Shown: positions 1 through 64,000 of the stretch, one piece after another | How positions within the stretch are numbered: position 1 is the first letter of the stretch | Layout: each line of letters starts with the position of its first letter | Assembly: GCA_017481945.1 (NCBI GenBank) | Contig: JAFUOJ010000024.1 | Span: 1-64,000 of the forward strand | Direction: 5' to 3' | DNA length: 64,000 bases | Source of the DNA: Parabacteroides sp. | Lineage (GTDB): Bacteria; Bacteroidota; Bacteroidia; Bacteroidales; Tannerellaceae | Made by a program: the position numbers and the translations under genes | The notes under the pieces: generated by a model | The model's database searches: none | The model's input: the letters and a program-made list of their open reading frames with translations, nothing else | What the model was told of the DNA's origin: nothing

Positions 1-163
1 AAACCTCCAAAACGCTGTTTTGAGCCTTTCCGGTGTGTCGGAAACCTCCAAAACGCTGTTTTGAGCCTTTCCGGTGTGTCGGAAACCTCCAAAACGCTGT
101 TTTGAGCCTTTCCGGTGTGTCGGAAACCTCCAAAACGCTGTAAAATAATTTTCCGGTGGTCCG
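1..163. repeat. 41-bp tandem repeat, about 3.5 copies, cut by window start
   Basis: Three full direct copies start at 1, 42 and 83, and a fourth begins at 124 and diverges after about 18 bases. Each unit holds two small inverted repeats: AAAAC-GCT-GTTTT (unit positions 9-21) and TTTCCG-GTGTGT-CGGAAA across the unit junction (27-44), so palindrome centres fall every 20.5 bp. No unique spacers and no cas genes, so it is not CRISPR. The array probably continues upstream of the window. Confidence 0.9.
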
Positions 164-180
164 GAAACTCTCAAAACGTC

Positions 181-218
181 GTCGGGAAGGTTTCCGGATC
201 GCCGGCTACCTTCCCGAC
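181..218 (-). terminator. Large hairpin, likely terminator of the SulP gene
   Basis: An 11-bp perfect inverted repeat (181-191 with 208-218, arm GTCGGGAAGGT) encloses a 16-base loop that itself holds CCGG...CCGG. It lies 15 bases past the stop of the minus-strand transporter, and on that strand it is followed by GACGTTTT. The T-run is weak, so it may instead be a degenerate end of the neighbouring palindromic repeat array. Confidence 0.5.
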
Positions 219-232
219 AGCGTGGTGAAGTA

Positions 233-1912
233 TTATTTTTTAGCTATTTCCCAAGCTTTTTCAACAGCTTCATTGATGTTGCTACAGATGTTTTCAACAC
301 CAATCTTTTTATCAAATCCGGATTTCAATAAAACACGACGCACATGTTCATTAACACCGGAAAGAATCATTTGAATATTTTCAGATTGTGATAGACGATA
401 CAAGTTTTCTAAGTTGTGTAACCCTGTAGAATCCATAAACGGAACTTTGCGCATACGGATAATACGAATCTGAGGTTTCTCTCCGATATTGTGCATTATA
501 TCGTCAAATTTACTTGCAACACCAAAGAAGAACGGACCGTCAATTTCATATACTTCTACGTTTTTAGGTAAAGAAAGTACCTCTTCATCGTGATGAATTT
601 CACCTTCATCAGAAAGGTCAATTTCGTCTGTTACTACAGATACGTGGGTAGTTTCTGCTACACGTTTCATAAATAGGAACATGGCTATTAATAAACCTAC
701 TTCAATCGCAATTGTTAAGTCGAAAATAACAGTTAAGAAGAAAGTTACTAATAGAACTGATACGTCACTCTTAGGGTTCTTCATCAGAGAACGGAAAGTA
801 CGCCATTCGCTCATGTTGTAAGAAACAATGATTAGAACTCCTGCTAAACAAGCCATTGGAATATGTTTTGTCAATGGACCTAAGAAAAGAAGGATTAATA
901 ATAGAACGATAGCGTGAATAATACCTGCAACAGGAGTACGTCCGCCATTATTAATATTGGTCATTGTACGAGCAATGGCACCTGTTACGGGAATACCTCC
1001 GAAAATAGGTACAATGATGTTGGCAGCTCCTTGAGCTACAAGTTCAGTGTTAGAATTATGCTTATCACCGGTTACACCATCGGCAACAGTTGCTGAAAGT
1101 AGAGATTCAATAGCTCCTAACATAGCAATTGTGAACGCAGAAGGCAACAATAAATTAATGGTTTCCATATTAAAATGGATAGCTTCCGGTTCAGGGATAG
1201 AAGCATTAATTGTAAAACGATCTCCAATTGTTTCAATACCTTCAATACCTAATTGATAACGCATAACATAAGCGACTATAGTCATTACGATAATAGCTAC
1301 TAATGAACCCGGTATTTTCTTTGAGAATTTAGGAGTAATGACAATAAGTAGAATACTGACAAGACCTATAATTAAAGACCATACATTCATTGTATCCATG
1401 TGCTGGAAGTAGGCAATCCATTTGGAAATAAAATCAGCAGGAACCTTATCCATTGTTAAACCGAAGAGGTCTTTCATTTGTGTAGTAAAAATGGTTAAAG
1501 CAATACCACTGGTAAAACCGACAACAATAGGATAGGGGATAAACTTTATAACAGTTCCTAATTTTAAAGCTCCCATAATAACCAGAATGATACCGGCAAC
1601 TACTGTAGCGATTGCCAATCCTTCGATACCGAAATTCTGAATAATACCGTATACAATTACGATAAATGCACCGGTAGGTCCACCGATTTGTACATTTGTT
1701 CCACCTAATAGAGATACAAAAAAACCACCTATAATAGCGGTGATTAAACCTTTTTCAGGACTTACTCCTGAAGCGATACCAAAAGCAATAGCTAATGGGA
1801 GAGCCACAATTCCAACAATAATACCGGCCATCAAATCGGCCATAAATTTCTCTTTGGAGTAATTTTTCAGCATTGACACTAATTTGGGCTGAAAATCAAA
1901 CCTATTTTTCAT
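233..1912 (-). CDS. SulP family anion permease with C-terminal STAS domain
   Basis: This 559-residue inner-membrane transporter matches the SulP/SLC26 family, which moves sulfate, bicarbonate or related anions with Na+ or H+. Hydrophobic segments run from about residue 25 to 430, beginning with the typical early region GIASGVSPEKGLITAIIGGF and including GGPTGAF. A cytoplasmic STAS domain follows (about 450-555), with the segment MDSTGLHNLENLYRL. The length fits bacterial SulP proteins. The substrate cannot be read from sequence; many bacterial relatives of this size (BicA-like) carry bicarbonate. It is a single gene transcribed leftward, divergent from rubrerythrin. A -7-like TACCTTTG lies on the minus strand at 1946-1939, shortly before the ATG. 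Confidence 0.93.
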   Translation of the reverse strand: MKNRFDFQPKLVSMLKNYSKEKFMADLMAGIIVGIVALPLAIAFGIASGVSPEKGLITAIIGGFFVSLLGGTNVQIGGPTGAFIVIVYGIIQNFGIEGLAIATVVAGIILVIMGALKLGTVIKFIPYPIVVGFTSGIALTIFTTQMKDLFGLTMDKVPADFISKWIAYFQHMDTMNVWSLIIGLVSILLIVITPKFSKKIPGSLVAIIVMTIVAYVMRYQLGIEGIETIGDRFTINASIPEPEAIHFNMETINLLLPSAFTIAMLGAIESLLSATVADGVTGDKHNSNTELVAQGAANIIVPIFGGIPVTGAIARTMTNINNGGRTPVAGIIHAIVLLLILLFLGPLTKHIPMACLAGVLIIVSYNMSEWRTFRSLMKNPKSDVSVLLVTFFLTVIFDLTIAIEVGLLIAMFLFMKRVAETTHVSVVTDEIDLSDEGEIHHDEEVLSLPKNVEVYEIDGPFFFGVASKFDDIMHNIGEKPQIRIIRMRKVPFMDSTGLHNLENLYRLSQSENIQMILSGVNEHVRRVLLKSGFDKKIGVENICSNINEAVEKAWEIAKK

Positions 1913-1938
1913 CTTTCTGCCTAATTTTAAAAACGCGG

Positions 1939-1946
1939 CAAAGGTA
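1939..1946 (-). promoter_or_regulatory. Bacteroidota -7 box (TACCTTTG) for SulP gene
   Basis: Minus-strand TACCTTTG matches the TAnnTTTG consensus and lies 27 bases before the start codon. I could not see a convincing -33 TTTG at the expected distance, so only the -7 element is claimed. Confidence 0.5.
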
Positions 1947-2087
1947 GGAAAAATTAAATAAACACTTTATAGATTTTTATTAAAATACAGTAGGTATATC
2001 GTTGAATCTTAGATTAGGAAGCTATGAGTACAAGGATGTTTTATAGATTTTTTCTATGATCTTATAGAAATATTTTATCCAAATAAA

Positions 2088-2120
2088 TTTGTGAATCCGT
2101 TAAACTAATCTGTATCTTTG
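2088..2120 (+). promoter_or_regulatory. Bacteroidota promoter for rubrerythrin
   Basis: TTTG at 2088-2091 and TATCTTTG at 2113-2120 are separated by 21 bases, matching the Bacteroides -33/-7 consensus. The expected transcript start near 2127 gives a leader of about 55 bases before the ATG at 2181. Confidence 0.7.
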
Positions 2121-2180
2121 GCGTGAATTAAAAAGCGATTATATAAATCTTATAGAATTACTTACATAAATATTAGTATT

Positions 2181-2759
2181 ATGGAGAAAAGTATTAAAGG
2201 AACTCGTACAGAGCAGAATTTATTGAAATCTTTTGCAGGAGAATCTCAAGCAAGAAGTCGTTATACATTCTTTGCAAGCGTTGCTAAAAAAGAAGGTTAT
2301 GAGCAGATTGCAGCTGTTTTTATGGAAACTGCTGAACAAGAAAAAGAACACGCTAAACGTTTCTTTAAGTTCTTAGAAGGTGGTATGGTTGAAATTACAG
2401 CTTCTTATCCGGCAGGAATTATCAGCACAACAGCTGAAAACTTAGCAGCTGCAGCTGATGGTGAAAATGAAGAATGGGTAGAACTTTATCCTGAATTTGC
2501 AAAAGTAGCAGAAGAAGAAGGTTTTAAAGAAATTGCTGTTGCTTTCCGAATGATTGCAAAGGTTGAAGCTGAACATGAAAGACGCTATCGTAAATTATTA
2601 GCTAATGTAGAAGAAGGTAAAGTCTTTGAAAAGGATGAACCGATTTTGTGGCAATGTCGTAATTGCGGCTATGTTCATGAAGGTAAAACAGCTCCTGGTA
2701 AATGTCCGGCATGTGCTCATCCACAAGCTTATTTTGAACCTATGAAACAAAATTATTAA
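2181..2759 (+). CDS. Rubrerythrin
   Basis: A 192-residue non-haem di-iron peroxidase that reduces hydrogen peroxide in the cytoplasm of anaerobes. The N-terminal ferritin-like domain (about 1-140) carries the metal-ligand motifs in [10 protein letters not shown] and [10 protein letters not shown]. The C-terminal rubredoxin-like domain (about 152-192) has two Cys pairs, CRNC and CPAC, for a mononuclear iron site. Length and domain order are those of classical rubrerythrin. It is monocistronic, with its own promoter and a strong terminator immediately after. Rubrerythrins in this group are typically induced by oxygen or peroxide, but I see no operator that proves it here. Confidence 0.97.
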
Positions 2760-2765
2760 TACAAC

Positions 2766-2798
2766 AAAAAAGCCTGTCCTCAAAAGACAGGCTTTTTT
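2766..2798 (+). terminator. Rho-independent terminator after rubrerythrin
   Basis: GCCTGTC (2772-2778) pairs with GACAGGC (2786-2792) around a 7-base loop. It is flanked by six A and six T, so it could work in both directions. Confidence 0.9.
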
Positions 2799-2963
2799 GT
2801 TATGCAAAATCTTATTATCGATTTTTGCTTTTAAAACATCTTTAGCTTTCTCAATTCTCTCTCTTCAAGAATTTAACAAAAAACACAGCTCTCGGACAAT
2901 TTTTGTCTTATGGGGGATATTTCTTTGCGATAAAAAATAAGATAATAGATCGAATAATATTAC

Positions 2964-3260
2964 TGAATTTGTGACAATCCGTAACAGCATTCATGCGAGG
3001 GCTGTTCATCGGAGGACATAAAAGAAGCGAAAAAGCGTTTACGATATTATTCCCAACACCAAAAATCGCCAATTTTTAGTACTTCGGGAATGATAGGCGA
3101 CAGATGCTTGCGCTCTACTGTATATTTCTATGTCACAGACAAGAACCATCATAGTATAGAGCGTGGGCTGTTGTTTAATTATCTGAAGTACGGGTGTTTG
3201 GGCGATGCCTTGGTGTTGGATAGTTAGGTAACAGTTTCCACGCTTTTTCTTTTGTTGAAT
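2964..3260 (+). ncRNA. Candidate structured RNA / leader, copy 1
   Basis: No ORF here. Nested helices: P1 3053-3062 with 3210-3219 (10 bp, CCAACACCAA/TTGGTGTTGG); an AA/GCC internal loop; P2 3065-3070 with 3201-3206 (ATCGCC/GGCGAT); an 8-base 5' loop AATTTTTA; P3 3079-3085 with 3185-3191 (GTACTTC/GAAGTAC); an inner CGCTCTA/TAGAGCG stem (3111-3117 with 3157-3163). GCGTGG at 3161-3166 can pair with CCACGC at 3238-3243, outside the stem, which is followed by a T-rich run. A -7-like TGAATTTG (2964-2971) is followed by GTGAC, as in copy 2 at 57037-57350. The decayed Sel1-repeat gene starts 48 bases after this element. I do not recognise a named RNA family. Confidence 0.6.
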
Positions 3261-3307
3261 CTTTTAAATAAACAACTGGAGGGAGACACAGAAAAATAAG
3301 TAGAGTT

Positions 3308-4906
3308 ATGGGTATAGAAAAACAACAAGCTTATGTAAAAAATTGTAAAAACTGGGGTTAAAACTGCTGTAAATGGTGCAGCTATTGGTTCAGCAATTTC
3401 CTATCAGCAGGATACTATCTCTGAATACTTTAATTATATAAGAAATTTCCTTTTAGATGAAATAAAACAATGTACAAATATTTCTTACGTAAATGAAGGA
3501 AATAGTCTTCGTTTTATTAGCTTAGACGACAAGAAAGCTAGGATGTTACAAATGAAACTCTATGAAAAATATGGAGTATTTATTACGGAAACAGAAATTT
3601 TATGTTGTTCAACAGTCAAAGATTTGATTAATAGGATAATAAATGAAAAAATAATACAGAATAAAAAACAACCCAAAATAGAAAAAGAACAAGCGTTATT
3701 TAATAAATTATTTAACCACTTATTGAACGAAGAGAAAGAAATTATAAAAGATATTCAAACAGTTCAAAAATTTATTGCAGAAATAGAAACAATCTCCTCT
3801 AATATCGAAAACAATGTGATTCGTTCTGAATTCTTATTCCTTCAAGCTCTGTGTTGCTTTTATTACACTATTGAACATAGAGATAAAGCTTTAATCCAAA
3901 TAGGTGAGAAGTTTATTAGCTAAGCGCAACAATGTTATCATGACGATGAATATACAGTTTTTCAGCTCATAATTAAATTATATAATATTAATCATGAGGA
4001 GTCCAATATTGTATCGATACAAGAAAAAATATCAATATCATTTCCCGATATTTTAAAAATAAAGAATACACTATTTAAACCCGAATATCTTCTAAATATT
4101 TATGAAGATAGCCGTCATGACTCTTTATTAGAGTCGTGTATTTCCCTAGAAAACAGGAAACAATATAAGGATTCTGAAAAATGTTGGATTATGATGACAA
4201 AATTATCTAATAGTTTTTCAAAATTTGTAGGTAATTATTGTTTATACTCTTACTATTTATCTGGAATTGGCGATGTAGAAGAATCAGCAGAAAAATGTTT
4301 CTTATATTGTAAAGAAGTGGTAGATCTATATGATTTAGAAAAGTATTTCGATAAAAAAGATATAAATCATCAGAGATGGTTAGAATGTTTAAGTATATTA
4401 GGTTCTTGCTATTTGGATGGATATGGAACAAATAAAGACTTTAAAAAAGGTTTTGATATTTCTTTAAAAGCCGCCTTATTAGGAGACAAAGAATCTATAC
4501 TTAAATTAGGAGAAATTTACGAATTAGGAAAATGTATTTTTCGTAATTTTAAAAAAGCAATAGAATGGTATCAAGAAGCCGCTATTTTGGAGATGAATAT
4601 GCTCGACAAAAACTTGTAGAATTATCTTCAAACAATCTTAACAATACTCAAGGTACATCTCCAAGAGAACGCTGTCTATTGAATCGATTACGTGAAAAAC
4701 TTGGTATTAGTGAAGCAAGAGCTCAAGAATTAGAAGCGTCCCTATTGAAATTTCAATTGACGGATGAAGAGAAAGAATATATAGAGGAATATATGGCTTG
4801 TTTGGAGGAGAAACACAATTTCAGACAAGAACGTCGTTTGGAAAAAGTATTAGGTATTTCCTCAGAGAGAGCAAATCTATTAAAAACTTTTTGGCGCGAG
4901 AGATGA
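3308..4906 (+). pseudogene. Decayed Sel1-repeat protein gene (two frameshifts and a stop)
   Basis: The reading starts at ATG 3308 (after AGGGAG) and is open for 17 codons. It then shifts frame in the A-rich run near 3335-3345 into a frame running VKTGVKTAVNGAAIG and onward. That frame is interrupted by TAA at 3921-3923, continues open to 4619, and shifts again near 4575, where AIEWYQEAAI resumes as LGDEYARQKLVEL in another frame. AIEWYQEAA..GDEYARQKL is a Sel1-like repeat. The C-terminal part (to 4906) is a charged helical domain with two similar halves, LREKLGISEARAQELE and LEKVLGISSERANLL. Intact, it would be about 530 residues and cytoplasmic. Function unknown. Three independent lesions argue for real decay rather than a single sequencing error. 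Confidence 0.8.
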
Positions 4907-4950
4907 TACATTAGTGGATAAGTGGAGTGATAGGATGTATGAAAAATAAA

Positions 4951-4980
4951 GAAGGTATCTGAAAGGATACCTTCTTTTGT
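4951..4980. terminator. Bidirectional terminator between pseudogene and nadB
   Basis: GAAGGTATC (4951-4959) pairs with GATACCTTC (4966-4974) around a 6-base loop, with TTTTGT on the right and AAAAATAAA on the left. It can serve both converging transcripts. Confidence 0.85.
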
Positions 4981-4992
4981 ATATAAATGAAT

Positions 4993-6561
4993 TTATTTGA
5001 CAGGTGGATAATCAATAGTATAATGTAATCCGCGACTTTCCTTTCGTTCCATAGCTTGACGTGTTATTAAGTAACCTACATTGATCATATTTCGTAGTTC
5101 ACATAATTCCTTAGACGCTTTACTACGTTTGAAAAGAGCCTCTGTTTCTTCATATAAAATATCCAAACGGTTCCAAGCACGAGTTAAACGAGTATTACTG
5201 CGTACGATACCAACATACGCTTCCATGATTTGATTTACCTCTTTCATGCTTTGTGTAATTAATACACGTTCTTCTGTTGAGATAGTACCTTCGTCATTCC
5301 ATTCAGGAATATCTGTATTAAAGTCATAGCGTTCAAATACACTTAAAATATGTTTTGCAGCTGTATCAGCATATACAACAGCCTCTATAAGTGAGTTAGA
5401 AGCTAAACGGTTTCCTCCGTGCAAGCCGGTACAAGAACATTCTCCAATAGCATATAAACGACGGATACTGGATTGTCCGTTTAAATCAACAGAGATACCT
5501 CCACATAAATAATGAGCTGCAGGAGCAACCGGAATATAATCTTTCGTAATATCGATACCAATACTCAAACATTTCTTGTAGATATTAGGGAAATGTTTCT
5601 TGGTTTCCTCTGGATCTTTGTGGGTAACATCCAAATAGACGTGGTCTTCTCCTCTCATTTTCATCTCATTGTCTATGGCACGAGCAACAATATCACGAGG
5701 AGCTAAAGAGAGACGTTTGTCGTATTTTTGCATGAATTCTTTTCCATCTAACGTACGTAATACTCCGCCATAACCACGCATTGCTTCTGTTATTAAAAAG
5801 CAAGGGCGAGATCCCGGATTAAATAGAGCAGTAGGATGAAATTGAATAAATTCCATATTTTTGACAGCTCCTTTAGCACGATATACCATAGCAATACCAT
5901 CACCTGTAGCAATCAAAGGATTGGTAGTGTTCCGATAAACTGCTTCACAACCACCGGTAGCCATCACTGTAACTTTGGATAAGAATGTTTCTACTTTACC
6001 TGTATTTTCATCCAATACATAGGCTCCGAAGCATTTAATACCCGGAGTATGTCGAGTAACAATAATACCTAAATGGTGTTGAGTAATGATTTCTACTGCA
6101 AAATGATGATTGAATATTGTTATGTTAGGATGTCTTTTTATTGCTTCAATCAGGCTTAATTGAATTTCTGCGCCTGTATTATCTTTATGATGTAAGATAC
6201 GAAATTCAGAATGTCCTCCTTCTCGGTGGAGATCGAATTCTCCTTTTTCGTTTTTATCAAAGTTTACGCCCCATTTTATTAATTCTTTGATTTGGTCAGG
6301 TGCGTTGCGTACAACCATTTCTACAGCTTCTTTATCGTTAATCCAGTCACCGGCAATCATTGTATCTTCAATATGCTTATCGAAGTTGTCAACCTGTAGG
6401 TTTGTTACCGAAGCAATACCTCCTTGGGCAAAATAAGTATTTGCTTCTTCCAACTCTGTTTTACAGATGATGGCTACTTTTCCTTTATCGGCAACCTTCA
6501 AAGCGAGGCTCATACCTGCGATACCGGAACCAATCACTAAGAAATCGAATTTGTGTACCAT
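4993..6561 (-). CDS. nadB: L-aspartate oxidase
   Basis: FAD enzyme that oxidises L-aspartate to iminoaspartate, the first step of de novo NAD synthesis, using oxygen or, in anaerobes, fumarate as acceptor. The 522-residue protein begins with the FAD-binding Rossmann motif GSGIAGMSLA (about 11-20), then FAQGGIA, and has the active-site region HREGGHSEFR (about 112-121) and the C-terminal GGNRLASNSL. Length fits NadB. The related fumarate reductase flavoprotein is less likely because GGNRLASNSL and the length favour NadB. nadA and nadC are not adjacent. A minus-strand TATTTTTG box (6590-6583) lies 22 bases before the ATG. Confidence 0.95.
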   Translation of the reverse strand: MVHKFDFLVIGSGIAGMSLALKVADKGKVAIICKTELEEANTYFAQGGIASVTNLQVDNFDKHIEDTMIAGDWINDKEAVEMVVRNAPDQIKELIKWGVNFDKNEKGEFDLHREGGHSEFRILHHKDNTGAEIQLSLIEAIKRHPNITIFNHHFAVEIITQHHLGIIVTRHTPGIKCFGAYVLDENTGKVETFLSKVTVMATGGCEAVYRNTTNPLIATGDGIAMVYRAKGAVKNMEFIQFHPTALFNPGSRPCFLITEAMRGYGGVLRTLDGKEFMQKYDKRLSLAPRDIVARAIDNEMKMRGEDHVYLDVTHKDPEETKKHFPNIYKKCLSIGIDITKDYIPVAPAAHYLCGGISVDLNGQSSIRRLYAIGECSCTGLHGGNRLASNSLIEAVVYADTAAKHILSVFERYDFNTDIPEWNDEGTISTEERVLITQSMKEVNQIMEAYVGIVRSNTRLTRAWNRLDILYEETEALFKRSKASKELCELRNMINVGYLITRQAMERKESRGLHYTIDYPPVK

Positions 6562-6582
6562 AATTTATAATCTTTGTAGCTA

Positions 6583-6590
6583 CAAAAATA
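6583..6590 (-). promoter_or_regulatory. -7 box (TATTTTTG) ahead of nadB
   Basis: Minus-strand match to TAnnTTTG, placing a transcript start roughly 15 bases before the ATG. No clear -33 element seen. Confidence 0.4.
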
Positions 6591-6762
6591 GGAATTAACT
6601 TTTTTAGTTGTATGTTGAAAGGCCTGCTTTCGTATAAAAATCTGTATTACCTATTCTTTGTATTAATTAAACTTGTTGTCATAAACTTCTGAGAATGTAT
6701 TTCTGTTTTATTGGGGAATTGGATATCCTGCTAATTATTAACACTTAAAATGTTTTTATAAT

Positions 6763-7455
6763 ATGAAGTCAAAAATTATATTAAGTCTGTTTGCTTTACT
6801 ATTTGTAACAACAGGAATGGCTCAAGATTGTATTTTCTTTTTTCCACAAACAGAAGGAACTCGGATGGTTAAAAAGAATTATGACGCAAATGGTAATTTG
6901 CGAGGTGTAATGACTTATACCATTGATGAGATTGATAACTATCCTTCAGGCATGGTAGTAGAAGCTGAATATATTTTTAAAGATAGTACGGGTACTGTTT
7001 ACGATAAAGGTGATTTGGAAGCTTTTTGTCAAAATGGAGAGTTTTTTATGGAAATGAAAGAAGTTTTTTCCAATCCCTCTTTTGTTTCGACTAGACAAAC
7101 TGATGTTGTTTCTACAGACGCAGTAATGAATTATCCTAATGTTTCAACTTCTACCAATGATACAATCTATTTTGATGACGCCTACGTGCAGATTTATTCT
7201 AAAAAAAATCGGGGTAACCGAAAAAATGTGACTGTTTATGACCGGGAATATGTAACGACTGAACCGGTCACAACACCTGCTGGAACTTTTGATTGTACCA
7301 AAGTAAAATATAAAATAAAATCTCGCTCACCTAAAGAAACCATTGAAGGTTACGGTTATGAATGGTATACTCCCAATGTAGGAGTTGTCAAGAATGAACA
7401 GTATGATAATAATAATCAACTACAATATTATACAATTTTGGAAGTGTTGAAGTAA
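6763..7455 (+). CDS. Exported TapB/DUF3108-like protein
   Basis: A 230-residue protein with a clear signal peptide (residues 1-20, LSLFALLFVTTGMA then Q). The mature part begins DCIFFFPQTEGTRMVKKNYD and is predicted beta-rich. The opening (phenylalanine-rich stretch, then EGT and a modified-by-conversion pattern such as YDANGNLRGVMTYTI) and the later segment TTPAGTFDCTKVKYKI resemble the TapB / DUF3108-like periplasmic proteins common in Bacteroidota. The function of that group is not established; it may be an envelope beta-barrel-like binding domain. The gene stands alone between nadB (divergent) and a terminator. Confidence 0.6.
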   Translation: MKSKIILSLFALLFVTTGMAQDCIFFFPQTEGTRMVKKNYDANGNLRGVMTYTIDEIDNYPSGMVVEAEYIFKDSTGTVYDKGDLEAFCQNGEFFMEMKEVFSNPSFVSTRQTDVVSTDAVMNYPNVSTSTNDTIYFDDAYVQIYSKKNRGNRKNVTVYDREYVTTEPVTTPAGTFDCTKVKYKIKSRSPKETIEGYGYEWYTPNVGVVKNEQYDNNNQLQYYTILEVLK

Positions 7456-7462
7456 AGTAATT

Positions 7463-7501
7463 AAGAAAGGGATTATCCGACTTTTGGACAATCCCTTTCT
7501 T
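7463..7501. terminator. Terminator, likely bidirectional
   Basis: AAGAAAGGGATT (7463-7474) pairs with AATCCCTTTCTT (7490-7501), a 12-bp perfect stem between two converging genes. Confidence 0.85.
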
Positions 7502-7517
7502 CTTGTTTACTATATTG

Positions 7518-8690
7518 TTATTTGATACCTAATTTGGTTTTGGTTGCTTTTGGAATTGCATTCTTATGTACCATTATATAAATGGTTTTAGCACGCACAT
7601 AACTTTCAGACATGTTCAAGTAACCACCGAACTTGTTACGTTCCGTCCCCCAAGAGTTCTTGGTTATGTAGTACGGCGTACCGTTCTGGTCTTTTACAAT
7701 GCCGGTAATGTGCATTAAGTGATCATCTGTTGTAACAAATGACTCAAAGCCTTCTTGACGCACTTCCGGAGTAACGTTGATTTCCGGATAAGGGCGTTCA
7801 AACTTATAGACCTCTTCCAAACGTCCTTTCTCATCTAACTTCTCGAAGCGTGCGCGATCTGTTTCGGATAGGTCTTCTACTTTTTTTACTTCCGGGTTGA
7901 TAGCTACACCATTCTTGAAAGAGAATCCCTTTTCACTGACGTCTCCATCCCAACAGACGGTATAACCATTGTTTAGTGCATAATCCATAGTTTCCATCAT
8001 CTCGTCAAGCGGTAGATTGTACATTAAAGCATGTTCCCAGTTGTCCGGTACTTCTACTTCAAACTTAACGTAATAAGGATGGTGCGTGAAGCTGGTCAAT
8101 TCGATATAATCATCCATGTTCAGCCCTAAGGATTCAGCAAATGATTTTGGAGTATATTCTTTTCCTTTGTAAGTAAACTTTTCAGGAAGCTTTCCTAAAT
8201 AGGTGTCGAATAAATTATTAATCAACTCATAATATTCTGGGCTACGCTTTTTAGCTTTAACTGCTACGTCTGCAATGGCGTGCATATAGCGAACCATTTC
8301 GCCATGACTATGCTTTTCAGAATCGTAGTTAATACCTTTGTAAACCTCCTCCGGTACAATCCCAACCTGACGGTAGGCATTCATAAAGGTATGCGAAAGA
8401 CTTCCTTGTCCGATATTTCCTCTTCCTTGACGAACGTAGTTATCTTGTAATTGATTCATATATTTTTGTCGGACAATGAACATTTCCGATAGATCATATT
8501 CCCCTTTTCCCATGCGAAGTAACTCCGATTCCATGAAAGAAGCAGTAGCAAAGCACCAACAAGTCCCGGTAGAGGCTTGATTCTTAACCGGAGTTGTAGG
8601 AACAGTTACCTGTTCAGTAAATTGATATCCCTGTCCGAAAGCTGTCGTAGCTGAAAGTAACAGAGCACAAGATAAAATAAATGGTTTCAT
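7518..8690 (-). CDS. Exported C1-family cysteine peptidase (bleomycin hydrolase-like)
   Basis: A papain-fold aminopeptidase of the C1B type. From ATG 8690 the protein is 390 residues and starts with a signal peptide (MKPFILSCALLLSATTAFG). The frame is open further upstream to 8789, but that would overlap the dipeptidase and bury the signal peptide, so I chose 8690. The catalytic Cys is in NQASTGTCWCFA, the His in DDHLMHITGI and the Asn in ITKNSWG, in the usual order. It follows the C69 dipeptidase by 25 bases and is almost certainly in its operon. Both products are exported, which suggests extracytoplasmic peptide breakdown. Cytoplasmic bleomycin hydrolases (PepC) lack a leader, so this is the secreted Bacteroidota variant. 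Confidence 0.92.
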   Translation of the reverse strand: MKPFILSCALLLSATTAFGQGYQFTEQVTVPTTPVKNQASTGTCWCFATASFMESELLRMGKGEYDLSEMFIVRQKYMNQLQDNYVRQGRGNIGQGSLSHTFMNAYRQVGIVPEEVYKGINYDSEKHSHGEMVRYMHAIADVAVKAKKRSPEYYELINNLFDTYLGKLPEKFTYKGKEYTPKSFAESLGLNMDDYIELTSFTHHPYYVKFEVEVPDNWEHALMYNLPLDEMMETMDYALNNGYTVCWDGDVSEKGFSFKNGVAINPEVKKVEDLSETDRARFEKLDEKGRLEEVYKFERPYPEINVTPEVRQEGFESFVTTDDHLMHITGIVKDQNGTPYYITKNSWGTERNKFGGYLNMSESYVRAKTIYIMVHKNAIPKATKTKLGIK

Positions 8691-8715
8691 TTGTATAATG
8701 ATTAAGTGATAAATA

Positions 8716-10326
8716 TTAGAATCCTCTGGCAAACATTTCCCAGAACTTGTCGGCCATCTCTTCCCAACGAAGGATAGTAGCACCTGCAAAGTCCGCTGTG
8801 TAACCTGTTAGGAAGGCACGAGCAACCTCTTCTCCTTTACTGTTTTGCAACTCCTTATAACGGTTTTCAACAAAAGATATTTCCGTTAAACCCTTTTCTT
8901 CGAAGTGCATGATAGCTGTCTGGATGGAATCTCGGGTTAATCCCCAGCGAACAGTCGCTAACTTATTTGCTGTGCGATACTTCCATACGATGGCATCTTC
9001 TCGATGACGATGTTGACCACAAATACTGAAAGTAGTCGGAAGGTCAGTGGTTCCGGAGAAGACAGGAATACGTGGGCTTTGTCCCGGATTGTCAAAAGAG
9101 ATCCAAGCAACTCCACCTACAGCATCCGGTAACCAGTTGCGTAGCTGAATCACATGTGAATAAGAGCATTGTGGAACAGCTACTAAGCGATAGCGTGTTA
9201 CTGTTTCCTCTTTTACTCCATTAAGCATTGCTACCATATCCGGTTTCATCCAAGGATTGGCAACCGGACTGATGATTGTATCTGTCTTGTTTGTTTCTTT
9301 ATCCTGAACAATGACCTTTAAGTTTTTTGTCATATCCCATTCTGTTCCTTCGTATGTTTGACGGAACAGAGCCATCACGTCTGCAACAGAAACCTGTTTG
9401 TCTGGCTTCACACTGATAGGAAGTTCTTCGGAGTCGTAAGACAATTGAAGAGAAGGAGCCAATGCGTTTAAAATGAAGTATTCACGAACACTAAAGGCTT
9501 TAGGTTCTCCGAAATAATTACCACCGCTATATGCTTTCCAGAACTTAAAAGGTTCTTTTCCGTCCCAAAAACCCATCTTTTTGGCAACGGAAAATATATT
9601 TTTAGAAGCCATATAGTTTTCCTTATCTTTTAAATCCAGAGTGGAGATACGAGGGACATTGGCAGAGACGCCTACATGATCGTCTGGAATACGGACAGCA
9701 GCCCAAACGCCTCCTATCTGATCAGGGCCTTCTCCAAATATCTCAAAGTGCCATACTTCATTCGGATCAGCGATTGTTAAGCATTCACCAGAGTCGCCAT
9801 AGCCATGTTTAGCCACCAGTTCACCGATAAGTTGGATAGCTTCGCGCGCAGTCTTACAACGTTGTAAAGCTATCTTTTCTAATTCTTCAATCATGAACAT
9901 TCCTTTTTCGTTCTGTAGTTCTTTACGTCCGGTGATAGTCGTTTCACCAATTCCCAACTGCTTTTCGTTGAGGCAAGGGTAGGCAGTATTTAAGTATTGG
10001 TAAGTGGAACGAACTTCTGGGATGATTCCTTTCAACTTCATTCCGGTACTGTCGGCAACATGCTCTGTATGCATAGTTCCGGTATAGATAGAAACAATCG
10101 TATCCTTTGCGTACTGAGCAGCCGGCACAATGTTCATCCATGTACGGTAATTCCCGTCGCAAGTATGACTGGTCATTACCGAACCATCAGTAGAAGCCTT
10201 TTTCCCTACTATGATACTGGTACAACTTTCCGACGTATTAACAGGACGAGCATATTCAATCTCCTGTGCTAACAAATGACAACAAGAGCAAATAGCAATA
10301 ATTGCAAGGATAAAAAGTCTGTTCAT
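8716..10326 (-). CDS. Exported C69 family dipeptidase
   Basis: A 536-residue N-terminal-nucleophile hydrolase of the peptidase C69 (PepD) family, which cleaves dipeptides. A signal peptide covers residues 1-20 (ILAIIAICSCCHLLA). The presumed nucleophile is the Cys in SESCTSIIVGKKAS, which follows the leader within about 15 residues; in this family processing exposes that Cys. The following TDGSVMTSHTCDG and EVWHFEIFGEGPDQ segments are typical of C69. It is the first gene of a two-gene peptidase operon with the C1 enzyme downstream. The minus-strand box TACCTTTA near 10355 is one mismatch from the -7 consensus. Confidence 0.93.
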   Translation of the reverse strand: MNRLFILAIIAICSCCHLLAQEIEYARPVNTSESCTSIIVGKKASTDGSVMTSHTCDGNYRTWMNIVPAAQYAKDTIVSIYTGTMHTEHVADSTGMKLKGIIPEVRSTYQYLNTAYPCLNEKQLGIGETTITGRKELQNEKGMFMIEELEKIALQRCKTAREAIQLIGELVAKHGYGDSGECLTIADPNEVWHFEIFGEGPDQIGGVWAAVRIPDDHVGVSANVPRISTLDLKDKENYMASKNIFSVAKKMGFWDGKEPFKFWKAYSGGNYFGEPKAFSVREYFILNALAPSLQLSYDSEELPISVKPDKQVSVADVMALFRQTYEGTEWDMTKNLKVIVQDKETNKTDTIISPVANPWMKPDMVAMLNGVKEETVTRYRLVAVPQCSYSHVIQLRNWLPDAVGGVAWISFDNPGQSPRIPVFSGTTDLPTTFSICGQHRHREDAIVWKYRTANKLATVRWGLTRDSIQTAIMHFEEKGLTEISFVENRYKELQNSKGEEVARAFLTGYTADFAGATILRWEEMADKFWEMFARGF

Positions 10327-10407
10327 AGAGTCTGTTTTTTTATTTTGCGGTTAAAGGTAAGAATTTTTGTGTATATGTTTTAAAAAAAGAATAGTAATTG
10401 CTTGAAC

Positions 10408-10490
10408 AATGGGTCGGCATCAAAAGAAAAACGGGTCAGCATCGGATGAATAATGGGTCGGCAACCGTTTTAAATGGGACGGGAATCAAA
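10408..10490. repeat. 22-bp period GGGTCGGC repeat array (4 units)
   Basis: AATGGGTCGGCATC-like units have their GGGTCGGC/GGGTCAGC/GGGTCGGC/GGGACGGG cores at 10411, 10433, 10455 and 10476, spaced 22, 22 and 21 bp. The 14-mer AATGGGTCGGCAAC at 10452-10465 recurs exactly at 19268-19281. The rest of the gap between the dipeptidase and the helicase terminator holds no gene. Confidence 0.75.
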
Positions 10491-10525
10491 AAAGCAGCCA
10501 CTTACCATAACGGTGAGGGCTGCTT
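10486..10525 (-). terminator. Terminator of the DEAD-box helicase gene
   Basis: AAGCAGCC (10492-10499) pairs with GGCTGCTT (10518-10525). On the minus strand the stem is followed by a run of six T. The loop CTTACC...GGTGAG can extend the stem with one wobble. Confidence 0.85.
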
Positions 10526-10565
10526 GTAAGGTTATATCTTTTTCTCTTTATATGAATGAGAAAAG

Positions 10566-12362
10566 TTAAGAATGTTTTTTCTTCCGTGCTTCACGAGCGG
10601 CTGAAGTTCGTTTCCAAGGGCGAGAACTATCACGTTCTTCTTTTCTAAAATCACGATCAGAACGGTCTGATCGCCCTTTACCTCGTCTACCTTTGGGAGC
10701 GCTTTCATTGTGGTTACTACGTTTACCACGTCCTTTACTATCTCCTTCGCCTTTTTTACCTTGTGCAAGTTCTACAGAAATACGACGTCCCTCTACTTCA
10801 AAGTTGTTCATACATTTCATGACACGCTTGGCTTCTTTCTCTTCTACCTCAAAGAAAGAGAAGTTATCCCGTAGATCAATTTTCCCAATACGGACTTTAC
10901 CCGGTACGCATTTGTTTACTAATTCTATTAATTGATTTGGGAACAGGCCGTCTGTTTTACCAAAGTTAAGGAAAAAGCGAACATATCCTTCTTCGGCTTT
11001 ATGGCTGCGCCGTTCTCCGCGTGAAGGACGTTCGTCTACCTGTTCTATTTCATCTGCGTCTTTATAATAGTCAATCATACGGTTGAACTCAAGAGATACG
11101 ACTCGTTTGATGATGTCTTCTTTGTCTAACCATTCTAATTTACGGAAGATCTGTGGCATAAGAGGAGCTATTTCCTCTTCGTTTACCTTTACTTTTTCTA
11201 TTTGATCAACTAAGTTAAACAACTGTTTCTCACAGATAGCATGACCGGTAGGCATTTCGCCTTTCTCGAATTTCTTGTTGATAACTCGTTCGATTTCTCG
11301 GATTTTACCTTTCTCTTTGACGTGGCAAATAGAGATAGAAATACCGGTTTTTCCGGCACGCCCTGTACGACCTCGGCGATGTGTATATGATTCTATTTCA
11401 TCGGGCAAACCGTAATTGATAACATGAGTCAAATCATCTACATCCAAACCACGGGCTGCTACGTCAGTAGCCACTAATAATTGTAAGTTCTTGATACGGA
11501 ACTTTTGCATGACATAGTCACGCTGTGCCTGACTTAACTCTCCGTGTAGAGAGTCTGCATTGTAGCCATCCTGTATAAGTTTGTCGGCAATCTCTTGGGT
11601 CTCTTTGCGAGTACGGCAGAAAATAATTCCGTAAATGTTAGGATAGAAATCGGCGATACGTTTCAGGGCTAAATATTTGTCCTGAGCACGTACCATATAA
11701 TAGATGTCTCGAATGTTTTTGTTACCCTCGTTCTTATTACCAATCACGATCTCTTTCGGATTCTTCATGTATTTTTTCGTGATGTTGGCAATTTCCTTTG
11801 GCATGGTGGCTGAGAAAAGTAGCATGTTTCTATTCTCAGGTACTTCTGCTAAGATAGCGTTAATACTATCCGTAAAGCCCATGTTTAGCATTTCGTCTGC
11901 CTCGTCCATGATGACGTTTTTCACTAAGTTGAGATCTACCGTTTTGCGGTTCATCAAGTCTAATAAACGTCCCGGTGTAGCCACGACAACGTGTACACCT
12001 CGTTTTAATGTCTTGATTTGACTCTCAATACTGGAACCTCCGTATACAGGGAGAACTCGTAAGTTATCAATGTACTTAGAATAATCATTCAAGTCATCGG
12101 CAATCTGTAGGCATAATTCTCGAGTAGGGCAGAGTATTAGTGCTTGAGGCTGATAAGTTGATACGTTTATCTTTTGTAAAATAGGGAGACCGAAAGCAGC
12201 AGTCTTTCCGGTTCCTGTTTGCGCTAATGCAATTACATCGTTATCATCTCCGAGTAAGAAAGGAATCACTTCTTCCTGTACCGGCATAGGGGATTCATAA
12301 CCCATTTCTTGGATTGCCTTTCGGATAGGTGCGGCAACCCCTAATTCTTCAAATGTTTTCAA
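10566..12362 (-). CDS. DEAD-box ATP-dependent RNA helicase with DbpA-type RNA-binding domain
   Basis: An RNA helicase of about 598 residues that remodels RNA, probably in ribosome assembly or RNA decay. Q-motif region at the N-terminus (MPVQEEVIPF), motif I AQTGTGKT (47-54), DEAD in IMDEADEMLN, motif III FSATMP, and motif VI HRRGRTGRAGKTG. After the RecA cores, residues of about 465-545 form a DbpA/CsdA-like RNA-recognition domain (VRFFLNFGKTDGL...IDLRDNFSFFEV). A strongly basic, low-complexity tail rich in K, R and S follows. DbpA, CsdA (DeaD) and RhlE orthologues cannot be separated safely here, so no symbol is given. Single gene with its own -7 box and terminator. Confidence 0.95.
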   Translation of the reverse strand: MKTFEELGVAAPIRKAIQEMGYESPMPVQEEVIPFLLGDDNDVIALAQTGTGKTAAFGLPILQKINVSTYQPQALILCPTRELCLQIADDLNDYSKYIDNLRVLPVYGGSSIESQIKTLKRGVHVVVATPGRLLDLMNRKTVDLNLVKNVIMDEADEMLNMGFTDSINAILAEVPENRNMLLFSATMPKEIANITKKYMKNPKEIVIGNKNEGNKNIRDIYYMVRAQDKYLALKRIADFYPNIYGIIFCRTRKETQEIADKLIQDGYNADSLHGELSQAQRDYVMQKFRIKNLQLLVATDVAARGLDVDDLTHVINYGLPDEIESYTHRRGRTGRAGKTGISISICHVKEKGKIREIERVINKKFEKGEMPTGHAICEKQLFNLVDQIEKVKVNEEEIAPLMPQIFRKLEWLDKEDIIKRVVSLEFNRMIDYYKDADEIEQVDERPSRGERRSHKAEEGYVRFFLNFGKTDGLFPNQLIELVNKCVPGKVRIGKIDLRDNFSFFEVEEKEAKRVMKCMNNFEVEGRRISVELAQGKKGEGDSKGRGKRSNHNESAPKGRRGKGRSDRSDRDFRKEERDSSRPWKRTSAAREARKKKHS

Positions 12363-12401
12363 AATATACTATTATCTATATATGTGTACCTTAAGAGCGA
12401 G

Positions 12402-12409
12402 CAAAGGTA
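12402..12409 (-). promoter_or_regulatory. -7 box (TACCTTTG) ahead of helicase gene
   Basis: Minus-strand exact match to TAnnTTTG, 40 bases before the helicase ATG. No clear -33 element. Confidence 0.5.
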
Positions 12410-12429
12410 CACAAATAATTCGGATACTT

Positions 12430-13509
12430 TTAGTCTAATATAAGATCTTTTAGTAAAGCACGATCCTTTTCTGTCAGATGTAATCCTTTAGATAGGTAAT
12501 TATCTACTGAACCGTAATCTTTTTTTATTTTGTGAAAGACCAAATCCAACCATGTTTCGTTGGCGCTAAGCAATAGAGTGATTGTTTCTTGTGCGTTTGT
12601 ATTAAGACCATGTGCCAAATAAGCAAATTTGGTTAGGTTGATGTAATGGTTGGAAGCCATATAGTCGTTTATAATGGTTTCTTCCGGGATGTCAAGCGCT
12701 GATAATAACATCGCTATAAGAAAACCGGTTCGATCTTTCCCTAATGTGCAGTTTATTAGGATGGGATAATTCTCTTTATCCAAAAAGACTCTTAGTGCTT
12801 TACTGAATTGTTCACTACTTTCTGTTATGTAACGTAGATAGGTATCTTGCATATAGATAAGCCCATCTCCTTTACGTATACGTCCCTCTTGTAACTTTTG
12901 AGCAATTTCTTCTTTCCCTTTTATCGAAATAGGAATAGATATTCGATTTATTCCTGCATATTTTTCGGGAGTATTATTTATTTCCTCTTCATTTCGCAAA
13001 TCAATGATTGTCTTAATCTTTAAGTTATTGATACGAACGGTATCCTTAGGACTTAGCGTTCCTAATTCACTGGAACGGAAAACCTTTCCCCATTGAGTCA
13101 TGTGTTTTCTATGTTCACTGAAGTAACCTCCTATATCGCGTAAGTTTTGTATGTTATCCATCTGTACGGAACGAGCGCCTACAGTTTGGAAATATTTATC
13201 ATTGAATGCCAATAGAAAATATTTGCGTGTAGTATTGTCGTTAGTGATATAGGTAAGTCGTCCGTCTTCTATGTTTGCTTGATTACATGGAGCGGCCATA
13301 TTAAATGAATTAGGTGTATCGGATACATAGAGCTTAATAACTCCATTGATATGTGGATCCGTCTCCCATTTAATGATATAATTTCCTATATCATCTCGTA
13401 AGCAAACAGTATGTATTTCGGGTGCTTTGCGAGAGCTACATCCAACAAATAAGATTAGATAAGAGAATAAAAGAAAGATTTGTTTTGTTATCATACTTTT
13501 GTTATTCAT
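12430..13509 (-). CDS. Lipoprotein tyrosine/serine phosphatase (Y_phosphatase3-like)
   Basis: A 359-residue envelope lipoprotein: the leader ends in a lipobox (LFVGC, Cys about 24). An N-terminal beta-sandwich-like part (about 30-110) precedes a protein-tyrosine-phosphatase domain. This has NLRDIGGY and the P-loop NCTLGKDRTGF (Cys about 254, Arg about 260), the CxxGKDR pattern of the LipA/MptpB type. The residue before the Cys is Asn where HC is usual in PTPs. The substrate (phosphotyrosine, phosphoserine or phosphoinositide) is unknown. It lies between helicase and PfkB kinase genes on the same strand, but spacing of 60-70 bases does not prove co-transcription. Confidence 0.85.
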   Translation of the reverse strand: MNNKSMITKQIFLLFSYLILFVGCSSRKAPEIHTVCLRDDIGNYIIKWETDPHINGVIKLYVSDTPNSFNMAAPCNQANIEDGRLTYITNDNTTRKYFLLAFNDKYFQTVGARSVQMDNIQNLRDIGGYFSEHRKHMTQWGKVFRSSELGTLSPKDTVRINNLKIKTIIDLRNEEEINNTPEKYAGINRISIPISIKGKEEIAQKLQEGRIRKGDGLIYMQDTYLRYITESSEQFSKALRVFLDKENYPILINCTLGKDRTGFLIAMLLSALDIPEETIINDYMASNHYINLTKFAYLAHGLNTNAQETITLLLSANETWLDLVFHKIKKDYGSVDNYLSKGLHLTEKDRALLKDLILD

Positions 13510-13573
13510 ACATCTACAAAGATAATGAAAAAAACATCTTGTTTTCTTCTCCTATCTATTGGCTTAATGATAT

Positions 13574-14506
13574 TTAAGACTGACGAGAATAGGACTCTGC
13601 AAATTCTTTAGAAATGTAATTGTCGTAACTTCCACAAACTTCTGTAGCGAAATCAATTCCGCAACGGATAATACGGCTCCAGGTCTCTTCTGGTAGTGTA
13701 TCTAAATCACAACGCCGAACATTATATTTTAACAAGCCGTAAATAATACCGGCATTGAAGTTATCTCCTGCTCCGATAGTGCTTACCACAGACGAAAGAG
13801 GAGAAGAGTCGTAATGACAGCGTAATTTATTGTTGTAGAAGTTGACGCCATTGGCTCCATGTGTCGTGATGAATCGATTACAATAGAATTGAATGTGGTC
13901 AGTGTACACCTTTTCAGTATCTGTTTGTTTGAAGATATTAAAAAAGTCCTCGTCTGACCCACGTACAATATCAGCGTACTCAAAGTTTTCCAATATAGTA
14001 GGCTTCAAGTGGATTGCTTCATGTGCATGTGTCTTGCGGAAGTTCGGATCGTAGTAAAGGATCGCTTTACGTTCCCGAGCATAATCTAAAAATTCAACCA
14101 TTCGTTTGCGTAGCGCCGGATTCAAAGAATAATAGGCACCAAAGATAAAAATATCGTCTTCGTTGATTTCTGGAAGTGGAACATCTAAACGTTGTTTAGG
14201 GTATTCTTTATAGAACATGTAACTGGCATCGTTGTTTTCTCCTAAGAAAGCTAAAGATATTGGACTTTTTCCGTCAGGGAAACGATCTACATATTGAGTA
14301 GAGAGATTGTTCTCTATCATAAAGTTACGAATAATCTCACCTACTTGGTCATTTCCAACTTCACTAATGAAAGAGACAGGAACACCTAAACGTCCTAAGG
14401 TAATTAGTCCATTGAAAGTAGAACCGCCAGGCACTGCCGTATGGGGTTGATTATTCTTGAATATAATGTCTAAAATGGTTTCTCCGATACCGATTACTTT
14501 TCTCAT
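13574..14506 (-). CDS. PfkB family carbohydrate kinase
   Basis: A 310-residue ribokinase-fold sugar kinase. It has the N-terminal PGGSTFNGLITLGRLG (substrate side) and the C-terminal GAGDNFNAGIIYGLL motif, whose Asp is the catalytic base and whose GAGD forms the anion hole. Annotated relatives are fructokinases or adenosine kinases, but the sugar cannot be read from sequence. The start codon follows the stop of the upstream SIS-domain gene by only 5 bases, so the two are one operon and probably act on the same sugar phosphate. Confidence 0.9.
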   Translation of the reverse strand: MRKVIGIGETILDIIFKNNQPHTAVPGGSTFNGLITLGRLGVPVSFISEVGNDQVGEIIRNFMIENNLSTQYVDRFPDGKSPISLAFLGENNDASYMFYKEYPKQRLDVPLPEINEDDIFIFGAYYSLNPALRKRMVEFLDYARERKAILYYDPNFRKTHAHEAIHLKPTILENFEYADIVRGSDEDFFNIFKQTDTEKVYTDHIQFYCNRFITTHGANGVNFYNNKLRCHYDSSPLSSVVSTIGAGDNFNAGIIYGLLKYNVRRCDLDTLPEETWSRIIRCGIDFATEVCGSYDNYISKEFAESYSRQS

Positions 14507-14511
14507 ACTTG

Positions 14512-15129
14512 TTATTTGTTTTCCTTATTACTTTGTTCACGACTTTTTGCACCTAAATAACCTCCATGATGTCGTTTCGCGTATTCTGCGTAACTGAAAT
14601 TAATCTGTTTCATGGTGCTTACTACTAATAGATCTCCAATCACTGTCATTACAGTGGTTGAGGTCGTAGGAGTTAAGCCTAAAGGACAAACCTCTTTAGG
14701 AGCGCCTGTTAGTAAACAAATTGTTGCTTCTGCTGCTAATGGGCTGTCGGGATTACTAGTGATTACAATAAACTGCATGTGAGGAGCAAGTCCGCGTGTA
14801 AGTTCTACCAATTCCAATAACTCACGAGTTTTGCCGGAGTTGGAAATTAGAAGCATAATATCATTTTCACGAACAATACCTAAATCCCCGTGCTGTGCCT
14901 CACTGGGATGTAAAAAGTACGCAGGCGTTCCCGTTGAGCTGAAAGTTGTAGCGATATTCATCGCAATCTGTCCGGCTTTACCCATACCGCTGGTAATCAA
15001 TCGTCCCCCTTGCTTGTGTACATGTTCAACTATAAGGTTTACAGCTTCTTCATAACTGCTGGTTACAGGAATGTTGCGTACTGCTTCAGCTTCCTGTTGC
15101 AAGATGGATGAGATTGTTTCGTTTATCAT
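14512..15129 (-). CDS. SIS-domain sugar phosphate isomerase, KdsD/GutQ-like without CBS domains
   Basis: A 205-residue protein with one SIS domain (ITSGMGKAGQIAMNIATTFSS, LISNSGKTRELLEL, LTPTTSTTVMTVIGD), closest in pattern to D-arabinose-5-phosphate isomerases (KdsD/KpsF/GutQ). HPSEAQHGDLGIV is the family's typical active-site stretch. Standard KdsD proteins are about 325 residues with two C-terminal CBS domains; this one stops after the SIS domain. It may be the isomerase step of a dedicated sugar route, together with the adjacent PfkB kinase, rather than the housekeeping Kdo enzyme. Minus-strand boxes TATATTTG (15154-15147) and TACTTTTG (15170-15163) lie upstream. Confidence 0.85.
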   Translation of the reverse strand: MINETISSILQQEAEAVRNIPVTSSYEEAVNLIVEHVHKQGGRLITSGMGKAGQIAMNIATTFSSTGTPAYFLHPSEAQHGDLGIVRENDIMLLISNSGKTRELLELVELTRGLAPHMQFIVITSNPDSPLAAEATICLLTGAPKEVCPLGLTPTTSTTVMTVIGDLLVVSTMKQINFSYAEYAKRHHGGYLGAKSREQSNKENK

Positions 15130-15146
15130 AGCTTTTTAAGTCGTTA

Positions 15147-15170
15147 CAAATATATGAATGTACAAAAGTA
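15147..15170 (-). promoter_or_regulatory. Two candidate -7 boxes for SIS/PfkB operon
   Basis: Minus-strand TATATTTG (15154-15147) and TACTTTTG (15170-15163) both match TAnnTTTG. Either would start the message 5-30 bases ahead of the SIS gene. Confidence 0.4.
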
Positions 15171-15240
15171 TCTATTTTAATCGGATGTACACCGTTCGTT
15201 CTTCGCTTTTTTCTGTATTAAAGGTTACAAATATTTGTTG

Positions 15241-15248
15241 TACTTTTG
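15241..15248 (+). promoter_or_regulatory. -7 box (TACTTTTG) for M16 peptidase gene
   Basis: Exact match to TAnnTTTG. It overlaps the longest possible ORF start (TTG 15246), which argues that translation really begins at ATG 15270. Confidence 0.5.
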
Positions 15249-15269
15249 CATGCTCTAATAATTGGGATA

Positions 15270-16496
15270 ATGGAAAAGGATTATTTCTCACAAGTTTTAT
15301 CAAACGGTTTGCGTATTGTACACCTGCCGTCTACCTCTCCGGTTTCTTATTGTGGCTTTGCTATAAACGCAGGAACCCGGGATGAGGAGGCACATGAATT
15401 TGGATTGGCTCATTTCGTTGAACACATGTTGTTTAAAGGAACTGAAAAGCGTAAATCTTGGCATATCCTTAATCGTATGGAAAATGTTGGAGGAGAATTG
15501 AATGCCTATACAACCAAAGAGGAAACTTTTGTGTATTCCATCTTTATGGAGGAGCACTACCGAAGAGCCTTTGAACTGTTGGTCGATTTGGTGTTTCATT
15601 CCCAGTTCCCGGAGCAGGAAATAGAGAAAGAGGTGGATGTAATTCTTGACGAGATTAGTTCTTACGAAGATAGTCCGTCGGAACTTATCTTTGATGAGTT
15701 TGAGAATTTGTTGTTCGATGGCCATGCTTTGGGGCATAATATCTTGGGAAATGAACAATCTTTATTGACTTTCAATACTGAGTCCGGTAAATCTTTCATA
15801 CAGCGTTTTTATGCTCCTGAAAATATGGTTTTCTTTTCTATGGGGCGGATTCCTTTTAAGAAAATTGTGCAGATGGCAGAAACGATGTTGTCTGGTATCA
15901 CTTTTCCGATGGCAACTCGGAATCGAATAGCTCCTTTGGATATTTTTCCTGTTACCCGTCAAGTACAAAAAGATACTCACCAAGCACATGTTTTGATTGG
16001 CGGTCGGGCTTACAGTATGTACAATGAGAAACGTTTATCACTCTTTTTGTTGAATAATCTGTTAGGGGGTCCGGGTATGAATAGCCGTTTGAATGTTTCT
16101 TTGAGAGAGAAGCATGGGTTAGTCTACAATGTAGAGTCTAATGTAACTTCTTATACGGATACCGGTGTTGTGAGTATTTACTTTGGAACAGACCCTAAGA
16201 ACAAAGAAAAAGCGATCCGATTAGTGCATAAGGAATTGACTAAATTGCGAGATGTTAAACTTTCCACTTCTCAGTTGACAGCTGCTAAGAAACAACTTAT
16301 CGGGCAATTAGGTGTTTCCGGGGATAACTGCGAAGGTTTATTCCTGGGTTTAGGAAAAAGTTTCCTGCATTATAACCGTTATGATACTTTGCCGGAAGTT
16401 TTTGCTAAAGTAGATAGCTTAACAGCTGAAAATATATTGGAGGTTGCTAATGATGTCTTTGCTCCTGAACGTCTGTTCAGTTTGATTTATCAATAG
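15270..16496 (+). CDS. M16 family zinc peptidase
   Basis: A 408-residue (from ATG 15270) insulinase-family protease. The inverted zinc motif HFVEHMLFKGT (HxxEH) is present, and the third ligand is in the downstream acidic helix around EVDVILDEISSYEDSP. The second M16 homology domain (from about residue 180) carries the R/Y region SLREKHGLVYNVES. No signal peptide is visible, so a cytoplasmic processing peptidase is likely (a PqqL/YmxG-like relative). The longer frame with TTG at 15246 would start inside the -7 box. It is convergent with the AgcS gene, with 2 bases between the stop codons. Confidence 0.93.
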   Translation: MEKDYFSQVLSNGLRIVHLPSTSPVSYCGFAINAGTRDEEAHEFGLAHFVEHMLFKGTEKRKSWHILNRMENVGGELNAYTTKEETFVYSIFMEEHYRRAFELLVDLVFHSQFPEQEIEKEVDVILDEISSYEDSPSELIFDEFENLLFDGHALGHNILGNEQSLLTFNTESGKSFIQRFYAPENMVFFSMGRIPFKKIVQMAETMLSGITFPMATRNRIAPLDIFPVTRQVQKDTHQAHVLIGGRAYSMYNEKRLSLFLLNNLLGGPGMNSRLNVSLREKHGLVYNVESNVTSYTDTGVVSIYFGTDPKNKEKAIRLVHKELTKLRDVKLSTSQLTAAKKQLIGQLGVSGDNCEGLFLGLGKSFLHYNRYDTLPEVFAKVDSLTAENILEVANDVFAPERLFSLIYQ

Positions 16497-16498
16497 AC

Positions 16499-17923
16499 TT
16501 ACCAGCATTCGGCCTTCTCTTTCAACTCAGGTATTTTATTTTTATCAAATACCGGACTTATGATTCCACTGCGCTTTTGATGGACATAATCGCGTAGTAA
16601 TAGGAATGCCTGCTTGCTGAGTAAAGAAATGGCCACTAAGTTGCAGATGGTCATTAAGCCCATTGTAATATCTGCCAAACTCCACGCTAAGTCAAGGCTT
16701 GCCAGTGCTCCAAACATAACCATGCCTCCGACTAACAGCCGATAAAGATAAAGAACATTCTTTTTAGGGGTAATAAAACGGATGTTTGCCTCTCCGTAAT
16801 AGTAGTTCCCGATAATACTACTGAAAGCGAATAAAAAGATGGCGATGGCTACAAAGATACCGCCTGATTTACCGACTTCTAATGTTAAAGCCTCTTGTGT
16901 CAATTGTACTCCATTTACGGAACCATCCAAAGGGGCACCACTGAATAGAATGATAAAAGCGGTACAGGTACAAATGATTAATGTATCAGTAAAAACTCCT
17001 AACGTTTGAATCAGTCCCTGTTTTACCGGATGGGTGACAGAGGCTGTGGCTGCTACGTTTGGAGCAGATCCCATACCTGCTTCATTGCTAAATAATCCAC
17101 GTTTAATTCCTTGCATTAAAGCGGCTCCTACGGTTCCTCCCAATGCCTGTTCCCATCCGAAAGCACTGCTTATGATTAATTTGATTACGGCTGGTAATTC
17201 GGTGATATTGAAAAGAACAATTCCTAATGCTAAGGCTACATATCCTAAAGCCATAACAGGAACGATGACACTACTTACTTGGGCTATTCGTTGAATCCCA
17301 CCGAAAATAATGACGAGTGTCAGTACTGTTAAGATGATACCTACTATAGTCGGATCGAAGTTGAAAGACCCTTGTAGAGCAGCGCATATCGTATTACTTT
17401 GTACTGAGTTGAATGCAAAACCGAAAGTAATAGAAATTAAAATAGCAAATAGGATTCCCATCCATTTAAGTCCTAAACCATATTGCATATAATAGGCTGG
17501 CCCTCCGATAAATGAATCCTTCCCTTTTCGTTTGTATACTTGGGCAAGTGTAGATTCGACAAAGGCACTGGAAGATCCTAAGAGGGCTATTATCCACATC
17601 CAAAAGACTGCTCCGGGACCACCTACGGCAATAGCAGTTGCTACTCCGGCAAGATTTCCGGTTCCAACACGACTGGCCAAGGAAACGGCAAAGGCTTGGA
17701 AAGATGAAATATGCTTTTCTTCAGCGTCCGCCTTGTTCGCTGAATCTCCCAAGAGACGTATCATCTCTCGTAACATACGGAATTGGACAAAATGAGTTTT
17801 GATTGTAAACCAGATGGCACATCCTAATAAAAGGATTATTAAAATGTATGACCATAGGAGTTCGTTGATATTGCTGATCCAACTGTTTACTATTTCCATG
17901 TTAGGTTGTTTATTATTTGACAA
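16499..17923 (-). CDS. Alanine/glycine:cation symporter (AgcS family)
   Basis: A 474-residue inner-membrane transporter that takes up alanine or glycine with Na+ or H+. It has about ten to eleven hydrophobic segments and the family stretches SRVGTGNLAGVATAIAVGGP and GLFSNEAGMGSAPNVAA. Length is normal. Met 9 (MEIVNSWIS) is an alternative start. The gene stands alone. An alanine-dehydrogenase-like gene is present elsewhere in the window (52766), which would use the substrate, though the link is only inferred. Confidence 0.93.
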   Translation of the reverse strand: MSNNKQPNMEIVNSWISNINELLWSYILIILLLGCAIWFTIKTHFVQFRMLREMIRLLGDSANKADAEEKHISSFQAFAVSLASRVGTGNLAGVATAIAVGGPGAVFWMWIIALLGSSSAFVESTLAQVYKRKGKDSFIGGPAYYMQYGLGLKWMGILFAILISITFGFAFNSVQSNTICAALQGSFNFDPTIVGIILTVLTLVIIFGGIQRIAQVSSVIVPVMALGYVALALGIVLFNITELPAVIKLIISSAFGWEQALGGTVGAALMQGIKRGLFSNEAGMGSAPNVAATASVTHPVKQGLIQTLGVFTDTLIICTCTAFIILFSGAPLDGSVNGVQLTQEALTLEVGKSGGIFVAIAIFLFAFSSIIGNYYYGEANIRFITPKKNVLYLYRLLVGGMVMFGALASLDLAWSLADITMGLMTICNLVAISLLSKQAFLLLRDYVHQKRSGIISPVFDKNKIPELKEKAECW

Positions 17924-18071
17924 ACTGTGTATGCTTTATCTTTTACAAACCTATAGAAAAAAACAATTATAGGCAAGCTGCTTAAATTTTATACACATAA
18001 TGTTGTAACTATTTTCAAATGTAGATTGTTGCTCTTTAGAATGAGTTTACATGAGGAAAGAAATAATTCCG

Positions 18072-18079
18072 TATCTTTG
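18072..18079 (+). promoter_or_regulatory. -7 box (TATCTTTG) for flavin reductase gene
   Basis: Exact match to TAnnTTTG, 23 bases ahead of the ATG. The -33 element is weak (TTTA at 18046-18049). Confidence 0.45.
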
Positions 18080-18101
18080 AATATTATTAATAAGAAGTAC
18101 A

Positions 18102-18608
18102 ATGATGAAAGCGATTGAACCAAGTCTGATTAAAGACAATTTTATTGAGATTATAGGAAAAGAGTGGATGTTAGTTAGTGCGGGTGACAAAACAAAGTTT
18201 AACACGATGACCGCCAGTTGGGGTGGAGTCGGTTTTTTGTGGAATAAACCGGTTGTTTTTGTATTCATTCGTCCGGAACGTTATACGCGTGAATTTATAG
18301 ACGCGAAAGGAGCTTTTACTCTTTCTTTTTTGGGTGAGGCTCATAAAGACGTACATAAAATCTGTGGGTCAAAGTCGGGACGTGAAATTGATAAAGTAGC
18401 TGCAACAGGGTTGACTCCCTATTTTACTGAACAGGGAAACCCTTGTTTTGAAGAAGCTCGTTTGACATTGGAATGTAAGACTTTGTATGTGACTAAAATG
18501 GATCCTGCTCATTTTGTAGATTCGACACTATGCGAAAAATGGTATGGTGAGAAGGGAGGCTTGCATAATGTTTATGTGGCTGAGATTTTAAATGCATGGG
18601 AAAAATAA
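18102..18608 (+). CDS. Flavin reductase-like FMN-binding protein
   Basis: A 168-residue split-barrel flavoprotein of the flavin reductase-like family. FNTMTASWGGVGFLWNKPVV is the typical early FMN-contact region, and TREFIDAKGAFTLSFL follows. Bacteroidota relatives are annotated flavin reductase or flavoredoxin; the electron partner is unknown. It could reduce free FMN or act as an electron carrier. The first two codons are both ATG, so the start may be one residue later. Monocistronic and convergent with the helix-hairpin-helix gene. Confidence 0.88.
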   Translation: MMKAIEPSLIKDNFIEIIGKEWMLVSAGDKTKFNTMTASWGGVGFLWNKPVVFVFIRPERYTREFIDAKGAFTLSFLGEAHKDVHKICGSKSGREIDKVAATGLTPYFTEQGNPCFEEARLTLECKTLYVTKMDPAHFVDSTLCEKWYGEKGGLHNVYVAEILNAWEK

Positions 18609-18635
18609 ATGCTCGTTAAGGTTATACTTAACGAA

Positions 18636-19394
18636 TCAAGAAGGGGGTGCAAATGATAGGTAAGGAGTCAAACGTTCCCTGTCTATATCGGAAAATTCTT
18701 CTAATAGAAGCAGATTCTCCCATCCGGAAAGTCTGCTTTTTTGTTTCCGTAGTCGTAGGAGGATTTGTACCTGTTGATAATTAAGGTAGGGATGTCTGAG
18801 AAGGTCTGCGGGGGGCAACGTATTCACATTCAGTTTCCGGAGATGAAGTGTATCAACAGCAAACCAGGGGACAAGTGCTTCATAACGTTCTGAATCCATT
18901 CCATAGACCTCTTTCAATTGGTTAATAGAATAGAAACCTCCTAATAGCTCTCTGTATTTTATGATTCGGCGGGCAAAAGTACTGCCAATACCGGGAACTT
19001 TTTTTAGAGTGGTTGTGTCGGCTGTGTTCAATTCTACTAATGTACCGGCTGGAAACTTTTCGCTTGAAGGATAGGAGAAATATTTTTCTCTTTTTCTTTT
19101 TGAAGCATAATAGCTCTTTTGAGGAGAGTTTAATTTCTTTCCTATTGATGAAGAAATCTTTTTTGTAGAGTGGGTATTTTCTTTCTTCTCAGGGATATTT
19201 TTTTCGTTGCCGACCCAATTGGATTTGGCTGCCGAGGAAATTTTAGTTCGGTCGGCAGCCGTTTCTGAATGGGTCGGCAACGGATTTTCTTCTTTTAGGA
19301 GTAAAAGAATCCATGAGAGGGTAATGAGAAAGAGGAGTAAGGTAAAAGCTCGTCTTTCACCTTTGGAAAAATAAAAGAAGTCACGCCAATTCAT
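18636..19394 (-). CDS. Membrane-anchored helix-hairpin-helix protein (ComEA-like)
   Basis: A 252-residue protein with one N-terminal membrane segment (about 17-33, FTLLLFLITLSWILLLL), a basic disordered linker (about 40-115) and tandem helix-hairpin-helix motifs. The first is VELNTADTTTLKKVPGIGST (about 120-139), and the second is around LNVNTLPPADLLRHPYL. This is the layout of ComEA-type DNA-binding proteins. The gene carries a nested inverted repeat (19206-19281) inside the linker-coding part that matches intergenic repeats elsewhere in the window. Role in DNA uptake is inferred only; Bacteroidota have many such proteins of unknown role. Confidence 0.85.
   Translation of the reverse strand: MNWRDFFYFSKGERRAFTLLLFLITLSWILLLLKEENPLPTHSETAADRTKISSAAKSNWVGNEKNIPEKKENTHSTKKISSSIGKKLNSPQKSYYASKRKREKYFSYPSSEKFPAGTLVELNTADTTTLKKVPGIGSTFARRIIKYRELLGGFYSINQLKEVYGMDSERYEALVPWFAVDTLHLRKLNVNTLPPADLLRHPYLNYQQVQILLRLRKQKSRLSGWENLLLLEEFSDIDRERLTPYLSFAPPS
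19206..19281. repeat. Nested inverted repeat inside a coding region
   Basis: GTTGCCGACCCA (19206-19217) pairs with TGGGTCGGCAAC (19270-19281), 12 bp perfect. GGCTGCCGA (19227-19235) pairs with TCGGCAGCC (19252-19260), 9 bp perfect. Both share the same centre (19243.5). Same-orientation cores recur every 22 bp (19209/19231 and 19251/19273). The sequence family is that of the 10411 array. Confidence 0.85.
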
Positions 19395-19412
19395 AGTTAA
19401 ATATATTGTTTG

Positions 19413-19748
19413 TTATAGTTTGATCTTTCGTCTTTTTTGAATATTTGAAATACTTTCTCGATAAGATATAATGTCGAGTACTTCAATGCGAGTTGCCATA
19501 ATACGATATAAGATAAAGTGAGCCGGTAATAAAATGATACGGTACTTTTTACTGATTGTTGGTATATATCGACATTCTGGATGTACTAAATATCTATAAG
19601 GAAGTTTTTGAAGTTCTTCATAGATAAGGCATTCATATTTTAAGGCTTGATATTCTCCGAATTGATCTATCCCATAATCAAAGGTTTTCTTTGCACTTTC
19701 ATAGAACAATTGAGAAATAGCTATAGGCCGTATTTTCGTTTTTTCCAT
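19413..19748 (-). CDS. ParE/RelE-superfamily toxin
   Basis: A 111-residue protein with the ParE-like pattern: an N-terminal helix pair (ISQLFYESAKKTFDYGIDQFG), then strand HPECRYIPTISKKYRIILLP and the C-terminal YRIMATRIEVLDIISYRES, as in type II toxins that hit gyrase or cut mRNA on the ribosome. Its start overlaps the end of the upstream antitoxin ORF by 28 bases, the usual antitoxin-first arrangement. Which of the two ParE or RelE activities it has cannot be told from sequence. Confidence 0.8.
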   Translation of the reverse strand: MEKTKIRPIAISQLFYESAKKTFDYGIDQFGEYQALKYECLIYEELQKLPYRYLVHPECRYIPTISKKYRIILLPAHFILYRIMATRIEVLDIISYRESISNIQKRRKIKL

Positions 19749-19888
19749 TCTTGCATCTTTTGATTGAATTCTTTTAAAGTGTAGAATGGCCCTTCTTCGG
19801 CTTTATGAACACGTGTCAAAAATTCCCGATGTGTCATATTAAGACCGGGAAGTAATTTTTCCTTTTTTCTACTGGTTTTGATTTCCAT
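19721..19888 (-). CDS. Putative antitoxin paired with ParE-like toxin
   Basis: A small basic protein of 55 residues from ATG 19888 (MEIKTSRKKEKLLPGLNMTH). The frame is open 63 bases further upstream, but that extension has no homology-like content. It contains SREEF-like PGLNMTHREFLTRVHKAEEGPF and KEFNQKMQEW, consistent with the short antitoxins that precede ParE genes in Bacteroidota. Overlap with the toxin start implies translational coupling. Confidence 0.7.
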   Translation of the reverse strand: MEIKTSRKKEKLLPGLNMTHREFLTRVHKAEEGPFYTLKEFNQKMQEWKKRKYGL

Positions 19889-19969
19889 ATACTGATGTTT
19901 ATTAAAATAAATACTGTTTTGCAAAGATAGGAGTTCCCTGTAGATACACAAGGAACTCCCGTTTTATTT

Positions 19970-21337
19970 TTAAAATAGTTCAATAATGCGGTGGATAAGT
20001 CCTGATTCGTTGAGAAAGATCAAACCAATGGCTACCGGTGCAATGTATTTCATGAAGAAAGCATACGTATTGAAAAAAAGAAAAGGTATTGTTCCTTCAT
20101 TTGTTAGCTCTGCTTTCAATATTTTTCGATCGATACGAGTCCCGACAAAAATACAAATCAACATACCTCCTAATGGTAACATGATTTTGGCTGTAAGGTA
20201 ATCCAATGCGTCAAAGAAAATCATTCCACCAATCGTGTATTCTTTTAGAAGACCGAATGAGAGAGAACTGATAACGCCAAATACTAATACACCGGCAGAA
20301 ACAAACCAAGCGGCCCGTTTACGCGATACGTTATACTCTTCGTGTACATAGGCAGTTGCTACTTCATGTAAAGAGATGGTAGATGTTAACGCTGCTAATG
20401 CTAATAGAATGAAGAACACGGCTGACCATAACCAACCCATTGGAAGTTGTTCAAAAACATTAGGAAGTGTGATAAACACCAGCTCTGGTCCGGCTGTTGG
20501 AGCAATACCGAAACTGAATACTGCTGGGAAAATCATTACTCCGGCAAGCACGGCAACTAACGTATCTAATATTGTTACTTGCAAAGCTGTTGTTTGTAAG
20601 TTGGTATCTTGTTTGAAATAGGAGGCATAAGTTATCAAACATCCCATTCCGATACTTAGAGAGAAAAAGGCTTGTCCCATAGCACTTAGGACAACAGATG
20701 AAGTAATCTTGCTAAAATCCGGTTTGAATAGGAATGTTAATCCTTCTCCAGCATTGGGAAGTGTGACAGAACGAATACAGAGCGCGATTAGGATTAAGAA
20801 AAGTAGTGGCATCATGACCTTAGAAGCGCGTTCAATACCTTTTTTTACTCCGGATACAATGATAATATGAGTCATCGCTATAAAGACGAATGTCCAGATA
20901 ATAGGGCGTAATGCATCAGATGAGAAGTTGGTGAATTCTGCCTTAAAATCCGCTGCACTTTTTCCAATGAGCGAACCACTGAAAGCTTGCATGATGTATT
21001 CGAGGGTCCAGCCGGATACGACTGAATAAAATCCCAATATCAAGAATGCGGCTAATACTCCATTGTATCCGATGATACTCCATTTTGTTCCGGGAGCCAT
21101 AATCTTAAATGCTCCTGCTGCATTTCGATGAGAATGACGTCCGATGAAAAACTCTGTAATCATAACGGGAAGTCCTAATAATAGAATGCAAAGTAAATAG
21201 ACTAATAAAAAAGCCGCTCCTCCATTGGAGCCGAGCATATAAGGAAAACGCCAAATGTTTCCTAAACCGACAGCACAACCAACGGTGGCTAAAATAACTC
21301 CTAATTTACTACCGAATGTAACTCTTTGGTTAGACAT
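19970..21337 (-). CDS. Sodium-dependent transporter, NSS (SNF) family
   Basis: A 455-residue inner-membrane Na+ symporter of the neurotransmitter:sodium family (LeuT fold), importing an amino acid or similar amine. The diagnostic start FGSKLGVILATVGCAVGLGNIWRFPYMLGSNGG contains the substrate and Na+ site of segment 1 (I quote only GCAVGLGNIWRFPYM). There are about eleven to twelve membrane segments, and SIGMGCLITYASYF is the segment-6 unwound region. Length fits prokaryotic members. Substrate unknown. No partner gene in tight linkage. Confidence 0.95.
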   Translation of the reverse strand: MSNQRVTFGSKLGVILATVGCAVGLGNIWRFPYMLGSNGGAAFLLVYLLCILLLGLPVMITEFFIGRHSHRNAAGAFKIMAPGTKWSIIGYNGVLAAFLILGFYSVVSGWTLEYIMQAFSGSLIGKSAADFKAEFTNFSSDALRPIIWTFVFIAMTHIIIVSGVKKGIERASKVMMPLLFLILIALCIRSVTLPNAGEGLTFLFKPDFSKITSSVVLSAMGQAFFSLSIGMGCLITYASYFKQDTNLQTTALQVTILDTLVAVLAGVMIFPAVFSFGIAPTAGPELVFITLPNVFEQLPMGWLWSAVFFILLALAALTSTISLHEVATAYVHEEYNVSRKRAAWFVSAGVLVFGVISSLSFGLLKEYTIGGMIFFDALDYLTAKIMLPLGGMLICIFVGTRIDRKILKAELTNEGTIPFLFFNTYAFFMKYIAPVAIGLIFLNESGLIHRIIELF

Positions 21338-21393
21338 ATTTAGATTGATTTGTTATAAGTAATAATTGATTTGAAAATCTATGCTTTGTGTAT

Positions 21394-22050
21394 TTAATTA
21401 TCTACAGTTCTGCCATCTTTGATATGAATCACCCGATCTGTATTTGTCGCCAACTGTTCGTCGTGTGTAACGATGACAAATGTTTGATTCATTTGGTCAC
21501 GTAGGTCAAAGAATAGTTGATGTAACTCTTCTTTGTTTTGAGAATCCAAACTACCGGAGGGTTCGTCTGCAAGGATAACTGCCGGATTATTTATTAATGC
21601 ACGAGCTACAGCTACTCGTTGTTTCTCACCACCGGAGAGTTCATTTGGTTTGTGCGACATTCGATCACTTAAATTCAAGAAATCCAGAATCTCTTTGGCT
21701 CTTTTCTCTGCTGCCGTCGATTTCTCTTTGGCAATCAGTGCCGGGATCATCACATTCTCTAAAGCAGTAAACTCCGGTAGTAGTTGATGGAATTGAAAGA
21801 CAAAACCTATGTTTTGATTTCTGAAAGAAGCTAATTTCTTTTCAGAAAGACATACAGTTTCTACACCGTTAATAAAGAGTGTTCCGCTATCCGGTACGTC
21901 CAATGTCCCAAGAATCTGTAGTAAAGTTGTTTTACCAGCTCCACTTGGGCCGACGATGGCTACGACTTCCCCTTTATTAATCGTTAGATCAATACCCTTA
22001 AGTACTTGTAAAGAGCCGAAGCTCTTAGTAATTCCTTCCGTTCTAATCAT
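21394..22050 (-). CDS. ABC transporter ATP-binding protein, LolD/MacB type
   Basis: A 218-residue ATPase with Walker [14 protein letters not shown]-loop in [11 protein letters not shown], signature [15 protein letters not shown], Walker [10 protein letters not shown] and H-loop [24 protein letters not shown] is typical of the LolD/MacB subfamily, which drives lipoprotein release or substrate extrusion with a separate FtsX-like permease. No permease is nearby, as is common for Bacteroidota lolD. Its ATG overlaps the stop of tcdA by 8 bases, so the two are co-translated. Confidence 0.92.
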
Positions 22051-22771
22051 AATTAGTTACCAACTTATTAATCACGTATGCTGATAAGTAGCAGCCAAAC
22101 ATTGCAGGCATATAAGATACCGTTCCTGTTGTAGTTCGTTTGCAAGTTTCCCCTTCTATCTCTACGACCGCATTAGAATTGGCCATTTCTGTTGAGAAGA
22201 CAACGGGAATCCCTTTATTTACTCCTAATCCATGTAAACGTTTACGTACTGCTTTTGCCAGTGCGCAATTGCAAGTCTTGGAAATATCGGCTACTTTAAT
22301 TTGAGCTGGGTCCATTTTGGCTCCGGCTCCCATGGAAGAGACGATAGGAATACCTCTCTTATAGGCGTGATAGAGTAGAAAAACTTTTGGACTCAGGGAA
22401 TCAATGGCGTCAATAACAAAGTTATATTGGACGGCAGATAAAACCTCTTCCGTTCGTTCATCCCGTAAAAATTCATTTAAAACAGTGAGTTTCAAATCGG
22501 GATTAATATCTAATAAACGCTTGGCTACAACTTCGGCTTTTTGCATTCCGAGTGTGGAATGTAGTGCTGGAAGTTGTCGGTTGATATTACTTTCGTTGAC
22601 TGTATCAGCGTCAACAATCGTCATTTGCCCGACACCTGCCCGACAAATCTGTTCAGCTGCGTATGCTCCTACACCACCTAATCCCACAACTAATACATGG
22701 CTGTGCGCCAGTTTCTCCATGTTGTTGGCTCCCAATAGAAGCTCTGTCCGTGTGTTCCAATTGTAACTCAT
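22043..22771 (-). CDS. tcdA: tRNA threonylcarbamoyladenosine dehydratase
   Basis: A 242-residue ThiF/E1-like ATPase that cyclises t6A37 of tRNA to ct6A. Nucleotide-binding motif [21 protein letters not shown] (positions about 29-49; quoted part [11 protein letters not shown]), then [13 protein letters not shown] with the Arg finger, and [11 protein letters not shown]. Length matches TcdA (CsdL). A molybdopterin or thiamine ThiF is less likely given this length and the [19 protein letters not shown] ending. A minus-strand TACTTTTG (22784-22777) sits only 6 bases before the ATG; if used, the message would be nearly leaderless. Confidence 0.9.
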
Positions 22772-22924
22772 GTGTGCAAAAGTAATAAATCAATCAGAAA
22801 CAGATGGGCTTTTATACATCTTTGTTAGATTTTAATTCTTCCTTGTAACATGTTTGTAATATTCTTGTCATTTAGTCGAAATATCAGTTTTGGATATTTG
22901 TGCCGAAATCATAACAAACTATTT

Positions 22925-25180
22925 ATGGAGACGTTTTATCTCTTTCTAATTATTTTTCTTTTTGTATTGGCAGTGTTTGACCTGTCAGTAGGTGTAAGTA
23001 ACGACGCGGTAAACTTCTTAAATTCAGCGATTGGCTCAAAGGCTGCGTCTTTTAAAGTGATTATGGTAATTGCTGCAATTGGTATCTTTGTTGGTGCTTC
23101 TTTATCCAATGGGATGATGGATATTGCTCGGCATGGGATTTACCAACCGCAACATTTCTATTTTTCAGAGATTATGTGTATTCTGTTGGCAGTAATGTTG
23201 ACGGATGTTGTGCTGTTGGATGTATTTAATTCGTTAGGTATGCCGACTTCTACAACTGTTTCTTTGGTGTTTGAATTATTGGGAGGTACGGTAGCTATCG
23301 CTTTGATTAAAATAGCAAACTCAGACGGCTTGTTACAATTCGGGGATCTGTTGAATACAGATAAGGCGTTGACGGTGATTATGGCTATCTTTTTATCGGT
23401 AGCAATTGCATTTTTCTTCGGAATGGTGGTGCAGTACATTTCTCGCTTGATTTTTACCTTTAATTATAAGAAACATGCTAATTACTTCATCGGACTGTTT
23501 GGCGGTTTAGCAGCAACTTCGATCCTTTATTTCATGCTAATCAAGGGATTGAAGGAAAGTTCTTTTATGGAAGGTGATTTTAAGACAATGGTGTATAGCA
23601 ATACTGATAAGATTGTATGGGGTGCACTTATTGTCTTTACGGTTTTAATGCAGGTTCTTCATTGGTTGAAAGTAAATGTATTTAAAGTTGTAATCTTGAT
23701 GGGTACGTTTGCTTTAGCATTGGCTTTTGCTGGTAATGACCTTGTGAATTTTATTGGAGTACCATTGGTTGGTTTCTCTTCTTATATGGATTTGACAGCA
23801 CAAGGGGGAACTGTAACACCTGAAACTTTCTTAATGGAATCGTTATTGGAACCGGCAAGAACTCCTTGGTATTTTTTGGTTGGTTCGGGTCTTGTGATGG
23901 TGATAGCTTTAGCTACTTCTAAAAAAGCACATGCTGTGATTAAAACGTCAGTGGATCTTTCTCGCCAGTCAGATGGAAATGAAAGCTTTGGAACGTCACC
24001 AGTTGCTCGTGTATTGGTACGTACTTGTAATAATGCTTCTCGTACAATTCTAAGTGTGATACCGCCACGTGTGAAAGACTGGATAGATAGCCGTTTTAAC
24101 AATGAGGAGATTATATTGGAAGAGAAAGCTAGCTTCGATTTGGTTCGTGCTTCTGTGAATGTCGTGTTAGCCGGCTTATTGATTGCTGCCGGAACCTCTT
24201 TGAAGTTACCTTTATCAACTACTTATGTAGCGTTTATGGTGGCTATGGGTAGTTCTTTAGCAGACCGAGCTTGGGGTCGAGAGAGTGCGGTGTATCGTAT
24301 TACCGGTGTCCTTTCTGTGATTGGTGGTTGGTTTATTACGGCTGGTGCTGCTTTTACCATCTGTTTCTTAGTAGCTCTGTTGATTTATATAGGAGGTATC
24401 GTAGCTATGATTGCTATGGTAGGGTTAGCTGTTTATATGCTAATTCGTAACCAGATTCTTTATAAGAAAAGAATGAAAAAACAAGCTATGCAAGAGGAGG
24501 TAGATTCTACGATTTCCAGATTGCGTGAGACAACAGATAAACGAGAAGCTCTTTCTTTGTTCCGCGAACACAGTCGTGAAGAGTTATGTAATGTATTAAA
24601 TTTTGCTTCAGATGTGATAGGACGTTCCGTTTATAGCTTTATGGATGAAAACTTGCGTGAGCTTCGAAAGATAATCGGGGAATTAGAAGAAGAAAAGAAT
24701 TATTTGAAGCAAGTGAAACGAGTAGGTACATTAGGAGTGACACAGTTAGAGCATGATATCGCTGTAGATAAGGGGCTTTATTATTATCAAGGTAATGATT
24801 TTGCCAGTGAAATAGTATTCAGTATCCGTCGTTTGACAGAACCTTGTAAGGAACATGTAGATAACCATTTCAGTCCTTTGAATGATGTTCAGAAAGAGGA
24901 TTTTGGAAAAATGACGAATGATATAGTTTCTTTCCTTAAACAATGCTCAGGGATGATTGAAAGCAATGACTATCATCGAATGGACGATCAGATTAATGAA
25001 TCGGTGGAATTATCTAATCAATTGACAGCATTGAAGAAAGGAGAATTGAAACGTATTCAGGGGCATACAGGTAGTACTAAAGTTAGTATGGTTTATCTAA
25101 CTATGGTACAGGAGGCTCAAAACGTAGTTATCTTCACTGCAAATCTATTGAAAGTAAGTCGGAAGTTCCAGGTGGAGTAA
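22925..25180 (+). CDS. PiT family inorganic phosphate transporter with PhoU-like tail
   Basis: A 751-residue Na+/H+-coupled phosphate permease (from ATG 22925). The frame is open from 22850, but the added 25 residues are hydrophilic-mixed and unlike a PiT start. Signature halves are VSNDAVNFLNSAIGSKAAS (N-terminal repeat) and FAGNDLVNFIGVPLVGFSS with LPLSTTYVAFMVAMGSSLAD. After about residue 530 the protein turns hydrophilic and helical (SRLRETTDKREALSLF..., VSRKFQVE end), which resembles a PhoU-like regulatory domain fused to the permease, common in Bacteroidota. Divergent from tcdA. Confidence 0.93.
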   Translation: METFYLFLIIFLFVLAVFDLSVGVSNDAVNFLNSAIGSKAASFKVIMVIAAIGIFVGASLSNGMMDIARHGIYQPQHFYFSEIMCILLAVMLTDVVLLDVFNSLGMPTSTTVSLVFELLGGTVAIALIKIANSDGLLQFGDLLNTDKALTVIMAIFLSVAIAFFFGMVVQYISRLIFTFNYKKHANYFIGLFGGLAATSILYFMLIKGLKESSFMEGDFKTMVYSNTDKIVWGALIVFTVLMQVLHWLKVNVFKVVILMGTFALALAFAGNDLVNFIGVPLVGFSSYMDLTAQGGTVTPETFLMESLLEPARTPWYFLVGSGLVMVIALATSKKAHAVIKTSVDLSRQSDGNESFGTSPVARVLVRTCNNASRTILSVIPPRVKDWIDSRFNNEEIILEEKASFDLVRASVNVVLAGLLIAAGTSLKLPLSTTYVAFMVAMGSSLADRAWGRESAVYRITGVLSVIGGWFITAGAAFTICFLVALLIYIGGIVAMIAMVGLAVYMLIRNQILYKKRMKKQAMQEEVDSTISRLRETTDKREALSLFREHSREELCNVLNFASDVIGRSVYSFMDENLRELRKIIGELEEEKNYLKQVKRVGTLGVTQLEHDIAVDKGLYYYQGNDFASEIVFSIRRLTEPCKEHVDNHFSPLNDVQKEDFGKMTNDIVSFLKQCSGMIESNDYHRMDDQINESVELSNQLTALKKGELKRIQGHTGSTKVSMVYLTMVQEAQNVVIFTANLLKVSRKFQVE

Positions 25181-25200
25181 AGACAGTAATATAGCTATTA

Positions 25201-25250
25201 TACCCTCTCCTTGATTATCTATATTAAGGAGGGGGTATTTTATTTTTTGA
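25201..25250 (+). terminator. Terminator after PiT gene
   Basis: TACCCTCTCCTT (25201-25212) pairs with AAGGAGGGGGTA (25226-25237) with one wobble, followed by a T-rich run. Confidence 0.85.
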
Positions 25251-25330
25251 ATTCTTGTTGGTTTGTCATTTCTTATATATCTCTCTTTTCTTAGTATATT
25301 TTTCTCCTTGTGAAAACTGTCCTAATATTT

Positions 25331-26953
25331 TTATTTTTTACACATCGAAATTACAAGTAATATCATAACATCGTAAAAAGCTAACATCATAACAATACCC
25401 AATGCTCCTATTGTTAGTGCCATTGCTAATATATAAATGAAAGAGAAAGCATGAAGTGAAATAATAACGACAGCTATCCATAAGAAAATACGTAGAGAGG
25501 TTATTTGTTCTAAAGTTAAAGCGATTGTAGTACAGGCCAATGGGATAAAGAACATCATATTCTCTCCGAAAGTAAGAAGTAGTAAAAGACTATAGATAAA
25601 TAAAATAGATAAAATGCTGTAAAGAGTCAGAGGGGAATGATACAACTGACATTTTGTGTAATAGAGAATAGTTGTAATACTCATTAATCCAATTGCTATA
25701 ACCATCACTTCATTGTCGAAAGGAATGCCTCCTATATTACCAAAAGGTTTAAAGTACACTCCTGCTATGTAGGCACAAAACCACGCGATTAATTCTCCAA
25801 TTACTAACGTCCCTAAAGAAAGGGTTATTAGTATGCCTGATTGTTTGATTAAACTTGAGAATTTAAATTGTTGTTTCTTTATCTTCTGATATAAGGTAAA
25901 CAGGAATAAGATGAAAATTACGATATTCGATAATTGATAATATTCTTTAGAGCAATTGAAGAATCCTAAAAGAGGAATAGTAAAGTAGACCGTATCTTCT
26001 TTGGATGAAAAATAATCTTTGTCTTTATAGATCGGATTAATTAAATAGTGTGTAATTATGGGTACTATTTGTTCCCCATAATGTTGGATAGAAACTTCGT
26101 TGATATTATCTAAATGATCTAATTCCGTATGATAATGATTCACGTCGGCTATAACAGAGAAGTTAAACCCAGGAATAGTATCTTTAATGATCGTAAAGTC
26201 TGTATCGTTAGGCATGAATTTATAGACAACACTGGTTAACGAGTAGGTGTAAGGATATTGAGCATAATTACCGTATAACTCCATTAATTGCTTGTTACCC
26301 GGGGAGGTCTCAAACAAAAGAACAGGTCCGTATGTTCCTCTGGCTTCCACATTAATGGCTAATCCTACATTTTTAAAGATTTCTTTGTTGTATTTGTAAG
26401 CTACTTTCATACCAATCATACCAACCTCTTCTGCGTCAGTAAATAATACTCTTATCCCTTGGGTCCAGTCTTTTCTGTCTTTTAATACTTGATAGAGACA
26501 CTCTAATATAACACCAACTCCATATCCGTCATCTCCAGCCCCGAAAGAACTCACAATTCTCTGTTTACGTTTCATTGGATATTTGGAATCATAATGTGCT
26601 ATAAGCAATAAGTAAGTTGTATCTTTTGATTCTTTTAAAGGTGGAAATTCTGCAACGATATTGTTTGCGTCAAAAGTATATCCTTTAGCCTTTTGAGAAG
26701 GATAATGATAGGTTTGTAAATTACCTCCTAATGATTTAAGTTTTTCTTTAAGATAGTTATATACGGTAGTTCTGGCTTCTATATGTGCTACTGAATGGGG
26801 TTCATGTGCTATTACTTTTAGATCTTCAACAACCCGTGCAGAAGAAAAGCCCTCATAGTCTTTCTTTTGGGGAGAAGGTAATGTCCATTGATAAACCGTA
26901 AAGGCTGATAGAATAAGGATTATACATAATAAAATTGAGTAAGATCTGTTCAT
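25331..26953 (-). CDS. M28 family metallopeptidase with C-terminal membrane domain
   Basis: A 540-residue membrane protease. From ATG 26953 it starts with one membrane anchor (SILLCIILILSAFTVYQWTL). An M28 aminopeptidase domain (about 50-330) has the two-zinc ligands in LIAHYDSK, GAGDDGYGVG, DAEEVGM, NVEARGT and HYHTELD. The last 200 residues form several hydrophobic segments. The frame is open to 27169, but a full promoter lies at 26980-27011, between the two candidate starts, which supports 26953. The active site would face the periplasm. Relatives are annotated M28 peptidases or glutaminyl-peptide cyclotransferases; the substrate is unknown. Confidence 0.9.
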   Translation of the reverse strand: MNRSYSILLCIILILSAFTVYQWTLPSPQKKDYEGFSSARVVEDLKVIAHEPHSVAHIEARTTVYNYLKEKLKSLGGNLQTYHYPSQKAKGYTFDANNIVAEFPPLKESKDTTYLLLIAHYDSKYPMKRKQRIVSSFGAGDDGYGVGVILECLYQVLKDRKDWTQGIRVLFTDAEEVGMIGMKVAYKYNKEIFKNVGLAINVEARGTYGPVLLFETSPGNKQLMELYGNYAQYPYTYSLTSVVYKFMPNDTDFTIIKDTIPGFNFSVIADVNHYHTELDHLDNINEVSIQHYGEQIVPIITHYLINPIYKDKDYFSSKEDTVYFTIPLLGFFNCSKEYYQLSNIVIFILFLFTLYQKIKKQQFKFSSLIKQSGILITLSLGTLVIGELIAWFCAYIAGVYFKPFGNIGGIPFDNEVMVIAIGLMSITTILYYTKCQLYHSPLTLYSILSILFIYSLLLLLTFGENMMFFIPLACTTIALTLEQITSLRIFLWIAVVIISLHAFSFIYILAMALTIGALGIVMMLAFYDVMILLVISMCKK

Positions 26954-26979
26954 AAAGAGTAAATAAATGGATTTGAAAA

Positions 26980-27011
26980 CAAAGATAAAGGATTGTATAG
27001 GAGAATACAAA
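26980..27011 (-). promoter_or_regulatory. Bacteroidota promoter for M28 peptidase
   Basis: On the minus strand TTTG (27011-27008) and TATCTTTG (26987-26980) are 20 bases apart, a full consensus. It lies downstream of the longest ORF start and upstream of ATG 26953, which decides the start. Confidence 0.65.
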
Positions 27012-27057
27012 TAAAAACTTTTTGTTTCTTTGTAGATAAATATTAATAGGATCGTTT

Positions 27058-27855
27058 GTGAGATATTTAGTTTATATATTTCTGTTTTTGTTTGCAATAG
27101 AGAGTGGATTTGCTTCTGTACCAATGGTAGAAGGAGGAGAAGAGGCTGTGTTGGTTCAGGAGGATACATTGATAAACTCTATTGAGAAGCAGAAAATGTC
27201 GATTATTGATTATAAGTTTAAACCAACAAGTTTGATTTTGCCAGCTTCTCTAATCGCAGTAGGTGCTGTGGGAACAGCTATTGATGATATGAATGATTTT
27301 CATTTGTTTTCACGTAAGGATTCTGTTAAGCAGATTCATATAGATGATTATATGGAGTGGGGGATGTTAGGCTGGGTTTTTGTATGTGATTTAATGGGAA
27401 AAGAGAAACATAATTGGGTTGATCAACTTCTTTTGGTAGGAATAGCTGAAGGATATAATGCGGTTATGACACGGGCAGTAAAACATGTGGTCAATGAAAC
27501 TCGTCCGGATGGTACGAACCTTTCTTTTCCGTCAGGACATACAGCAAATGCTTTCTTAGGGGCACATGTCGCATGGAAAGAATTTAAGGATACTAATCCC
27601 TATTTGGCCTATTCGGGATATGCATTAGCTACTTTTGTAGCATGTTCTCGGGTCTATAATAATCGACATTGGGTAGCAGATGTTGTGGCTGGTGCTGGTT
27701 TTGGTATCTTATCAGTAGAGTTAGCTTATTTAACATATTTCCCTATACGAAATGCTATTGCTCGCAAAGTGAATAAGAAATGGAGTGAACAATTGTATGT
27801 GACTCCTACTTTTAATCAGCACGGGGGAGGAATTTATCTCTCGTGGCGTTTTTAA
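27058..27855 (+). CDS. PAP2 superfamily phosphatase, exported (copy 1)
   Basis: A 265-residue phosphatidic-acid-phosphatase-2 family enzyme starting at GTG 27058, which begins a good signal peptide (RYLVYIFLFLFAIESGFA). Catalytic motifs are KHVVNETRP, the PSGHTANAF loop and RVYNNRHWVADVVAG. Such periplasm-facing enzymes remove phosphate from lipids such as lipid A or undecaprenyl pyrophosphate; Bacteroides LpxF is a family member, but this gene cannot be assigned to it on sequence alone. The stop codon overlaps the converging GH3 gene's stop by 3 bases. A paralogue lies at 57724, sharing LILPASLIAVG and the ending. Confidence 0.9.
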   Translation: MRYLVYIFLFLFAIESGFASVPMVEGGEEAVLVQEDTLINSIEKQKMSIIDYKFKPTSLILPASLIAVGAVGTAIDDMNDFHLFSRKDSVKQIHIDDYMEWGMLGWVFVCDLMGKEKHNWVDQLLLVGIAEGYNAVMTRAVKHVVNETRPDGTNLSFPSGHTANAFLGAHVAWKEFKDTNPYLAYSGYALATFVACSRVYNNRHWVADVVAGAGFGILSVELAYLTYFPIRNAIARKVNKKWSEQLYVTPTFNQHGGGIYLSWRF

Positions 27856-29363
27856 TGATTGAGGGCTAATAGCTCTTCTATGAAGATACGATTGTTGCTA
27901 AGACGAGGGATCTTATGTTGTCCACCTAACTTCCCTTTTTGACGGAGCCACTCGTAAAAAGTTCCCTCTTTTGAAACAAGAATCTCCAGAGGTTGAAGAG
28001 ATATTTCTTTATAACGTTTTGCTTCGTAATCAGAGTTTAATTCTTGTAAAGTCTTATCTAATAGAAGGGCAAATTCTTCTAAAGATGAAGGTTCTTTTTC
28101 AAATTCAATAAACCATTGATGACGTCCTTTAGCTTTGTCTAATATAAAAAGAGGAGCAGCTGTGTACTCTTTTACTTTAGCCCCGGTTAATCGACAGACG
28201 GCACTAATTGCTTTATCTGCATTATCTACCATAAGCTCTTCTCCGAATGCATTGATATAGTTCTTTGTTCGTCCTGATATGATGAACTTATGGGGATAGA
28301 TAGAAGTGAAACGAATGGTATCTCCAATTTGATAACGCCATAAACCTCCTGAGGTTGTAATTACTAAAGCATAATTTTTCCCAACCTCTACTGATTCTAA
28401 AGGTAGGATAGTTGGATTATCACTACCCACTTCATTTACTGGTATAAATTCATAGAAGATACCATAGTCAAGCATTAATAGTAAGCTTTGATCTGCTGGG
28501 TCATCTTGTAAGCCAAAGAAACCTTCAGAGGCATTATAAGTCTCCATATAGTGCATTTTTTCTGAAGGAATTAAAGCTTTGTATTGATCACGATAGGGTT
28601 CAAAGCTAATACCTCCATGAAAGAATACTTCCATATTAGGCCAAACTTCTGTCAGATATTGGCAATTGGCTTTTTTTAAAATAGCTTTGATTAAAACCAA
28701 CATCCAAGAGGGTACTCCTGAGAGACTATTTACATCAGCTTTCCATGTACTGTCTACAATCGCTTTGATTTTACTTTCCCATTCGTTCATGAGGATGATT
28801 TTTTTGTCAGGAACACGAATGAGGTTTACCAATGGATTTAAGTTTTGTAGGAGAACAGCTGATAGATCTCCACAATGTGCATTTTTATTTAATGGAGATG
28901 GACTATGACTCCCTCCTAAGATAAGTCCTTTACTGGCAAAAAAATGGCTATCTGGGGTGTTTCTCAGATAAAGAGAAACAGTATCAAAACCACCTTTATA
29001 ATGGCAGCCTTTTAATATCTCTGTTGTAACAGGAATAAATTTACTTTTATCGTTTGTGGTTCCACTACTTTTTGCATACCAATGGATCAGTGAAGGCCAA
29101 AGTATGTTTTTCTCTCCGTTAATCATACGAATAATATATGGTTTAATATCATCGTAAGTTTGAATAGGAATTCGTTGGGAGAAGTCTGTATAAGATTTAA
29201 TGGTTTTATAATTATATTTCTGTCCCCATTCTGTATTTTGGGCAGTATGTATAAGAGATTGTAGCTGTTCTTGCTGGATAACATCTGTTTCCTGCGCAAA
29301 CTTAGCTATCTCCTTTTGCCGAGGGCGAAAGAGGAGAGATATTGTATTTGTGAGAATATCCAT
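27852..29363 (-). CDS. GH3-family acyl-acid-amido synthetase-like protein
   Basis: A 503-residue ANL-superfamily adenylating enzyme of the GH3 (auxin-responsive promoter) family, conserved in Bacteroidota with unknown substrate. The ATP-binding loop is YAKSSGTTNDKSKFIP, followed by YNASEGFFGLQDD and the GGLWRYQIGDTIRFT / ISGRTKNYINAFGEEL stretches. From ATG 29363 rather than the 13-codon-longer frame, because a minus-strand TACATTTG box (29397-29390) lies between them. In plants GH3 joins amino acids to hormone acids; in these bacteria the role is not known. Convergent with the PAP2 gene. Confidence 0.9.
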   Translation of the reverse strand: MDILTNTISLLFRPRQKEIAKFAQETDVIQQEQLQSLIHTAQNTEWGQKYNYKTIKSYTDFSQRIPIQTYDDIKPYIIRMINGEKNILWPSLIHWYAKSSGTTNDKSKFIPVTTEILKGCHYKGGFDTVSLYLRNTPDSHFFASKGLILGGSHSPSPLNKNAHCGDLSAVLLQNLNPLVNLIRVPDKKIILMNEWESKIKAIVDSTWKADVNSLSGVPSWMLVLIKAILKKANCQYLTEVWPNMEVFFHGGISFEPYRDQYKALIPSEKMHYMETYNASEGFFGLQDDPADQSLLLMLDYGIFYEFIPVNEVGSDNPTILPLESVEVGKNYALVITTSGGLWRYQIGDTIRFTSIYPHKFIISGRTKNYINAFGEELMVDNADKAISAVCRLTGAKVKEYTAAPLFILDKAKGRHQWFIEFEKEPSSLEEFALLLDKTLQELNSDYEAKRYKEISLQPLEILVSKEGTFYEWLRQKGKLGGQHKIPRLSNNRIFIEELLALNH

Positions 29364-29389
29364 ACTCCTATAATGTATTGTATTAAATG

Positions 29390-29397
29390 CAAATGTA
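29390..29397 (-). promoter_or_regulatory. -7 box (TACATTTG) for GH3-like gene
   Basis: Minus-strand match to TAnnTTTG, 26 bases before the chosen ATG. Confidence 0.45.
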
Positions 29398-29438
29398 ATC
29401 ATTCTCTTTGTAAAATGTTTTACTTATACAGATTTTCG

Positions 29439-29446
29439 TATATTTG
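29439..29446 (+). promoter_or_regulatory. -7 box (TATATTTG) for phosphofructokinase gene
   Basis: Exact TAnnTTTG match, 27 bases before the ATG. No convincing -33 TTTG at the right distance. Confidence 0.4.
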
Positions 29447-29473
29447 TAAAGTTTGTATTAATCCCAAGGTAGT

Positions 29474-30487
29474 ATGAAAATAGGTATTCTTTCTTCAGGT
29501 GGAGATTGTCCAGGTATAAATGCAACGATTCGTGGCGTAGGTAAGACTGCTATTATGCACTATGGTATGGAAGTGATAGGCATTCATAGTGGTTTTGTTG
29601 GCTTATTGAATAAAGATATTCAGGTATTTGATGAACGTAGTCTTTCCGGGATCCTTAATTTAGGAGGAACAATTTTAGGGACTTCTCGTGAAAAACCTTT
29701 TCGTAAGATGTTAGTATCTGGGGATAGTGAGAAGCCGCAAATCATTAAAGATAATTATGATGAATTGGGATTAGATTGTCTGGTTTGTATTGGAGGAAAT
29801 GGAACACAAAAGACCGCAGCCCGACTTTCGGATATGGGACTTAATGTGATAGGGGTTCCTAAGACGATAGATAATGATATTTGGGGTACTGATATAACTT
29901 TTGGTTTTGATACGGCAGTGAATATAGCAACAGAAGCGATTGACCGATTGCATTCAACAGCTAGTTCTCATAAACGGGTAATGGTAGTGGAAGTAATGGG
30001 ACATCATGCTGGGTGGATTGCTTTGTACGCAGGAATGGCAGGTGGAGCAGATGTTATTTTATTACCGGAATTAGGATACGATATGGATAAAATTAATGAA
30101 GTTATAGTTGATCGTGCTCGTAGGGGAAAGCCATACTCTATTGTTGTTGTTGCGGAAGGTATAAAGACCCCAGATAAAGAGCGTCCTTCTGTTTATGTAA
30201 CACGAGTTATAGAGGAGTCAACAGGTATAGAAAGTCGTGATACTGTACTGGGATATATACAGCGTGGGGGGAATCCTTCTCCTTTTGATAGAAATTTAGC
30301 AACACGTTTAGGAGGACATGCAACAGAATTAATTGCTAATAGACAATTTGGACGTATGGTTTGTATAAAAGGAAATGAGGTGAAATCTATTTCATTATCA
30401 GAAGTTGCCGGCAAATTGAAATTCGTTACCTCTGAACATGATTTGATTGTACAGGGGAAACGAATGGGAATTTCTTTCGGAATTTAA
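29474..30487 (+). CDS. 6-phosphofructokinase
   Basis: A 337-residue glycolytic enzyme phosphorylating fructose-6-phosphate. The phosphate loop is SSGGDCPGINA (8-18), the catalytic loop is PKTIDND (129-135), and MGHHAGWIAL is the effector/substrate strand. At the phosphoryl-donor site it reads GGNG (107-110) where E. coli PfkA has GGDG, and Lys 130 stands where PfkA has Gly. Gly at the 104-equivalent normally means ATP, while Lys at the 124-equivalent is common in PPi enzymes; the pair occurs in group III ATP-PFKs. So ATP is favoured but not certain. Single gene. Confidence 0.92.
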   Translation: MKIGILSSGGDCPGINATIRGVGKTAIMHYGMEVIGIHSGFVGLLNKDIQVFDERSLSGILNLGGTILGTSREKPFRKMLVSGDSEKPQIIKDNYDELGLDCLVCIGGNGTQKTAARLSDMGLNVIGVPKTIDNDIWGTDITFGFDTAVNIATEAIDRLHSTASSHKRVMVVEVMGHHAGWIALYAGMAGGADVILLPELGYDMDKINEVIVDRARRGKPYSIVVVAEGIKTPDKERPSVYVTRVIEESTGIESRDTVLGYIQRGGNPSPFDRNLATRLGGHATELIANRQFGRMVCIKGNEVKSISLSEVAGKLKFVTSEHDLIVQGKRMGISFGI

Positions 30488-30500
30488 TAAATTATTAAGG

Positions 30501-31346
30501 TTAAATTCCGTTTCTGCTGGTTTTAACAGAGTCCTCCAATATTTCTTTAAAACTAAGAGCTGCATATTCGTCAATTACTTTTTTCTGAAAATCAGAAATG
30601 AGTTGTTGAAGGTCTTTATCTGACTCTAATCTATTTAAAGCCATTTGGGCTGCTTCTTGTTGAGAGTCTCTCTTAGAATATCCTTGTCCTATACCTATTT
30701 GTATGTCATCCAATAAAGTGACTTCAGACTGAAATACAAGTTCCCCCTCTTCATCTGAAAATGATCGTATTAGATTAAATTTAACATCTACTTTATTCTT
30801 TTGACTCCATTCAAGAAGCTTGGATTTAAAATTAAACTCTTTATGAGAGATTGTATTTAGATTGATGTGTTTTTTGATAATTTTATTTTGAACGAAAGTA
30901 TAACAAGTTTGATACCCTTGATCTAAATAAATGGCACCAATTAAAGCTTCGAGTGCATTTCCGTACATGTGATTGTTATGGGAATGTATTTTAGCCGAAT
31001 AAATAATACATTTGTCAATCTTTAATTGAAGAGCTAAATCATTTAAGGTTTCACGTTGTACAATTTTAGAGCGAATTTTTGTTAGAAATCCTTCCTGCTT
31101 TTGGGGAAAGTTTTCATAAATAATATCCGTTATGATCGCCTCTAATATAGCATCCCCTAAAAATTCCAAACGTTCATTATTAACCCTTTTCCATTTTTTT
31201 TCAATAGAAGCAGATTTATGGATGAAAGCTTGTTCATATATCCGAATGTCATTCGGATAAAAACCTAACATTTCATGTAAAGAAACATAAGACTCCTTCC
31301 GTTTATTAAAAAGGAGTCTTATATTTTTCCATAATTTTGTAAACAC
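30501..31346 (-). CDS. rnc: Ribonuclease III
   Basis: Double-stranded-RNA endonuclease, processing rRNA precursors and duplex mRNAs. The 281-residue protein has the catalytic signature NERLEFLGDAIL (about 56-67), the second acidic site in GNALEALIGAIYLD, and a C-terminal double-stranded-RNA-binding domain (FKSKLLEWSQKNK...GYSKRDSQQEAAQMAL). It is the last gene of acpP-fabF-rnc. The stop of fabF and the start of rnc are 1 base apart, so the three are one transcript, the arrangement usual in Bacteroidota. Confidence 0.96.
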   Translation of the reverse strand: MFTKLWKNIRLLFNKRKESYVSLHEMLGFYPNDIRIYEQAFIHKSASIEKKWKRVNNERLEFLGDAILEAIITDIIYENFPQKQEGFLTKIRSKIVQRETLNDLALQLKIDKCIIYSAKIHSHNNHMYGNALEALIGAIYLDQGYQTCYTFVQNKIIKKHINLNTISHKEFNFKSKLLEWSQKNKVDVKFNLIRSFSDEEGELVFQSEVTLLDDIQIGIGQGYSKRDSQQEAAQMALNRLESDKDLQQLISDFQKKVIDEYAALSFKEILEDSVKTSRNGI

Positions 31347-31347
31347 G

Positions 31348-32613
31348 TTATTTTACAAATTTTTTTACGATAATACTTGCATTATGTCCACCAAATCCAA
31401 AAGTATTGGATAAAGCAACATTAATAACTCTTTTTTGTGCTTTATTAAATGTGAAATTCATATTGTAATCAATTTCAGGATCATTATCACCCTCTTCGTG
31501 GTTGATCGTTGGAGGAACAATATCTTCTTTTACAGCTAAAATACTGATCATCGCTTCTAAAGCACCTGCGGCTCCTAACAAATGACCTGTCATTGATTTT
31601 GTTGAACTTATATTTAATTTATAAGCATGATCGCCAAAAACTTCTTTGATTGCCTTTACTTCAGAAATATCCCCAACAGGAGTTGATGTTCCGTGAACAT
31701 TGATATAATCAATATCTTCTGGTTTCAATTCTGCATCTTCCAAAGCATTTTGCATAACTAACTTTGCGCCTAATCCTTCTGGATGAGTTGCTGTTAAATG
31801 ATATGCATCGGCAGACAATCCTGCACCAGCTACTTCTGCATAAATTTTTGCACCTCTAGCCAATGCATGTTCCATTTCTTCTAATACTAAACAAGCTGCT
31901 CCTTCACCCATAACAAACCCGTCACGACTTGCGCTGAATGGACGAGATGCTGTTTCTGGAGAATCGTTACGTGTAGAGAGAGCATTCATTGAGTTGAATC
32001 CTCCAACACCAGCTGCTGCAATAGCAGCTTCAGCTCCACCTGTTACGATTACATTTGCTTTTCCTAAACGGATATAATTGTAAGCATCGCTAATTGCATT
32101 AGTAGAAGAAGCACATGCTGAAACTGTTGCAAAATTTGGACCTCTAAAACCATATAGCATAGAAATATGTCCGGCAGCTATATCAGCAATCATTTTAGGG
32201 ATGAAGAACGGATTAAATTTGGGACCAATAGTATCTTTGGTCTGTGCGTATCCCATTACTTCATCTTCAAATGTCTTGATACCACCGATACCTGCTGCAA
32301 AAATTACACCAATACGATTTTTGTCTTCGTTGTCCAAATCCATTGCTGCATCAGCAACGGCTTGTTTGGCTGCATGAATAGCCAATAAACTATAACGGTC
32401 GCATTTACGAGCCTCTTTTCGATCCATTAAAGTATTTGGATCAAAACCTTTTACCTCGCAAGCAAACTGTGTCTTAAATTTTGATGCGTCAAAATGAGTA
32501 ATAGGTCCAGCACCGCTCTTCCCGTTAATCAAACCGTCCCATGTTTCAGAGACAGTATGTCCTAATGGAGAGATGGTCCCAAGACCTGTTACTACCACTC
32601 TTTTTAATTCCAT
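31348..32613 (-). CDS. fabF: Beta-ketoacyl-ACP synthase II
   Basis: A 421-residue condensing enzyme that extends acyl-ACP with malonyl-ACP in fatty acid synthesis. The catalytic Cys is in VSACASSTNA and the two His are in NVHGTSTPVGD and KSMTGHLLGAAG, the C-H-H triad of KAS I/II. The nearest alternative, FabB, is less likely because of the neighbouring acpP and the length. It lies 21 bases after acpP in the same operon. Confidence 0.97.
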   Translation of the reverse strand: MELKRVVVTGLGTISPLGHTVSETWDGLINGKSGAGPITHFDASKFKTQFACEVKGFDPNTLMDRKEARKCDRYSLLAIHAAKQAVADAAMDLDNEDKNRIGVIFAAGIGGIKTFEDEVMGYAQTKDTIGPKFNPFFIPKMIADIAAGHISMLYGFRGPNFATVSACASSTNAISDAYNYIRLGKANVIVTGGAEAAIAAAGVGGFNSMNALSTRNDSPETASRPFSASRDGFVMGEGAACLVLEEMEHALARGAKIYAEVAGAGLSADAYHLTATHPEGLGAKLVMQNALEDAELKPEDIDYINVHGTSTPVGDISEVKAIKEVFGDHAYKLNISSTKSMTGHLLGAAGALEAMISILAVKEDIVPPTINHEEGDNDPEIDYNMNFTFNKAQKRVINVALSNTFGFGGHNASIIVKKFVK

Positions 32614-32634
32614 ACCTTTAAATAAAAGGATTGA

Positions 32635-32871
32635 TTACTTCGCGTTAGCTTCGATGTAAGCAATAGCGTCGCCTACAGTTGTAATCTTTTCTGCTTGATC
32701 ATCAGGAATAGAAATACCGAATTCTTTTTCGAATTCCATAATCAATTCTACAGTGTCAAGAGAGTCTGCTCCTAAATCGTTAGTAAAGCTTGCTTCGTTT
32801 GTAACTTCTGTTTCTTCAACACTTAATTTATCAACGATGATAGCTTTTACTTTTTCAGCAACTTCAGACAT
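32635..32871 (-). CDS. acpP: Acyl carrier protein
   Basis: A 78-residue acidic four-helix protein carrying acyl chains on 4'-phosphopantetheine, attached at Ser in [10 protein letters not shown] (Ser about 37). It is first in the acpP-fabF-rnc operon and divergent from purN. The 150-base gap to purN should hold both promoters; I did not find an unambiguous consensus on either strand. Confidence 0.97.
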
Positions 32872-33025
32872 AACTTTTTCAATTTAGATTAATAAATATG
32901 AATATACTTTTTAATTTTGCAGTGCAAAGAAAAGAATTTTTTATGTTACAAAGCAAATTTAATAAGCTAAAAATGTGGAAAACTGCACATTTTATATTTT
33001 CTTGTGCATTAAAATAGGAGAAAAT

Positions 33026-33589
33026 ATGAAAAACATCGCAATTTTTGCTTCGGGAACAGGTACTAATGCTGAAAATATAATCCGGTATTTTTCTAAGAAT
33101 GAAACGATTCGAGTATCTGTAGTTTTATCTAATAATCAAAAGGTTGAGGTTCATACTCGTGTGAATAAATTGGGAGTACCTTCTTTTGTTTTTTCTCGTG
33201 AAGAATTTCAAGAAGGAAAAGCGGTTTTGAAAAAGCTTATAGAATATAATGTTGACCTAATAGTTTTAGCTGGTTTTATGACTAAAATATCAGTTCCTTT
33301 GTTGGAGGCTTTTCCAAATAAAATTATAAATATTCATCCGGCACTTTTACCTAAGTTCGGAGGAAAAGGGATGTATGGAATACATGTTCATGAGGCTGTT
33401 GTTGCAGCAGGCGAAAAAGAGACAGGAATTACCATTCATTATGTAAATAGTTACTATGATGAAGGAGAAATCCTTTTTCAAGCTCAATGTCCGGTTCTTT
33501 CTACTGATACTCCTGAAGATGTGGCAATAAAAGTTCACTCATTGGAGTATAAATATTATCCCGTTGTGATAGAAAAATTGTTACAATAA
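33026..33589 (+). CDS. purN: Phosphoribosylglycinamide formyltransferase
   Basis: A 187-residue enzyme that transfers formyl from 10-formyl-THF to GAR in purine synthesis. From ATG 33026, preceded by AGGAG. The upstream-extended frame (from 32975) adds 17 unrelated residues. Motifs are FASGTGTNAENI (GAR phosphate loop), NIHPALLPKFGG (catalytic Asn-His) and YVNSYYDEGEI (catalytic Asp). Convergent with the MFS gene, 2 bases apart. Confidence 0.95.
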   Translation: MKNIAIFASGTGTNAENIIRYFSKNETIRVSVVLSNNQKVEVHTRVNKLGVPSFVFSREEFQEGKAVLKKLIEYNVDLIVLAGFMTKISVPLLEAFPNKIINIHPALLPKFGGKGMYGIHVHEAVVAAGEKETGITIHYVNSYYDEGEILFQAQCPVLSTDTPEDVAIKVHSLEYKYYPVVIEKLLQ

Positions 33590-33591
33590 CT

Positions 33592-34791
33592 CTATCGTAA
33601 TTTGTTTTGGTTAAAATAGGGACCGGCTTTAAACAAAAAGAATAGGGTTGAAAAAATAGTAAGGCAAGCACCAAACAAATAGGCATAATTAAATCCTCCA
33701 AAAGTTTGTGCAATACTTCCTCCTATCATTAAACCTATTCCTATACCAACATCCCAACTGGTTAAATAGGTGGATGTAGCTGTGCCTCGCTGACTATTGG
33801 TCGCTAAATTTACAAACAATGTATTAAATGCAGGGAACATAGTACCGAATGCAATACCTTGTGAAAGTGCTATTCCTATATAAAGATAAGATGTAAAGGT
33901 AGGATCCCATTTCATTAGTTTTTCTAAAGCTGCTAATCCAAAGAAACTTATTATTGCAATATACATTCCAAATGATATGACTAATGTAATTCTTCCTTTG
34001 TCTACCTGTTTCCCTGAGAATAGTCGTGAACTTGCTAATCCGATAGCCATAAATGTAAAATAGAGTCCTGGATTGACAGAAATACCAATTTCGTTGGCAT
34101 ACATTGCTACGTAAGTAGTGGTCATACCATAAGGAATGGATAACATTAGAAGTGAGATTCCTGCCCAAATACCTTTTGTTAAAAAGAATCGATCTAAAGA
34201 AATAGGCTCTTTTTTGATAGGTTGTTTATAAGGAGTTTTTACTAAGTAGGCCATGATGAAACCTAAGAAACAAGATAAAAGTGAACAGGCAAATATGGTT
34301 TCGTATGAAAAGTGGTTATGCATAAATAATCCTGTCATAGGACCAAAACTCATGGCTGTATTGTTGGCTAAACCATAATAACCAACTCCTTCTCCGCGAC
34401 GAGAGGAGGGTAAAATATCAATGACAATGGTATTACCTGATACCGTTACCATCCCAAAAGCAAATCCGTGTAGGATACGAAGTATAATAAAGATACTTAG
34501 TAAACTGGCAATCATGTATCCTGCGAAAATGATCATAAAGATGGAATAGGCTAATAAATATAAAGGTCTTCGTGCAAATGTATCTAATAAATAACCGGAG
34601 AAAGGTCGGATACAAAGGGCTGCGATTGTATAGCAAGATAAAATAATACCGATAGTTGATTTATCTGCGTGAAATTGTTCTTGCAGATAAAAAGGAAGAA
34701 TCGGTAATATCAAATAGAATGCAAAAAACAGTAAGAAATTGGCTGCTAAAATATAACAGAAACTGGGTAATACAAGTTTGTCTTTTGCCAT
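33592..34791 (-). CDS. Major facilitator superfamily transporter
   Basis: A 399-residue permease with about twelve membrane segments and the MFS loop GYLLDTFARRPLYLLA between segments 2 and 3. The pattern resembles drug/metabolite efflux carriers (DHA1-like), but the substrate is unknown. It lies 11 bases downstream of pdxB on the same strand, so the two may be transcribed together. Whether it relates to vitamin B6 metabolism is not shown by the sequence. Confidence 0.88.
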   Translation of the reverse strand: MAKDKLVLPSFCYILAANFLLFFAFYLILPILPFYLQEQFHADKSTIGIILSCYTIAALCIRPFSGYLLDTFARRPLYLLAYSIFMIIFAGYMIASLLSIFIILRILHGFAFGMVTVSGNTIVIDILPSSRRGEGVGYYGLANNTAMSFGPMTGLFMHNHFSYETIFACSLLSCFLGFIMAYLVKTPYKQPIKKEPISLDRFFLTKGIWAGISLLMLSIPYGMTTTYVAMYANEIGISVNPGLYFTFMAIGLASSRLFSGKQVDKGRITLVISFGMYIAIISFFGLAALEKLMKWDPTFTSYLYIGIALSQGIAFGTMFPAFNTLFVNLATNSQRGTATSTYLTSWDVGIGIGLMIGGSIAQTFGGFNYAYLFGACLTIFSTLFFLFKAGPYFNQNKLR

Positions 34792-34802
34792 AATGATTTG
34801 AT

Positions 34803-35915
34803 TTAGAATTGAACATTAAATCCTAATTGCTGTAAGACCTGTGCTTCCTCCATTGTTGCGTGGATGATTGTATAAGCACTAAATTCTCTTGGATGTTGAT
34901 AATTGTTTCTATACCATTCAAATTTGGTAGGATTTTCACGGAGCATTTTATCAACATAAAGAGGATTGAAACTTTTTAAAACAGCTTGTTCAATTCGGTT
35001 TTCAGTAAATTTATCCAAATCTATAATCGGGTTCTCTAAAGCCGGAGGAACGACATTCTTGATTTTATCAAACCGAAGGTGAAAAAAAGATTCTATATGT
35101 TCTAAACACATACGAGTCCCATTTGCCTTTCCATCTGCTGAGAAACCAGCAATGTGAGGAGTTGCGATTGTTGTATGGGATAAAAGCTCAAGATTGATAG
35201 TCGGCTCATTTTCCCAACAATCGATAATCATTTCGCTGATTTTCCCTGTTTGATAGGCCTGTAAAAGAGCTTCTGTATCATGTACGGCTCCTCGGGAAGC
35301 ATTGATAAACCAAGGATTCTTTTTTAATTTGCTAAAGAAATCTTTTCCTGCCAAATGAAAAGTAGCATAACGCCCTGTTTTTGTTAGGGGAGTATGAAAG
35401 GTAATAATATCTGCTTGCTCTGCGATAGTATCTAAAGAAACAAACTCTTTTTGTCCTTCGATTTCAGCTCGTGGAGGATCATTCAGTAATACATTTAGAC
35501 CAAAAGCTGTACATAATTTTTGAACCTCTTTTCCTACGTGACCCACTCCAATAATACCAATTGTTTTCCCTTGTAATTTTTCTTTCCTCACGAGAGATAA
35601 AATAATAAGTCCCGCGAGTATATATTGTGCTACGGAAACGGCATTACAGCCCGGTGAGTTTTTCCAAGTGATTCCTGCTTCTTCACAATACTGTGTGTCG
35701 ATATGGTCAAATCCGATAGTGGCACTGGTAATTAGTTTGACTTGACTACCTTCTAATAATTCACGAGTACATTTATCAATACTGCGTACAATCAATGCGT
35801 CAGCATTATGAATTTGTTCCGGAGTAAACTCTTTGGATGTGAGGTAGGTTACATCTGCAATGGGTTCTGCAATTCCTTTTAGATAAGGAACGGTATTATC
35901 CGCTACTATTTTCAT
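34803..35915 (-). CDS. pdxB: 4-phosphoerythronate dehydrogenase
   Basis: A 370-residue D-2-hydroxyacid dehydrogenase, NAD-dependent, of the DXP-dependent pyridoxal-phosphate route. It has IVRSIDKCTRELL, GIIGVGHVGKEVQKL (NAD-binding), INASRGAVHDTEALL and the catalytic His region TTIATPHIAGFSADGKANG, which with the C-terminal domain is typical of PdxB rather than SerA. ATG 35915 is preferred over the frame start at 35939, because the minus-strand TATCTTTG (35944-35937) lies there. Followed by the MFS gene. Confidence 0.9.
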   Translation of the reverse strand: MKIVADNTVPYLKGIAEPIADVTYLTSKEFTPEQIHNADALIVRSIDKCTRELLEGSQVKLITSATIGFDHIDTQYCEEAGITWKNSPGCNAVSVAQYILAGLIILSLVRKEKLQGKTIGIIGVGHVGKEVQKLCTAFGLNVLLNDPPRAEIEGQKEFVSLDTIAEQADIITFHTPLTKTGRYATFHLAGKDFFSKLKKNPWFINASRGAVHDTEALLQAYQTGKISEMIIDCWENEPTINLELLSHTTIATPHIAGFSADGKANGTRMCLEHIESFFHLRFDKIKNVVPPALENPIIDLDKFTENRIEQAVLKSFNPLYVDKMLRENPTKFEWYRNNYQHPREFSAYTIIHATMEEAQVLQQLGFNVQF

Positions 35916-35936
35916 TTCTTTGTCTTTTTGTCGGGG

Positions 35937-35944
35937 CAAAGATA
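35937..35944 (-). promoter_or_regulatory. -7 box (TATCTTTG) for pdxB
   Basis: Minus-strand exact match to TAnnTTTG, overlapping the longest ORF start and so supporting the downstream ATG at 35915. No clear -33 element. Confidence 0.45.
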
Positions 35945-35954
35945 AGTATTATTT

Positions 35955-36809
35955 TTATTTGTTGAACTTGACATAGTTTAGACGGGTATATCGAATGCGC
36001 TGGCTTTCATAAACAGCGGCAATACGGGCAGAAGCAATATATATAAATTCTCCGGGTTGATAAGCATATTCAGAAACAGGAAGTTGCTCTGATACTCTAC
36101 TTGGATTATGAGAAGAAATCGTAATATTAACCAAGTTTCCATTTGTATCAATCGCTGTTAAACGTTGTCTGACATAGAAAAGAGGTGTATGCTTATCCAT
36201 GTGAGTTTTATAAGGATCATCTTCTAATTTTACCTTGATTACTTTTAATGTCAAATGGGTAATTTTATCTCCTACTTTGCCTAAGAATTGACTGGTAGAA
36301 TGTTCCGGTCGCTTTTTTCTAAGTATTAAATCTAATAGGACCAAGTTATAAGCTTGTGCCATCTTGACAAAACGTTCTTCTTTAGGAATATGCGGTGTAA
36401 ATTTACAGGCAATCCAGTTGATATAATTGGGATCTATTTGAAATATCTCATATAAAAAATGTCCGCGATATTTACCGAAAGAGATTAAATCATCTCCATG
36501 TGTAGACATCCTTTTTTCATTGTAATCAGTGATGAATATACAACGGTTTGAATACCAAAATTTAGACGTAATGATTCGGAAAGAAGCTATGATTCCGGAT
36601 GTTAGATTCTCAATGAACAAAAAAGACCGCTTATCCAGTAATGGAGAATAGAACCATAAACTATAAGTAGGATGTCCCTCTCTGGGTAATACAACAAGGT
36701 AACAACCTATCTCTTTGTAAGAAACTTTACTCTGGTTATAGGTGTTCAACTTCTCGTATAATAGTCGTTGTTCTTGTTCTGATATGTCTGGTAATTTAGG
36801 GTTTGCCAT
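35955..36809 (-). CDS. Hypothetical protein with ExoX C-terminal-like segment
   Basis: I do not recognise a full family. From ATG 36809 the protein is 284 residues (22 more are possible upstream, but they look like a chance extension). The most telling part is SFGKYRGHFLYEIFQIDPNY followed by INWIACKF (about 113-141), the pattern of the small C-terminal domain of exonuclease X and related (EXOX-C / QSregVF-like) proteins, thought to bind nucleic acid. The second half (VGDKITHLTLKVIKVKLEDD...) is predicted beta-rich. No nuclease catalytic residues were found. Its stop lies 39 bases before the pdxB start, so it may be read in the same direction. Confidence 0.6.
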   Translation of the reverse strand: MANPKLPDISEQEQRLLYEKLNTYNQSKVSYKEIGCYLVVLPREGHPTYSLWFYSPLLDKRSFLFIENLTSGIIASFRIITSKFWYSNRCIFITDYNEKRMSTHGDDLISFGKYRGHFLYEIFQIDPNYINWIACKFTPHIPKEERFVKMAQAYNLVLLDLILRKKRPEHSTSQFLGKVGDKITHLTLKVIKVKLEDDPYKTHMDKHTPLFYVRQRLTAIDTNGNLVNITISSHNPSRVSEQLPVSEYAYQPGEFIYIASARIAAVYESQRIRYTRLNYVKFNK

Positions 36810-36969
36810 AAGACTTATTCCTTTTCCCAAATATCGGTAAAAGATTTGAAATATGCAAATTACGATTTGTTTCAAAACTTTAGTCCTTTATAAGATGTTT
36901 TTGAAACATTGATTTTAATAGGATGTATGACCTCTATCTTTCTTTCCAAAACCATAAGAACTTTTATTT

Positions 36970-37001
36970 ATTGTAGATCAGTCCTTTGTTTGCTATGTTT
37001 G
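36970..37001 (+). promoter_or_regulatory. Bacteroidota promoter for GH2 lipoprotein
   Basis: ATTG (36970-36973) and TATGTTTG (36994-37001) are 20 bases apart, one mismatch at -33, ahead of ATG 37025. Confidence 0.5.
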
Positions 37002-37024
37002 TGCATTATTTATAGAGGAAAAGA

Positions 37025-40000
37025 ATGAATAAATGGATAAAGAATATCCCGATAGGGATAATGTGTGTAGTGTTAATGGGTAGTTGTCGTGGTGCGAATA
37101 CGGGGAAAGAACTTTTCGTTCGTTCAGATACTTATACAAAGGGGATTGGAGAGTATCCGGGTAGTCCTATGGAGGATTTCTCTCCCTCTTTAGTCCCCGA
37201 TTATTCAACTTATCGAAATATAGCTTATCAACGACCTGCTTATGCCTCTTCCAGTTGGGATTATAATTTGGTTGCACAATTGGTAACAGATGGGTTGATA
37301 ACTGATAAACAGCCTCAATACTTGCAACTTTCAACTCCGGAAGGGGCGGTTCCGAGACGTGAACGGGAATGGATGATTGATCAGGGACCTTATTCGCGAA
37401 ACAGCTTTGTAGGGGAAGATACCTATTTTCAATTTACATTAGCTAATTATAAAAAGTCTGTTGATAGGATTAAGTTGACAGGTACAGTCATTTATGATGA
37501 TAAAAAGGCAAAAGAAGGGTATGAAATTACTTGTCAAGCCTCTAACGATGGGCAAGATTGGGTTGAATTAGGGAAGATAAAAGGAGAAGAGTTACCCGGA
37601 AGAGCCTTGTCTTATCGTGTACCGATAACAGATCCCAATAAACAGACAGAACAAACGTCCATGCCGGTGCGTAAGTTAGAAGAAACAATCTATTTGGCAA
37701 CAGAATCTACTTACTCTTATTATCGTATTTCTTTGAAAATGGTAGGAGCACAAAACTGGGTGTTTACCGCAGTCGATTTTTACCTGGGAGATGAGTTTGT
37801 TGAATTTAAACCCTCCCAATTCTTTAATAGTACTTGGATGAGTGAGACGGAAGGGGAAGAATGGATTTTTATTGATTTAGGCGTTCAGTCTGAACTGGAT
37901 AAAGTAATATTGTATTGGATAAACAAGGCCACTGGTGGAAGAGTACAGCTCTCTGATGACGCTGTCCATTGGAAGGAGGTGGCCAGATTACCGGGTGGAA
38001 AGAATCTGAAGGATGAAATAGCTCTAAAAGGTAGACCTAAAGCCCGTTATGTACGTGTTTTAATGCAACAATCAGCCAATAAAAGCCCTTATATGTTAAG
38101 TGAGATAGAGATAATGGGGAAAGGGGGGCTGATTCCTCAACCGGTACCAGCTCCTGCAGCTGAGGAAAATCTGCTTCGTCTGTCTGGAGGTAACTGGAAA
38201 CTTCAGCGAGCTTCGGAAGTAAAAGCTTCCGGAGAGGAAATATCTACGATTAACTATATTCCTAAGAATTGGATTGTCGCAACTGTACCGGGAACCGTCT
38301 TGAGTAGCTATAAAAATGTAGGAGCAGTTCCGAATCCGAATTACGCCGATAATCAATTACAGATTTCCGAGTCTTTTTTCAATGCTGACTTCTGGTATCG
38401 GGATGAATTCGAGATTCCTATCGGGTTCAAACAGGACCGGATCTTCCTAAACTTCGATGGAATCAATTGGAAAGCCGAGATTTATCTGAATGGAAAGCAT
38501 GTAGGGGGTATAGAAGGGGCATTTATGCGTGGAAAATTTGATGTAACGGACTTAGTCGTTGTTGGGAAGAACGTTTTAGCAGTAGAAATCTTGAAAAATG
38601 ACCATCCCGGAGCCATTAAGGAAAAGAACAGACAGAGTACCGATTTCAATGGAGGTATTTTAGGAGCTGATAATCCGACTTTTCATGCCACCATTGGCTG
38701 GGATTGGATTCCTACAGTACGCGGAAGGAATATAGGAATATGGAATGATGTCTTTTTAGAGACAACAGGCCCCGTAACGGTCTCTGATCCGTTGGTTCAA
38801 GCGGTTTTACCATTGCCGGATACCACTTCGGCTAATTTAACAGCCGAAGTAATCGTGAAGAATCAGGACGCTAAGCCCGTCAATGGGGTTTTGGAAGGCA
38901 GGATAGGGGATATTTCTTTTCAACAACCGGTTACTTTGGCTGCTCATGAAGAAAAAACACTTGTTTTTGATGTGCAGGAGTTCCCTCAATTGGAGATTAA
39001 AAACCCGCGTTTATGGTGGCCGAAAGGATATGGAGAACCTTATTTGTATAATGCTAATTTTACCTTCAAGGTAGATGGCAATATCTCTGATAGTCGAGAT
39101 TTTAAGGTGGGTATTCGGCAGATGACATTCAGTGAAGAGAACCAAATTCTGAATCTATATATTAACGGAAAACGTTTTATCGGTCGTGGGGGCAATTGGG
39201 GATTCAGTGAATCGAATCTAAACTATCGCAACCGCGAATATGATGTCGCTGTAGGCTATCATGCCGATATGAACTTCACTATGTTGCGCAATTGGGTTGG
39301 GATGATAGGCGACGAGGAGCTGTATGAGGCCTGTGACCGACATGGAATTATGATTTGGCAGGATTTTTGGCTGGCTAATCCGGCTGATGGACCGGACCCG
39401 TATGATTCGGCGATGTTTGTAGCCAACGCAGAGGATTATATCAAGCGGATTCGCAATCATCCCTCTATCGCACTCTATTGCGGACGGAATGAAGGCTTTC
39501 CTCCGGAACAAATAGACCAATCCCTGCGTCGTATTGTGAAGAAATACCATTCGGATATTCACTATATATCCAGTTCGGCCGATGAGGTGGTCAGCGGTCA
39601 CGGTCCCTACCGCATGCTTCCGGCAAAAGAGTATTTCACACTGGAAGCCGGGAACGATAAGTTCCATAGCGAACGGGGTATGCCCAATGTGATGACCTAT
39701 GAAAGTATGCTTCGAACCTTCTCTTCGGAGGGAATCTGGCCTCAAGGGGAAGAATGGGGACTGCATGATTATACCCGCGAGGGGGCACAAGGCTGTACTT
39801 CGTTCAATGAGATTATTACGCAGGGATACGGAGAGCCTGAAAGTGCTAAAGCGTTTGCCGAGCTGGCGCAATGGGTCAATTACGATGGACATCGGAGCCT
39901 TTTTGAGTCCAGAAGCGCAAACAGACAGGGACTATTGATGTGGATGAGCCATCCCTGCTGGCCTTCGATGGTTTGGCAGACGTATGACTATTATTTTGAA

Positions 40001-40633
40001 CCGACTGCAGCCTATTTTGCCATCAAAAAGGCTTCTGAACCGCTCCATATTCAATGGAATCCGGCAACGGATGAGGTGGAAGTAGTCAATTACAGTGCGG
40101 GAAGACAGAAAAACTTGGTGGCCAAAGTACAAATACTGAATATGAACGCCTCTCTTGCTTGGGAAAAGGAGGTTACGTTGGATAGTGAGGAGGATACGAC
40201 AAATAAATGTATGCAACTGTTCTTTCCGGATTCCTTGTCGAAGGTTCATTTCATCAAAATGACCTTAAAAGATGCCTCCGGCCAGCTTCTTTCCGAGAAT
40301 TTCTACCATAGAAGTAAGGAGGAAAACAATTATCAGGAGCTTCGCCAACTGCCTCAAGTCTTTTTACAGCCTCAAGTGGTCACAAACCAAGATGAAGAGG
40401 GGAATTGGGAGGCTGCGGTGCTCCTTGAAAACCTGACATCGACTCCGGCGCTTATGGTACGCCTGAATGTAGTCGGGGAACGGGATCATCAGCAGTTTTT
40501 ACCGGTCATTTATTCTGATAATTACTTCGCTCTGCTTCCCGGAGAGAAGAAAGAGGTACTGATCCGCTGGAAAGAGGAGGATACGCGGGGCAACAAACCG
40601 TTGATAAAGGTCTCCGGTTATAATGTAAAGTAG
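37025..40633 (+). CDS. Large GH2 glycoside hydrolase lipoprotein with N-terminal F5/8-type-C-like modules
   Basis: A 1202-residue surface or periplasmic lipoprotein (leader ending VLMGSC). Residues of about 40-370 contain two discoidin-like (F5/8 type C) blocks, RPAYASSSWDYNLVAQLVTDG and LGVQSELDKVILYWINKATGG. The GH2 jelly-roll (from about 395), immunoglobulin-like and TIM-barrel parts follow. The acid/base site is likely CGRNEGFPP. Segments DRHGIMIWQDFWLANPADGP and RNHPSIALYCGRN resemble exo-beta-glucosaminidases and mannosidases of GH2. Substrate not assignable; no SusCD pair is in the window. Base composition turns noticeably more GC-rich in the last 1.6 kb. Confidence 0.9.
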   Translation: MNKWIKNIPIGIMCVVLMGSCRGANTGKELFVRSDTYTKGIGEYPGSPMEDFSPSLVPDYSTYRNIAYQRPAYASSSWDYNLVAQLVTDGLITDKQPQYLQLSTPEGAVPRREREWMIDQGPYSRNSFVGEDTYFQFTLANYKKSVDRIKLTGTVIYDDKKAKEGYEITCQASNDGQDWVELGKIKGEELPGRALSYRVPITDPNKQTEQTSMPVRKLEETIYLATESTYSYYRISLKMVGAQNWVFTAVDFYLGDEFVEFKPSQFFNSTWMSETEGEEWIFIDLGVQSELDKVILYWINKATGGRVQLSDDAVHWKEVARLPGGKNLKDEIALKGRPKARYVRVLMQQSANKSPYMLSEIEIMGKGGLIPQPVPAPAAEENLLRLSGGNWKLQRASEVKASGEEISTINYIPKNWIVATVPGTVLSSYKNVGAVPNPNYADNQLQISESFFNADFWYRDEFEIPIGFKQDRIFLNFDGINWKAEIYLNGKHVGGIEGAFMRGKFDVTDLVVVGKNVLAVEILKNDHPGAIKEKNRQSTDFNGGILGADNPTFHATIGWDWIPTVRGRNIGIWNDVFLETTGPVTVSDPLVQAVLPLPDTTSANLTAEVIVKNQDAKPVNGVLEGRIGDISFQQPVTLAAHEEKTLVFDVQEFPQLEIKNPRLWWPKGYGEPYLYNANFTFKVDGNISDSRDFKVGIRQMTFSEENQILNLYINGKRFIGRGGNWGFSESNLNYRNREYDVAVGYHADMNFTMLRNWVGMIGDEELYEACDRHGIMIWQDFWLANPADGPDPYDSAMFVANAEDYIKRIRNHPSIALYCGRNEGFPPEQIDQSLRRIVKKYHSDIHYISSSADEVVSGHGPYRMLPAKEYFTLEAGNDKFHSERGMPNVMTYESMLRTFSSEGIWPQGEEWGLHDYTREGAQGCTSFNEIITQGYGEPESAKAFAELAQWVNYDGHRSLFESRSANRQGLLMWMSHPCWPSMVWQTYDYYFEPTAAYFAIKKASEPLHIQWNPATDEVEVVNYSAGRQKNLVAKVQILNMNASLAWEKEVTLDSEEDTTNKCMQLFFPDSLSKVHFIKMTLKDASGQLLSENFYHRSKEENNYQELRQLPQVFLQPQVVTNQDEEGNWEAAVLLENLTSTPALMVRLNVVGERDHQQFLPVIYSDNYFALLPGEKKEVLIRWKEEDTRGNKPLIKVSGYNVK

Positions 40634-40695
40634 TCGGAAGGATTTGAAAGTCCATTTCTTCCGGATGGGAAGGCCTTTTAAGTGCTGCAAAATGT

Positions 40696-40884
40696 GATTT
40701 AGCAGGCTGAAAAGGGCTTTTCACTGCTGTAAGTTCATTTTTAGCCCGCTTAAAATGGCTTTGCAGTGGTGAAAGTCCCTTTTAAGCAGGCTAAAAAGCC
40801 GTTTACACCACTGCAAACAGCTTTTAAGGACGCTAAAACCCCTTTTGCACCTCAACATAGCCCTTTTTAGCCCGCTAAAAATGA
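40696..40884. repeat. Palindrome array with exact 42-bp (21-bp half) period
   Basis: Five AGCnnGCT-centred palindromes (best copy TTTTTAGC-CC-GCTAAAAA at 40864-40881) have centres at 40704.5, 40746.5, 40788.5, 40830.5 and 40872.5. Between them lie secondary palindromes such as CTTTGCAGTGGTGAAAG (40759-40775) and GTTTACACCACTGCAAAC (40801-40818), near the half-period. The 40634-40929 gap holds no gene apart from this array. Confidence 0.85.
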
Positions 40885-40889
40885 AGTTA

Positions 40890-40909
40890 CAAAGGAAAAA
40901 GGGGAGATT
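40890..40909 (+). repeat. 20-bp direct repeat, left copy, flanking MNT-HEPN pair
   Basis: CAAAGGAAAAAGGGGAGATT is identical to 41730-41749 on the other side of the toxin-antitoxin genes. The flanking bases differ on both sides. Confidence 0.8.
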
Positions 40910-40929
40910 TCTTTTTCTGGAGTAAGGTT

Positions 40930-40961
40930 TTTGGAGGTTATAAGTAAAGTTATTACTTTTG
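40930..40961 (+). promoter_or_regulatory. Bacteroidota promoter for MNT-HEPN operon
   Basis: TTTG (40930-40933) and TACTTTTG (40954-40961) are 20 bases apart. It overlaps the longest ORF's TTG start and so supports ATG 40992. Confidence 0.7.
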
Positions 40962-40991
40962 GACTTGTTCATTAAACAGATAAAAAAGTAT

Positions 40992-41306
40992 ATGAGACGA
41001 GTAGATGTGGTAGAACAGATTCGAAAGATAGTCCGCGAAGTGGCTCCTACGGCAAAGACTATTTTGTTTGGTTCGGAAGCGCGTGGGGAAGCGCGTTCTG
41101 ATAGCGACATAGACTTGTTGATTTTGATGGAAGGGGATCAGCTGTCTTTGGAACAGGAGGAGATTGTTACAATGCCTCTTTATGAATTGGAATTAAAGAC
41201 AGGAATCTCTATAAATCCGACAGTCATGCTCCGGAAGTTATGGGAAAGCCGTCCGTTTAAGACTCCTTTTTATGTAAATGTTGTAAATGAGGGTATTGTT
41301 TTATGA
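40992..41306 (+). CDS. MNT-type nucleotidyltransferase (antitoxin)
   Basis: A 104-residue minimal nucleotidyltransferase with the GSxxRG...DxD motif in LFGSEARGEARSDSDIDLLI (about 28-47). In known HEPN-MNT toxin-antitoxin pairs, this enzyme AMPylates the HEPN partner to silence it. Its TGA overlaps the HEPN ATG (ATGA), giving coupled translation. The order MNT then HEPN is usual. The whole pair sits between 20-bp direct repeats. Confidence 0.9.
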   Translation: MRRVDVVEQIRKIVREVAPTAKTILFGSEARGEARSDSDIDLLILMEGDQLSLEQEEIVTMPLYELELKTGISINPTVMLRKLWESRPFKTPFYVNVVNEGIVL

Positions 41307-41710
41307 AAGAAAAGTTGGATGAAGAGAGTAAGAAGGCTTTGATTGCTTATCGAATGCAGCGAGCTTATGAGACCTTGAAAGAGGCAGCTGTTATGAAACG
41401 AGAAAACTTTTATAATGCGACTGTTAATCGTTTGTATTATGCGTGTTATTATGCTACGGTTGCTCTTTTATTAAAATATGATATACAGACACAAACTCAT
41501 AATGGTGTGAAAACGATGTTGGGGTTGCATTTTGTCTCTACAGGAAAATTACCAATAAAAATAGGGAAGACTTTTAGTACACTGTTTGAAAAAAGACACA
41601 GTGGTGACTATGATGATTTTGCTTATTGTGATGAGGATTTAGTCAATGCATTGTATCCTCAAGCGGAAGTGTTTATAAAGGCGATAGAAGATTTGATAAA
41701 AGATTGTTGA
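41303..41710 (+). CDS. HEPN-domain protein (toxin)
   Basis: A 135-residue all-helical HEPN protein. VNRLYYACYYATVALLLKY is the core helix, and the presumed RNase motif lies in FEKRHSGDYDDF (Arg-His...Asp-Tyr). This is the R-x(3,4)-DY variant of the HEPN motif rather than the longer RX4HXY, so the modification site on the toxin may differ from the HepT model. It is presumed to cleave RNA when free. The family is also found outside TA pairs, but the tight coupling with MNT argues for a module. Confidence 0.85.
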   Translation: MKEKLDEESKKALIAYRMQRAYETLKEAAVMKRENFYNATVNRLYYACYYATVALLLKYDIQTQTHNGVKTMLGLHFVSTGKLPIKIGKTFSTLFEKRHSGDYDDFAYCDEDLVNALYPQAEVFIKAIEDLIKDC

Positions 41711-41729
41711 GAGAAAGGAACCCCTTTGG

Positions 41730-41749
41730 CAAAGGAAAAAGGGGAGATT
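41730..41749 (+). repeat. 20-bp direct repeat, right copy
   Basis: Second exact copy of the 20-mer at 40890-40909. Here its end also forms the right arm of a hairpin (CCCCTTT 41721-41727 with AAAGGGG 41738-41744) just after the HEPN stop, which may terminate the operon. Confidence 0.8.
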
Positions 41750-41761
41750 CTCAAATAAAAA

Positions 41762-41791
41762 GGGCGGAAGATCAAAAAGAATCTCCCGCCC
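41762..41791 (-). terminator. Terminator of the Na/Pi symporter gene
   Basis: GGGCGG with AGAT pairs with ATCT and CCGCCC around a short A-rich loop. On the minus strand it is followed by TTTTTATTTG. Confidence 0.8.
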
Positions 41792-41811
41792 TATTTGTAT
41801 AGAAAGATGTT

Positions 41812-43500
41812 TTAAATTTTCTTTTCTACGACTGCTTGTACGACATTCAGGACATAATCACCTAATTTCTCTGCTTCGTTGATAATATCCATGTAATAAA
41901 CACCGTCTTGATACTGATATTTCTTGTTATTGATATCTTCAACGTTATGACTCTTCAACTGATTGCGATAGTTGTTGATTTCGTTTTCGATATTGTAAGA
42001 AGGATTTACGTCGGTACGCGTAACATCCGTTTTACCTAATACTTCAATCATGCGATTGACAGATTTCTCGGTGAGAGCTAACATCTGTTCAACGTTATGA
42101 TTCTGTTCATCAGTGAATGTCGATTTGAATTCATTGCGACGTTTGATACTTCGTGCCATATTGTTGCAAGAGTCGGCAATACTTTCAATTTCAGATACGG
42201 CACGTAGCATAACTCGAATTTCTTCTTTACCTTCAGAACTCAAACGGCCTTCTGCAACGCAAGTCAAATAGTTGGCAATTTCAATTTCCATGCGGTCGCT
42301 GATATTTTCATACTTTTCAACGCGACTGTAGGTCTTTAAGAAGGTGTCTTCATTCTTTTCATAGAATAAATCTTTGACCATGCCTAACATGCGGCCTGTG
42401 CGCTCTGCAAATAGGGCAATTTCCTTGTGGGCTTGCAGAATAGACAATTCAGAAGTGGAAAGCATACCGCCGGTGATGTAGCGCAAGCGATACTCTTCGT
42501 CTTCGTCTTTCTTCCCTTGGATGATAAGGCATACCGTCTTTTCAATTAGGCTGACAAGCCAGATCATGATACAGGTATTACTGATATTAAATGCAGTATG
42601 GAAGGCAGCTAACTTGAAAGAAACGGCAACAGCCGGATCAGTAACCTTCATGATGTCTGTTACAAACCAAGAAATGGCATGGGTGAACGGATAGAACAAT
42701 ACTAATACCCAGCAAACACCGAAGATATTGAACATTAAGTGTGCTAAAGCAGCTCGTTTAGATTGGGTGTTACCTGTTAAGGCTGCTAAGTTGGCTGTAA
42801 TAGTTGTTCCGATATTTTCTCCTAATACCAAAGCCACACCTAACTCGTAGTCAATCCAACCGTTGGCACACATAATCAGTGTGATGGCCATAGTTGCCGC
42901 AGACGCCTGTACAATCATTGTCAGAACAGCTCCAATAAATAGGAACAGGATGATGGAGAAGAATCCCATATCCGTGTAGTTCTGTACAAATGCAAGCATA
43001 TCAGGGTTGGCACTCAAATCGGGAGCATTCGCTTTTAAATGCTGAAGTCCCATGAAAAGGAATGAGAAACCAAATATGAATTCACCAAGAGATTTTCGAG
43101 AACTTTTTTCTGAGAATAAGAGTGGAATGCCAAAGGCAAGAAGAGGAAGGGTAAAGGCAGCAATATCAACTTTAAATCCGAGCGCTGAGATGATCCAGGC
43201 GGTTACTGTAGTACCGATGTTGGCTCCCATAATAACTCCGATGGATTGAGTTAGAGTCAATAGCCCTGCGTTAACAAAACTAACCACCATTACTGTTGTG
43301 GCGGAGGAAGATTGAATCAGGGCTGTAATTATAACTCCGGTTAAAACTCCGGTTACCCTGTTCGTTGTCATGGCTGTCAGAATTTTTCGCAAACTATCTC
43401 CCGCGAATTTCTGCAAACCTTCGCTCATAATTTTCATACCATATAGGAACAGACCTAAGGAACCTATCAAGCGTAGAAAATCAAAAAATGAATAGTCCAT
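41812..43500 (-). CDS. Na/Pi cotransporter family protein with PhoU-like domain
   Basis: A 562-residue membrane protein of the NptA/YjbB type (PF02690). The duplicated QSSSATTV segments (GVIITALIQSSSATTVMVVSF and IVQASAATMAITLIM) mark the transport core. The C-terminal 220 residues are hydrophilic helices resembling PhoU (EIESIADSCNNMARSIKRRNEF). It exports or imports phosphate with Na+. It is the window's second phosphate-type carrier besides the PiT gene. Divergent from the nucleoside kinase. Confidence 0.92.
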   Translation of the reverse strand: MDYSFFDFLRLIGSLGLFLYGMKIMSEGLQKFAGDSLRKILTAMTTNRVTGVLTGVIITALIQSSSATTVMVVSFVNAGLLTLTQSIGVIMGANIGTTVTAWIISALGFKVDIAAFTLPLLAFGIPLLFSEKSSRKSLGEFIFGFSFLFMGLQHLKANAPDLSANPDMLAFVQNYTDMGFFSIILFLFIGAVLTMIVQASAATMAITLIMCANGWIDYELGVALVLGENIGTTITANLAALTGNTQSKRAALAHLMFNIFGVCWVLVLFYPFTHAISWFVTDIMKVTDPAVAVSFKLAAFHTAFNISNTCIMIWLVSLIEKTVCLIIQGKKDEDEEYRLRYITGGMLSTSELSILQAHKEIALFAERTGRMLGMVKDLFYEKNEDTFLKTYSRVEKYENISDRMEIEIANYLTCVAEGRLSSEGKEEIRVMLRAVSEIESIADSCNNMARSIKRRNEFKSTFTDEQNHNVEQMLALTEKSVNRMIEVLGKTDVTRTDVNPSYNIENEINNYRNQLKSHNVEDINNKKYQYQDGVYYMDIINEAEKLGDYVLNVVQAVVEKKI

Positions 43501-43582
43501 TTAAAATACGTTTAAGTGGATGTATATCCGATTAATATTCCTAACTTTATGGGACAAATGTATAAATAATAACTGAGATACT

Positions 43583-45250
43583 ATGTCCGAAACAATTACA
43601 ATTTATTGCAAAAATAACAATATTTATAAAGAGATTCCAATAGGTTCTTCTTTACTTGAGATTTTTGAAATGGTTGGAGCTCCTCTTCAACATCTGCCAA
43701 TGAATGCTCAGGTGAATAATAAGACTGAGAGTTTGACTTACAAATGTTGGCAACCAAAGGATATTGAATATGTCGATTATTCCAGCTCTTCAGGTATGCG
43801 AACTTATGTCCGTTCCCTTTGTCATATTTTTTCGAAGGCGGTGCATGAATTATTGCCAGCTGCAACTCTTAATTTGGAACATCCAATTTCCAAAGGATAT
43901 TATTCAGTTATTCACAATGGAAAGAAAATAGATGAGGAGACTATTGGTAAGATAAAGAAGCGAATGCAGGAGATTATAGACGCTGATCTGCCTTTTCAAT
44001 TAAAAAATGTACGTACTTCGGAGGCGGTTATATTGTTTCGGGAGAAAGGATTGGATGACAAAGCCCGTTTAGTTGAAAGTACAGGAATGTCTTATACCTC
44101 TTATTATGATTTGGATGGTTATATCAACTATTTTTACGGTTGTTTGGTCCCTTCAACCGGGTATATTCGATTGTTTGATTTAGTTCCCTATTTTGACGGA
44201 GTTCTGTTACGTGTCCCGCAAAGAAATAATCCGATGGAATTAGAACCGGTTATCCGACAGGATAAAATGTTCCAGGTGTATAAAGAACATTTAACTCTGC
44301 AACGGACAGTCGGATTAGATAATGTAGGGGATTTAAATCGGGCCATTGAGCAGAAAAGAGCTTCTGAAGTGATTATGGTCTCTGAGGCAATGCAAGAAAA
44401 ACAGGTCGCTAAAATTGCTGAAGAGATAGCTGCTCGTTATAAAGAAGGAGTACGCATTGTTCTGATTTCAGGTCCTTCTTCTTCCGGAAAGACAACGTTC
44501 TGTAAACGTTTACAGATACAATTAATTACAAATCTTATCCATCCGGTTGGTCTTTCTTTGGATGATTATTTCTTGAATCGTGAAGATACACCGAAAGATG
44601 AATATGGAGAATATGACTTTGAGTCATTGTATGCTTTGGATTTACCCTATTTCAATAGTGATTTAAAGAAACTGTTGGCAGGCGAAGAGGTAAATATGCC
44701 GACATTCGATTTTGGAACTGGTCATCGAATTTACAGAGGGCAGAAGTTGCAAATGCAGAAAAACTCAGTGTTAGTTATAGAAGGAATTCATGCTTTGAAT
44801 CCTGAATTAACCTCTATGATAGAAGATCGTTTTAAATATCGGGTATATGTATCTGTCCTAACCTCTATCTCTTTGGATAATCATAATTGGATTCCGACAA
44901 CAGATAATCGTCTGTTACGCCGTATAGTTCGGGATTACCGCTTCCGAGGATATTCGGCTAAAGATACAATTGCTCGTTGGCCCAGTGTACGTCGTGGAGA
45001 AGATAAGTGGATTTTCCCATTTCAAGAGAATGCAGATGCAATGTTTAATAGTGCTATGTTATATGAACTGGCGGCTTTACGTAAATTTGCAGAGCCTATT
45101 TTAACTGAGGTACGAGAATGTGATCCTGAGAATGCAGAGGCTTATCGTTTATTACGCTTCTTACGCTATTTTAATTATATACAAGATATAGGACTTCCAG
45201 GAACCTCTTTGTTACGTGAATTTGTGGGAGGTGGAAGTTTCCACTATTAA
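43583..45250 (+). CDS. Uridine kinase-like P-loop kinase with N-terminal TGS/ThrRS-like region
   Basis: A 555-residue protein conserved in Bacteroidota and Firmicutes. The first 240 residues resemble threonyl-tRNA synthetase's TGS and editing domains (start ITIYCKNNNIYKEIPIGSSL, later HPISKGYYSVIHNG). The C-terminal kinase (about 275-510) has Walker A GPSSSGKTTFCKRL, LDDYFLNREDTP and VLVIEGIHALNP, as in uridine kinase and phosphoribulokinase. The phosphate acceptor is unproven. The protein ends GGGSFHY, a usual C-terminus for this family. Confidence 0.9.
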   Translation: MSETITIYCKNNNIYKEIPIGSSLLEIFEMVGAPLQHLPMNAQVNNKTESLTYKCWQPKDIEYVDYSSSSGMRTYVRSLCHIFSKAVHELLPAATLNLEHPISKGYYSVIHNGKKIDEETIGKIKKRMQEIIDADLPFQLKNVRTSEAVILFREKGLDDKARLVESTGMSYTSYYDLDGYINYFYGCLVPSTGYIRLFDLVPYFDGVLLRVPQRNNPMELEPVIRQDKMFQVYKEHLTLQRTVGLDNVGDLNRAIEQKRASEVIMVSEAMQEKQVAKIAEEIAARYKEGVRIVLISGPSSSGKTTFCKRLQIQLITNLIHPVGLSLDDYFLNREDTPKDEYGEYDFESLYALDLPYFNSDLKKLLAGEEVNMPTFDFGTGHRIYRGQKLQMQKNSVLVIEGIHALNPELTSMIEDRFKYRVYVSVLTSISLDNHNWIPTTDNRLLRRIVRDYRFRGYSAKDTIARWPSVRRGEDKWIFPFQENADAMFNSAMLYELAALRKFAEPILTEVRECDPENAEAYRLLRFLRYFNYIQDIGLPGTSLLREFVGGGSFHY

Positions 45251-45375
45251 TCATAGTGAGGTAGATAATAGAAAAATGAGAGTGTAATTTGATTATAAAA
45301 ACTCTTGAATATCTATTGGTATATTATTTAATATGTTATTTATCAGTTAGATAAAATATTATTTGTTGTTATAAG

Positions 45376-45414
45376 CGGGCAGAAACTATAAAAAATGAGG
45401 TTTCTGTCCGTTTT
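45376..45414 (+). terminator. Terminator downstream of kinase gene
   Basis: CGGGCAGAAAC (45376-45386) pairs with GTTTCTGTCCG (45400-45410), one wobble, then TTTT. It is 125 bases past the kinase stop; the gap between (45251-45375) is AT-rich and shows no gene. Confidence 0.75.
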
Positions 45415-45449
45415 ATGAGAAAAGTATTTATATTCCCTTTGTCTATTTT

Positions 45450-46093
45450 CTAAGCGAAAAGTCCACTCTTTATGCTCCTCGTGTTCTTACTCAGGTAAAA
45501 GGAGGACGTTCTATTGATTGTCAGTTTCTTTTAGTAGCAGGCATGTTACCTATTAAAGAAGGTTCATATAGTACTCAGTTTCCAAATAATATTTATTATA
45601 CATTGTGGTAGCTAATTATACAGATTATGCTATAGGTTCTTTTATTGATTATTTGAAGAGTCGACCTGATTTTGATGAGACTATGATTGTCATAACTGGT
45701 GATCATGAGGGATTAGCTTCTGATCGTATGTTATTGTGTCAGTCAAAAGAAGGAAAAGGTATTGTGTCTGATAAACCTTTTACACCTTTTATTATTGTAA
45801 ATTCGCCAATAGGGATACGTTATGAAGCTGTAATGGGGCAAATAGATATGTATCCTACTATTTTAAATTTAATGTACTTAGATGATTATATATGGAAAGG
45901 GATGGGACAGAGTATATTAGATAAAGAGAAGAAACCTTTGGCTGTTAGCCCACAAATGGACTTAGAAGGAAATACAGAAGGTGTTACTTCAGGCGAAATA
46001 CAAAGACTCAAAAACGCTTATAGAATATCAGACCTGTTGATTCGGTTTAACTATTTCCAACCAAAGAGAATTGAATTTTGTGAAGTACATTAA
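45450..46093 (+). pseudogene. Remnant of LTA-synthase-like sulfatase (large internal deletion)
   Basis: Two pieces of one protein in different frames. The first (45450-45611) reads LYAPRVLTQVKGGRSIDCQF and ends TQFPNNIYYTLW-stop. The second (45605-46093) reads VVANYTDYAIGSFIDYLKSR, then VITGDHEGLASD and QIDMYPTILNLM, ending in a typical LtaS-family tail. The membrane N-terminus and the central catalytic part, including the nucleophile Thr, are missing, and the join shifts frame. Intact relatives are alkaline-phosphatase-fold phosphoglycerol or ethanolamine transferases of the envelope. No functional product is expected. Confidence 0.8.
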
Positions 46094-46180
46094 GGTGCTG
46101 TTCTACGTGAATGGAAGTAAGGAGAAAAAACTTCGTATCAAGTATATATTGTGAGTAATAAATTAATTTTTTACTTACAC

Positions 46181-46210
46181 TTTGTGTTAATTGAAAAATA
46201 ATTATCTTTG
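46181..46210 (+). promoter_or_regulatory. Promoter of the HigB/HigA-ImmA operon
   Basis: TTTG (46181-46184) and TATCTTTG (46203-46210), spaced 18 bases. The leader to TTG 46255 would be about 38 bases. Confidence 0.55.
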
Positions 46211-46254
46211 TACGGAATTTGACGAACACTTAATGTTGATTAAATGTTTTAGCT

Positions 46255-46593
46255 TTGGATATAACATTCAGTAATAACAAATTATTAAAGATGGCAAATA
46301 ACGAAAGTTTTGCCATCAGAAAATTGGGTTCTCTACGAGCTAAGTTGTTTAGTGGTCGATTAGATGATATGGATGCGGCAACAACTTTAGAAGATGTTCG
46401 TTATCTTCCTGGTAATTATCATGAATTAACAGCGGATAGAAAAGGACAATGGGCTTGTGATTTAGACCAACCATATCGATTGATATTTCGACCACATGAA
46501 GAACCTATACCAACAGACGAAAACGGTAAATATATATGGATAGAAATAACAGGTGTTGAAATCTTAGAAATTACAAATTATCACGGAAAATAA
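46255..46593 (+). CDS. HigB-like toxin (RelE superfamily), TTG start
   Basis: A 112-residue toxin of the RelE/HigB family. The core DMDAATTLEDVRYLPGNYHELTADRKGQWACDLDQPYRLIFRP holds the expected pattern (I quote only LPGNYHELTADRKGQWACDL). Start: ATG 46291 would drop 12 residues, DITFSNNKLLKM, which resemble the family's N-terminal strand, so TTG 46255 is preferred. It lies 8 bases before the HigA-like gene, toxin first, as in higBA. The presumed action is ribosome-dependent mRNA cleavage. Confidence 0.82.
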   Translation: MDITFSNNKLLKMANNESFAIRKLGSLRAKLFSGRLDDMDAATTLEDVRYLPGNYHELTADRKGQWACDLDQPYRLIFRPHEEPIPTDENGKYIWIEITGVEILEITNYHGK

Positions 46594-46601
46594 TAACAAT
46601 T

Positions 46602-47702
46602 ATGGCAACAATCAGTCAATACACTCCCAAAGCAGTTTCTCATCCTGGGCAGACTCTTGGTTATAAAATACAAGAATTGGGGATGAGTATTAAAGAGTTT
46701 GCGATTCGAGCTTCTAAGCCCGAAAAAACTATCATTGCCGTAATAAAGGGAGATAGTTCTATTACTCCCGATATGGCAGTAGCGTTTGAGAATATTACTA
46801 AAATACCTGCTCATTTCTGGATGGCACGTCAAAGAAAGTATGATGAAGCCATCGCTCGTAAAAAAATGGAAATGAAGATTACAGAAAGTATAGGATGGGC
46901 AAATATGTTCCCATTATCTCATATGGTTAAATATGGCTGGATAGAGAAAACAAAAGAACAAAGCGAAAAAGTGAAGGCTATATTACATTTTTTTGCATTA
47001 AGTTCTGCTGAAGCATGGCATAATTATTATATGAACCAACAATTAAAAGTTGCTTTTAGAATATCTCTTAGTTCTATTAAAGAACCTTATGCTGTATCTG
47101 CATGGCTTCGACAAGGTGAAATACAGGCGGAAGCTGTATCAGTATTAGAAGAATTTTCCGAAAAATTGTTGCAAGAAAAAATCTTTGAGATGAAGCAATT
47201 AATGGCAAACAAACCTGATAATTGGCATATAACTCTTCAGACCATTTGTGCTTCATGTGGTGTAAAGTTAGTGTATACACAACCATTACCTAAAGCACCA
47301 ATAAATGGAGCTACACGCTGGATGTCTGGTAAATATCCTGTAATACAAATGTCTGGAAGACATAAAAGATACGACATCTTTTGGTTCTCATTTTTTCACG
47401 AAATAGGACATTTATTGCTTCATGGTAAAAAAGATATATTCCTTGAAAATATAGAATATGATGATAAGGTACAGGCGAAAGAAAAAGAAGCTGATGATTT
47501 TGCTTCAAAAATAGTATTGTCTAAAGAGGAAGAAGAAGAGATCGTAACAAAAAGAGCATATTCCCCTTTAGATATTAAACGTTATGCACAAAAATTTGGA
47601 ACACACCATTCTATAATTGTAGGAAGGCTACAATACAATAAAAAAATTCCATATTGTTGCGATTCTCAATTGTTAGATAAGATCGATTTATTTAATCATT
47701 AA
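46602..47702 (+). CDS. HigA-like antitoxin fused to ImmA/IrrE metallopeptidase
   Basis: A 366-residue two-domain protein. Residues 10-75 are an XRE-type helix-turn-helix of the HigA kind (HPGQTLGYKIQELGMSIKEF). The C-terminal part is an ImmA/IrrE (DUF955) zinc peptidase with FFHEIGHLLLHG (HExxH) and the third-ligand region KEKEADDFASKIVL. Such antitoxins bind HigB and repress the operon; the peptidase may cleave a regulator or itself. Activity of the protease is not shown. Confidence 0.88.
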   Translation: MATISQYTPKAVSHPGQTLGYKIQELGMSIKEFAIRASKPEKTIIAVIKGDSSITPDMAVAFENITKIPAHFWMARQRKYDEAIARKKMEMKITESIGWANMFPLSHMVKYGWIEKTKEQSEKVKAILHFFALSSAEAWHNYYMNQQLKVAFRISLSSIKEPYAVSAWLRQGEIQAEAVSVLEEFSEKLLQEKIFEMKQLMANKPDNWHITLQTICASCGVKLVYTQPLPKAPINGATRWMSGKYPVIQMSGRHKRYDIFWFSFFHEIGHLLLHGKKDIFLENIEYDDKVQAKEKEADDFASKIVLSKEEEEEIVTKRAYSPLDIKRYAQKFGTHHSIIVGRLQYNKKIPYCCDSQLLDKIDLFNH

Positions 47703-47722
47703 ACTTTCATTTAAAAGAGAAA

Positions 47723-48439
47723 ATGAAACAATTACATATTATAACGCCAGTTAAAGATTCAATAGAATTAACATTGCAAACCATAGAATCGATACTTGCT
47801 TCGGATTTTACGGTTCCTTATCATTATTATGTATATAATGATTTCAGTACAGAGGAAAATACTGTACGTTTACGTGAAGCGTCAGAGAAAATGGGGTTTG
47901 AGTTAATTAATCTGTCTGATTTAACTGATCATCCTTCTCCTAATTATCTATTAGTACTTCAAACTGCACAACAGAAAGCGATAGAAGCTGAGGCGGGGTT
48001 ACTAATAGTTGAGTCAGATGTTATTGTAAAGAAATATACATTACAATCTTTATTTGATGGTGCGCTTGAACGTTCGGATTGTGGAATAGCTGCTGCTGTT
48101 ACAGTAGATGAGAATGAAAATATTAATTATCCTTATTTATATGCTCAGGGAAAAGAAAACCAGGTTTTCCCTGAGAAAAAACATTTGAGTTTCTGTTGCT
48201 CTTTACTTACTTTACGTTTCCTGAAGACTTTTGATTTTCATCAATTGGATCCGGAGAAGAATTGGCATGACGTAACAATTTCACATCGTTCATTAGAACT
48301 GGGTTTTGTGAATTATCTGTTTACTTCTTTGACCGTATGGCACCGTCCTCATGGAAGTCGTCCGTGGAAACAGCTGAAATATACCAATCCTTTAAAATAT
48401 TATTGGTTGAAGTTTACAAAAGGACTGGATAAAATTTAA
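47723..48439 (+). CDS. Glycosyltransferase family 2-like protein
   Basis: A 238-residue cytoplasmic GT-A-fold enzyme. It starts HIITPVKDSIELTLQTIESI (nucleotide side), with acidic site ESDVIV instead of a plain DxD, and a conserved end around HDVTISHRSLELGFVNY. It probably adds a sugar in LPS or capsule synthesis. The next gene begins 7 bases after its stop, so it is the first gene of the glycan operon here. Confidence 0.8.
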   Translation: MKQLHIITPVKDSIELTLQTIESILASDFTVPYHYYVYNDFSTEENTVRLREASEKMGFELINLSDLTDHPSPNYLLVLQTAQQKAIEAEAGLLIVESDVIVKKYTLQSLFDGALERSDCGIAAAVTVDENENINYPYLYAQGKENQVFPEKKHLSFCCSLLTLRFLKTFDFHQLDPEKNWHDVTISHRSLELGFVNYLFTSLTVWHRPHGSRPWKQLKYTNPLKYYWLKFTKGLDKI

Positions 48440-48446
48440 TTGCTTT

Positions 48447-49931
48447 ATGACAGGTTTACCTTTAGTTTCAATAGTTATACCAGTGTATAATATGGAGCAA
48501 TACCTGAGTGAAACTCTTGATTCGGTATTGGCTTCAGATTATCCTTTTTTTGAAGTAATTGTTATGGATGATGGATCACAAGATTCATCTTTACAAATAG
48601 CAAAAGCGTATGCGCAAAAGGATACTCGCATAAAGGTTTATACGCAGCAGAACAAAGGAGTTTGTGCCGCTCGGAATCGGGCAATTTCATTAGCGAAAGG
48701 AGAACTTATTTTACCTGTTGACGCAGATAATATAATTACTCCTGAATTTCTACGTAAAGCGGTTGAAGTAATAATTCAGGATGAAAATATAAAAGTGGTA
48801 AGTCCACGAGCTAATTTTCTGGGTGATCGTTCTGGAGAATGGATATTACCTCCTTTTTCTTTGAATTTATTGGCCCGAAAAAATATTATGGATACTTGTG
48901 CCTTGTATCGAAAAGCCGATTGGGAAAGGGTAAAAGGTTATTGTACAGAGATTATAGCACGTGAGGATTGGGATTTTTGGATTTCTATATTGAAAGATGG
49001 GGGAAAAGTTATAAAACTACCAGAAGTAAGCCTATATTATCGAGTGAGAAAGAGTTCAAAACGAGTGACGGACCGTTTGTTGAAAAGACACGTGATTGAT
49101 GTTTTAAACAAACGTCATCCGGAGTTTTTTGAAAAAGAATTAGGTGGACCTCTGCGTTATAAACGTTCTTGGTCTAAATGGATTAATAAAATGTATCGTA
49201 TTTCCCACTCTCGTGTTGTTTTTGTTGATAAAGAATATGAGGATTTAAAGTCTTTCGTCAAAGTTCTTCCGGTCTATTTTAAGAATGGTGAAGGTAAGGT
49301 GATTTATAAAGGACGGAATGAATTGCGGGAATTTCATTACAAGGGAAAGGATTTGGTTGTAAAGTCTTTTTGTAAGCCAAATTTTATTAATCAAATTGTT
49401 TATGGTCTGCTTCGTTCTTCCAAAGCACAGCGTTCGTATGAATATGCTGAGATGTTTTTGAAGGCAGGTATTGGAACTCCTCAGCCGATAGGCTATTATA
49501 CGGAACGTTCCGGGCTGTTGTTTACCCGAAGTTATTATGTTTGTCTGAAGTCGGAATGCCCTTATACGTATCGGGATTTTAAGACATATGATTTCTCCCG
49601 TAGTAAAGAAATTTTTTATGCCATTGCGGAGACAACGGCTCGAATGCATGAGAAAGGATATTTACATAAAGACTATTCTGCTGGGAATATCTTATTCCGA
49701 GACGATAGAGAGAAGATAGGGATAGAAATTATAGATCTTAATCGTATGTCTTTCGGTACTATTGATATGGAGAAAGGGTGTAAAAACTTTGAACGTTTAC
49801 CAAGTACAGATGAACAATTGACTTTATTAGCCAATCGTTATGCAGAGCTACGAGGTTTTGATCCTGCGACCTGTTTTCGGTTAATGCGACAATATATTGA
49901 TTTGGAAGAAAGGAGAAGGGCTGGAAATTAA
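48447..49931 (+). CDS. Glycosyltransferase fused to LPS heptose/Kdo kinase-like domain
   Basis: A 494-residue two-domain protein. The first 240 residues are a GT2 glycosyltransferase (VSIVIPVYNMEQYLSETLDS, DDGSQD, DADN at the DxD position). Residues of about 275-460 form a KdkA/WaaP/InaA-like kinase: catalytic loop YLHKDYSAGNILF (HxDxxxxN) and EIIDLNRM in place of DFD. Both act on the inner face of the membrane; together they would add and then phosphorylate a core sugar. In relatives I know of, these are often separate adjacent genes. Followed after 37 bases by the nucleotide-sugar dehydrogenase. Confidence 0.88.
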   Translation: MTGLPLVSIVIPVYNMEQYLSETLDSVLASDYPFFEVIVMDDGSQDSSLQIAKAYAQKDTRIKVYTQQNKGVCAARNRAISLAKGELILPVDADNIITPEFLRKAVEVIIQDENIKVVSPRANFLGDRSGEWILPPFSLNLLARKNIMDTCALYRKADWERVKGYCTEIIAREDWDFWISILKDGGKVIKLPEVSLYYRVRKSSKRVTDRLLKRHVIDVLNKRHPEFFEKELGGPLRYKRSWSKWINKMYRISHSRVVFVDKEYEDLKSFVKVLPVYFKNGEGKVIYKGRNELREFHYKGKDLVVKSFCKPNFINQIVYGLLRSSKAQRSYEYAEMFLKAGIGTPQPIGYYTERSGLLFTRSYYVCLKSECPYTYRDFKTYDFSRSKEIFYAIAETTARMHEKGYLHKDYSAGNILFRDDREKIGIEIIDLNRMSFGTIDMEKGCKNFERLPSTDEQLTLLANRYAELRGFDPATCFRLMRQYIDLEERRRAGN

Positions 49932-49968
49932 TCTGTACATTTGCAAAACTTTTTGATAAAATCGGGAC

Positions 49969-51258
49969 ATGAAAAGTATAAGAGTAGCCGTAATAGGTTT
50001 GGGATATGTTGGTTTGCCGTTGGCACGTTTGTTTGCAACTCGCTATCCGGTAGTGGGGTTTGATGTAAAACAGGAACGTGTAGCAGCACTTAGGGAAGGA
50101 CATGATATTACGCAGGAAGTATCGGATGAGTTATTGCGTTCTGTCCTGTTGTCTCATTTACCAGAGGAAGAGGAGAATGGCCTGTTCTTTTCTTCGGACT
50201 TGGAAGATCTTCGTTCGTGTAATTATTATATAGTAGCCGTTCCCACACCGGTAGATATTCACCATAGCCCCGATTTGACACCTTTGTATGCTGCCAGTGA
50301 GACTGTCGGAAAAGTATTGACAAAAGGAAATATTGTTATTTATGAGTCAACGGTTTGTCCCGGAATTACAGAGGAGGAATGTGTTCCTATTTTAGCAAAA
50401 ACCTCCGGTTTGGTTTACAATCAAGATTTCTTTGCCGGTTATTCTCCGGAACGTATTAATCCGGGGGATAAAGAACATACTGTAGAGAAAATCCGTAAGG
50501 TTACCGCTGGTTCTACTCCGGAAGTAGCAGAAAAGGTAGACGCGCTGTACCGTTCTGTTATTCAAGCCGGTACTTTCCCCGTTTCCAGTATTAAGGTGGC
50601 TGAGGCAGCTAAGGTAATCGAGAACTCTCAACGTGATATTAATATAGCATTCATGAATGAGTTGGCTAAGATCTTTCATTTGATTGGGATTGATACAAAT
50701 GAAGTATTGGCGGCTGCAGGCACAAAATGGAATTTTCTTCCCTTCAAACCCGGTTTGGTTGGTGGCCATTGTATCGGTGTCGATCCCTATTATCTGATTC
50801 GGAAAGCACAAGACTACGGATTTCATCCCGGATTGATTTTGTACGGACGTCGTATTAATGATACGATGGGAGAATATATTGCCGGACGGGTAGTGAAATG
50901 TATGATAAAGAAAGAGATTCCGGTACGTAATGCTGAAGCCTTGGTTTTAGGGTTTACTTTTAAAGAGAACTGTCCGGATGTTCGCAACTCAAAAGTAGGT
51001 GATGTGGTTCACTATTTAGAAGACTACGGCATAAAAGTGACGGTTTACGATCCGTGGGCTCGTCCGGAAGAGGTTGCACGAGAATATGGATTGAAAGTAT
51101 TGTCAACATTGCCGGAGAAGCAATTTGATGTTGTTGTTTTAGCCGTTGCTCATACAGACTTCCGTTCGTTGAATGTCCCGATGTTGCTCAAGGAACAAAG
51201 TGTTGTGTACGATGTGAAAGGCTGTTTGGATCCGATGTGGGTAGACGACCGATTGTAG
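49969..51258 (+). CDS. Nucleotide-sugar dehydrogenase (UDP-HexNAc 6-dehydrogenase type)
   Basis: A 429-residue NAD enzyme that oxidises C6 of a UDP-sugar to the uronic acid. It has VAVIGLGYVGLPLARLF (NAD), VPTPVD, ENSQRDINIAFMNEL and the catalytic Cys in VGGHCIGVDPYYL. The order and C-terminal domain fit the WecC/TviB branch (UDP-N-acetyl-glucosamine or -mannosamine) more than UDP-glucose Ugd. It would supply an acidic sugar to the surface glycan made with the two upstream transferases. The stop is immediately next to rnhA's stop on the opposite strand. Confidence 0.9.
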   Translation: MKSIRVAVIGLGYVGLPLARLFATRYPVVGFDVKQERVAALREGHDITQEVSDELLRSVLLSHLPEEEENGLFFSSDLEDLRSCNYYIVAVPTPVDIHHSPDLTPLYAASETVGKVLTKGNIVIYESTVCPGITEEECVPILAKTSGLVYNQDFFAGYSPERINPGDKEHTVEKIRKVTAGSTPEVAEKVDALYRSVIQAGTFPVSSIKVAEAAKVIENSQRDINIAFMNELAKIFHLIGIDTNEVLAAAGTKWNFLPFKPGLVGGHCIGVDPYYLIRKAQDYGFHPGLILYGRRINDTMGEYIAGRVVKCMIKKEIPVRNAEALVLGFTFKENCPDVRNSKVGDVVHYLEDYGIKVTVYDPWARPEEVAREYGLKVLSTLPEKQFDVVVLAVAHTDFRSLNVPMLLKEQSVVYDVKGCLDPMWVDDRL

Positions 51259-51894
51259 TTACTTTCGGCCGAAATCCGCTGGGATTTCTCCCCATTCGGT
51301 GGTTTCCCATTTGAGGATTTGGGTTGTGTAAGTATTTGTATTAAGCCATTTCTCAGCCCGTTCGATAAGGTCAAAGATAACCTCGTTTTCCGGTACACGT
51401 TCTAATAAGGTCTTGCATTTCTTTTTCTTTACCCAACTAATGGCATTTCTGCTGTCAGAATAGATAGGCAGATCGCTCCCTTTCTGCTTTAACAAGGCTA
51501 AACCATGTACCAAAGCCAAGAACTCTCCGATATTGTTTGTTCCTTTTTTATACGGTCCGATTCGGAAAATCTCCTGTCCGGTAGGCATATAAACACCTCG
51601 ATATTCCATATCTCCCGGATTACCGCTGCAAGCTGCGTCTACACAAAGGCAAGTTTGAAGAGGTTTTCCAATAGGAACCTTGGGTTTTAATTTGGCAACC
51701 GCCTGTGCGGAAGAAGCAGAACGAAGATAATGTTCGTACCCTTTTTTTAAAGCTTCAGTTGCCTCTTCTTGAGTTTCAAATGATTTATACTTAGCTCCTG
51801 TCTGTCCTTCTACTTGTGCTTTGCATTCTGCCCAACTGGTATATACTCCCGGAGTAATACCTTTCCATACAACATAATATTTTGCTTTTGCCAT
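51259..51894 (-). CDS. rnhA: Ribonuclease HI with N-terminal viroplasmin domain
   Basis: A 211-residue enzyme that cuts RNA in RNA:DNA hybrids. Residues 1-50 are the viroplasmin-like hybrid-binding domain (YYVVWKGITPGVYTSWAECK). The RNase H domain has the acidic set in VDAACSGNPG, GEFLALVHGL, IYSDSRNAI and the C-terminal IPADFGRK. Length is standard for the Bacteroidota two-domain form. Single gene. Confidence 0.93.
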   Translation of the reverse strand: MAKAKYYVVWKGITPGVYTSWAECKAQVEGQTGAKYKSFETQEEATEALKKGYEHYLRSASSAQAVAKLKPKVPIGKPLQTCLCVDAACSGNPGDMEYRGVYMPTGQEIFRIGPYKKGTNNIGEFLALVHGLALLKQKGSDLPIYSDSRNAISWVKKKKCKTLLERVPENEVIFDLIERAEKWLNTNTYTTQILKWETTEWGEIPADFGRK

Positions 51895-51955
51895 ATCTTT
51901 TTTACCTGTCTATCTGCTTCCTATTTTTGAATTAACCCAATAGGATGTAAAAATA

Positions 51956-52015
51956 CCCGGCAACAAAATAAAATTACTTGCCGGGAAATTATCTATTTCC
52001 TTCCGGGTAATGGGA
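51956..52015. repeat. Hairpin-rich stretch upstream of rnhA
   Basis: CCCGGCAA (51956-51963) pairs with TTGCCGGG (51978-51985). GGAAAT/ATTTCC (51984-52000) and GGTAA/TTACC (52006-52021) follow. These lie between the divergent rnhA and aroK genes, next to the 22-bp array. Confidence 0.6.
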
Positions 52016-52033
52016 ATTACCTTAAGGAAAATT

Positions 52034-52121
52034 GCTTGTCGATAATCGTCAGCAGGCTTGCCGACAATTGTCAACAGACTTGTCGACGATTGTCAACAGG
52101 TCTGCCGACAATTGTCGGCAG
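52034..52121. repeat. 22-bp tandem palindrome array (4 units)
   Basis: Four units exactly 22 bp long start at 52034, 52056, 52078 and 52100 with the pattern nCTTGTCGACnATTGTCAACAG. The fourth contains a perfect 20-bp palindrome, CTGCCGACAATTGTCGGCAG (52102-52121), and all carry GACAATTGTC or a close variant. The array sits about 120 bases before aroK. A short frame across it is not a credible gene. Confidence 0.9.
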
Positions 52122-52238
52122 GCAAATCGGTTGGGAACAAATAGTCGAGAAGTATGGGGCCAAAGATAAAAATTATCCGATAGAAACAGAACTTCTTAGT
52201 AGAAAAAGTATATTTTTGCAAGAAACTCTATACCGAAT

Positions 52239-52760
52239 ATGAAGCGTATATTTCTAATAGGATATATGGGAGCCGGAAAAACGACTGTAGGGCGGATTCT
52301 TGCTGAGCAGTTAGGACTCTCTTTTATTGACTTGGATTGTCATATCGAAGGCCGTTATTGTAAAACGGTCAGCCAACTTTTTGCCGAAAAGGGAGAGGAC
52401 GCTTTTCGGGAAATTGAACGGAGAATGCTCCACGAGGTAGCTACATTCGAGGATGTATTGGTGTCTACGGGTGGTGGAACGCCCTGCTTCTTTGATAATA
52501 TGGAGTTTATGAATGAAACGGGACAGACGGTCTATTTGGAAGTGTCGGTAGAGGAGTTAGCCAATCGTTTAGAATTATGTAAAACTACCCGACCGGTATT
52601 GAAAGGACGTTCAGGTGAGGATCTGAAAATGTTTATTTCAGAAAGTTTATCAAAACGAGAACCTTTTTATCGTAAAGCAGCTATTCTCTTTAAGGCAGAG
52701 GAGATGATGACGGATCAAGACGTACTGAAGATAGCAAAAACATTAGCTGAAATGTTATAA
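52239..52760 (+). CDS. aroK: Shikimate kinase
   Basis: A 173-residue kinase making shikimate-3-phosphate in aromatic amino acid synthesis. Walker A GYMGAGKTTVG, DLDCHIE (shikimate Asp), FREIERRML (Arg), VSTGGGTP, and the LID Arg in KTTRPVL. Length typical. The alanine-dehydrogenase-like gene follows after 5 bases, implying one transcript. Confidence 0.95.
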   Translation: MKRIFLIGYMGAGKTTVGRILAEQLGLSFIDLDCHIEGRYCKTVSQLFAEKGEDAFREIERRMLHEVATFEDVLVSTGGGTPCFFDNMEFMNETGQTVYLEVSVEELANRLELCKTTRPVLKGRSGEDLKMFISESLSKREPFYRKAAILFKAEEMMTDQDVLKIAKTLAEML

Positions 52761-52765
52761 TAAAT

Positions 52766-53977
52766 ATGGACTCGACAGGCAATAGACAGGGACAAGGGGT
52801 ATATATCCCTCAAGAGTTATTGAAAGAGATTAGCAAGGTGAATAATCGTTTGCTGATAGGTATTCCCTGTGAGCGTGTAGAGGGAGAGCGTCGGGTGGCG
52901 TTAACTCCTGAAGCAGTCGATATGTTGACGGAACGGGGGCATCGAGTGCTGGTTGAAACGGGAGCAGGTTTGGGTATCAACTATTCGGATAGCCATTATT
53001 CGGAAGCGGGAGCTGAAATCGTGACCTCCTCTACTGAAGTCTTTCAGGCAGATATTATATTAAAGGTATTACCTCCGCTGGTTGCTGAGGTGATGATGAT
53101 GAAGCCGCGAGCTGTCGTTTTCTCTACTATTCAATTCAATACTTTTTCGCAAGGAGCCTTCGAGCTGATGGCGGCCAAACGGATAACAGCTATTTCTTAT
53201 GAGTTAATGGTTGATGAACAGGAGCGTAGTTTAGTGCTGAATGCTATATCCGAGATTGAGGGAACTGCTTCTGTTATGATTGCGGCGGATTTGTTAAGCA
53301 ATACGCAAGGAGGTAAAGGAATCCTGTTGGGAGGAATTCCGGGAGTATCACCGACTGAAGTGGTGATTATTGGTGCCGGGAATGCCGGAACAGTGGCTGC
53401 ACGGGCAGCAATGGCTTTCGGAGCCTCGGTGAAGGTTTTTGACGATGATATTAATAAACTGCGGACGATTCAGCAAGTGTTAGGACAGGGACTTTTTACT
53501 TCTACTTTTCATCCAAATGTTTTGCATAATGCATTTCGGAGTGCCGATGTCGTGATTGGAGCGAAGTGCTATATCAATACACGTCGTCGCTATATAATTG
53601 CTGAAGATATGGTACGGAGTATGAAGCGAGGTGCCTTGCTGATAGACCTTCGGATCAATCAGGGAGGTTGTTTTGAAACGACCTGTTGCTTGTCTCCTAC
53701 AGAGCCGTCAGTATTTGAGCAATACGGGGTATTACACTATTGCAAACAAAACATTAGTAACTATGTGGCTCGTACAACTTCGATGGCGTTAAGTAATATT
53801 TTTGTTCCCCTCTTTTTTACAATTGGAGACGTAGGGAGTGTTCAGGCGATGATTAAGTGTGATTCGGGTTTTAAGAAGGGAGTGTATATGTATTGCGGGA
53901 AACCGGTCAATGATTACGTCTCCAGCCATTTTAGTTTACCTTCTAACAATATTGATATTTATTTAGCTGCCTTTTAA
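52766..53977 (+). CDS. Alanine dehydrogenase-like protein
   Basis: A 403-residue AlaDH/PNT-family enzyme that reversibly deaminates L-alanine to pyruvate with NAD. IGIPCERVEGERRVALTPEAV is the N-terminal substrate-binding motif (quoted part GERRVALTPEAV), and VVIIGAGNAGTVAARAAMAFGASVKVFDDD is the NAD site (GAGNAGTVAAR). About 30 residues longer at the N-terminus than classical AlaDH. Transhydrogenase alpha is excluded by the lack of membrane segments. Shares a transcript with aroK. Confidence 0.85.
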   Translation: MDSTGNRQGQGVYIPQELLKEISKVNNRLLIGIPCERVEGERRVALTPEAVDMLTERGHRVLVETGAGLGINYSDSHYSEAGAEIVTSSTEVFQADIILKVLPPLVAEVMMMKPRAVVFSTIQFNTFSQGAFELMAAKRITAISYELMVDEQERSLVLNAISEIEGTASVMIAADLLSNTQGGKGILLGGIPGVSPTEVVIIGAGNAGTVAARAAMAFGASVKVFDDDINKLRTIQQVLGQGLFTSTFHPNVLHNAFRSADVVIGAKCYINTRRRYIIAEDMVRSMKRGALLIDLRINQGGCFETTCCLSPTEPSVFEQYGVLHYCKQNISNYVARTTSMALSNIFVPLFFTIGDVGSVQAMIKCDSGFKKGVYMYCGKPVNDYVSSHFSLPSNNIDIYLAAF

Positions 53978-54060
53978 GCGATTTTGTTATGATTTTGCAA
54001 AGTTTATGTGTTACTTTGCGCCCTGTTTACGAAGAAGATTAGATAATATTACATAAAACA

Positions 54061-55908
54061 ATGGTAGAACAGACAAAAGTAACAACACTGGATAAAGTCG
54101 TTATCCGTTTTTCGGGCGACTCCGGTGATGGTATGCAGTCGGCAGGAAATATTTTCTCTACTATTTCCGCTACAGTAGGAAATGGAATTAGTACGTTTCC
54201 TGATTATCCGGCAGATATTCGTGCCCCGCAAGGTTCTTTGACGGGTGTTTCTGGTTTCCAGGTACATATTGGTTCTGGAAAAGTATTCACACCGGGTGAT
54301 AAGTGTGATGTCTTAGTGGCAATGAATGCTGCAGCGTTAAAGACACAATATAAGTTCGCGAAATCAACGGCTTGTATCATTATCGATACAGATTGTTTTC
54401 AAAAGGCAGATTTGGAAAAGGCTGCATTTAAGACAGATAATCCAATTGAAGAGATGGGAATCAAGCAGGATGTAATTGCTGCTCCGATCACTCAGATGGT
54501 AAAAGCTTGTTTGGCTGACTCTGGTATGGATAATAAATCTATGCTGAAGTGCCGTAATATGTTTGCTTTAGGATTGGTTTGTTGGTTGTTCAACCGTGAT
54601 TTGGCGATTGCAGAGAATTTCTTACGCGAGAAGTTTGCGAAGAAGCCTGCGATTGCAGAGGCTAATATAAAAGTTATTCATGCTGGTTATGATTATGGAC
54701 ATAACACGCATGCTTCCGTAGATCATACTTATAAGATAGAAACAAAGGTAAAGGTTCCTGGAAAATACATGGATATTAGCGGAAATAAAGCAACTGCTTA
54801 TGGGTTGATTGCTGCCGCAGAAAAGGCTGGGTTGAGACTGTTCTTGGGTTCTTATCCGATTACTCCGGCTACAGATATTTTACATGAACTATCCAAACAT
54901 AAATCATTAGGCGTAACAACCGTTCAGTGCGAAGATGAAATCTCTGGTTGTGCGACCGCTGTCGGAGCCTCTTTTGCTGGAGCTTTGGCGGTTACTTCAA
55001 CTTCTGGACCAGGCGTATGTTTAAAGTCTGAAGCGATGAATTTGGCTGTTATTACAGAGTTACCATTAGTAGTGGTGAATGTACAGCGTGGTGGTCCTTC
55101 TACAGGTTTACCAACAAAATCTGAACAGACCGATTTGTTGCAGGCTCTGTTTGGACGTAACGGTGAATCTCCTATGCCGGTAATTGCAGCAACTTCTCCG
55201 ACTCATTGTTTTGACGCTGCTTATGAGGCTTGTAAGATGGCGTTGGAACACATGACTCCAGTTGTGTTGTTAACAGACGCTTTTGTGGCAAATGGTTCAG
55301 GTGCTTGGAAGTTACCTGATTTAGCCGAGTATCCGGCTATTAATCCGCCGTATGTTACTCCGGAGATGAAAGGGAACTACACTCCGTATCAACGTAATCC
55401 GGAAACAGGTGTACGTTATTGGGCTATTCCTGGCCAGGAAGGTTATATGCATATTTTAGGTGGTTTAGAGAAGGATAGCAATACGGGAGCGATCTCAACA
55501 GATCCGGACAACCATGATTTGATGTGCCGTCTGCGTGCAGAAAAGGTAGATAAGATACCTGTCGCAGATTTGAAAGTAGAAGGCTGCGTTGATGACGCAG
55601 ATTTGTTGCTTGTTGGGTTTGGTGGTACTTACGGTCATTTGTATTCAGCTATGGAAGAGATGAATCAAGCAGGTAAAAAGGTGGCATTAGCACACTTTGT
55701 CAATCTGAATCCACTTCCTAAGAATACAGCAGAAGTATTGAAGAAATATAAAAAGGTAGTGGTGGCTGAACAGAACTTGGGTCAGTTTGCCGGATATCTC
55801 CGTATGAAAGTAGATGGTTTTGTTCCTTATCAATATAATGAAGTGAAAGGACAACCGTTCGTTGTGAGTGATTTAGTTACAGCATTCACTGAGATATTGA
55901 ATAAATAA
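54061..55908 (+). CDS. korA: 2-oxoacid:ferredoxin oxidoreductase subunit alpha (gamma-alpha fusion)
   Basis: A 615-residue subunit of a thiamine-diphosphate enzyme converting 2-oxoglutarate (likely) to acyl-CoA with ferredoxin. The N-terminal gamma-type domain reads VIRFSGDSGDGMQSAGNIFS and DYPADIRAPQGS. The alpha domain has GSYPITPATDILHELSKH and TSTSGPGVCLKSEAMNLA. The gamma-alpha fusion plus a separate beta subunit is the KorAB type of Bacteroidota. Followed 23 bases later by korB. The exact 2-oxoacid (2-oxoglutarate or a branched-chain acid) is inferred from the family. Confidence 0.92.
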   Translation: MVEQTKVTTLDKVVIRFSGDSGDGMQSAGNIFSTISATVGNGISTFPDYPADIRAPQGSLTGVSGFQVHIGSGKVFTPGDKCDVLVAMNAAALKTQYKFAKSTACIIIDTDCFQKADLEKAAFKTDNPIEEMGIKQDVIAAPITQMVKACLADSGMDNKSMLKCRNMFALGLVCWLFNRDLAIAENFLREKFAKKPAIAEANIKVIHAGYDYGHNTHASVDHTYKIETKVKVPGKYMDISGNKATAYGLIAAAEKAGLRLFLGSYPITPATDILHELSKHKSLGVTTVQCEDEISGCATAVGASFAGALAVTSTSGPGVCLKSEAMNLAVITELPLVVVNVQRGGPSTGLPTKSEQTDLLQALFGRNGESPMPVIAATSPTHCFDAAYEACKMALEHMTPVVLLTDAFVANGSGAWKLPDLAEYPAINPPYVTPEMKGNYTPYQRNPETGVRYWAIPGQEGYMHILGGLEKDSNTGAISTDPDNHDLMCRLRAEKVDKIPVADLKVEGCVDDADLLLVGFGGTYGHLYSAMEEMNQAGKKVALAHFVNLNPLPKNTAEVLKKYKKVVVAEQNLGQFAGYLRMKVDGFVPYQYNEVKGQPFVVSDLVTAFTEILNK

Positions 55909-55931
55909 TAACCGTAAAGAAAGTAAAGACA

Positions 55932-56936
55932 ATGAGCGAATATACAGCAAAAGATTTCAAGAAAGGACAACCGCGTTGGTGTCCGGGTTGTGGCGACCAC
56001 TTCTTTTTGGCTTCGCTACATAAAGCGATGGCTGAATTGGGTGTTGCTCCTCATGATATAGCCGTTATTTCGGGTATTGGTTGCTCCAGCCGTCTACCTT
56101 ATTATATGAATACGTATGCAATGCAAACGATTCACGGACGTGCAGCTGCTATTTCTACCGGTTTTAAGGTGGCAAATCCCAATATGACGGTTTGGCAGAT
56201 TTCAGGGGATGGAGATGGATTGGCAATTGGCGGTAATCATTTCATTCATGCCGTTCGTCGTAATATTGATATTAACATGATTCTTTTGAATAACCGTATT
56301 TATGGTTTGACAAAGGGACAATATTCTCCAACCTCTCCACGCGGATTCGTAAGTAAGTCTTCTCCTTATGGAACTGTTGAGGATCCGTTCCGTCCGGCAG
56401 AACTTTGTTTTGGTGCTCGTGGACGTTTCTTTGCACGTGCTGTGGCGACTGACGCACCGGGAACTGTTGAAGTTTTGAAGGCTGCAGCTAATCATAAAGG
56501 GGCTGCAGTATGTGAGATTCTCCAAAACTGTGTGATTTTTAATGATGGTACACATGAGTCTGTTTATTCAAAAGAGGGACGTGCTAAGAATGCAATCTAT
56601 TTAGAGCATGGCAAGCCAATGTTGTTTGGAGAAAACAAGGAGTTTGGATTGGTACAAGAAGGATTTGGCTTGAAAGTGGTAAAGTTGGGTGAAAATGGTA
56701 TCACAGAAAAGGATATTCTGGTACATGACGCTCATTGCCAAGATAACACATTGCAGTTGAAGTTAGCTTTGATGGAAGGACCAGATTTCCCGATTGCTTT
56801 AGGTGTCATTCGAGATGTGGAAGCTCCTACTTACAATGACGCTGTTCATGAACAATTGGATGAAGTTTCTGCTAAAAAGAAATATCATAACTTCCAAGAA
56901 TTACTATTGACTAATGATATTTGGGAAGTAAAATAA
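55932..56936 (+). CDS. korB: 2-oxoacid:ferredoxin oxidoreductase subunit beta
   Basis: A 334-residue thiamine-diphosphate subunit. RWCPGCGDH holds the CxxC of the start. The TPP motif is SGDGDGLAIGGNHF with downstream NMILLNNRIYGLTKGQYSPT. Length fits KorB, and it lacks an extended ferredoxin-type Cys cluster. Pairs with the preceding korA. Confidence 0.94.
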   Translation: MSEYTAKDFKKGQPRWCPGCGDHFFLASLHKAMAELGVAPHDIAVISGIGCSSRLPYYMNTYAMQTIHGRAAAISTGFKVANPNMTVWQISGDGDGLAIGGNHFIHAVRRNIDINMILLNNRIYGLTKGQYSPTSPRGFVSKSSPYGTVEDPFRPAELCFGARGRFFARAVATDAPGTVEVLKAAANHKGAAVCEILQNCVIFNDGTHESVYSKEGRAKNAIYLEHGKPMLFGENKEFGLVQEGFGLKVVKLGENGITEKDILVHDAHCQDNTLQLKLALMEGPDFPIALGVIRDVEAPTYNDAVHEQLDEVSAKKKYHNFQELLLTNDIWEVK

Positions 56937-56958
56937 TTGTCATACTGATAAATGTAAG

Positions 56959-57004
56959 AAACCTTCTGGCAGCTATTAATTAGGCTTTGCTGGAAGGTTT
57001 TTTA
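56959..57004 (+). terminator. Terminator after korB
   Basis: AAACCTTC (56959-56966) pairs with GAAGGTTT (56993-57000), with inner AGC/GCT pairing, then a run of T. Confidence 0.8.
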
Positions 57005-57014
57005 TTTGTCTTTT

Positions 57015-57044
57015 ATTGTAAATTCTACTTTTTACGTATATTTG
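57015..57044 (+). promoter_or_regulatory. Bacteroidota promoter for structured RNA copy 2
   Basis: ATTG (57015-57018) and TATATTTG (57037-57044), spaced 18 bases, right after the korB terminator. The transcript would start near 57051, about 80 bases before the outer helix. The TTTGTGAC around the box is repeated at copy 1 (2968-2974). Confidence 0.6.
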
Positions 57045-57350
57045 TGACGCACCTTTAGCAGAAAGCCTTTGGGTGGAATGTGAGGTGTTTTTATATTTTT
57101 AGAGAAGACGTTTATTAGCGTTTGTTTTTCGTATTTCAAAACTTCGCAACTTTTGACTCCTCGGAAACGAATAGCAACAAAGACGTCCTCCTGATAGTTG
57201 TATATATGTGTTTATATTTCGTAAGGAGTATAGATTGTATTATACGATATCGGCGTGGGCTTTCTGCGTTGCTCGTTCTCGAGGAGAGGGCAATGCGAAG
57301 GCCTTGAAATACAGAACGGGCAAAGGTAAGATTCCCACGCTTCTTTTGTA
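57045..57350 (+). ncRNA. Candidate structured RNA / leader, copy 2
   Basis: No ORF. Nested helices: P1 57131-57139 with 57304-57312 (9 bp, GTATTTCAA/TTGAAATAC); AA/GCC internal loop; P2 57142-57148 with 57294-57300 (CTTCGCA/TGCGAAG); 8-base 5' loop ACTTTTGA; P3 57157-57163 with 57280-57286 (CTCCTCG/CGAGGAG); then AACGA/TCGTT and GCAAC/GTTGC. GCGTGGG at 57253-57259, in the apical part, is complementary to CCCACGC at 57334-57340, outside the stem, followed by TTCTTTTGT. Copy 1 at 2964-3260 has the same plan with different paired bases. It lies 63 bases ahead of a small HTH gene, so it may be its leader or an independent sRNA. Confidence 0.65.
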
Positions 57351-57412
57351 TTAACAAGTAACAGACATAGTCTTTAGGGAATCCAGACTATTATTTTTAG
57401 GTAAGGAAACCT

Positions 57413-57631
57413 ATGGTTCATGTCGGATTACTCATTAAGCGAATACTACGAAGTCAAGGACGTTCTGTAACTTGGTTTGCTACGCAATTATGTTGTACCC
57501 GACCAAATGTGTATAAGATATTCCAAAAAGAAAATATAGATATTCATTTGCTTTGTCATATTTCCCGTATTCTTAATCATGATTTCTTTCAGGATATTTC
57601 TGAGTCGATCAACGAATCTGATAAGAAATAG
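57413..57631 (+). CDS. Small helix-turn-helix protein (XRE-like)
   Basis: A 72-residue protein with one helix-turn-helix: LLIKRILRSQGRSVTWFATQ (helices 1-2) and CCTRPNVYKIFQKENIDIHL (recognition helix). The pattern is that of a short family of XRE-like regulators common in Bacteroidota whose targets are unknown. It begins 63 bases after the structured RNA candidate. No partner toxin is adjacent. Confidence 0.7.
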   Translation: MVHVGLLIKRILRSQGRSVTWFATQLCCTRPNVYKIFQKENIDIHLLCHISRILNHDFFQDISESINESDKK

Positions 57632-57723
57632 GATACACTTTTGTAAAACCTTTGGAATTATGAATTGAGGAACTTCCGTTTTTATTTACAATACTTTTAC
57701 GGACAATAAATTTTATAGTAATT

Positions 57724-58503
57724 ATGTTCGGTAAAGTATTGAAGTTCATTGTCCTTATCTCCTTTTGTCTTTCTTCTTTTTATATAAATGCTGTAAATAA
57801 ACAATCAGATAGTTTAAGGATAGTTTCAAATGAAGAAAAGTTCCATTTAAAACAATTGATTTTGCCAGCTTCTTTGATCGCTGTAGGTTCTTTTGGGGCC
57901 AGTAATGGTTGGTTTAATAAACATGTAGATAATGAAGTTCGGGATTGGATGAAGGATTGGCGAGGAGATAACCGCTTTCATGCTGATGATTATATTCAAT
58001 ATGTTCCTGCTGTCTCTTATTTAGGATTAGGAGTATTAGGAGTCGAGACAAAACATTCTTTTCAAGAACGATTGGCAGTATTGGGAACCTCTTATTTAGC
58101 AATGGGAATTTTGGTTAATTCCATTAAATGGAGTGTTGATCGGAAAAGGCCAGACTCTCCAGCAATGAATTCTTTCCCTTCAGGACATACGGCTACAGTG
58201 TTTATGGGAGCAGAACTTATGCGGATAGAATATAAGGAGGTTTCTCTTTGGTATGGAATAGGAGCTTATACAATAGCTGCGGGAGTCGCATTTATGCGTT
58301 TATATAATGATAGACATTGGTGTAGTGATTTATTAGCAGGTGCGGGGCTTGGTATCTTAAGTGCTCGTATAGGATATTGGTTGTTACCTTTTAATCGGAA
58401 GATATTTAGGATAAAAAAGAAGGAATATTCTACAATGATTGTTCTTCCATTTTATAATGCTAATGAAAAAGGAGTGGGCGGAACTTTAGCCTGGACTTTC
58501 TGA
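57724..58503 (+). CDS. PAP2 superfamily phosphatase, exported (copy 2)
   Basis: A 259-residue relative of the gene at 27058. Signal peptide (FIVLISFCLSSFYINA), then the shared LILPASLIAVG stretch. Catalytic motifs are KWSVDRKRP, SFPSGHTATVF and RLYNDRHWCSDLLAGAG. Periplasmic lipid or isoprenyl phosphatase; the substrate cannot be told (LpxE/LpxF- or UppP-like roles are both possible). Stands alone after the HTH gene. Confidence 0.9.
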   Translation: MFGKVLKFIVLISFCLSSFYINAVNKQSDSLRIVSNEEKFHLKQLILPASLIAVGSFGASNGWFNKHVDNEVRDWMKDWRGDNRFHADDYIQYVPAVSYLGLGVLGVETKHSFQERLAVLGTSYLAMGILVNSIKWSVDRKRPDSPAMNSFPSGHTATVFMGAELMRIEYKEVSLWYGIGAYTIAAGVAFMRLYNDRHWCSDLLAGAGLGILSARIGYWLLPFNRKIFRIKKKEYSTMIVLPFYNANEKGVGGTLAWTF

Positions 58504-58633
58504 TTTATGGTTTAATATCTTGATTTGCAATCTCCAGATTACAAAATAAGACTACTTTTTACTGATAGGAAGGAAAAGTGTATTTATTACTGAAAAATTT
58601 CCTTAATCCTGTATGTCCTATGAAAATTTATAT

Positions 58634-58641
58634 TACTTTTG
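58634..58641 (+). promoter_or_regulatory. -7 box (TACTTTTG) for pckA
   Basis: Exact TAnnTTTG match in an otherwise empty 259-base gap, giving a leader of about 115 bases. The -33 element is poor. Confidence 0.45.
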
Positions 58642-58762
58642 TAACGCGATTAACAAGGCGAGATAGACAGTAAGTGATGAACAAAGCAAAAATGCTTTGT
58701 GTTTCTAAATAATTAGAAGAGAGAAATAAGTAATATAAAAAGTCAATTAAATTAAATTCAAG

Positions 58763-60370
58763 ATGGCTACATTAGATTTAAGCAAGTACGGAATTCAGGA
58801 TGTGAAAGAAGTTCTTCACAATCCGTCTTACGAAGTTCTGTTCGAAGAAGAAACAAAAGCTGGTTTGGAAGGCTTTGAAGTTGGACAGGAAACAGAACTG
58901 GGTGCTGTAAACGTAATGACAGGTATTTATACAGGTCGTTCTCCTAAAGATAAATTTTTCGTAATGGATGAAACCAGCAAGGATACTGTATGGTGGACTT
59001 CTGACGAATATAAAAATGACAACAAGCCAGTTAGTGAAGCTACTTGGGCTGAATTAAAGAAATTGGCTGCAAAAGAATTGTCAAATAAGAAATTGTATGT
59101 TGTTGATGCATTCTGTGGTGCTAACGAAGCAACTCGTTTGAAAGTACGTTTCATCATGGAAGTAGCTTGGCAGGCTCATTTCGTAACTAATATGTTCATC
59201 CGTCCGACAATGAAAGAATTGTCTGATTTCGGTGAACCAGATTTCGTAGTTTACAACGCTTCTAAAGCTAAAGTTGAAAACTATCAGGAATTAGGTTTGA
59301 ACTCTGAAACTGCTGTTGTGTTCAACTTGACTTCTAAAGAACAGGTTATCATCAATACTTGGTATGGTGGTGAAATGAAGAAAGGTATGTTCTCTATCAT
59401 GAACTACTTGAACCCGTTGCGTGGTATCGCTTCTATGCACTGTTCTGCTAATACAAATAAAGAAGGTACTGACTCTGCTATCTTCTTCGGTTTGTCTGGT
59501 ACAGGTAAGACTACTTTGTCTACAGATCCAAAACGTTTGTTGATCGGTGATGACGAACACGGTTGGGATGACGAAGGTGTATTCAACTATGAAGGTGGTT
59601 GCTATGCTAAGGTTATCAACTTGGATAAAGAAAGCGAACCAGATATCTACAATGCTATCCGTCGTGACGCTTTGTTGGAAAATGTAACTGTAGCTGCTGA
59701 CGGTAAGATTGATTTCGCAGATAAGAGTGTAACTGAAAATACACGTGTTTCTTATCCGATCGAACACATTGTAAATCGTGTTGCTCCGGTTTCTAAAGGC
59801 CCGCACGCACATCAAGTTATTTTCTTGTCAGCTGATGCATTCGGTGTATTGCCTCCAGTATCTATCTTGACTCCGGAACAGACTAAGTATTATTTCTTGT
59901 CTGGTTTCACTGCTAAGTTAGCTGGTACAGAACGTGGTATCACTGAACCGACTCCCACATTCTCTGCTTGTTTCGGTGCTGCTTTCTTGTCATTGCACCC
60001 AACAAAATATGGTGAAGAATTAGTGAAGAAGATGGAAGCTGTAGGTGCTAAGGCTTATTTGGTAAATACAGGTTGGAACGGTACAGGTAAACGTATTTCT
60101 ATCCGTGATACTCGTGGTATCATTGACGCTATTTTGGATGGTTCTATCGATAAAGCTCCGACAAAAACTATTCCGTACTTCGATTTCGTTGTACCAACAG
60201 AATTGCCGGGTGTTGATCCAAACATTTTAGATCCGCGTGATACATACGCTGAAGCAGCTCAGTGGGAAGAAAAAGCAAAAGATTTGGCAGCTCGTTTCAT
60301 TAAGAACTTCTCTAAGTTCACTGGTAACGAAGCTGGTAAAGCTTTGGTTGCAGCTGGTCCGAAATTGTAA
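58763..60370 (+). CDS. pckA: Phosphoenolpyruvate carboxykinase (ATP)
   Basis: A 535-residue enzyme interconverting oxaloacetate and PEP with ATP/ADP. In Bacteroidota it often runs toward oxaloacetate, feeding succinate and propionate formation. Kinase-1a motif [15 protein letters not shown], metal site [11 protein letters not shown] and [13 protein letters not shown]. Length and motifs exclude the GTP form. Codon choice (GGT, GAA, CGT, AAC-rich) is more biased than neighbours, as in highly expressed genes. A strong terminator follows. Confidence 0.97.
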
Positions 60371-60391
60371 TTCAATACATAGACAGATTCA

Positions 60392-60422
60392 AGCGCAGAG
60401 TTTCAGCTCTGCGCTTTTTTTA
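60392..60422 (+). terminator. Terminator after pckA
   Basis: AGCGCAGAG (60392-60400) pairs with CTCTGCGCT (60407-60415), followed by eight T. Confidence 0.92.
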
Positions 60423-60497
60423 TATTCCTACATTTATTTTGTGGAAATGTTAGGATGTTTTAAAATATATCTCTAATTTTACCCCAAATTAGCATTT

Positions 60498-61631
60498 ATG
60501 CGGAGTATAAGGTTTAAAATAATTAAACAGTTCTTACTGACTATAGGAATCTTGCTTTCATTAGTTTCTTGCGGTGGGAATGTGGCTTACCAGATAGAGG
60601 GAAAACTGACTAATCTGGAAGATCAAACTGTGTATGCTGTTTTTGAGAATGAGGATATAAAAGTGGTTGATACAATAACCTGTGAAAAGCCGGGACAGTT
60701 TTTAATTCAACAAAAACAGGGTGATTTTCGTGAAGTGACTCTCTTTTTTGAAGGAAAAACGCGTTGGGTAACAGCTTTCCTGGAAGGTGAGGGAAAAATT
60801 ACAATCTCGGGAGATATTAATTATCCCACCTTATTAAAGGTGAAAGGAGGACGTATTAATGACCGTCTCTCTTCTATGAAAAAAGAATTAGCCCCTTTGC
60901 TAAAAGAACGTGCGGATTTGGCTCGTAAATTGCACGGAGATAAACAGAATAGAGATAGCGTGAATATCGCCATTGAAGATACTGACATCGCTTCACGTTT
61001 AGCGAATGTACATCATTTATTGGAAGAAAAGGTAACTGATTTAGTAAAGAAGAATTCAAAAGAGGAAGCTTCTGTCGTTCTTATTCAGACCTATTTTATG
61101 CGTCCGGATGATACTCGGCAAATGGATGAACTGTTGGCTGTTTTGGATCCTAAGTTGAAAGATTTTTATTTGGTTCCAAAGTTAGAGGAATATAGTACGC
61201 GAGCTAAACGAACAGCTTTAGGAGTTGAAGCACCTGATTTTAAGGTAAAGAATATTTATGGTAAACCTGTTAGCTTAGATTCTTTCTCTAAAAAATATCT
61301 GCTGCTTGCTTTTACCGCTCCTTGGTGTGATATGTGTCAGACGGAGGATTTGTATTTGGATAAAGTCGCAATGAAATATCCTAAAGATAAATTGGATATG
61401 CTATTGATTAGTTTAGATGAAGACTCCAAAGAAGTCCGTCAAGTTCTTGCTAAGGATAGCATTGCTTGGAATCTGGTCACTGATTCGGCAGGACAGGCTA
61501 CGATGTTAGTTGATTTGTATAATGTGAGTGCTCTGCCTCGCTGTTTCCTGATTGACGAAGAGGGAAAGATTGTTTTACGAACAGACAATGGGGTAGAGAT
61601 ACAACAGACTCTTGAAAAGCTGATAGAATGA
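60498..61631 (+). CDS. TlpA-like thioredoxin lipoprotein with DUF4369-like N-terminal domain
   Basis: A 377-residue periplasmic lipoprotein (leader ending LVSC). The N-terminal half resembles the DUF4369 beta domain (YQIEGKLTNLEDQTVYAVFE). A helical middle, then a thioredoxin fold (about 240-377) with the redox site PWCDMC and cis-Pro region LPRCFLI. Such proteins reduce or form disulfides in the periplasm; the partner is unknown. comM begins 40 bases after its stop, so co-transcription is possible. Confidence 0.9.
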   Translation: MRSIRFKIIKQFLLTIGILLSLVSCGGNVAYQIEGKLTNLEDQTVYAVFENEDIKVVDTITCEKPGQFLIQQKQGDFREVTLFFEGKTRWVTAFLEGEGKITISGDINYPTLLKVKGGRINDRLSSMKKELAPLLKERADLARKLHGDKQNRDSVNIAIEDTDIASRLANVHHLLEEKVTDLVKKNSKEEASVVLIQTYFMRPDDTRQMDELLAVLDPKLKDFYLVPKLEEYSTRAKRTALGVEAPDFKVKNIYGKPVSLDSFSKKYLLLAFTAPWCDMCQTEDLYLDKVAMKYPKDKLDMLLISLDEDSKEVRQVLAKDSIAWNLVTDSAGQATMLVDLYNVSALPRCFLIDEEGKIVLRTDNGVEIQQTLEKLIE

Positions 61632-61671
61632 AAGATTACTGATTCAATATAAATATTCAAAATGCTTAACT

Positions 61672-63210
61672 ATGTTAGTCAAATCTTATGCCGCAGCGGT
61701 GCAAGGCGTTTCTGCGACAATTATTACAATTGAAGTAAATTGTACCAAAGGTATCCAATTCTTTTTGGTAGGACTTCCGGATGTGGCTGTACGTGAAAGC
61801 CATGAACGTATTATTTCTGCTCTTCAGGTGAGTGGCTATACTTTCCCGCGCAATCGGATAGTTATTAATATGGCTCCTGCGGATATTCGCAAAGAGGGGT
61901 CCTCCTATGATTTGCCACTTGCTATTGGTATATTGGCAGCCGCTGAACAGTTAGATCCCTCTCGATTGGAGCAATTTATGATGATGGGAGAACTTTCGCT
62001 GGATGGTACTTTGCAACCCATAAAAGGAGCCCTTCCGATAGCCATTAAAGCACGTGAAGCCGGTTTTAAAGGATTCATTGTTCCCAAACAAAACGCACGT
62101 GAGGCTGCGGTTGTGAATCAACTGGATGTATATGGCGTCTCTACCATTAAAGAGGTAATAGAGTTTATTGCCGGGAAACGAGAATTAGAACCGACGATTG
62201 TCAATACTCGTGAAGAGTTTTATGCAAAGCAAATGCAGTTTGAGTCCGATTTCTCGGATGTACGCGGACAAGAACATGTGAAGCGTGCGATGGAGGTGGC
62301 GGCTGCAGGTAGCCACAATATCATCCTTATAGGCCCCCCGGGAAGTGGAAAATCGATGTTGGCGAAACGTCTACCCTCGATTTTACCCCCTTTTACGTTG
62401 CAAGAATCATTGGAAACAACCAAGATTCATTCTGTTGCTGGAAAAATAGGAATTGAAACCTCTTTGATGACACAACGCCCTTTCCGTTCCCCTCATCATA
62501 CGATTTCAAACGTCGCTATGGTTGGAGGAGGCAGTTTCCCACAACCGGGTGAGATTAGCTTGGCACATAATGGAGTCCTGTTTTTAGATGAATTACCGGA
62601 GTTTAATCGAAATGTCTTGGAAGTAATGCGACAGCCTCTGGAAGATCGGACAATCACAGTGTCTCGTGCCCGTTTCTCAGTAGAATATCCGGCAAACTTT
62701 ATGTTGGTCGCCTCCATGAATCCTTGCCCATGTGGGTATTATAATCATCCGGAAAGAACCTGTCTCTGTTCGTCTCACGCCGTTCAACGATATATGAGCC
62801 GGGTGTCAGGACCTTTGTTGGATCGAATAGATATTCAAGTAGAGGTCGTCCCCGTTCCTTTTGAGAAAATTTCGGAGCAACGTCCTTCTGAACCCAGTGC
62901 TGCGATACGGGAACGAGTAATGAAAGCCCGGTCTATTCAGGCGAAACGATTTGCCGGATGTGAAGGAATATACAGTAATGCACAAATGACAACAAAACTG
63001 TTACATGAGTATGCTGTCCCGGACGCAACCGGTTTAGCTTTGTTGAAAACGGCTATGAAACGACTGAATCTATCCGCCCGTGCATATGACCGAATATTGA
63101 AGGTCGCCCGAACAATTGCGGACTTAGAGGAGTCTCCTAAAATAGAATCTCGTCATTTAGCCGAAGCAATCAATTATCGAAATTTGGACCGAGAAACATG
63201 GGGAATGTAA
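61672..63210 (+). CDS. YifB/ComM-family Mg chelatase-like AAA+ ATPase
   Basis: A 512-residue protein: N-terminal ChlI-fold domain (about 1-165), AAA+ core with GPPGSGKSMLAKRL and LAHNGVLFLDELPEF, and C-terminal Mg-chelatase domain (MNPCPCGYYNHP). ComM promotes branch migration during natural transformation in proteobacteria; a matching role here is inferred. Length standard. No competence genes besides the HhH protein (18636) are in the window. Confidence 0.92.
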   Translation: MLVKSYAAAVQGVSATIITIEVNCTKGIQFFLVGLPDVAVRESHERIISALQVSGYTFPRNRIVINMAPADIRKEGSSYDLPLAIGILAAAEQLDPSRLEQFMMMGELSLDGTLQPIKGALPIAIKAREAGFKGFIVPKQNAREAAVVNQLDVYGVSTIKEVIEFIAGKRELEPTIVNTREEFYAKQMQFESDFSDVRGQEHVKRAMEVAAAGSHNIILIGPPGSGKSMLAKRLPSILPPFTLQESLETTKIHSVAGKIGIETSLMTQRPFRSPHHTISNVAMVGGGSFPQPGEISLAHNGVLFLDELPEFNRNVLEVMRQPLEDRTITVSRARFSVEYPANFMLVASMNPCPCGYYNHPERTCLCSSHAVQRYMSRVSGPLLDRIDIQVEVVPVPFEKISEQRPSEPSAAIRERVMKARSIQAKRFAGCEGIYSNAQMTTKLLHEYAVPDATGLALLKTAMKRLNLSARAYDRILKVARTIADLEESPKIESRHLAEAINYRNLDRETWGM

Positions 63211-63229
63211 AAAAGAAACTATTTTTGCT

Positions 63230-63433
63230 ATGAGAAAAGAATTTGGAAAGTGGTTGATGGATGTTGCGAAGTATATGACAACTGCTATTTTGATATCTTC
63301 TGTCTTTAATGACGTTGAAGGGTTAAAGATGAAATTTATTTGTTCTATGCTATCCGCATTTACATTAGTGACAGGATTGTATCTTGTTAGAGATATTGAT
63401 AAGAAGTTTAATAAAAGAAATAGGAGGACTTAG
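63230..63433 (+). CDS. Small membrane protein, DUF6722-like
   Basis: A 67-residue protein with two hydrophobic stretches (YMTTAILISSVFND and FICSMLSAFTLVTGLYL) and a basic tail (KKFNKRNRRT). I believe it belongs to the small DUF6722-like group of Bacteroidota, without firm proof. It begins 19 bases after comM and ends 1 base before a second tiny membrane ORF. Confidence 0.6.
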   Translation: MRKEFGKWLMDVAKYMTTAILISSVFNDVEGLKMKFICSMLSAFTLVTGLYLVRDIDKKFNKRNRRT

Positions 63434-63434
63434 T

Positions 63435-63542
63435 ATGAATGATGCTATTTTCGCATATTCGTTTGTAGCTCTAATAGCTACTGTCGGTTTTATTTATTTT
63501 AAAATAGAAGATTATAGAAATAGTAAAAAGAAAGGACACTAA
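63435..63542 (+). CDS. 35-residue single-pass membrane protein
   Basis: ATG 63435 lies behind AGGAGG (63423-63428), which falls inside the end of the preceding gene. It encodes MNDAIFAYSFVALIATVGFI with one membrane helix, then a charged YFKIEDYRNSKKKGH end. The start follows the previous stop by 1 base, implying coupled translation. No known function. It would be missed by ordinary length cut-offs. Confidence 0.6.
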   Translation: MNDAIFAYSFVALIATVGFIYFKIEDYRNSKKKGH

Positions 63543-63554
63543 AAGTCCTTTCTT
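63528..63554. terminator. Bidirectional terminator
   Basis: AAGAAAGGAC (63528-63537) pairs with GTCCTTTCTT (63545-63554) around a 7-base loop. It overlaps the ends of both the small membrane gene and the AraC gene. Confidence 0.8.
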
Positions 63555-64000
63555 AACTATTTCTATATTCTAAAGGTCCTACCCCCACATGCCGTTTAAA
63601 ATATTTACCAAAAAAAGACATATTCGTGAAGTTTAGGGAATAAGCAATGTCATGAATACTAAGATTCGTCGATTTTAGTTGCGCCTTAGCGTCCATAATC
63701 ACCATAGAAGAGATAATCTCCGTACATGTTTTCCCAGAAACCTGCTTGACGGTAGTACAAAGATGAGCCTGCGTAATCCCCAACTTCTCTGCATAAAAAG
63801 AAACGTTCCGCTCTTGGCTGTAGTTCTGCATAACCAGTTGCATAAAATCCTTATGGATCAGTTCACTCTTAGACAAACTCTTTTGAGTAGAAGCCTTGTC
63901 TTTATAAAGCGTTTTAAGACCAAGCAATATGCCGGAAAGAAAATGACTGATTAAAGGTTTCCCGATTTTCCCTTCGAACTGATTGAATAACTTAAGGATA
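63553..64000 (-). CDS. AraC family transcriptional regulator (5' end outside the window)
   Basis: At least 148 residues are visible and the frame stays open to the window edge (ILKLFNQFEGKIGKPLISHF...), so the N-terminus is missing. The C-terminal AraC/XylS DNA-binding domain has two helix-turn-helix units: YAEKLGITQAHLCTTVKQVS and IHDIAYSLNFTNMSFFGKYF with KRHVGVGPLEYR at the end. Its effector domain and target are unknown. Confidence 0.85.
   Translation of the reverse strand, partial: ILKLFNQFEGKIGKPLISHFLSGILLGLKTLYKDKASTQKSLSKSELIHKDFMQLVMQNYSQERNVSFYAEKLGITQAHLCTTVKQVSGKTCTEIISSMVIMDAKAQLKSTNLSIHDIAYSLNFTNMSFFGKYFKRHVGVGPLEYRNS

Follow-up and report, generated by a model that had tools for sequence, protein, structure and literature searches.

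Structured leader RNAs with two competing folds, a candidate family of transcription attenuators in Bacteroidales

What does the long, highly structured RNA predicted at positions 57045–57350 of a Parabacteroides contig do, and does it act on the gene behind it or on its own? The element lies within a 64-kb stretch (64 000 nucleotides, called here the window) of a draft genome of 2.79 Mb. A first-pass annotation, made from the letters alone, had drawn a series of nested helices over 57131–57312, a rival pairing that would resemble a terminator, a promoter ahead of both, and another copy of the same shape near the start of the window (copy 1); it proposed a leader that switches the downstream HTH gene, or else a free regulatory RNA. 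A check of the letters found the nested helices exactly as they had been noted. They are listed in Table 1 as N3, N4 and N5, together with the other features discussed below.

Table 1. Features of the element, its surroundings and copy 1, in window coordinates
Feature	Sequence	Position	Strand	Remark
Copy 1, −7 box	TGAATTTG	2964–2971	+	imperfect; from the sequence
Copy 1, conserved core		3032–3249	+	type B member; R1 score 202 bits, E 3e-44
Possible −33 element	TTG	57016–57018	+	
−7 box	TATATTTG	57037–57044	+	matches TAnnTTTG; 86 bases ahead of N3
P0, leader 5′ hairpin		57049–57088	+	predicted from the MFE fold alone
Conserved core		57102–57346	+	type A member
N3	GTATTTCAA with TTGAAATAC	57131–57139 with 57304–57312	+	9 bp; P1 of the first-pass annotation
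Internal loop between N3 and N4	AA/GCC	57140–57141/57301–57303		
N4	CTTCGCA (loop 1) with TGCGAAG (loop 3)	57142–57148 with 57294–57300	+	7 bp; P2 of the first-pass annotation
8-base loop	ACTTTTGA	57149–57156		
N5	CTCCTCG with CGAGGAG	57157–57163 with 57280–57286	+	7 bp; P3 of the first-pass annotation
N6, outer part	AACG with CGTT	57166–57169 with 57274–57277	+	5′ side of whole N6 feature, 57166–57178
N6, inner part	AGCAAC with GTTGCT	57173–57178 with 57268–57273	+	
Variable apical region (P2 hairpin)		57179–57252	+	from alignments
P3a, 5′ arm	GCGTGGG	57253–57259	+	strand common to both competing folds
P3b	TTGCTCGTTCT with AGAACGGGCAA	57269–57279 with 57313–57323	+	extended terminator stem; excludes N6
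P3a, 3′ arm, then T-rich run	CCCACGC, TTCTTTT	57334–57340, 57341–57347	+	3′ half of the putative intrinsic terminator
H2, second hairpin	ATAGTCT-TTAGGGAATCC-AGACTAT	57367–57391	+	between terminator and start codon
Downstream ORF		57413–57631	+	72 aa, small putative HTH protein; 21 nt behind H2

The minimum free energy (MFE) of the element is −108 kcal/mol (z −5.8), and none of 100 shuffled sequences was as stable; the fold of copy 1 gave a z of −6.7, again with no shuffle out of 100 as stable. In Bacteroidota the consensus of the −7 box is TAnnTTTG, and the promoter proposed ahead of the element was indeed found as a box of this form, with transcription presumably starting near 57051. Across the family such a box lies 31–120 nt ahead of the conserved core in 87 of 96 copies, compared with 128 of 1920 shuffles, and the distance from box to core in the kind of leader represented by copy 1 is mostly 58–71 nt.

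We call the kind to which the element at 57045–57350 belongs type A and that of copy 1 type B. Profile searches of 100 loci recovered distinct copies of both types, 60 of type B and 36 of type A, from which came two models, R1 (type B, 47 sequences) and R2 (type A, 34 sequences). The type A core is a full-length match to R2 at 194.8 bits, the copy itself being among the 34 source sequences of that model, and 57115–57346 matches R1, a model made without this copy, in full length at E 4e-10. Copy 1 is likewise one of the 47 seed sequences of R1, the model against which it is scored in Table 1. The element and copy 1 are identical at 160 of 332 aligned bases; a covariance model made from copy 1 and its relatives (R1) matched both of them, and no other match in the window fell below E 0.05, the third-best standing at E 0.051. 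The two types grade into each other, since R2 also recovers type B copies with lower scores. For copy 1, the shape shared with the element was confirmed, and the earlier description needs two corrections: its −7 box is one base off the consensus, and within 260 nt behind it we found no ATG-started ORF of at least 50 aa. The stretch 3250–4906 behind it carries short ORFs, one of them with a Sel1 repeat, and is possibly what remains of a decayed gene.

DNA searches of 59 relatives (E ≤ 0.01, some of the matches being short) placed type A in 25 genomes and type B in 33. R1 matched at least 93 of 295 Bacteroidales genomes, an undercount given that seven candidates were scored per genome, and 67 of 183 genera. 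A phylum-wide draw, which doubles as a check of specificity, gave matches in 8 of 296 genomes with the window's own included, and the family is thus mostly limited to one order. R2 matched 31 of 34 Parabacteroides genomes. Under fuller scoring, 12 Parabacteroides genomes held between 4 and 47 R1 matches each (11 in the window's own genome), and 14 genomes picked for having a match held 1–35, the highest number being that of Odoribacter lunatus. An exact-pattern search returned 41 stretches, in records named Bacteroides, Parabacteroides and Odoribacter and in others; a second pattern found seven IMG/VR contigs on which type B leaders precede ORFs of secreted-protein-like or other kinds. A single type B query matched one P. 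distasonis plasmid and, among INPHARED phages, gave no match.

Two local arrangements were seen in the course of these searches. At one locus (G003:C158, 2032–3322 of L061) four leader copies stand in tandem with a spacing of ∼335 nt, and a surface-protein-like ORF of at least 474 aa lies behind the last of them. In Odoribacter lunatus, with its 35 R1 matches, 13 copies were inspected: four had no ORF, the contig ending within ∼140 nt, and the other nine precede ORFs of 271–963 aa, of which the two shortest are cut by the contig end and eight visibly have one common protein start. These contigs perhaps end behind the leader because the gene starts there are near-identical.

The first-pass annotation had argued that the two copies keep an RNA shape while their bases differ, and had named covariation across homologues as the test of this. 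We measured covariation with a script of our own (a G-test with APC, a Fitch-based substitution null and an exponential tail; not R-scape itself) in 61 type A rows (A7, reduced from 64 by removing the truncated locus L018 and near-duplicates) and in 108 rows of type B and more distant sequences (A6, reduced from 115 by removing one near-duplicate and six opposite-strand matches, which arise because a long hairpin matches its own reverse). The models used to align both sets include the nested pairs, and so favour them, and include neither the terminator pairs nor those of the local 5′ stem P1. The 61 type A homologues gave seven pairs at E < 0.05, each at least 85% paired and all above the null maximum. 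These fall in the three helices first drawn: four in N3 (57134:57309, 57135:57308, 57137:57306 and 57138:57305), two in N4 (57142:57300 and 57143:57299, with a C-G/U-A swap in about one-third of the 61) and one in N5 (57162:57281). The 108 sequences gave 18 pairs at E < 0.05, each at least 95% Watson–Crick or GU, with seven in N3, seven in N5, two in N4, one in N7 and one (145:156, E 0.014) in the stem that closes loop 3; 14 of them stand clear, because the last four, namely both N4 pairs, the N7 pair and the loop-3 pair, score about as high as the maximum that 60 null alignments produced (97.8). The conserved shape is supported, therefore, by pairs that covary in both sets, at a significance that an earlier tree test had reached for eight pairs with 60 type B sequences and for none with 36 type A sequences.

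Column-wise pairing gives a similar picture. When RNAalifold was applied to 47 of the 60 type B copies (A2), it returned 44 long-range pairs, 25 of which show pair-keeping changes on both sides, a count that 8 of 500 shuffles matched; 96.6% of the cells in these long-range pairs were paired, compared with 79.9% after shuffling, and double-change cells numbered 377, compared with 115. In a MAFFT alignment of 34 of the 36 type A copies (A4) the nested pairs held in 78.0% of cells against 68.5% in shuffles, with 39% for N5 and 99.6% for the N4 columns. The inner part of N6 was paired in 100% of type A cells and is nearly invariant, and its outer columns were paired in 57%. The apical region varies in length among the aligned copies and is far shorter in many distant ones. 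N4, which joins two loops, is possibly a kissing-loop contact. An alignment-free test of hairpins around these two loops, counting stems of at least 5 against a cross-sequence control, gave weak support: around loop 1 there were 33 such stems in 58 type B copies (control 42%) and 18 in 35 type A copies (control 30%; 14 of 36 against 28% under a stricter pattern), and around loop 3 there were 13 in 36 type A copies (control 38%).

The terminator-like pairing of GCGTGGG with CCCACGC, put forward as a rival to the apical folding, also appears to be kept in homologues, alongside the nested one. P3a is paired in 99.7% of cells in the 47 type B copies, where five of its seven pairs have changes on both sides, and in 99.6% of cells in the 34 type A copies, where there are no double changes; in the wider 108-sequence set two P3a pairs have single-pair p values of 4.5e-5 and 7.4e-5. 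None of the terminator pairs reached E 0.05 in either tree test, the best type A P3b pair being at E 0.52. P3b, with which N6 competes, is paired in 98.9% of type A cells, three of its 11 pairs having changes on both sides, and in 86% of type B cells, with one-sided changes only. At least four T occupy the last six bases of the core in all 36 type A and all 60 type B copies. The loop of the GCGTGGG/CCCACGC stem is far longer than in typical terminators, and a consensus terminator scanner, which takes loops of 3–8 only, returned no site in 56800–57800. On the 5′ side, ATTATTCC pairs locally as P1b, in 99–100% of cells in the 47 type B copies. In the wider set its outermost pair holds in 86% of cells and the other seven in 93–96%, with a best p of 2.8e-5.

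Both pairings draw on the same strand. In the three-way columns formed by an upstream partner, the shared base and a downstream partner, 77 of the 108 sequences have G-C-G and 17 have A-U-A, as is expected if both pairings are kept open. Two simpler structures were discarded: three hairpins without long-range pairs as the sole fold, since it is the long-range pairs that covary most strongly, and the nested hairpin as the sole fold, because the pairs of the local 5′ stem P1 and of the terminator also hold. Energetically the nested fold is the MFE structure, and the terminator fold costs 13.0 kcal/mol more for the element and 14.6 kcal/mol more for copy 1, loop–loop pairing being uncounted. The terminator might therefore seldom form unless folding is delayed or a factor intervenes. 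The nested fold, too, could finish as A-tract, stem and U-tract, and terminate.

Behind 79 of 94 copies an ATG ORF of at least 60 aa starts on the same strand within 150 nt, compared with 14 of 94 in the mirrored control, and the median distance from leader to ORF is 66 nt. For this reason we prefer a leader to a free RNA, and that part of the original proposal stands. The tie to the HTH gene does not, as that protein and its relatives account for six of 136 downstream proteins. The 136 derive from 161 sites, at ten of which no ORF with an ATG start reached 50 aa, after repeats were merged and each protein was cut at 310 aa. The 72-aa protein itself had no match in Pfam or NCBIfam at E 0.001; its homologue at locus L092 matches HTH_3 at E 4.8e-4, below Pfam's cutoff, and its five homologues among the 136 also lie behind leaders.

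The downstream proteins form 83 clusters, 68 of them singletons, with no common pathway evident. By a crude N-terminal test, 60 of the 136 are secreted or lipoprotein-like. Among the matches listed (25 of 62 families) there were at least six polysaccharide export proteins, at least four proteins with BspA-type leucine-rich repeats, at least three with T9SS sorting tails and at least three dynamin-family GTPases; matches to defence models comprised LeoA (3), LeoBC (3), JukA (1) and TerY (1). A cluster of 11 small proteins (∼116–132 aa) lies behind high-scoring leaders in several Parabacteroides species. It looks TerB-like; its member L051, scanned alone, had no Pfam match, and another downstream protein, at locus L109, matches TerB at E 1.7e-9.

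A second hairpin, H2, recurs in the stretch that separates the terminator from the start codon. This hairpin, the tens of matches in some genomes and the variety of the genes were all absent from the first-pass account, which they extend. Hairpins of the H2 type (a stem of at least 5 and a GGR-type loop) follow 49 of 144 distinct copies, compared with 68 of 1440 dinucleotide shuffles, and with a strict GGG[AG]N0-1C loop the numbers are 31 of 144 and 17 of 1440. The loops read GGGAAC, GGGGAC, GGGAGC or the like, and the stems vary. H2 belongs chiefly to type A, with 23 of 36 copies and only 3 of 58 in type B. It may be a protein-binding site or a part of translation control, and it could exist without the leader.

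Sequence comparison, which gives us the family, the pairs of both folds, the box, the T-run, the position ahead of genes, the copy number and the spread, points to a cis-acting leader RNA. We consider it probable that this RNA is a transcription attenuator, with an intrinsic terminator set against a nested fold whose halves are joined through their loops. The RNA would be made from a start ∼50 nt ahead of the core, and the 5′ half, made first, would be able to close on itself as P1. The 3′ half would then close as the terminator, through GCGTGGG/CCCACGC and the T-run, where transcription would stop. Alternatively, GCGTGGG would pair with the upstream strand (N7) as part of the nested fold N3–N7; with the 5′ arm of the terminator so occupied, polymerase would continue into the gene. 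We think it reasonably likely that the ON state is the nested fold, because this fold uses up the terminator's 5′ arm. The complementary loops (CTTCGCA/TGCGAAG, or ATCGCC/GGCGAT in copy 1) would join the two halves, perhaps in a kissing contact that seeds strand exchange. The balance between the folds, and with it the regulation of the stop, would be tipped by a small molecule, an RNA-binding protein or an antitermination factor, all of which would fit.

The leader might instead work chiefly as the landing place of a protein, a dedicated RNA-binding or antitermination factor that sits on the core and/or H2, remodels RNA polymerase and brings about processive antitermination past this terminator and later ones. 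A large, conserved, multi-copy structure, sometimes ahead of long or polysaccharide export genes, would suit such a factor, as would a second hairpin whose loop recurs while its stems vary. However, UpxY is the next protein in one of the 136 cases, which implies no general link to that antiterminator family, and we hold this explanation as a tentative possibility only.

That the element is a trans-acting sRNA, a stand-alone RNA of ∼300 nt made between promoter and terminator beside an incidental downstream gene that is controlled separately, strikes us as improbable. It has its own promoter box and a terminator-like end, the full RNA has a very low free energy, copies can follow one another in tandem (the four at G003:C158, ∼335 nt apart), and for 15 of 94 copies no ORF of 60 aa lies on the same strand within 150 nt. 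Yet the orientation is fixed and the distance to an ORF short (79 against 14 of 94), with unrelated neighbouring genes, and in 49 of 144 copies H2 separates the terminator from the start codon; it is this position and orientation with respect to genes that make a free RNA less likely than a leader.

Attenuation by a leader peptide, in which translation of a short ORF within the leader sets the fold, is very improbable. An ATG is present at the AATGCTT site in 41 of 60 type B copies; however, the predicted peptides within the core range from 4 to 61 aa with no fixed length, AACGCTC variants have no ATG and include most of the distant copies among the matches listed, and pairing with AAGC[AG]TT explains the site. 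A conserved leader peptide was thus rejected at this one candidate site, the one short ORF examined. Scarcely credible, finally, is a MITE-like mobile hairpin that is no functional RNA: there are up to 47 matches per genome, and in distant MAGs and Odoribacter several copies sit where a contig ends, which suggests repeats, but helix positions differ much among copies while pairing is kept, gene orientation and promoter spacing are constrained, and the very similar sequence behind the Odoribacter leaders inspected, gene starts included, could break assembly without a mobile element.

How does the attenuator-type leader that we favour compare with what is known? Assignment to a known Rfam class had been named beforehand as grounds for refuting the proposal, and none was found: at the gathering score none of the 4227 families of Rfam 15 matched the 64-kb window, and four targeted permissive Rfam scans gave chance-level matches only, the best at 24.3 bits where 83 were required. 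The window holds no tRNA or tmRNA. Terminator-type leaders are a known kind. The c-di-GMP (GEMM) riboswitches stand in many copies ahead of unrelated surface genes, and put and EAR RNAs are processive antitermination RNAs. By analogy, our family would resemble terminator-based riboswitches and attenuators, GEMM among them, in being a 5′ leader that sets a terminator against an antiterminator, in many copies and ahead of diverse genes; it differs from GEMM and other riboswitches in having no Rfam match, in being mostly limited to one order and in offering no ligand candidate. With put and EAR, and with the UpxY-controlled capsule leaders of Bacteroides (PMC12118408), it has in common a conserved leader that in some copies stands ahead of polysaccharide genes. 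Unlike these it has a conserved terminator of its own, and UpxY is rarely the next protein.

Candidate structured RNAs from the same bacteria include the Bacteroidales-1 (RF01693), Bacteroides-1 (RF01694), Bacteroides-2 and GUCCY-hairpin motifs of Weinberg et al. (2010; PMC2864571). Neither Bacteroidales-1 nor Bacteroides-1 matched the leader. Bacteroides-2 and GUCCY-hairpin are given no Rfam number in the passages of that paper that present them (PMC2864571), and so lie outside the Rfam scan; Bacteroides-2 is reported there from one sequenced organism, compared with at least 93 of 295 Bacteroidales genomes for the leader. Among 3161 candidate RNAs from the HMP2 microbiomes, Fremin and Bhatt (2021; PMC8040213) list 15 ahead of HTH_XRE genes; the leader family is not described in the passages that report them, and pieces of it may stand in the supplement. 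Among the papers that searches of the PMC library listed, PMC2965389, PMC7366714 and PMC10994844 included, we recognised no description of the family. As far as these searches reach, then, the family is new, as are its loop-mediated strand-exchange architecture and its use before tens of unrelated genes in a genome.

Few RNA regulators are known in the Bacteroidales, which dominate the human gut. When one folded leader stands before tens of unrelated genes of a cell, a common signal is implied, of which we found no description. It is conceivable, if doubtful at present, that the family is a new riboswitch-like sensing RNA that works by loop–loop strand exchange and through which one signal, perhaps a nucleotide second messenger, sets a Bacteroidales regulon; that regulon would consist of surface proteins, polysaccharide export and dynamin-like and other conflict genes, and in some species tens of genes would be set at once. 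The models R1 and R2 provide a sequence-defined handle for finding the signal, and from the two competing folds it follows directly what in vitro transcription and probing should show. Were a ligand or protein found to bind the core, the control of a large regulon would be explained at once.
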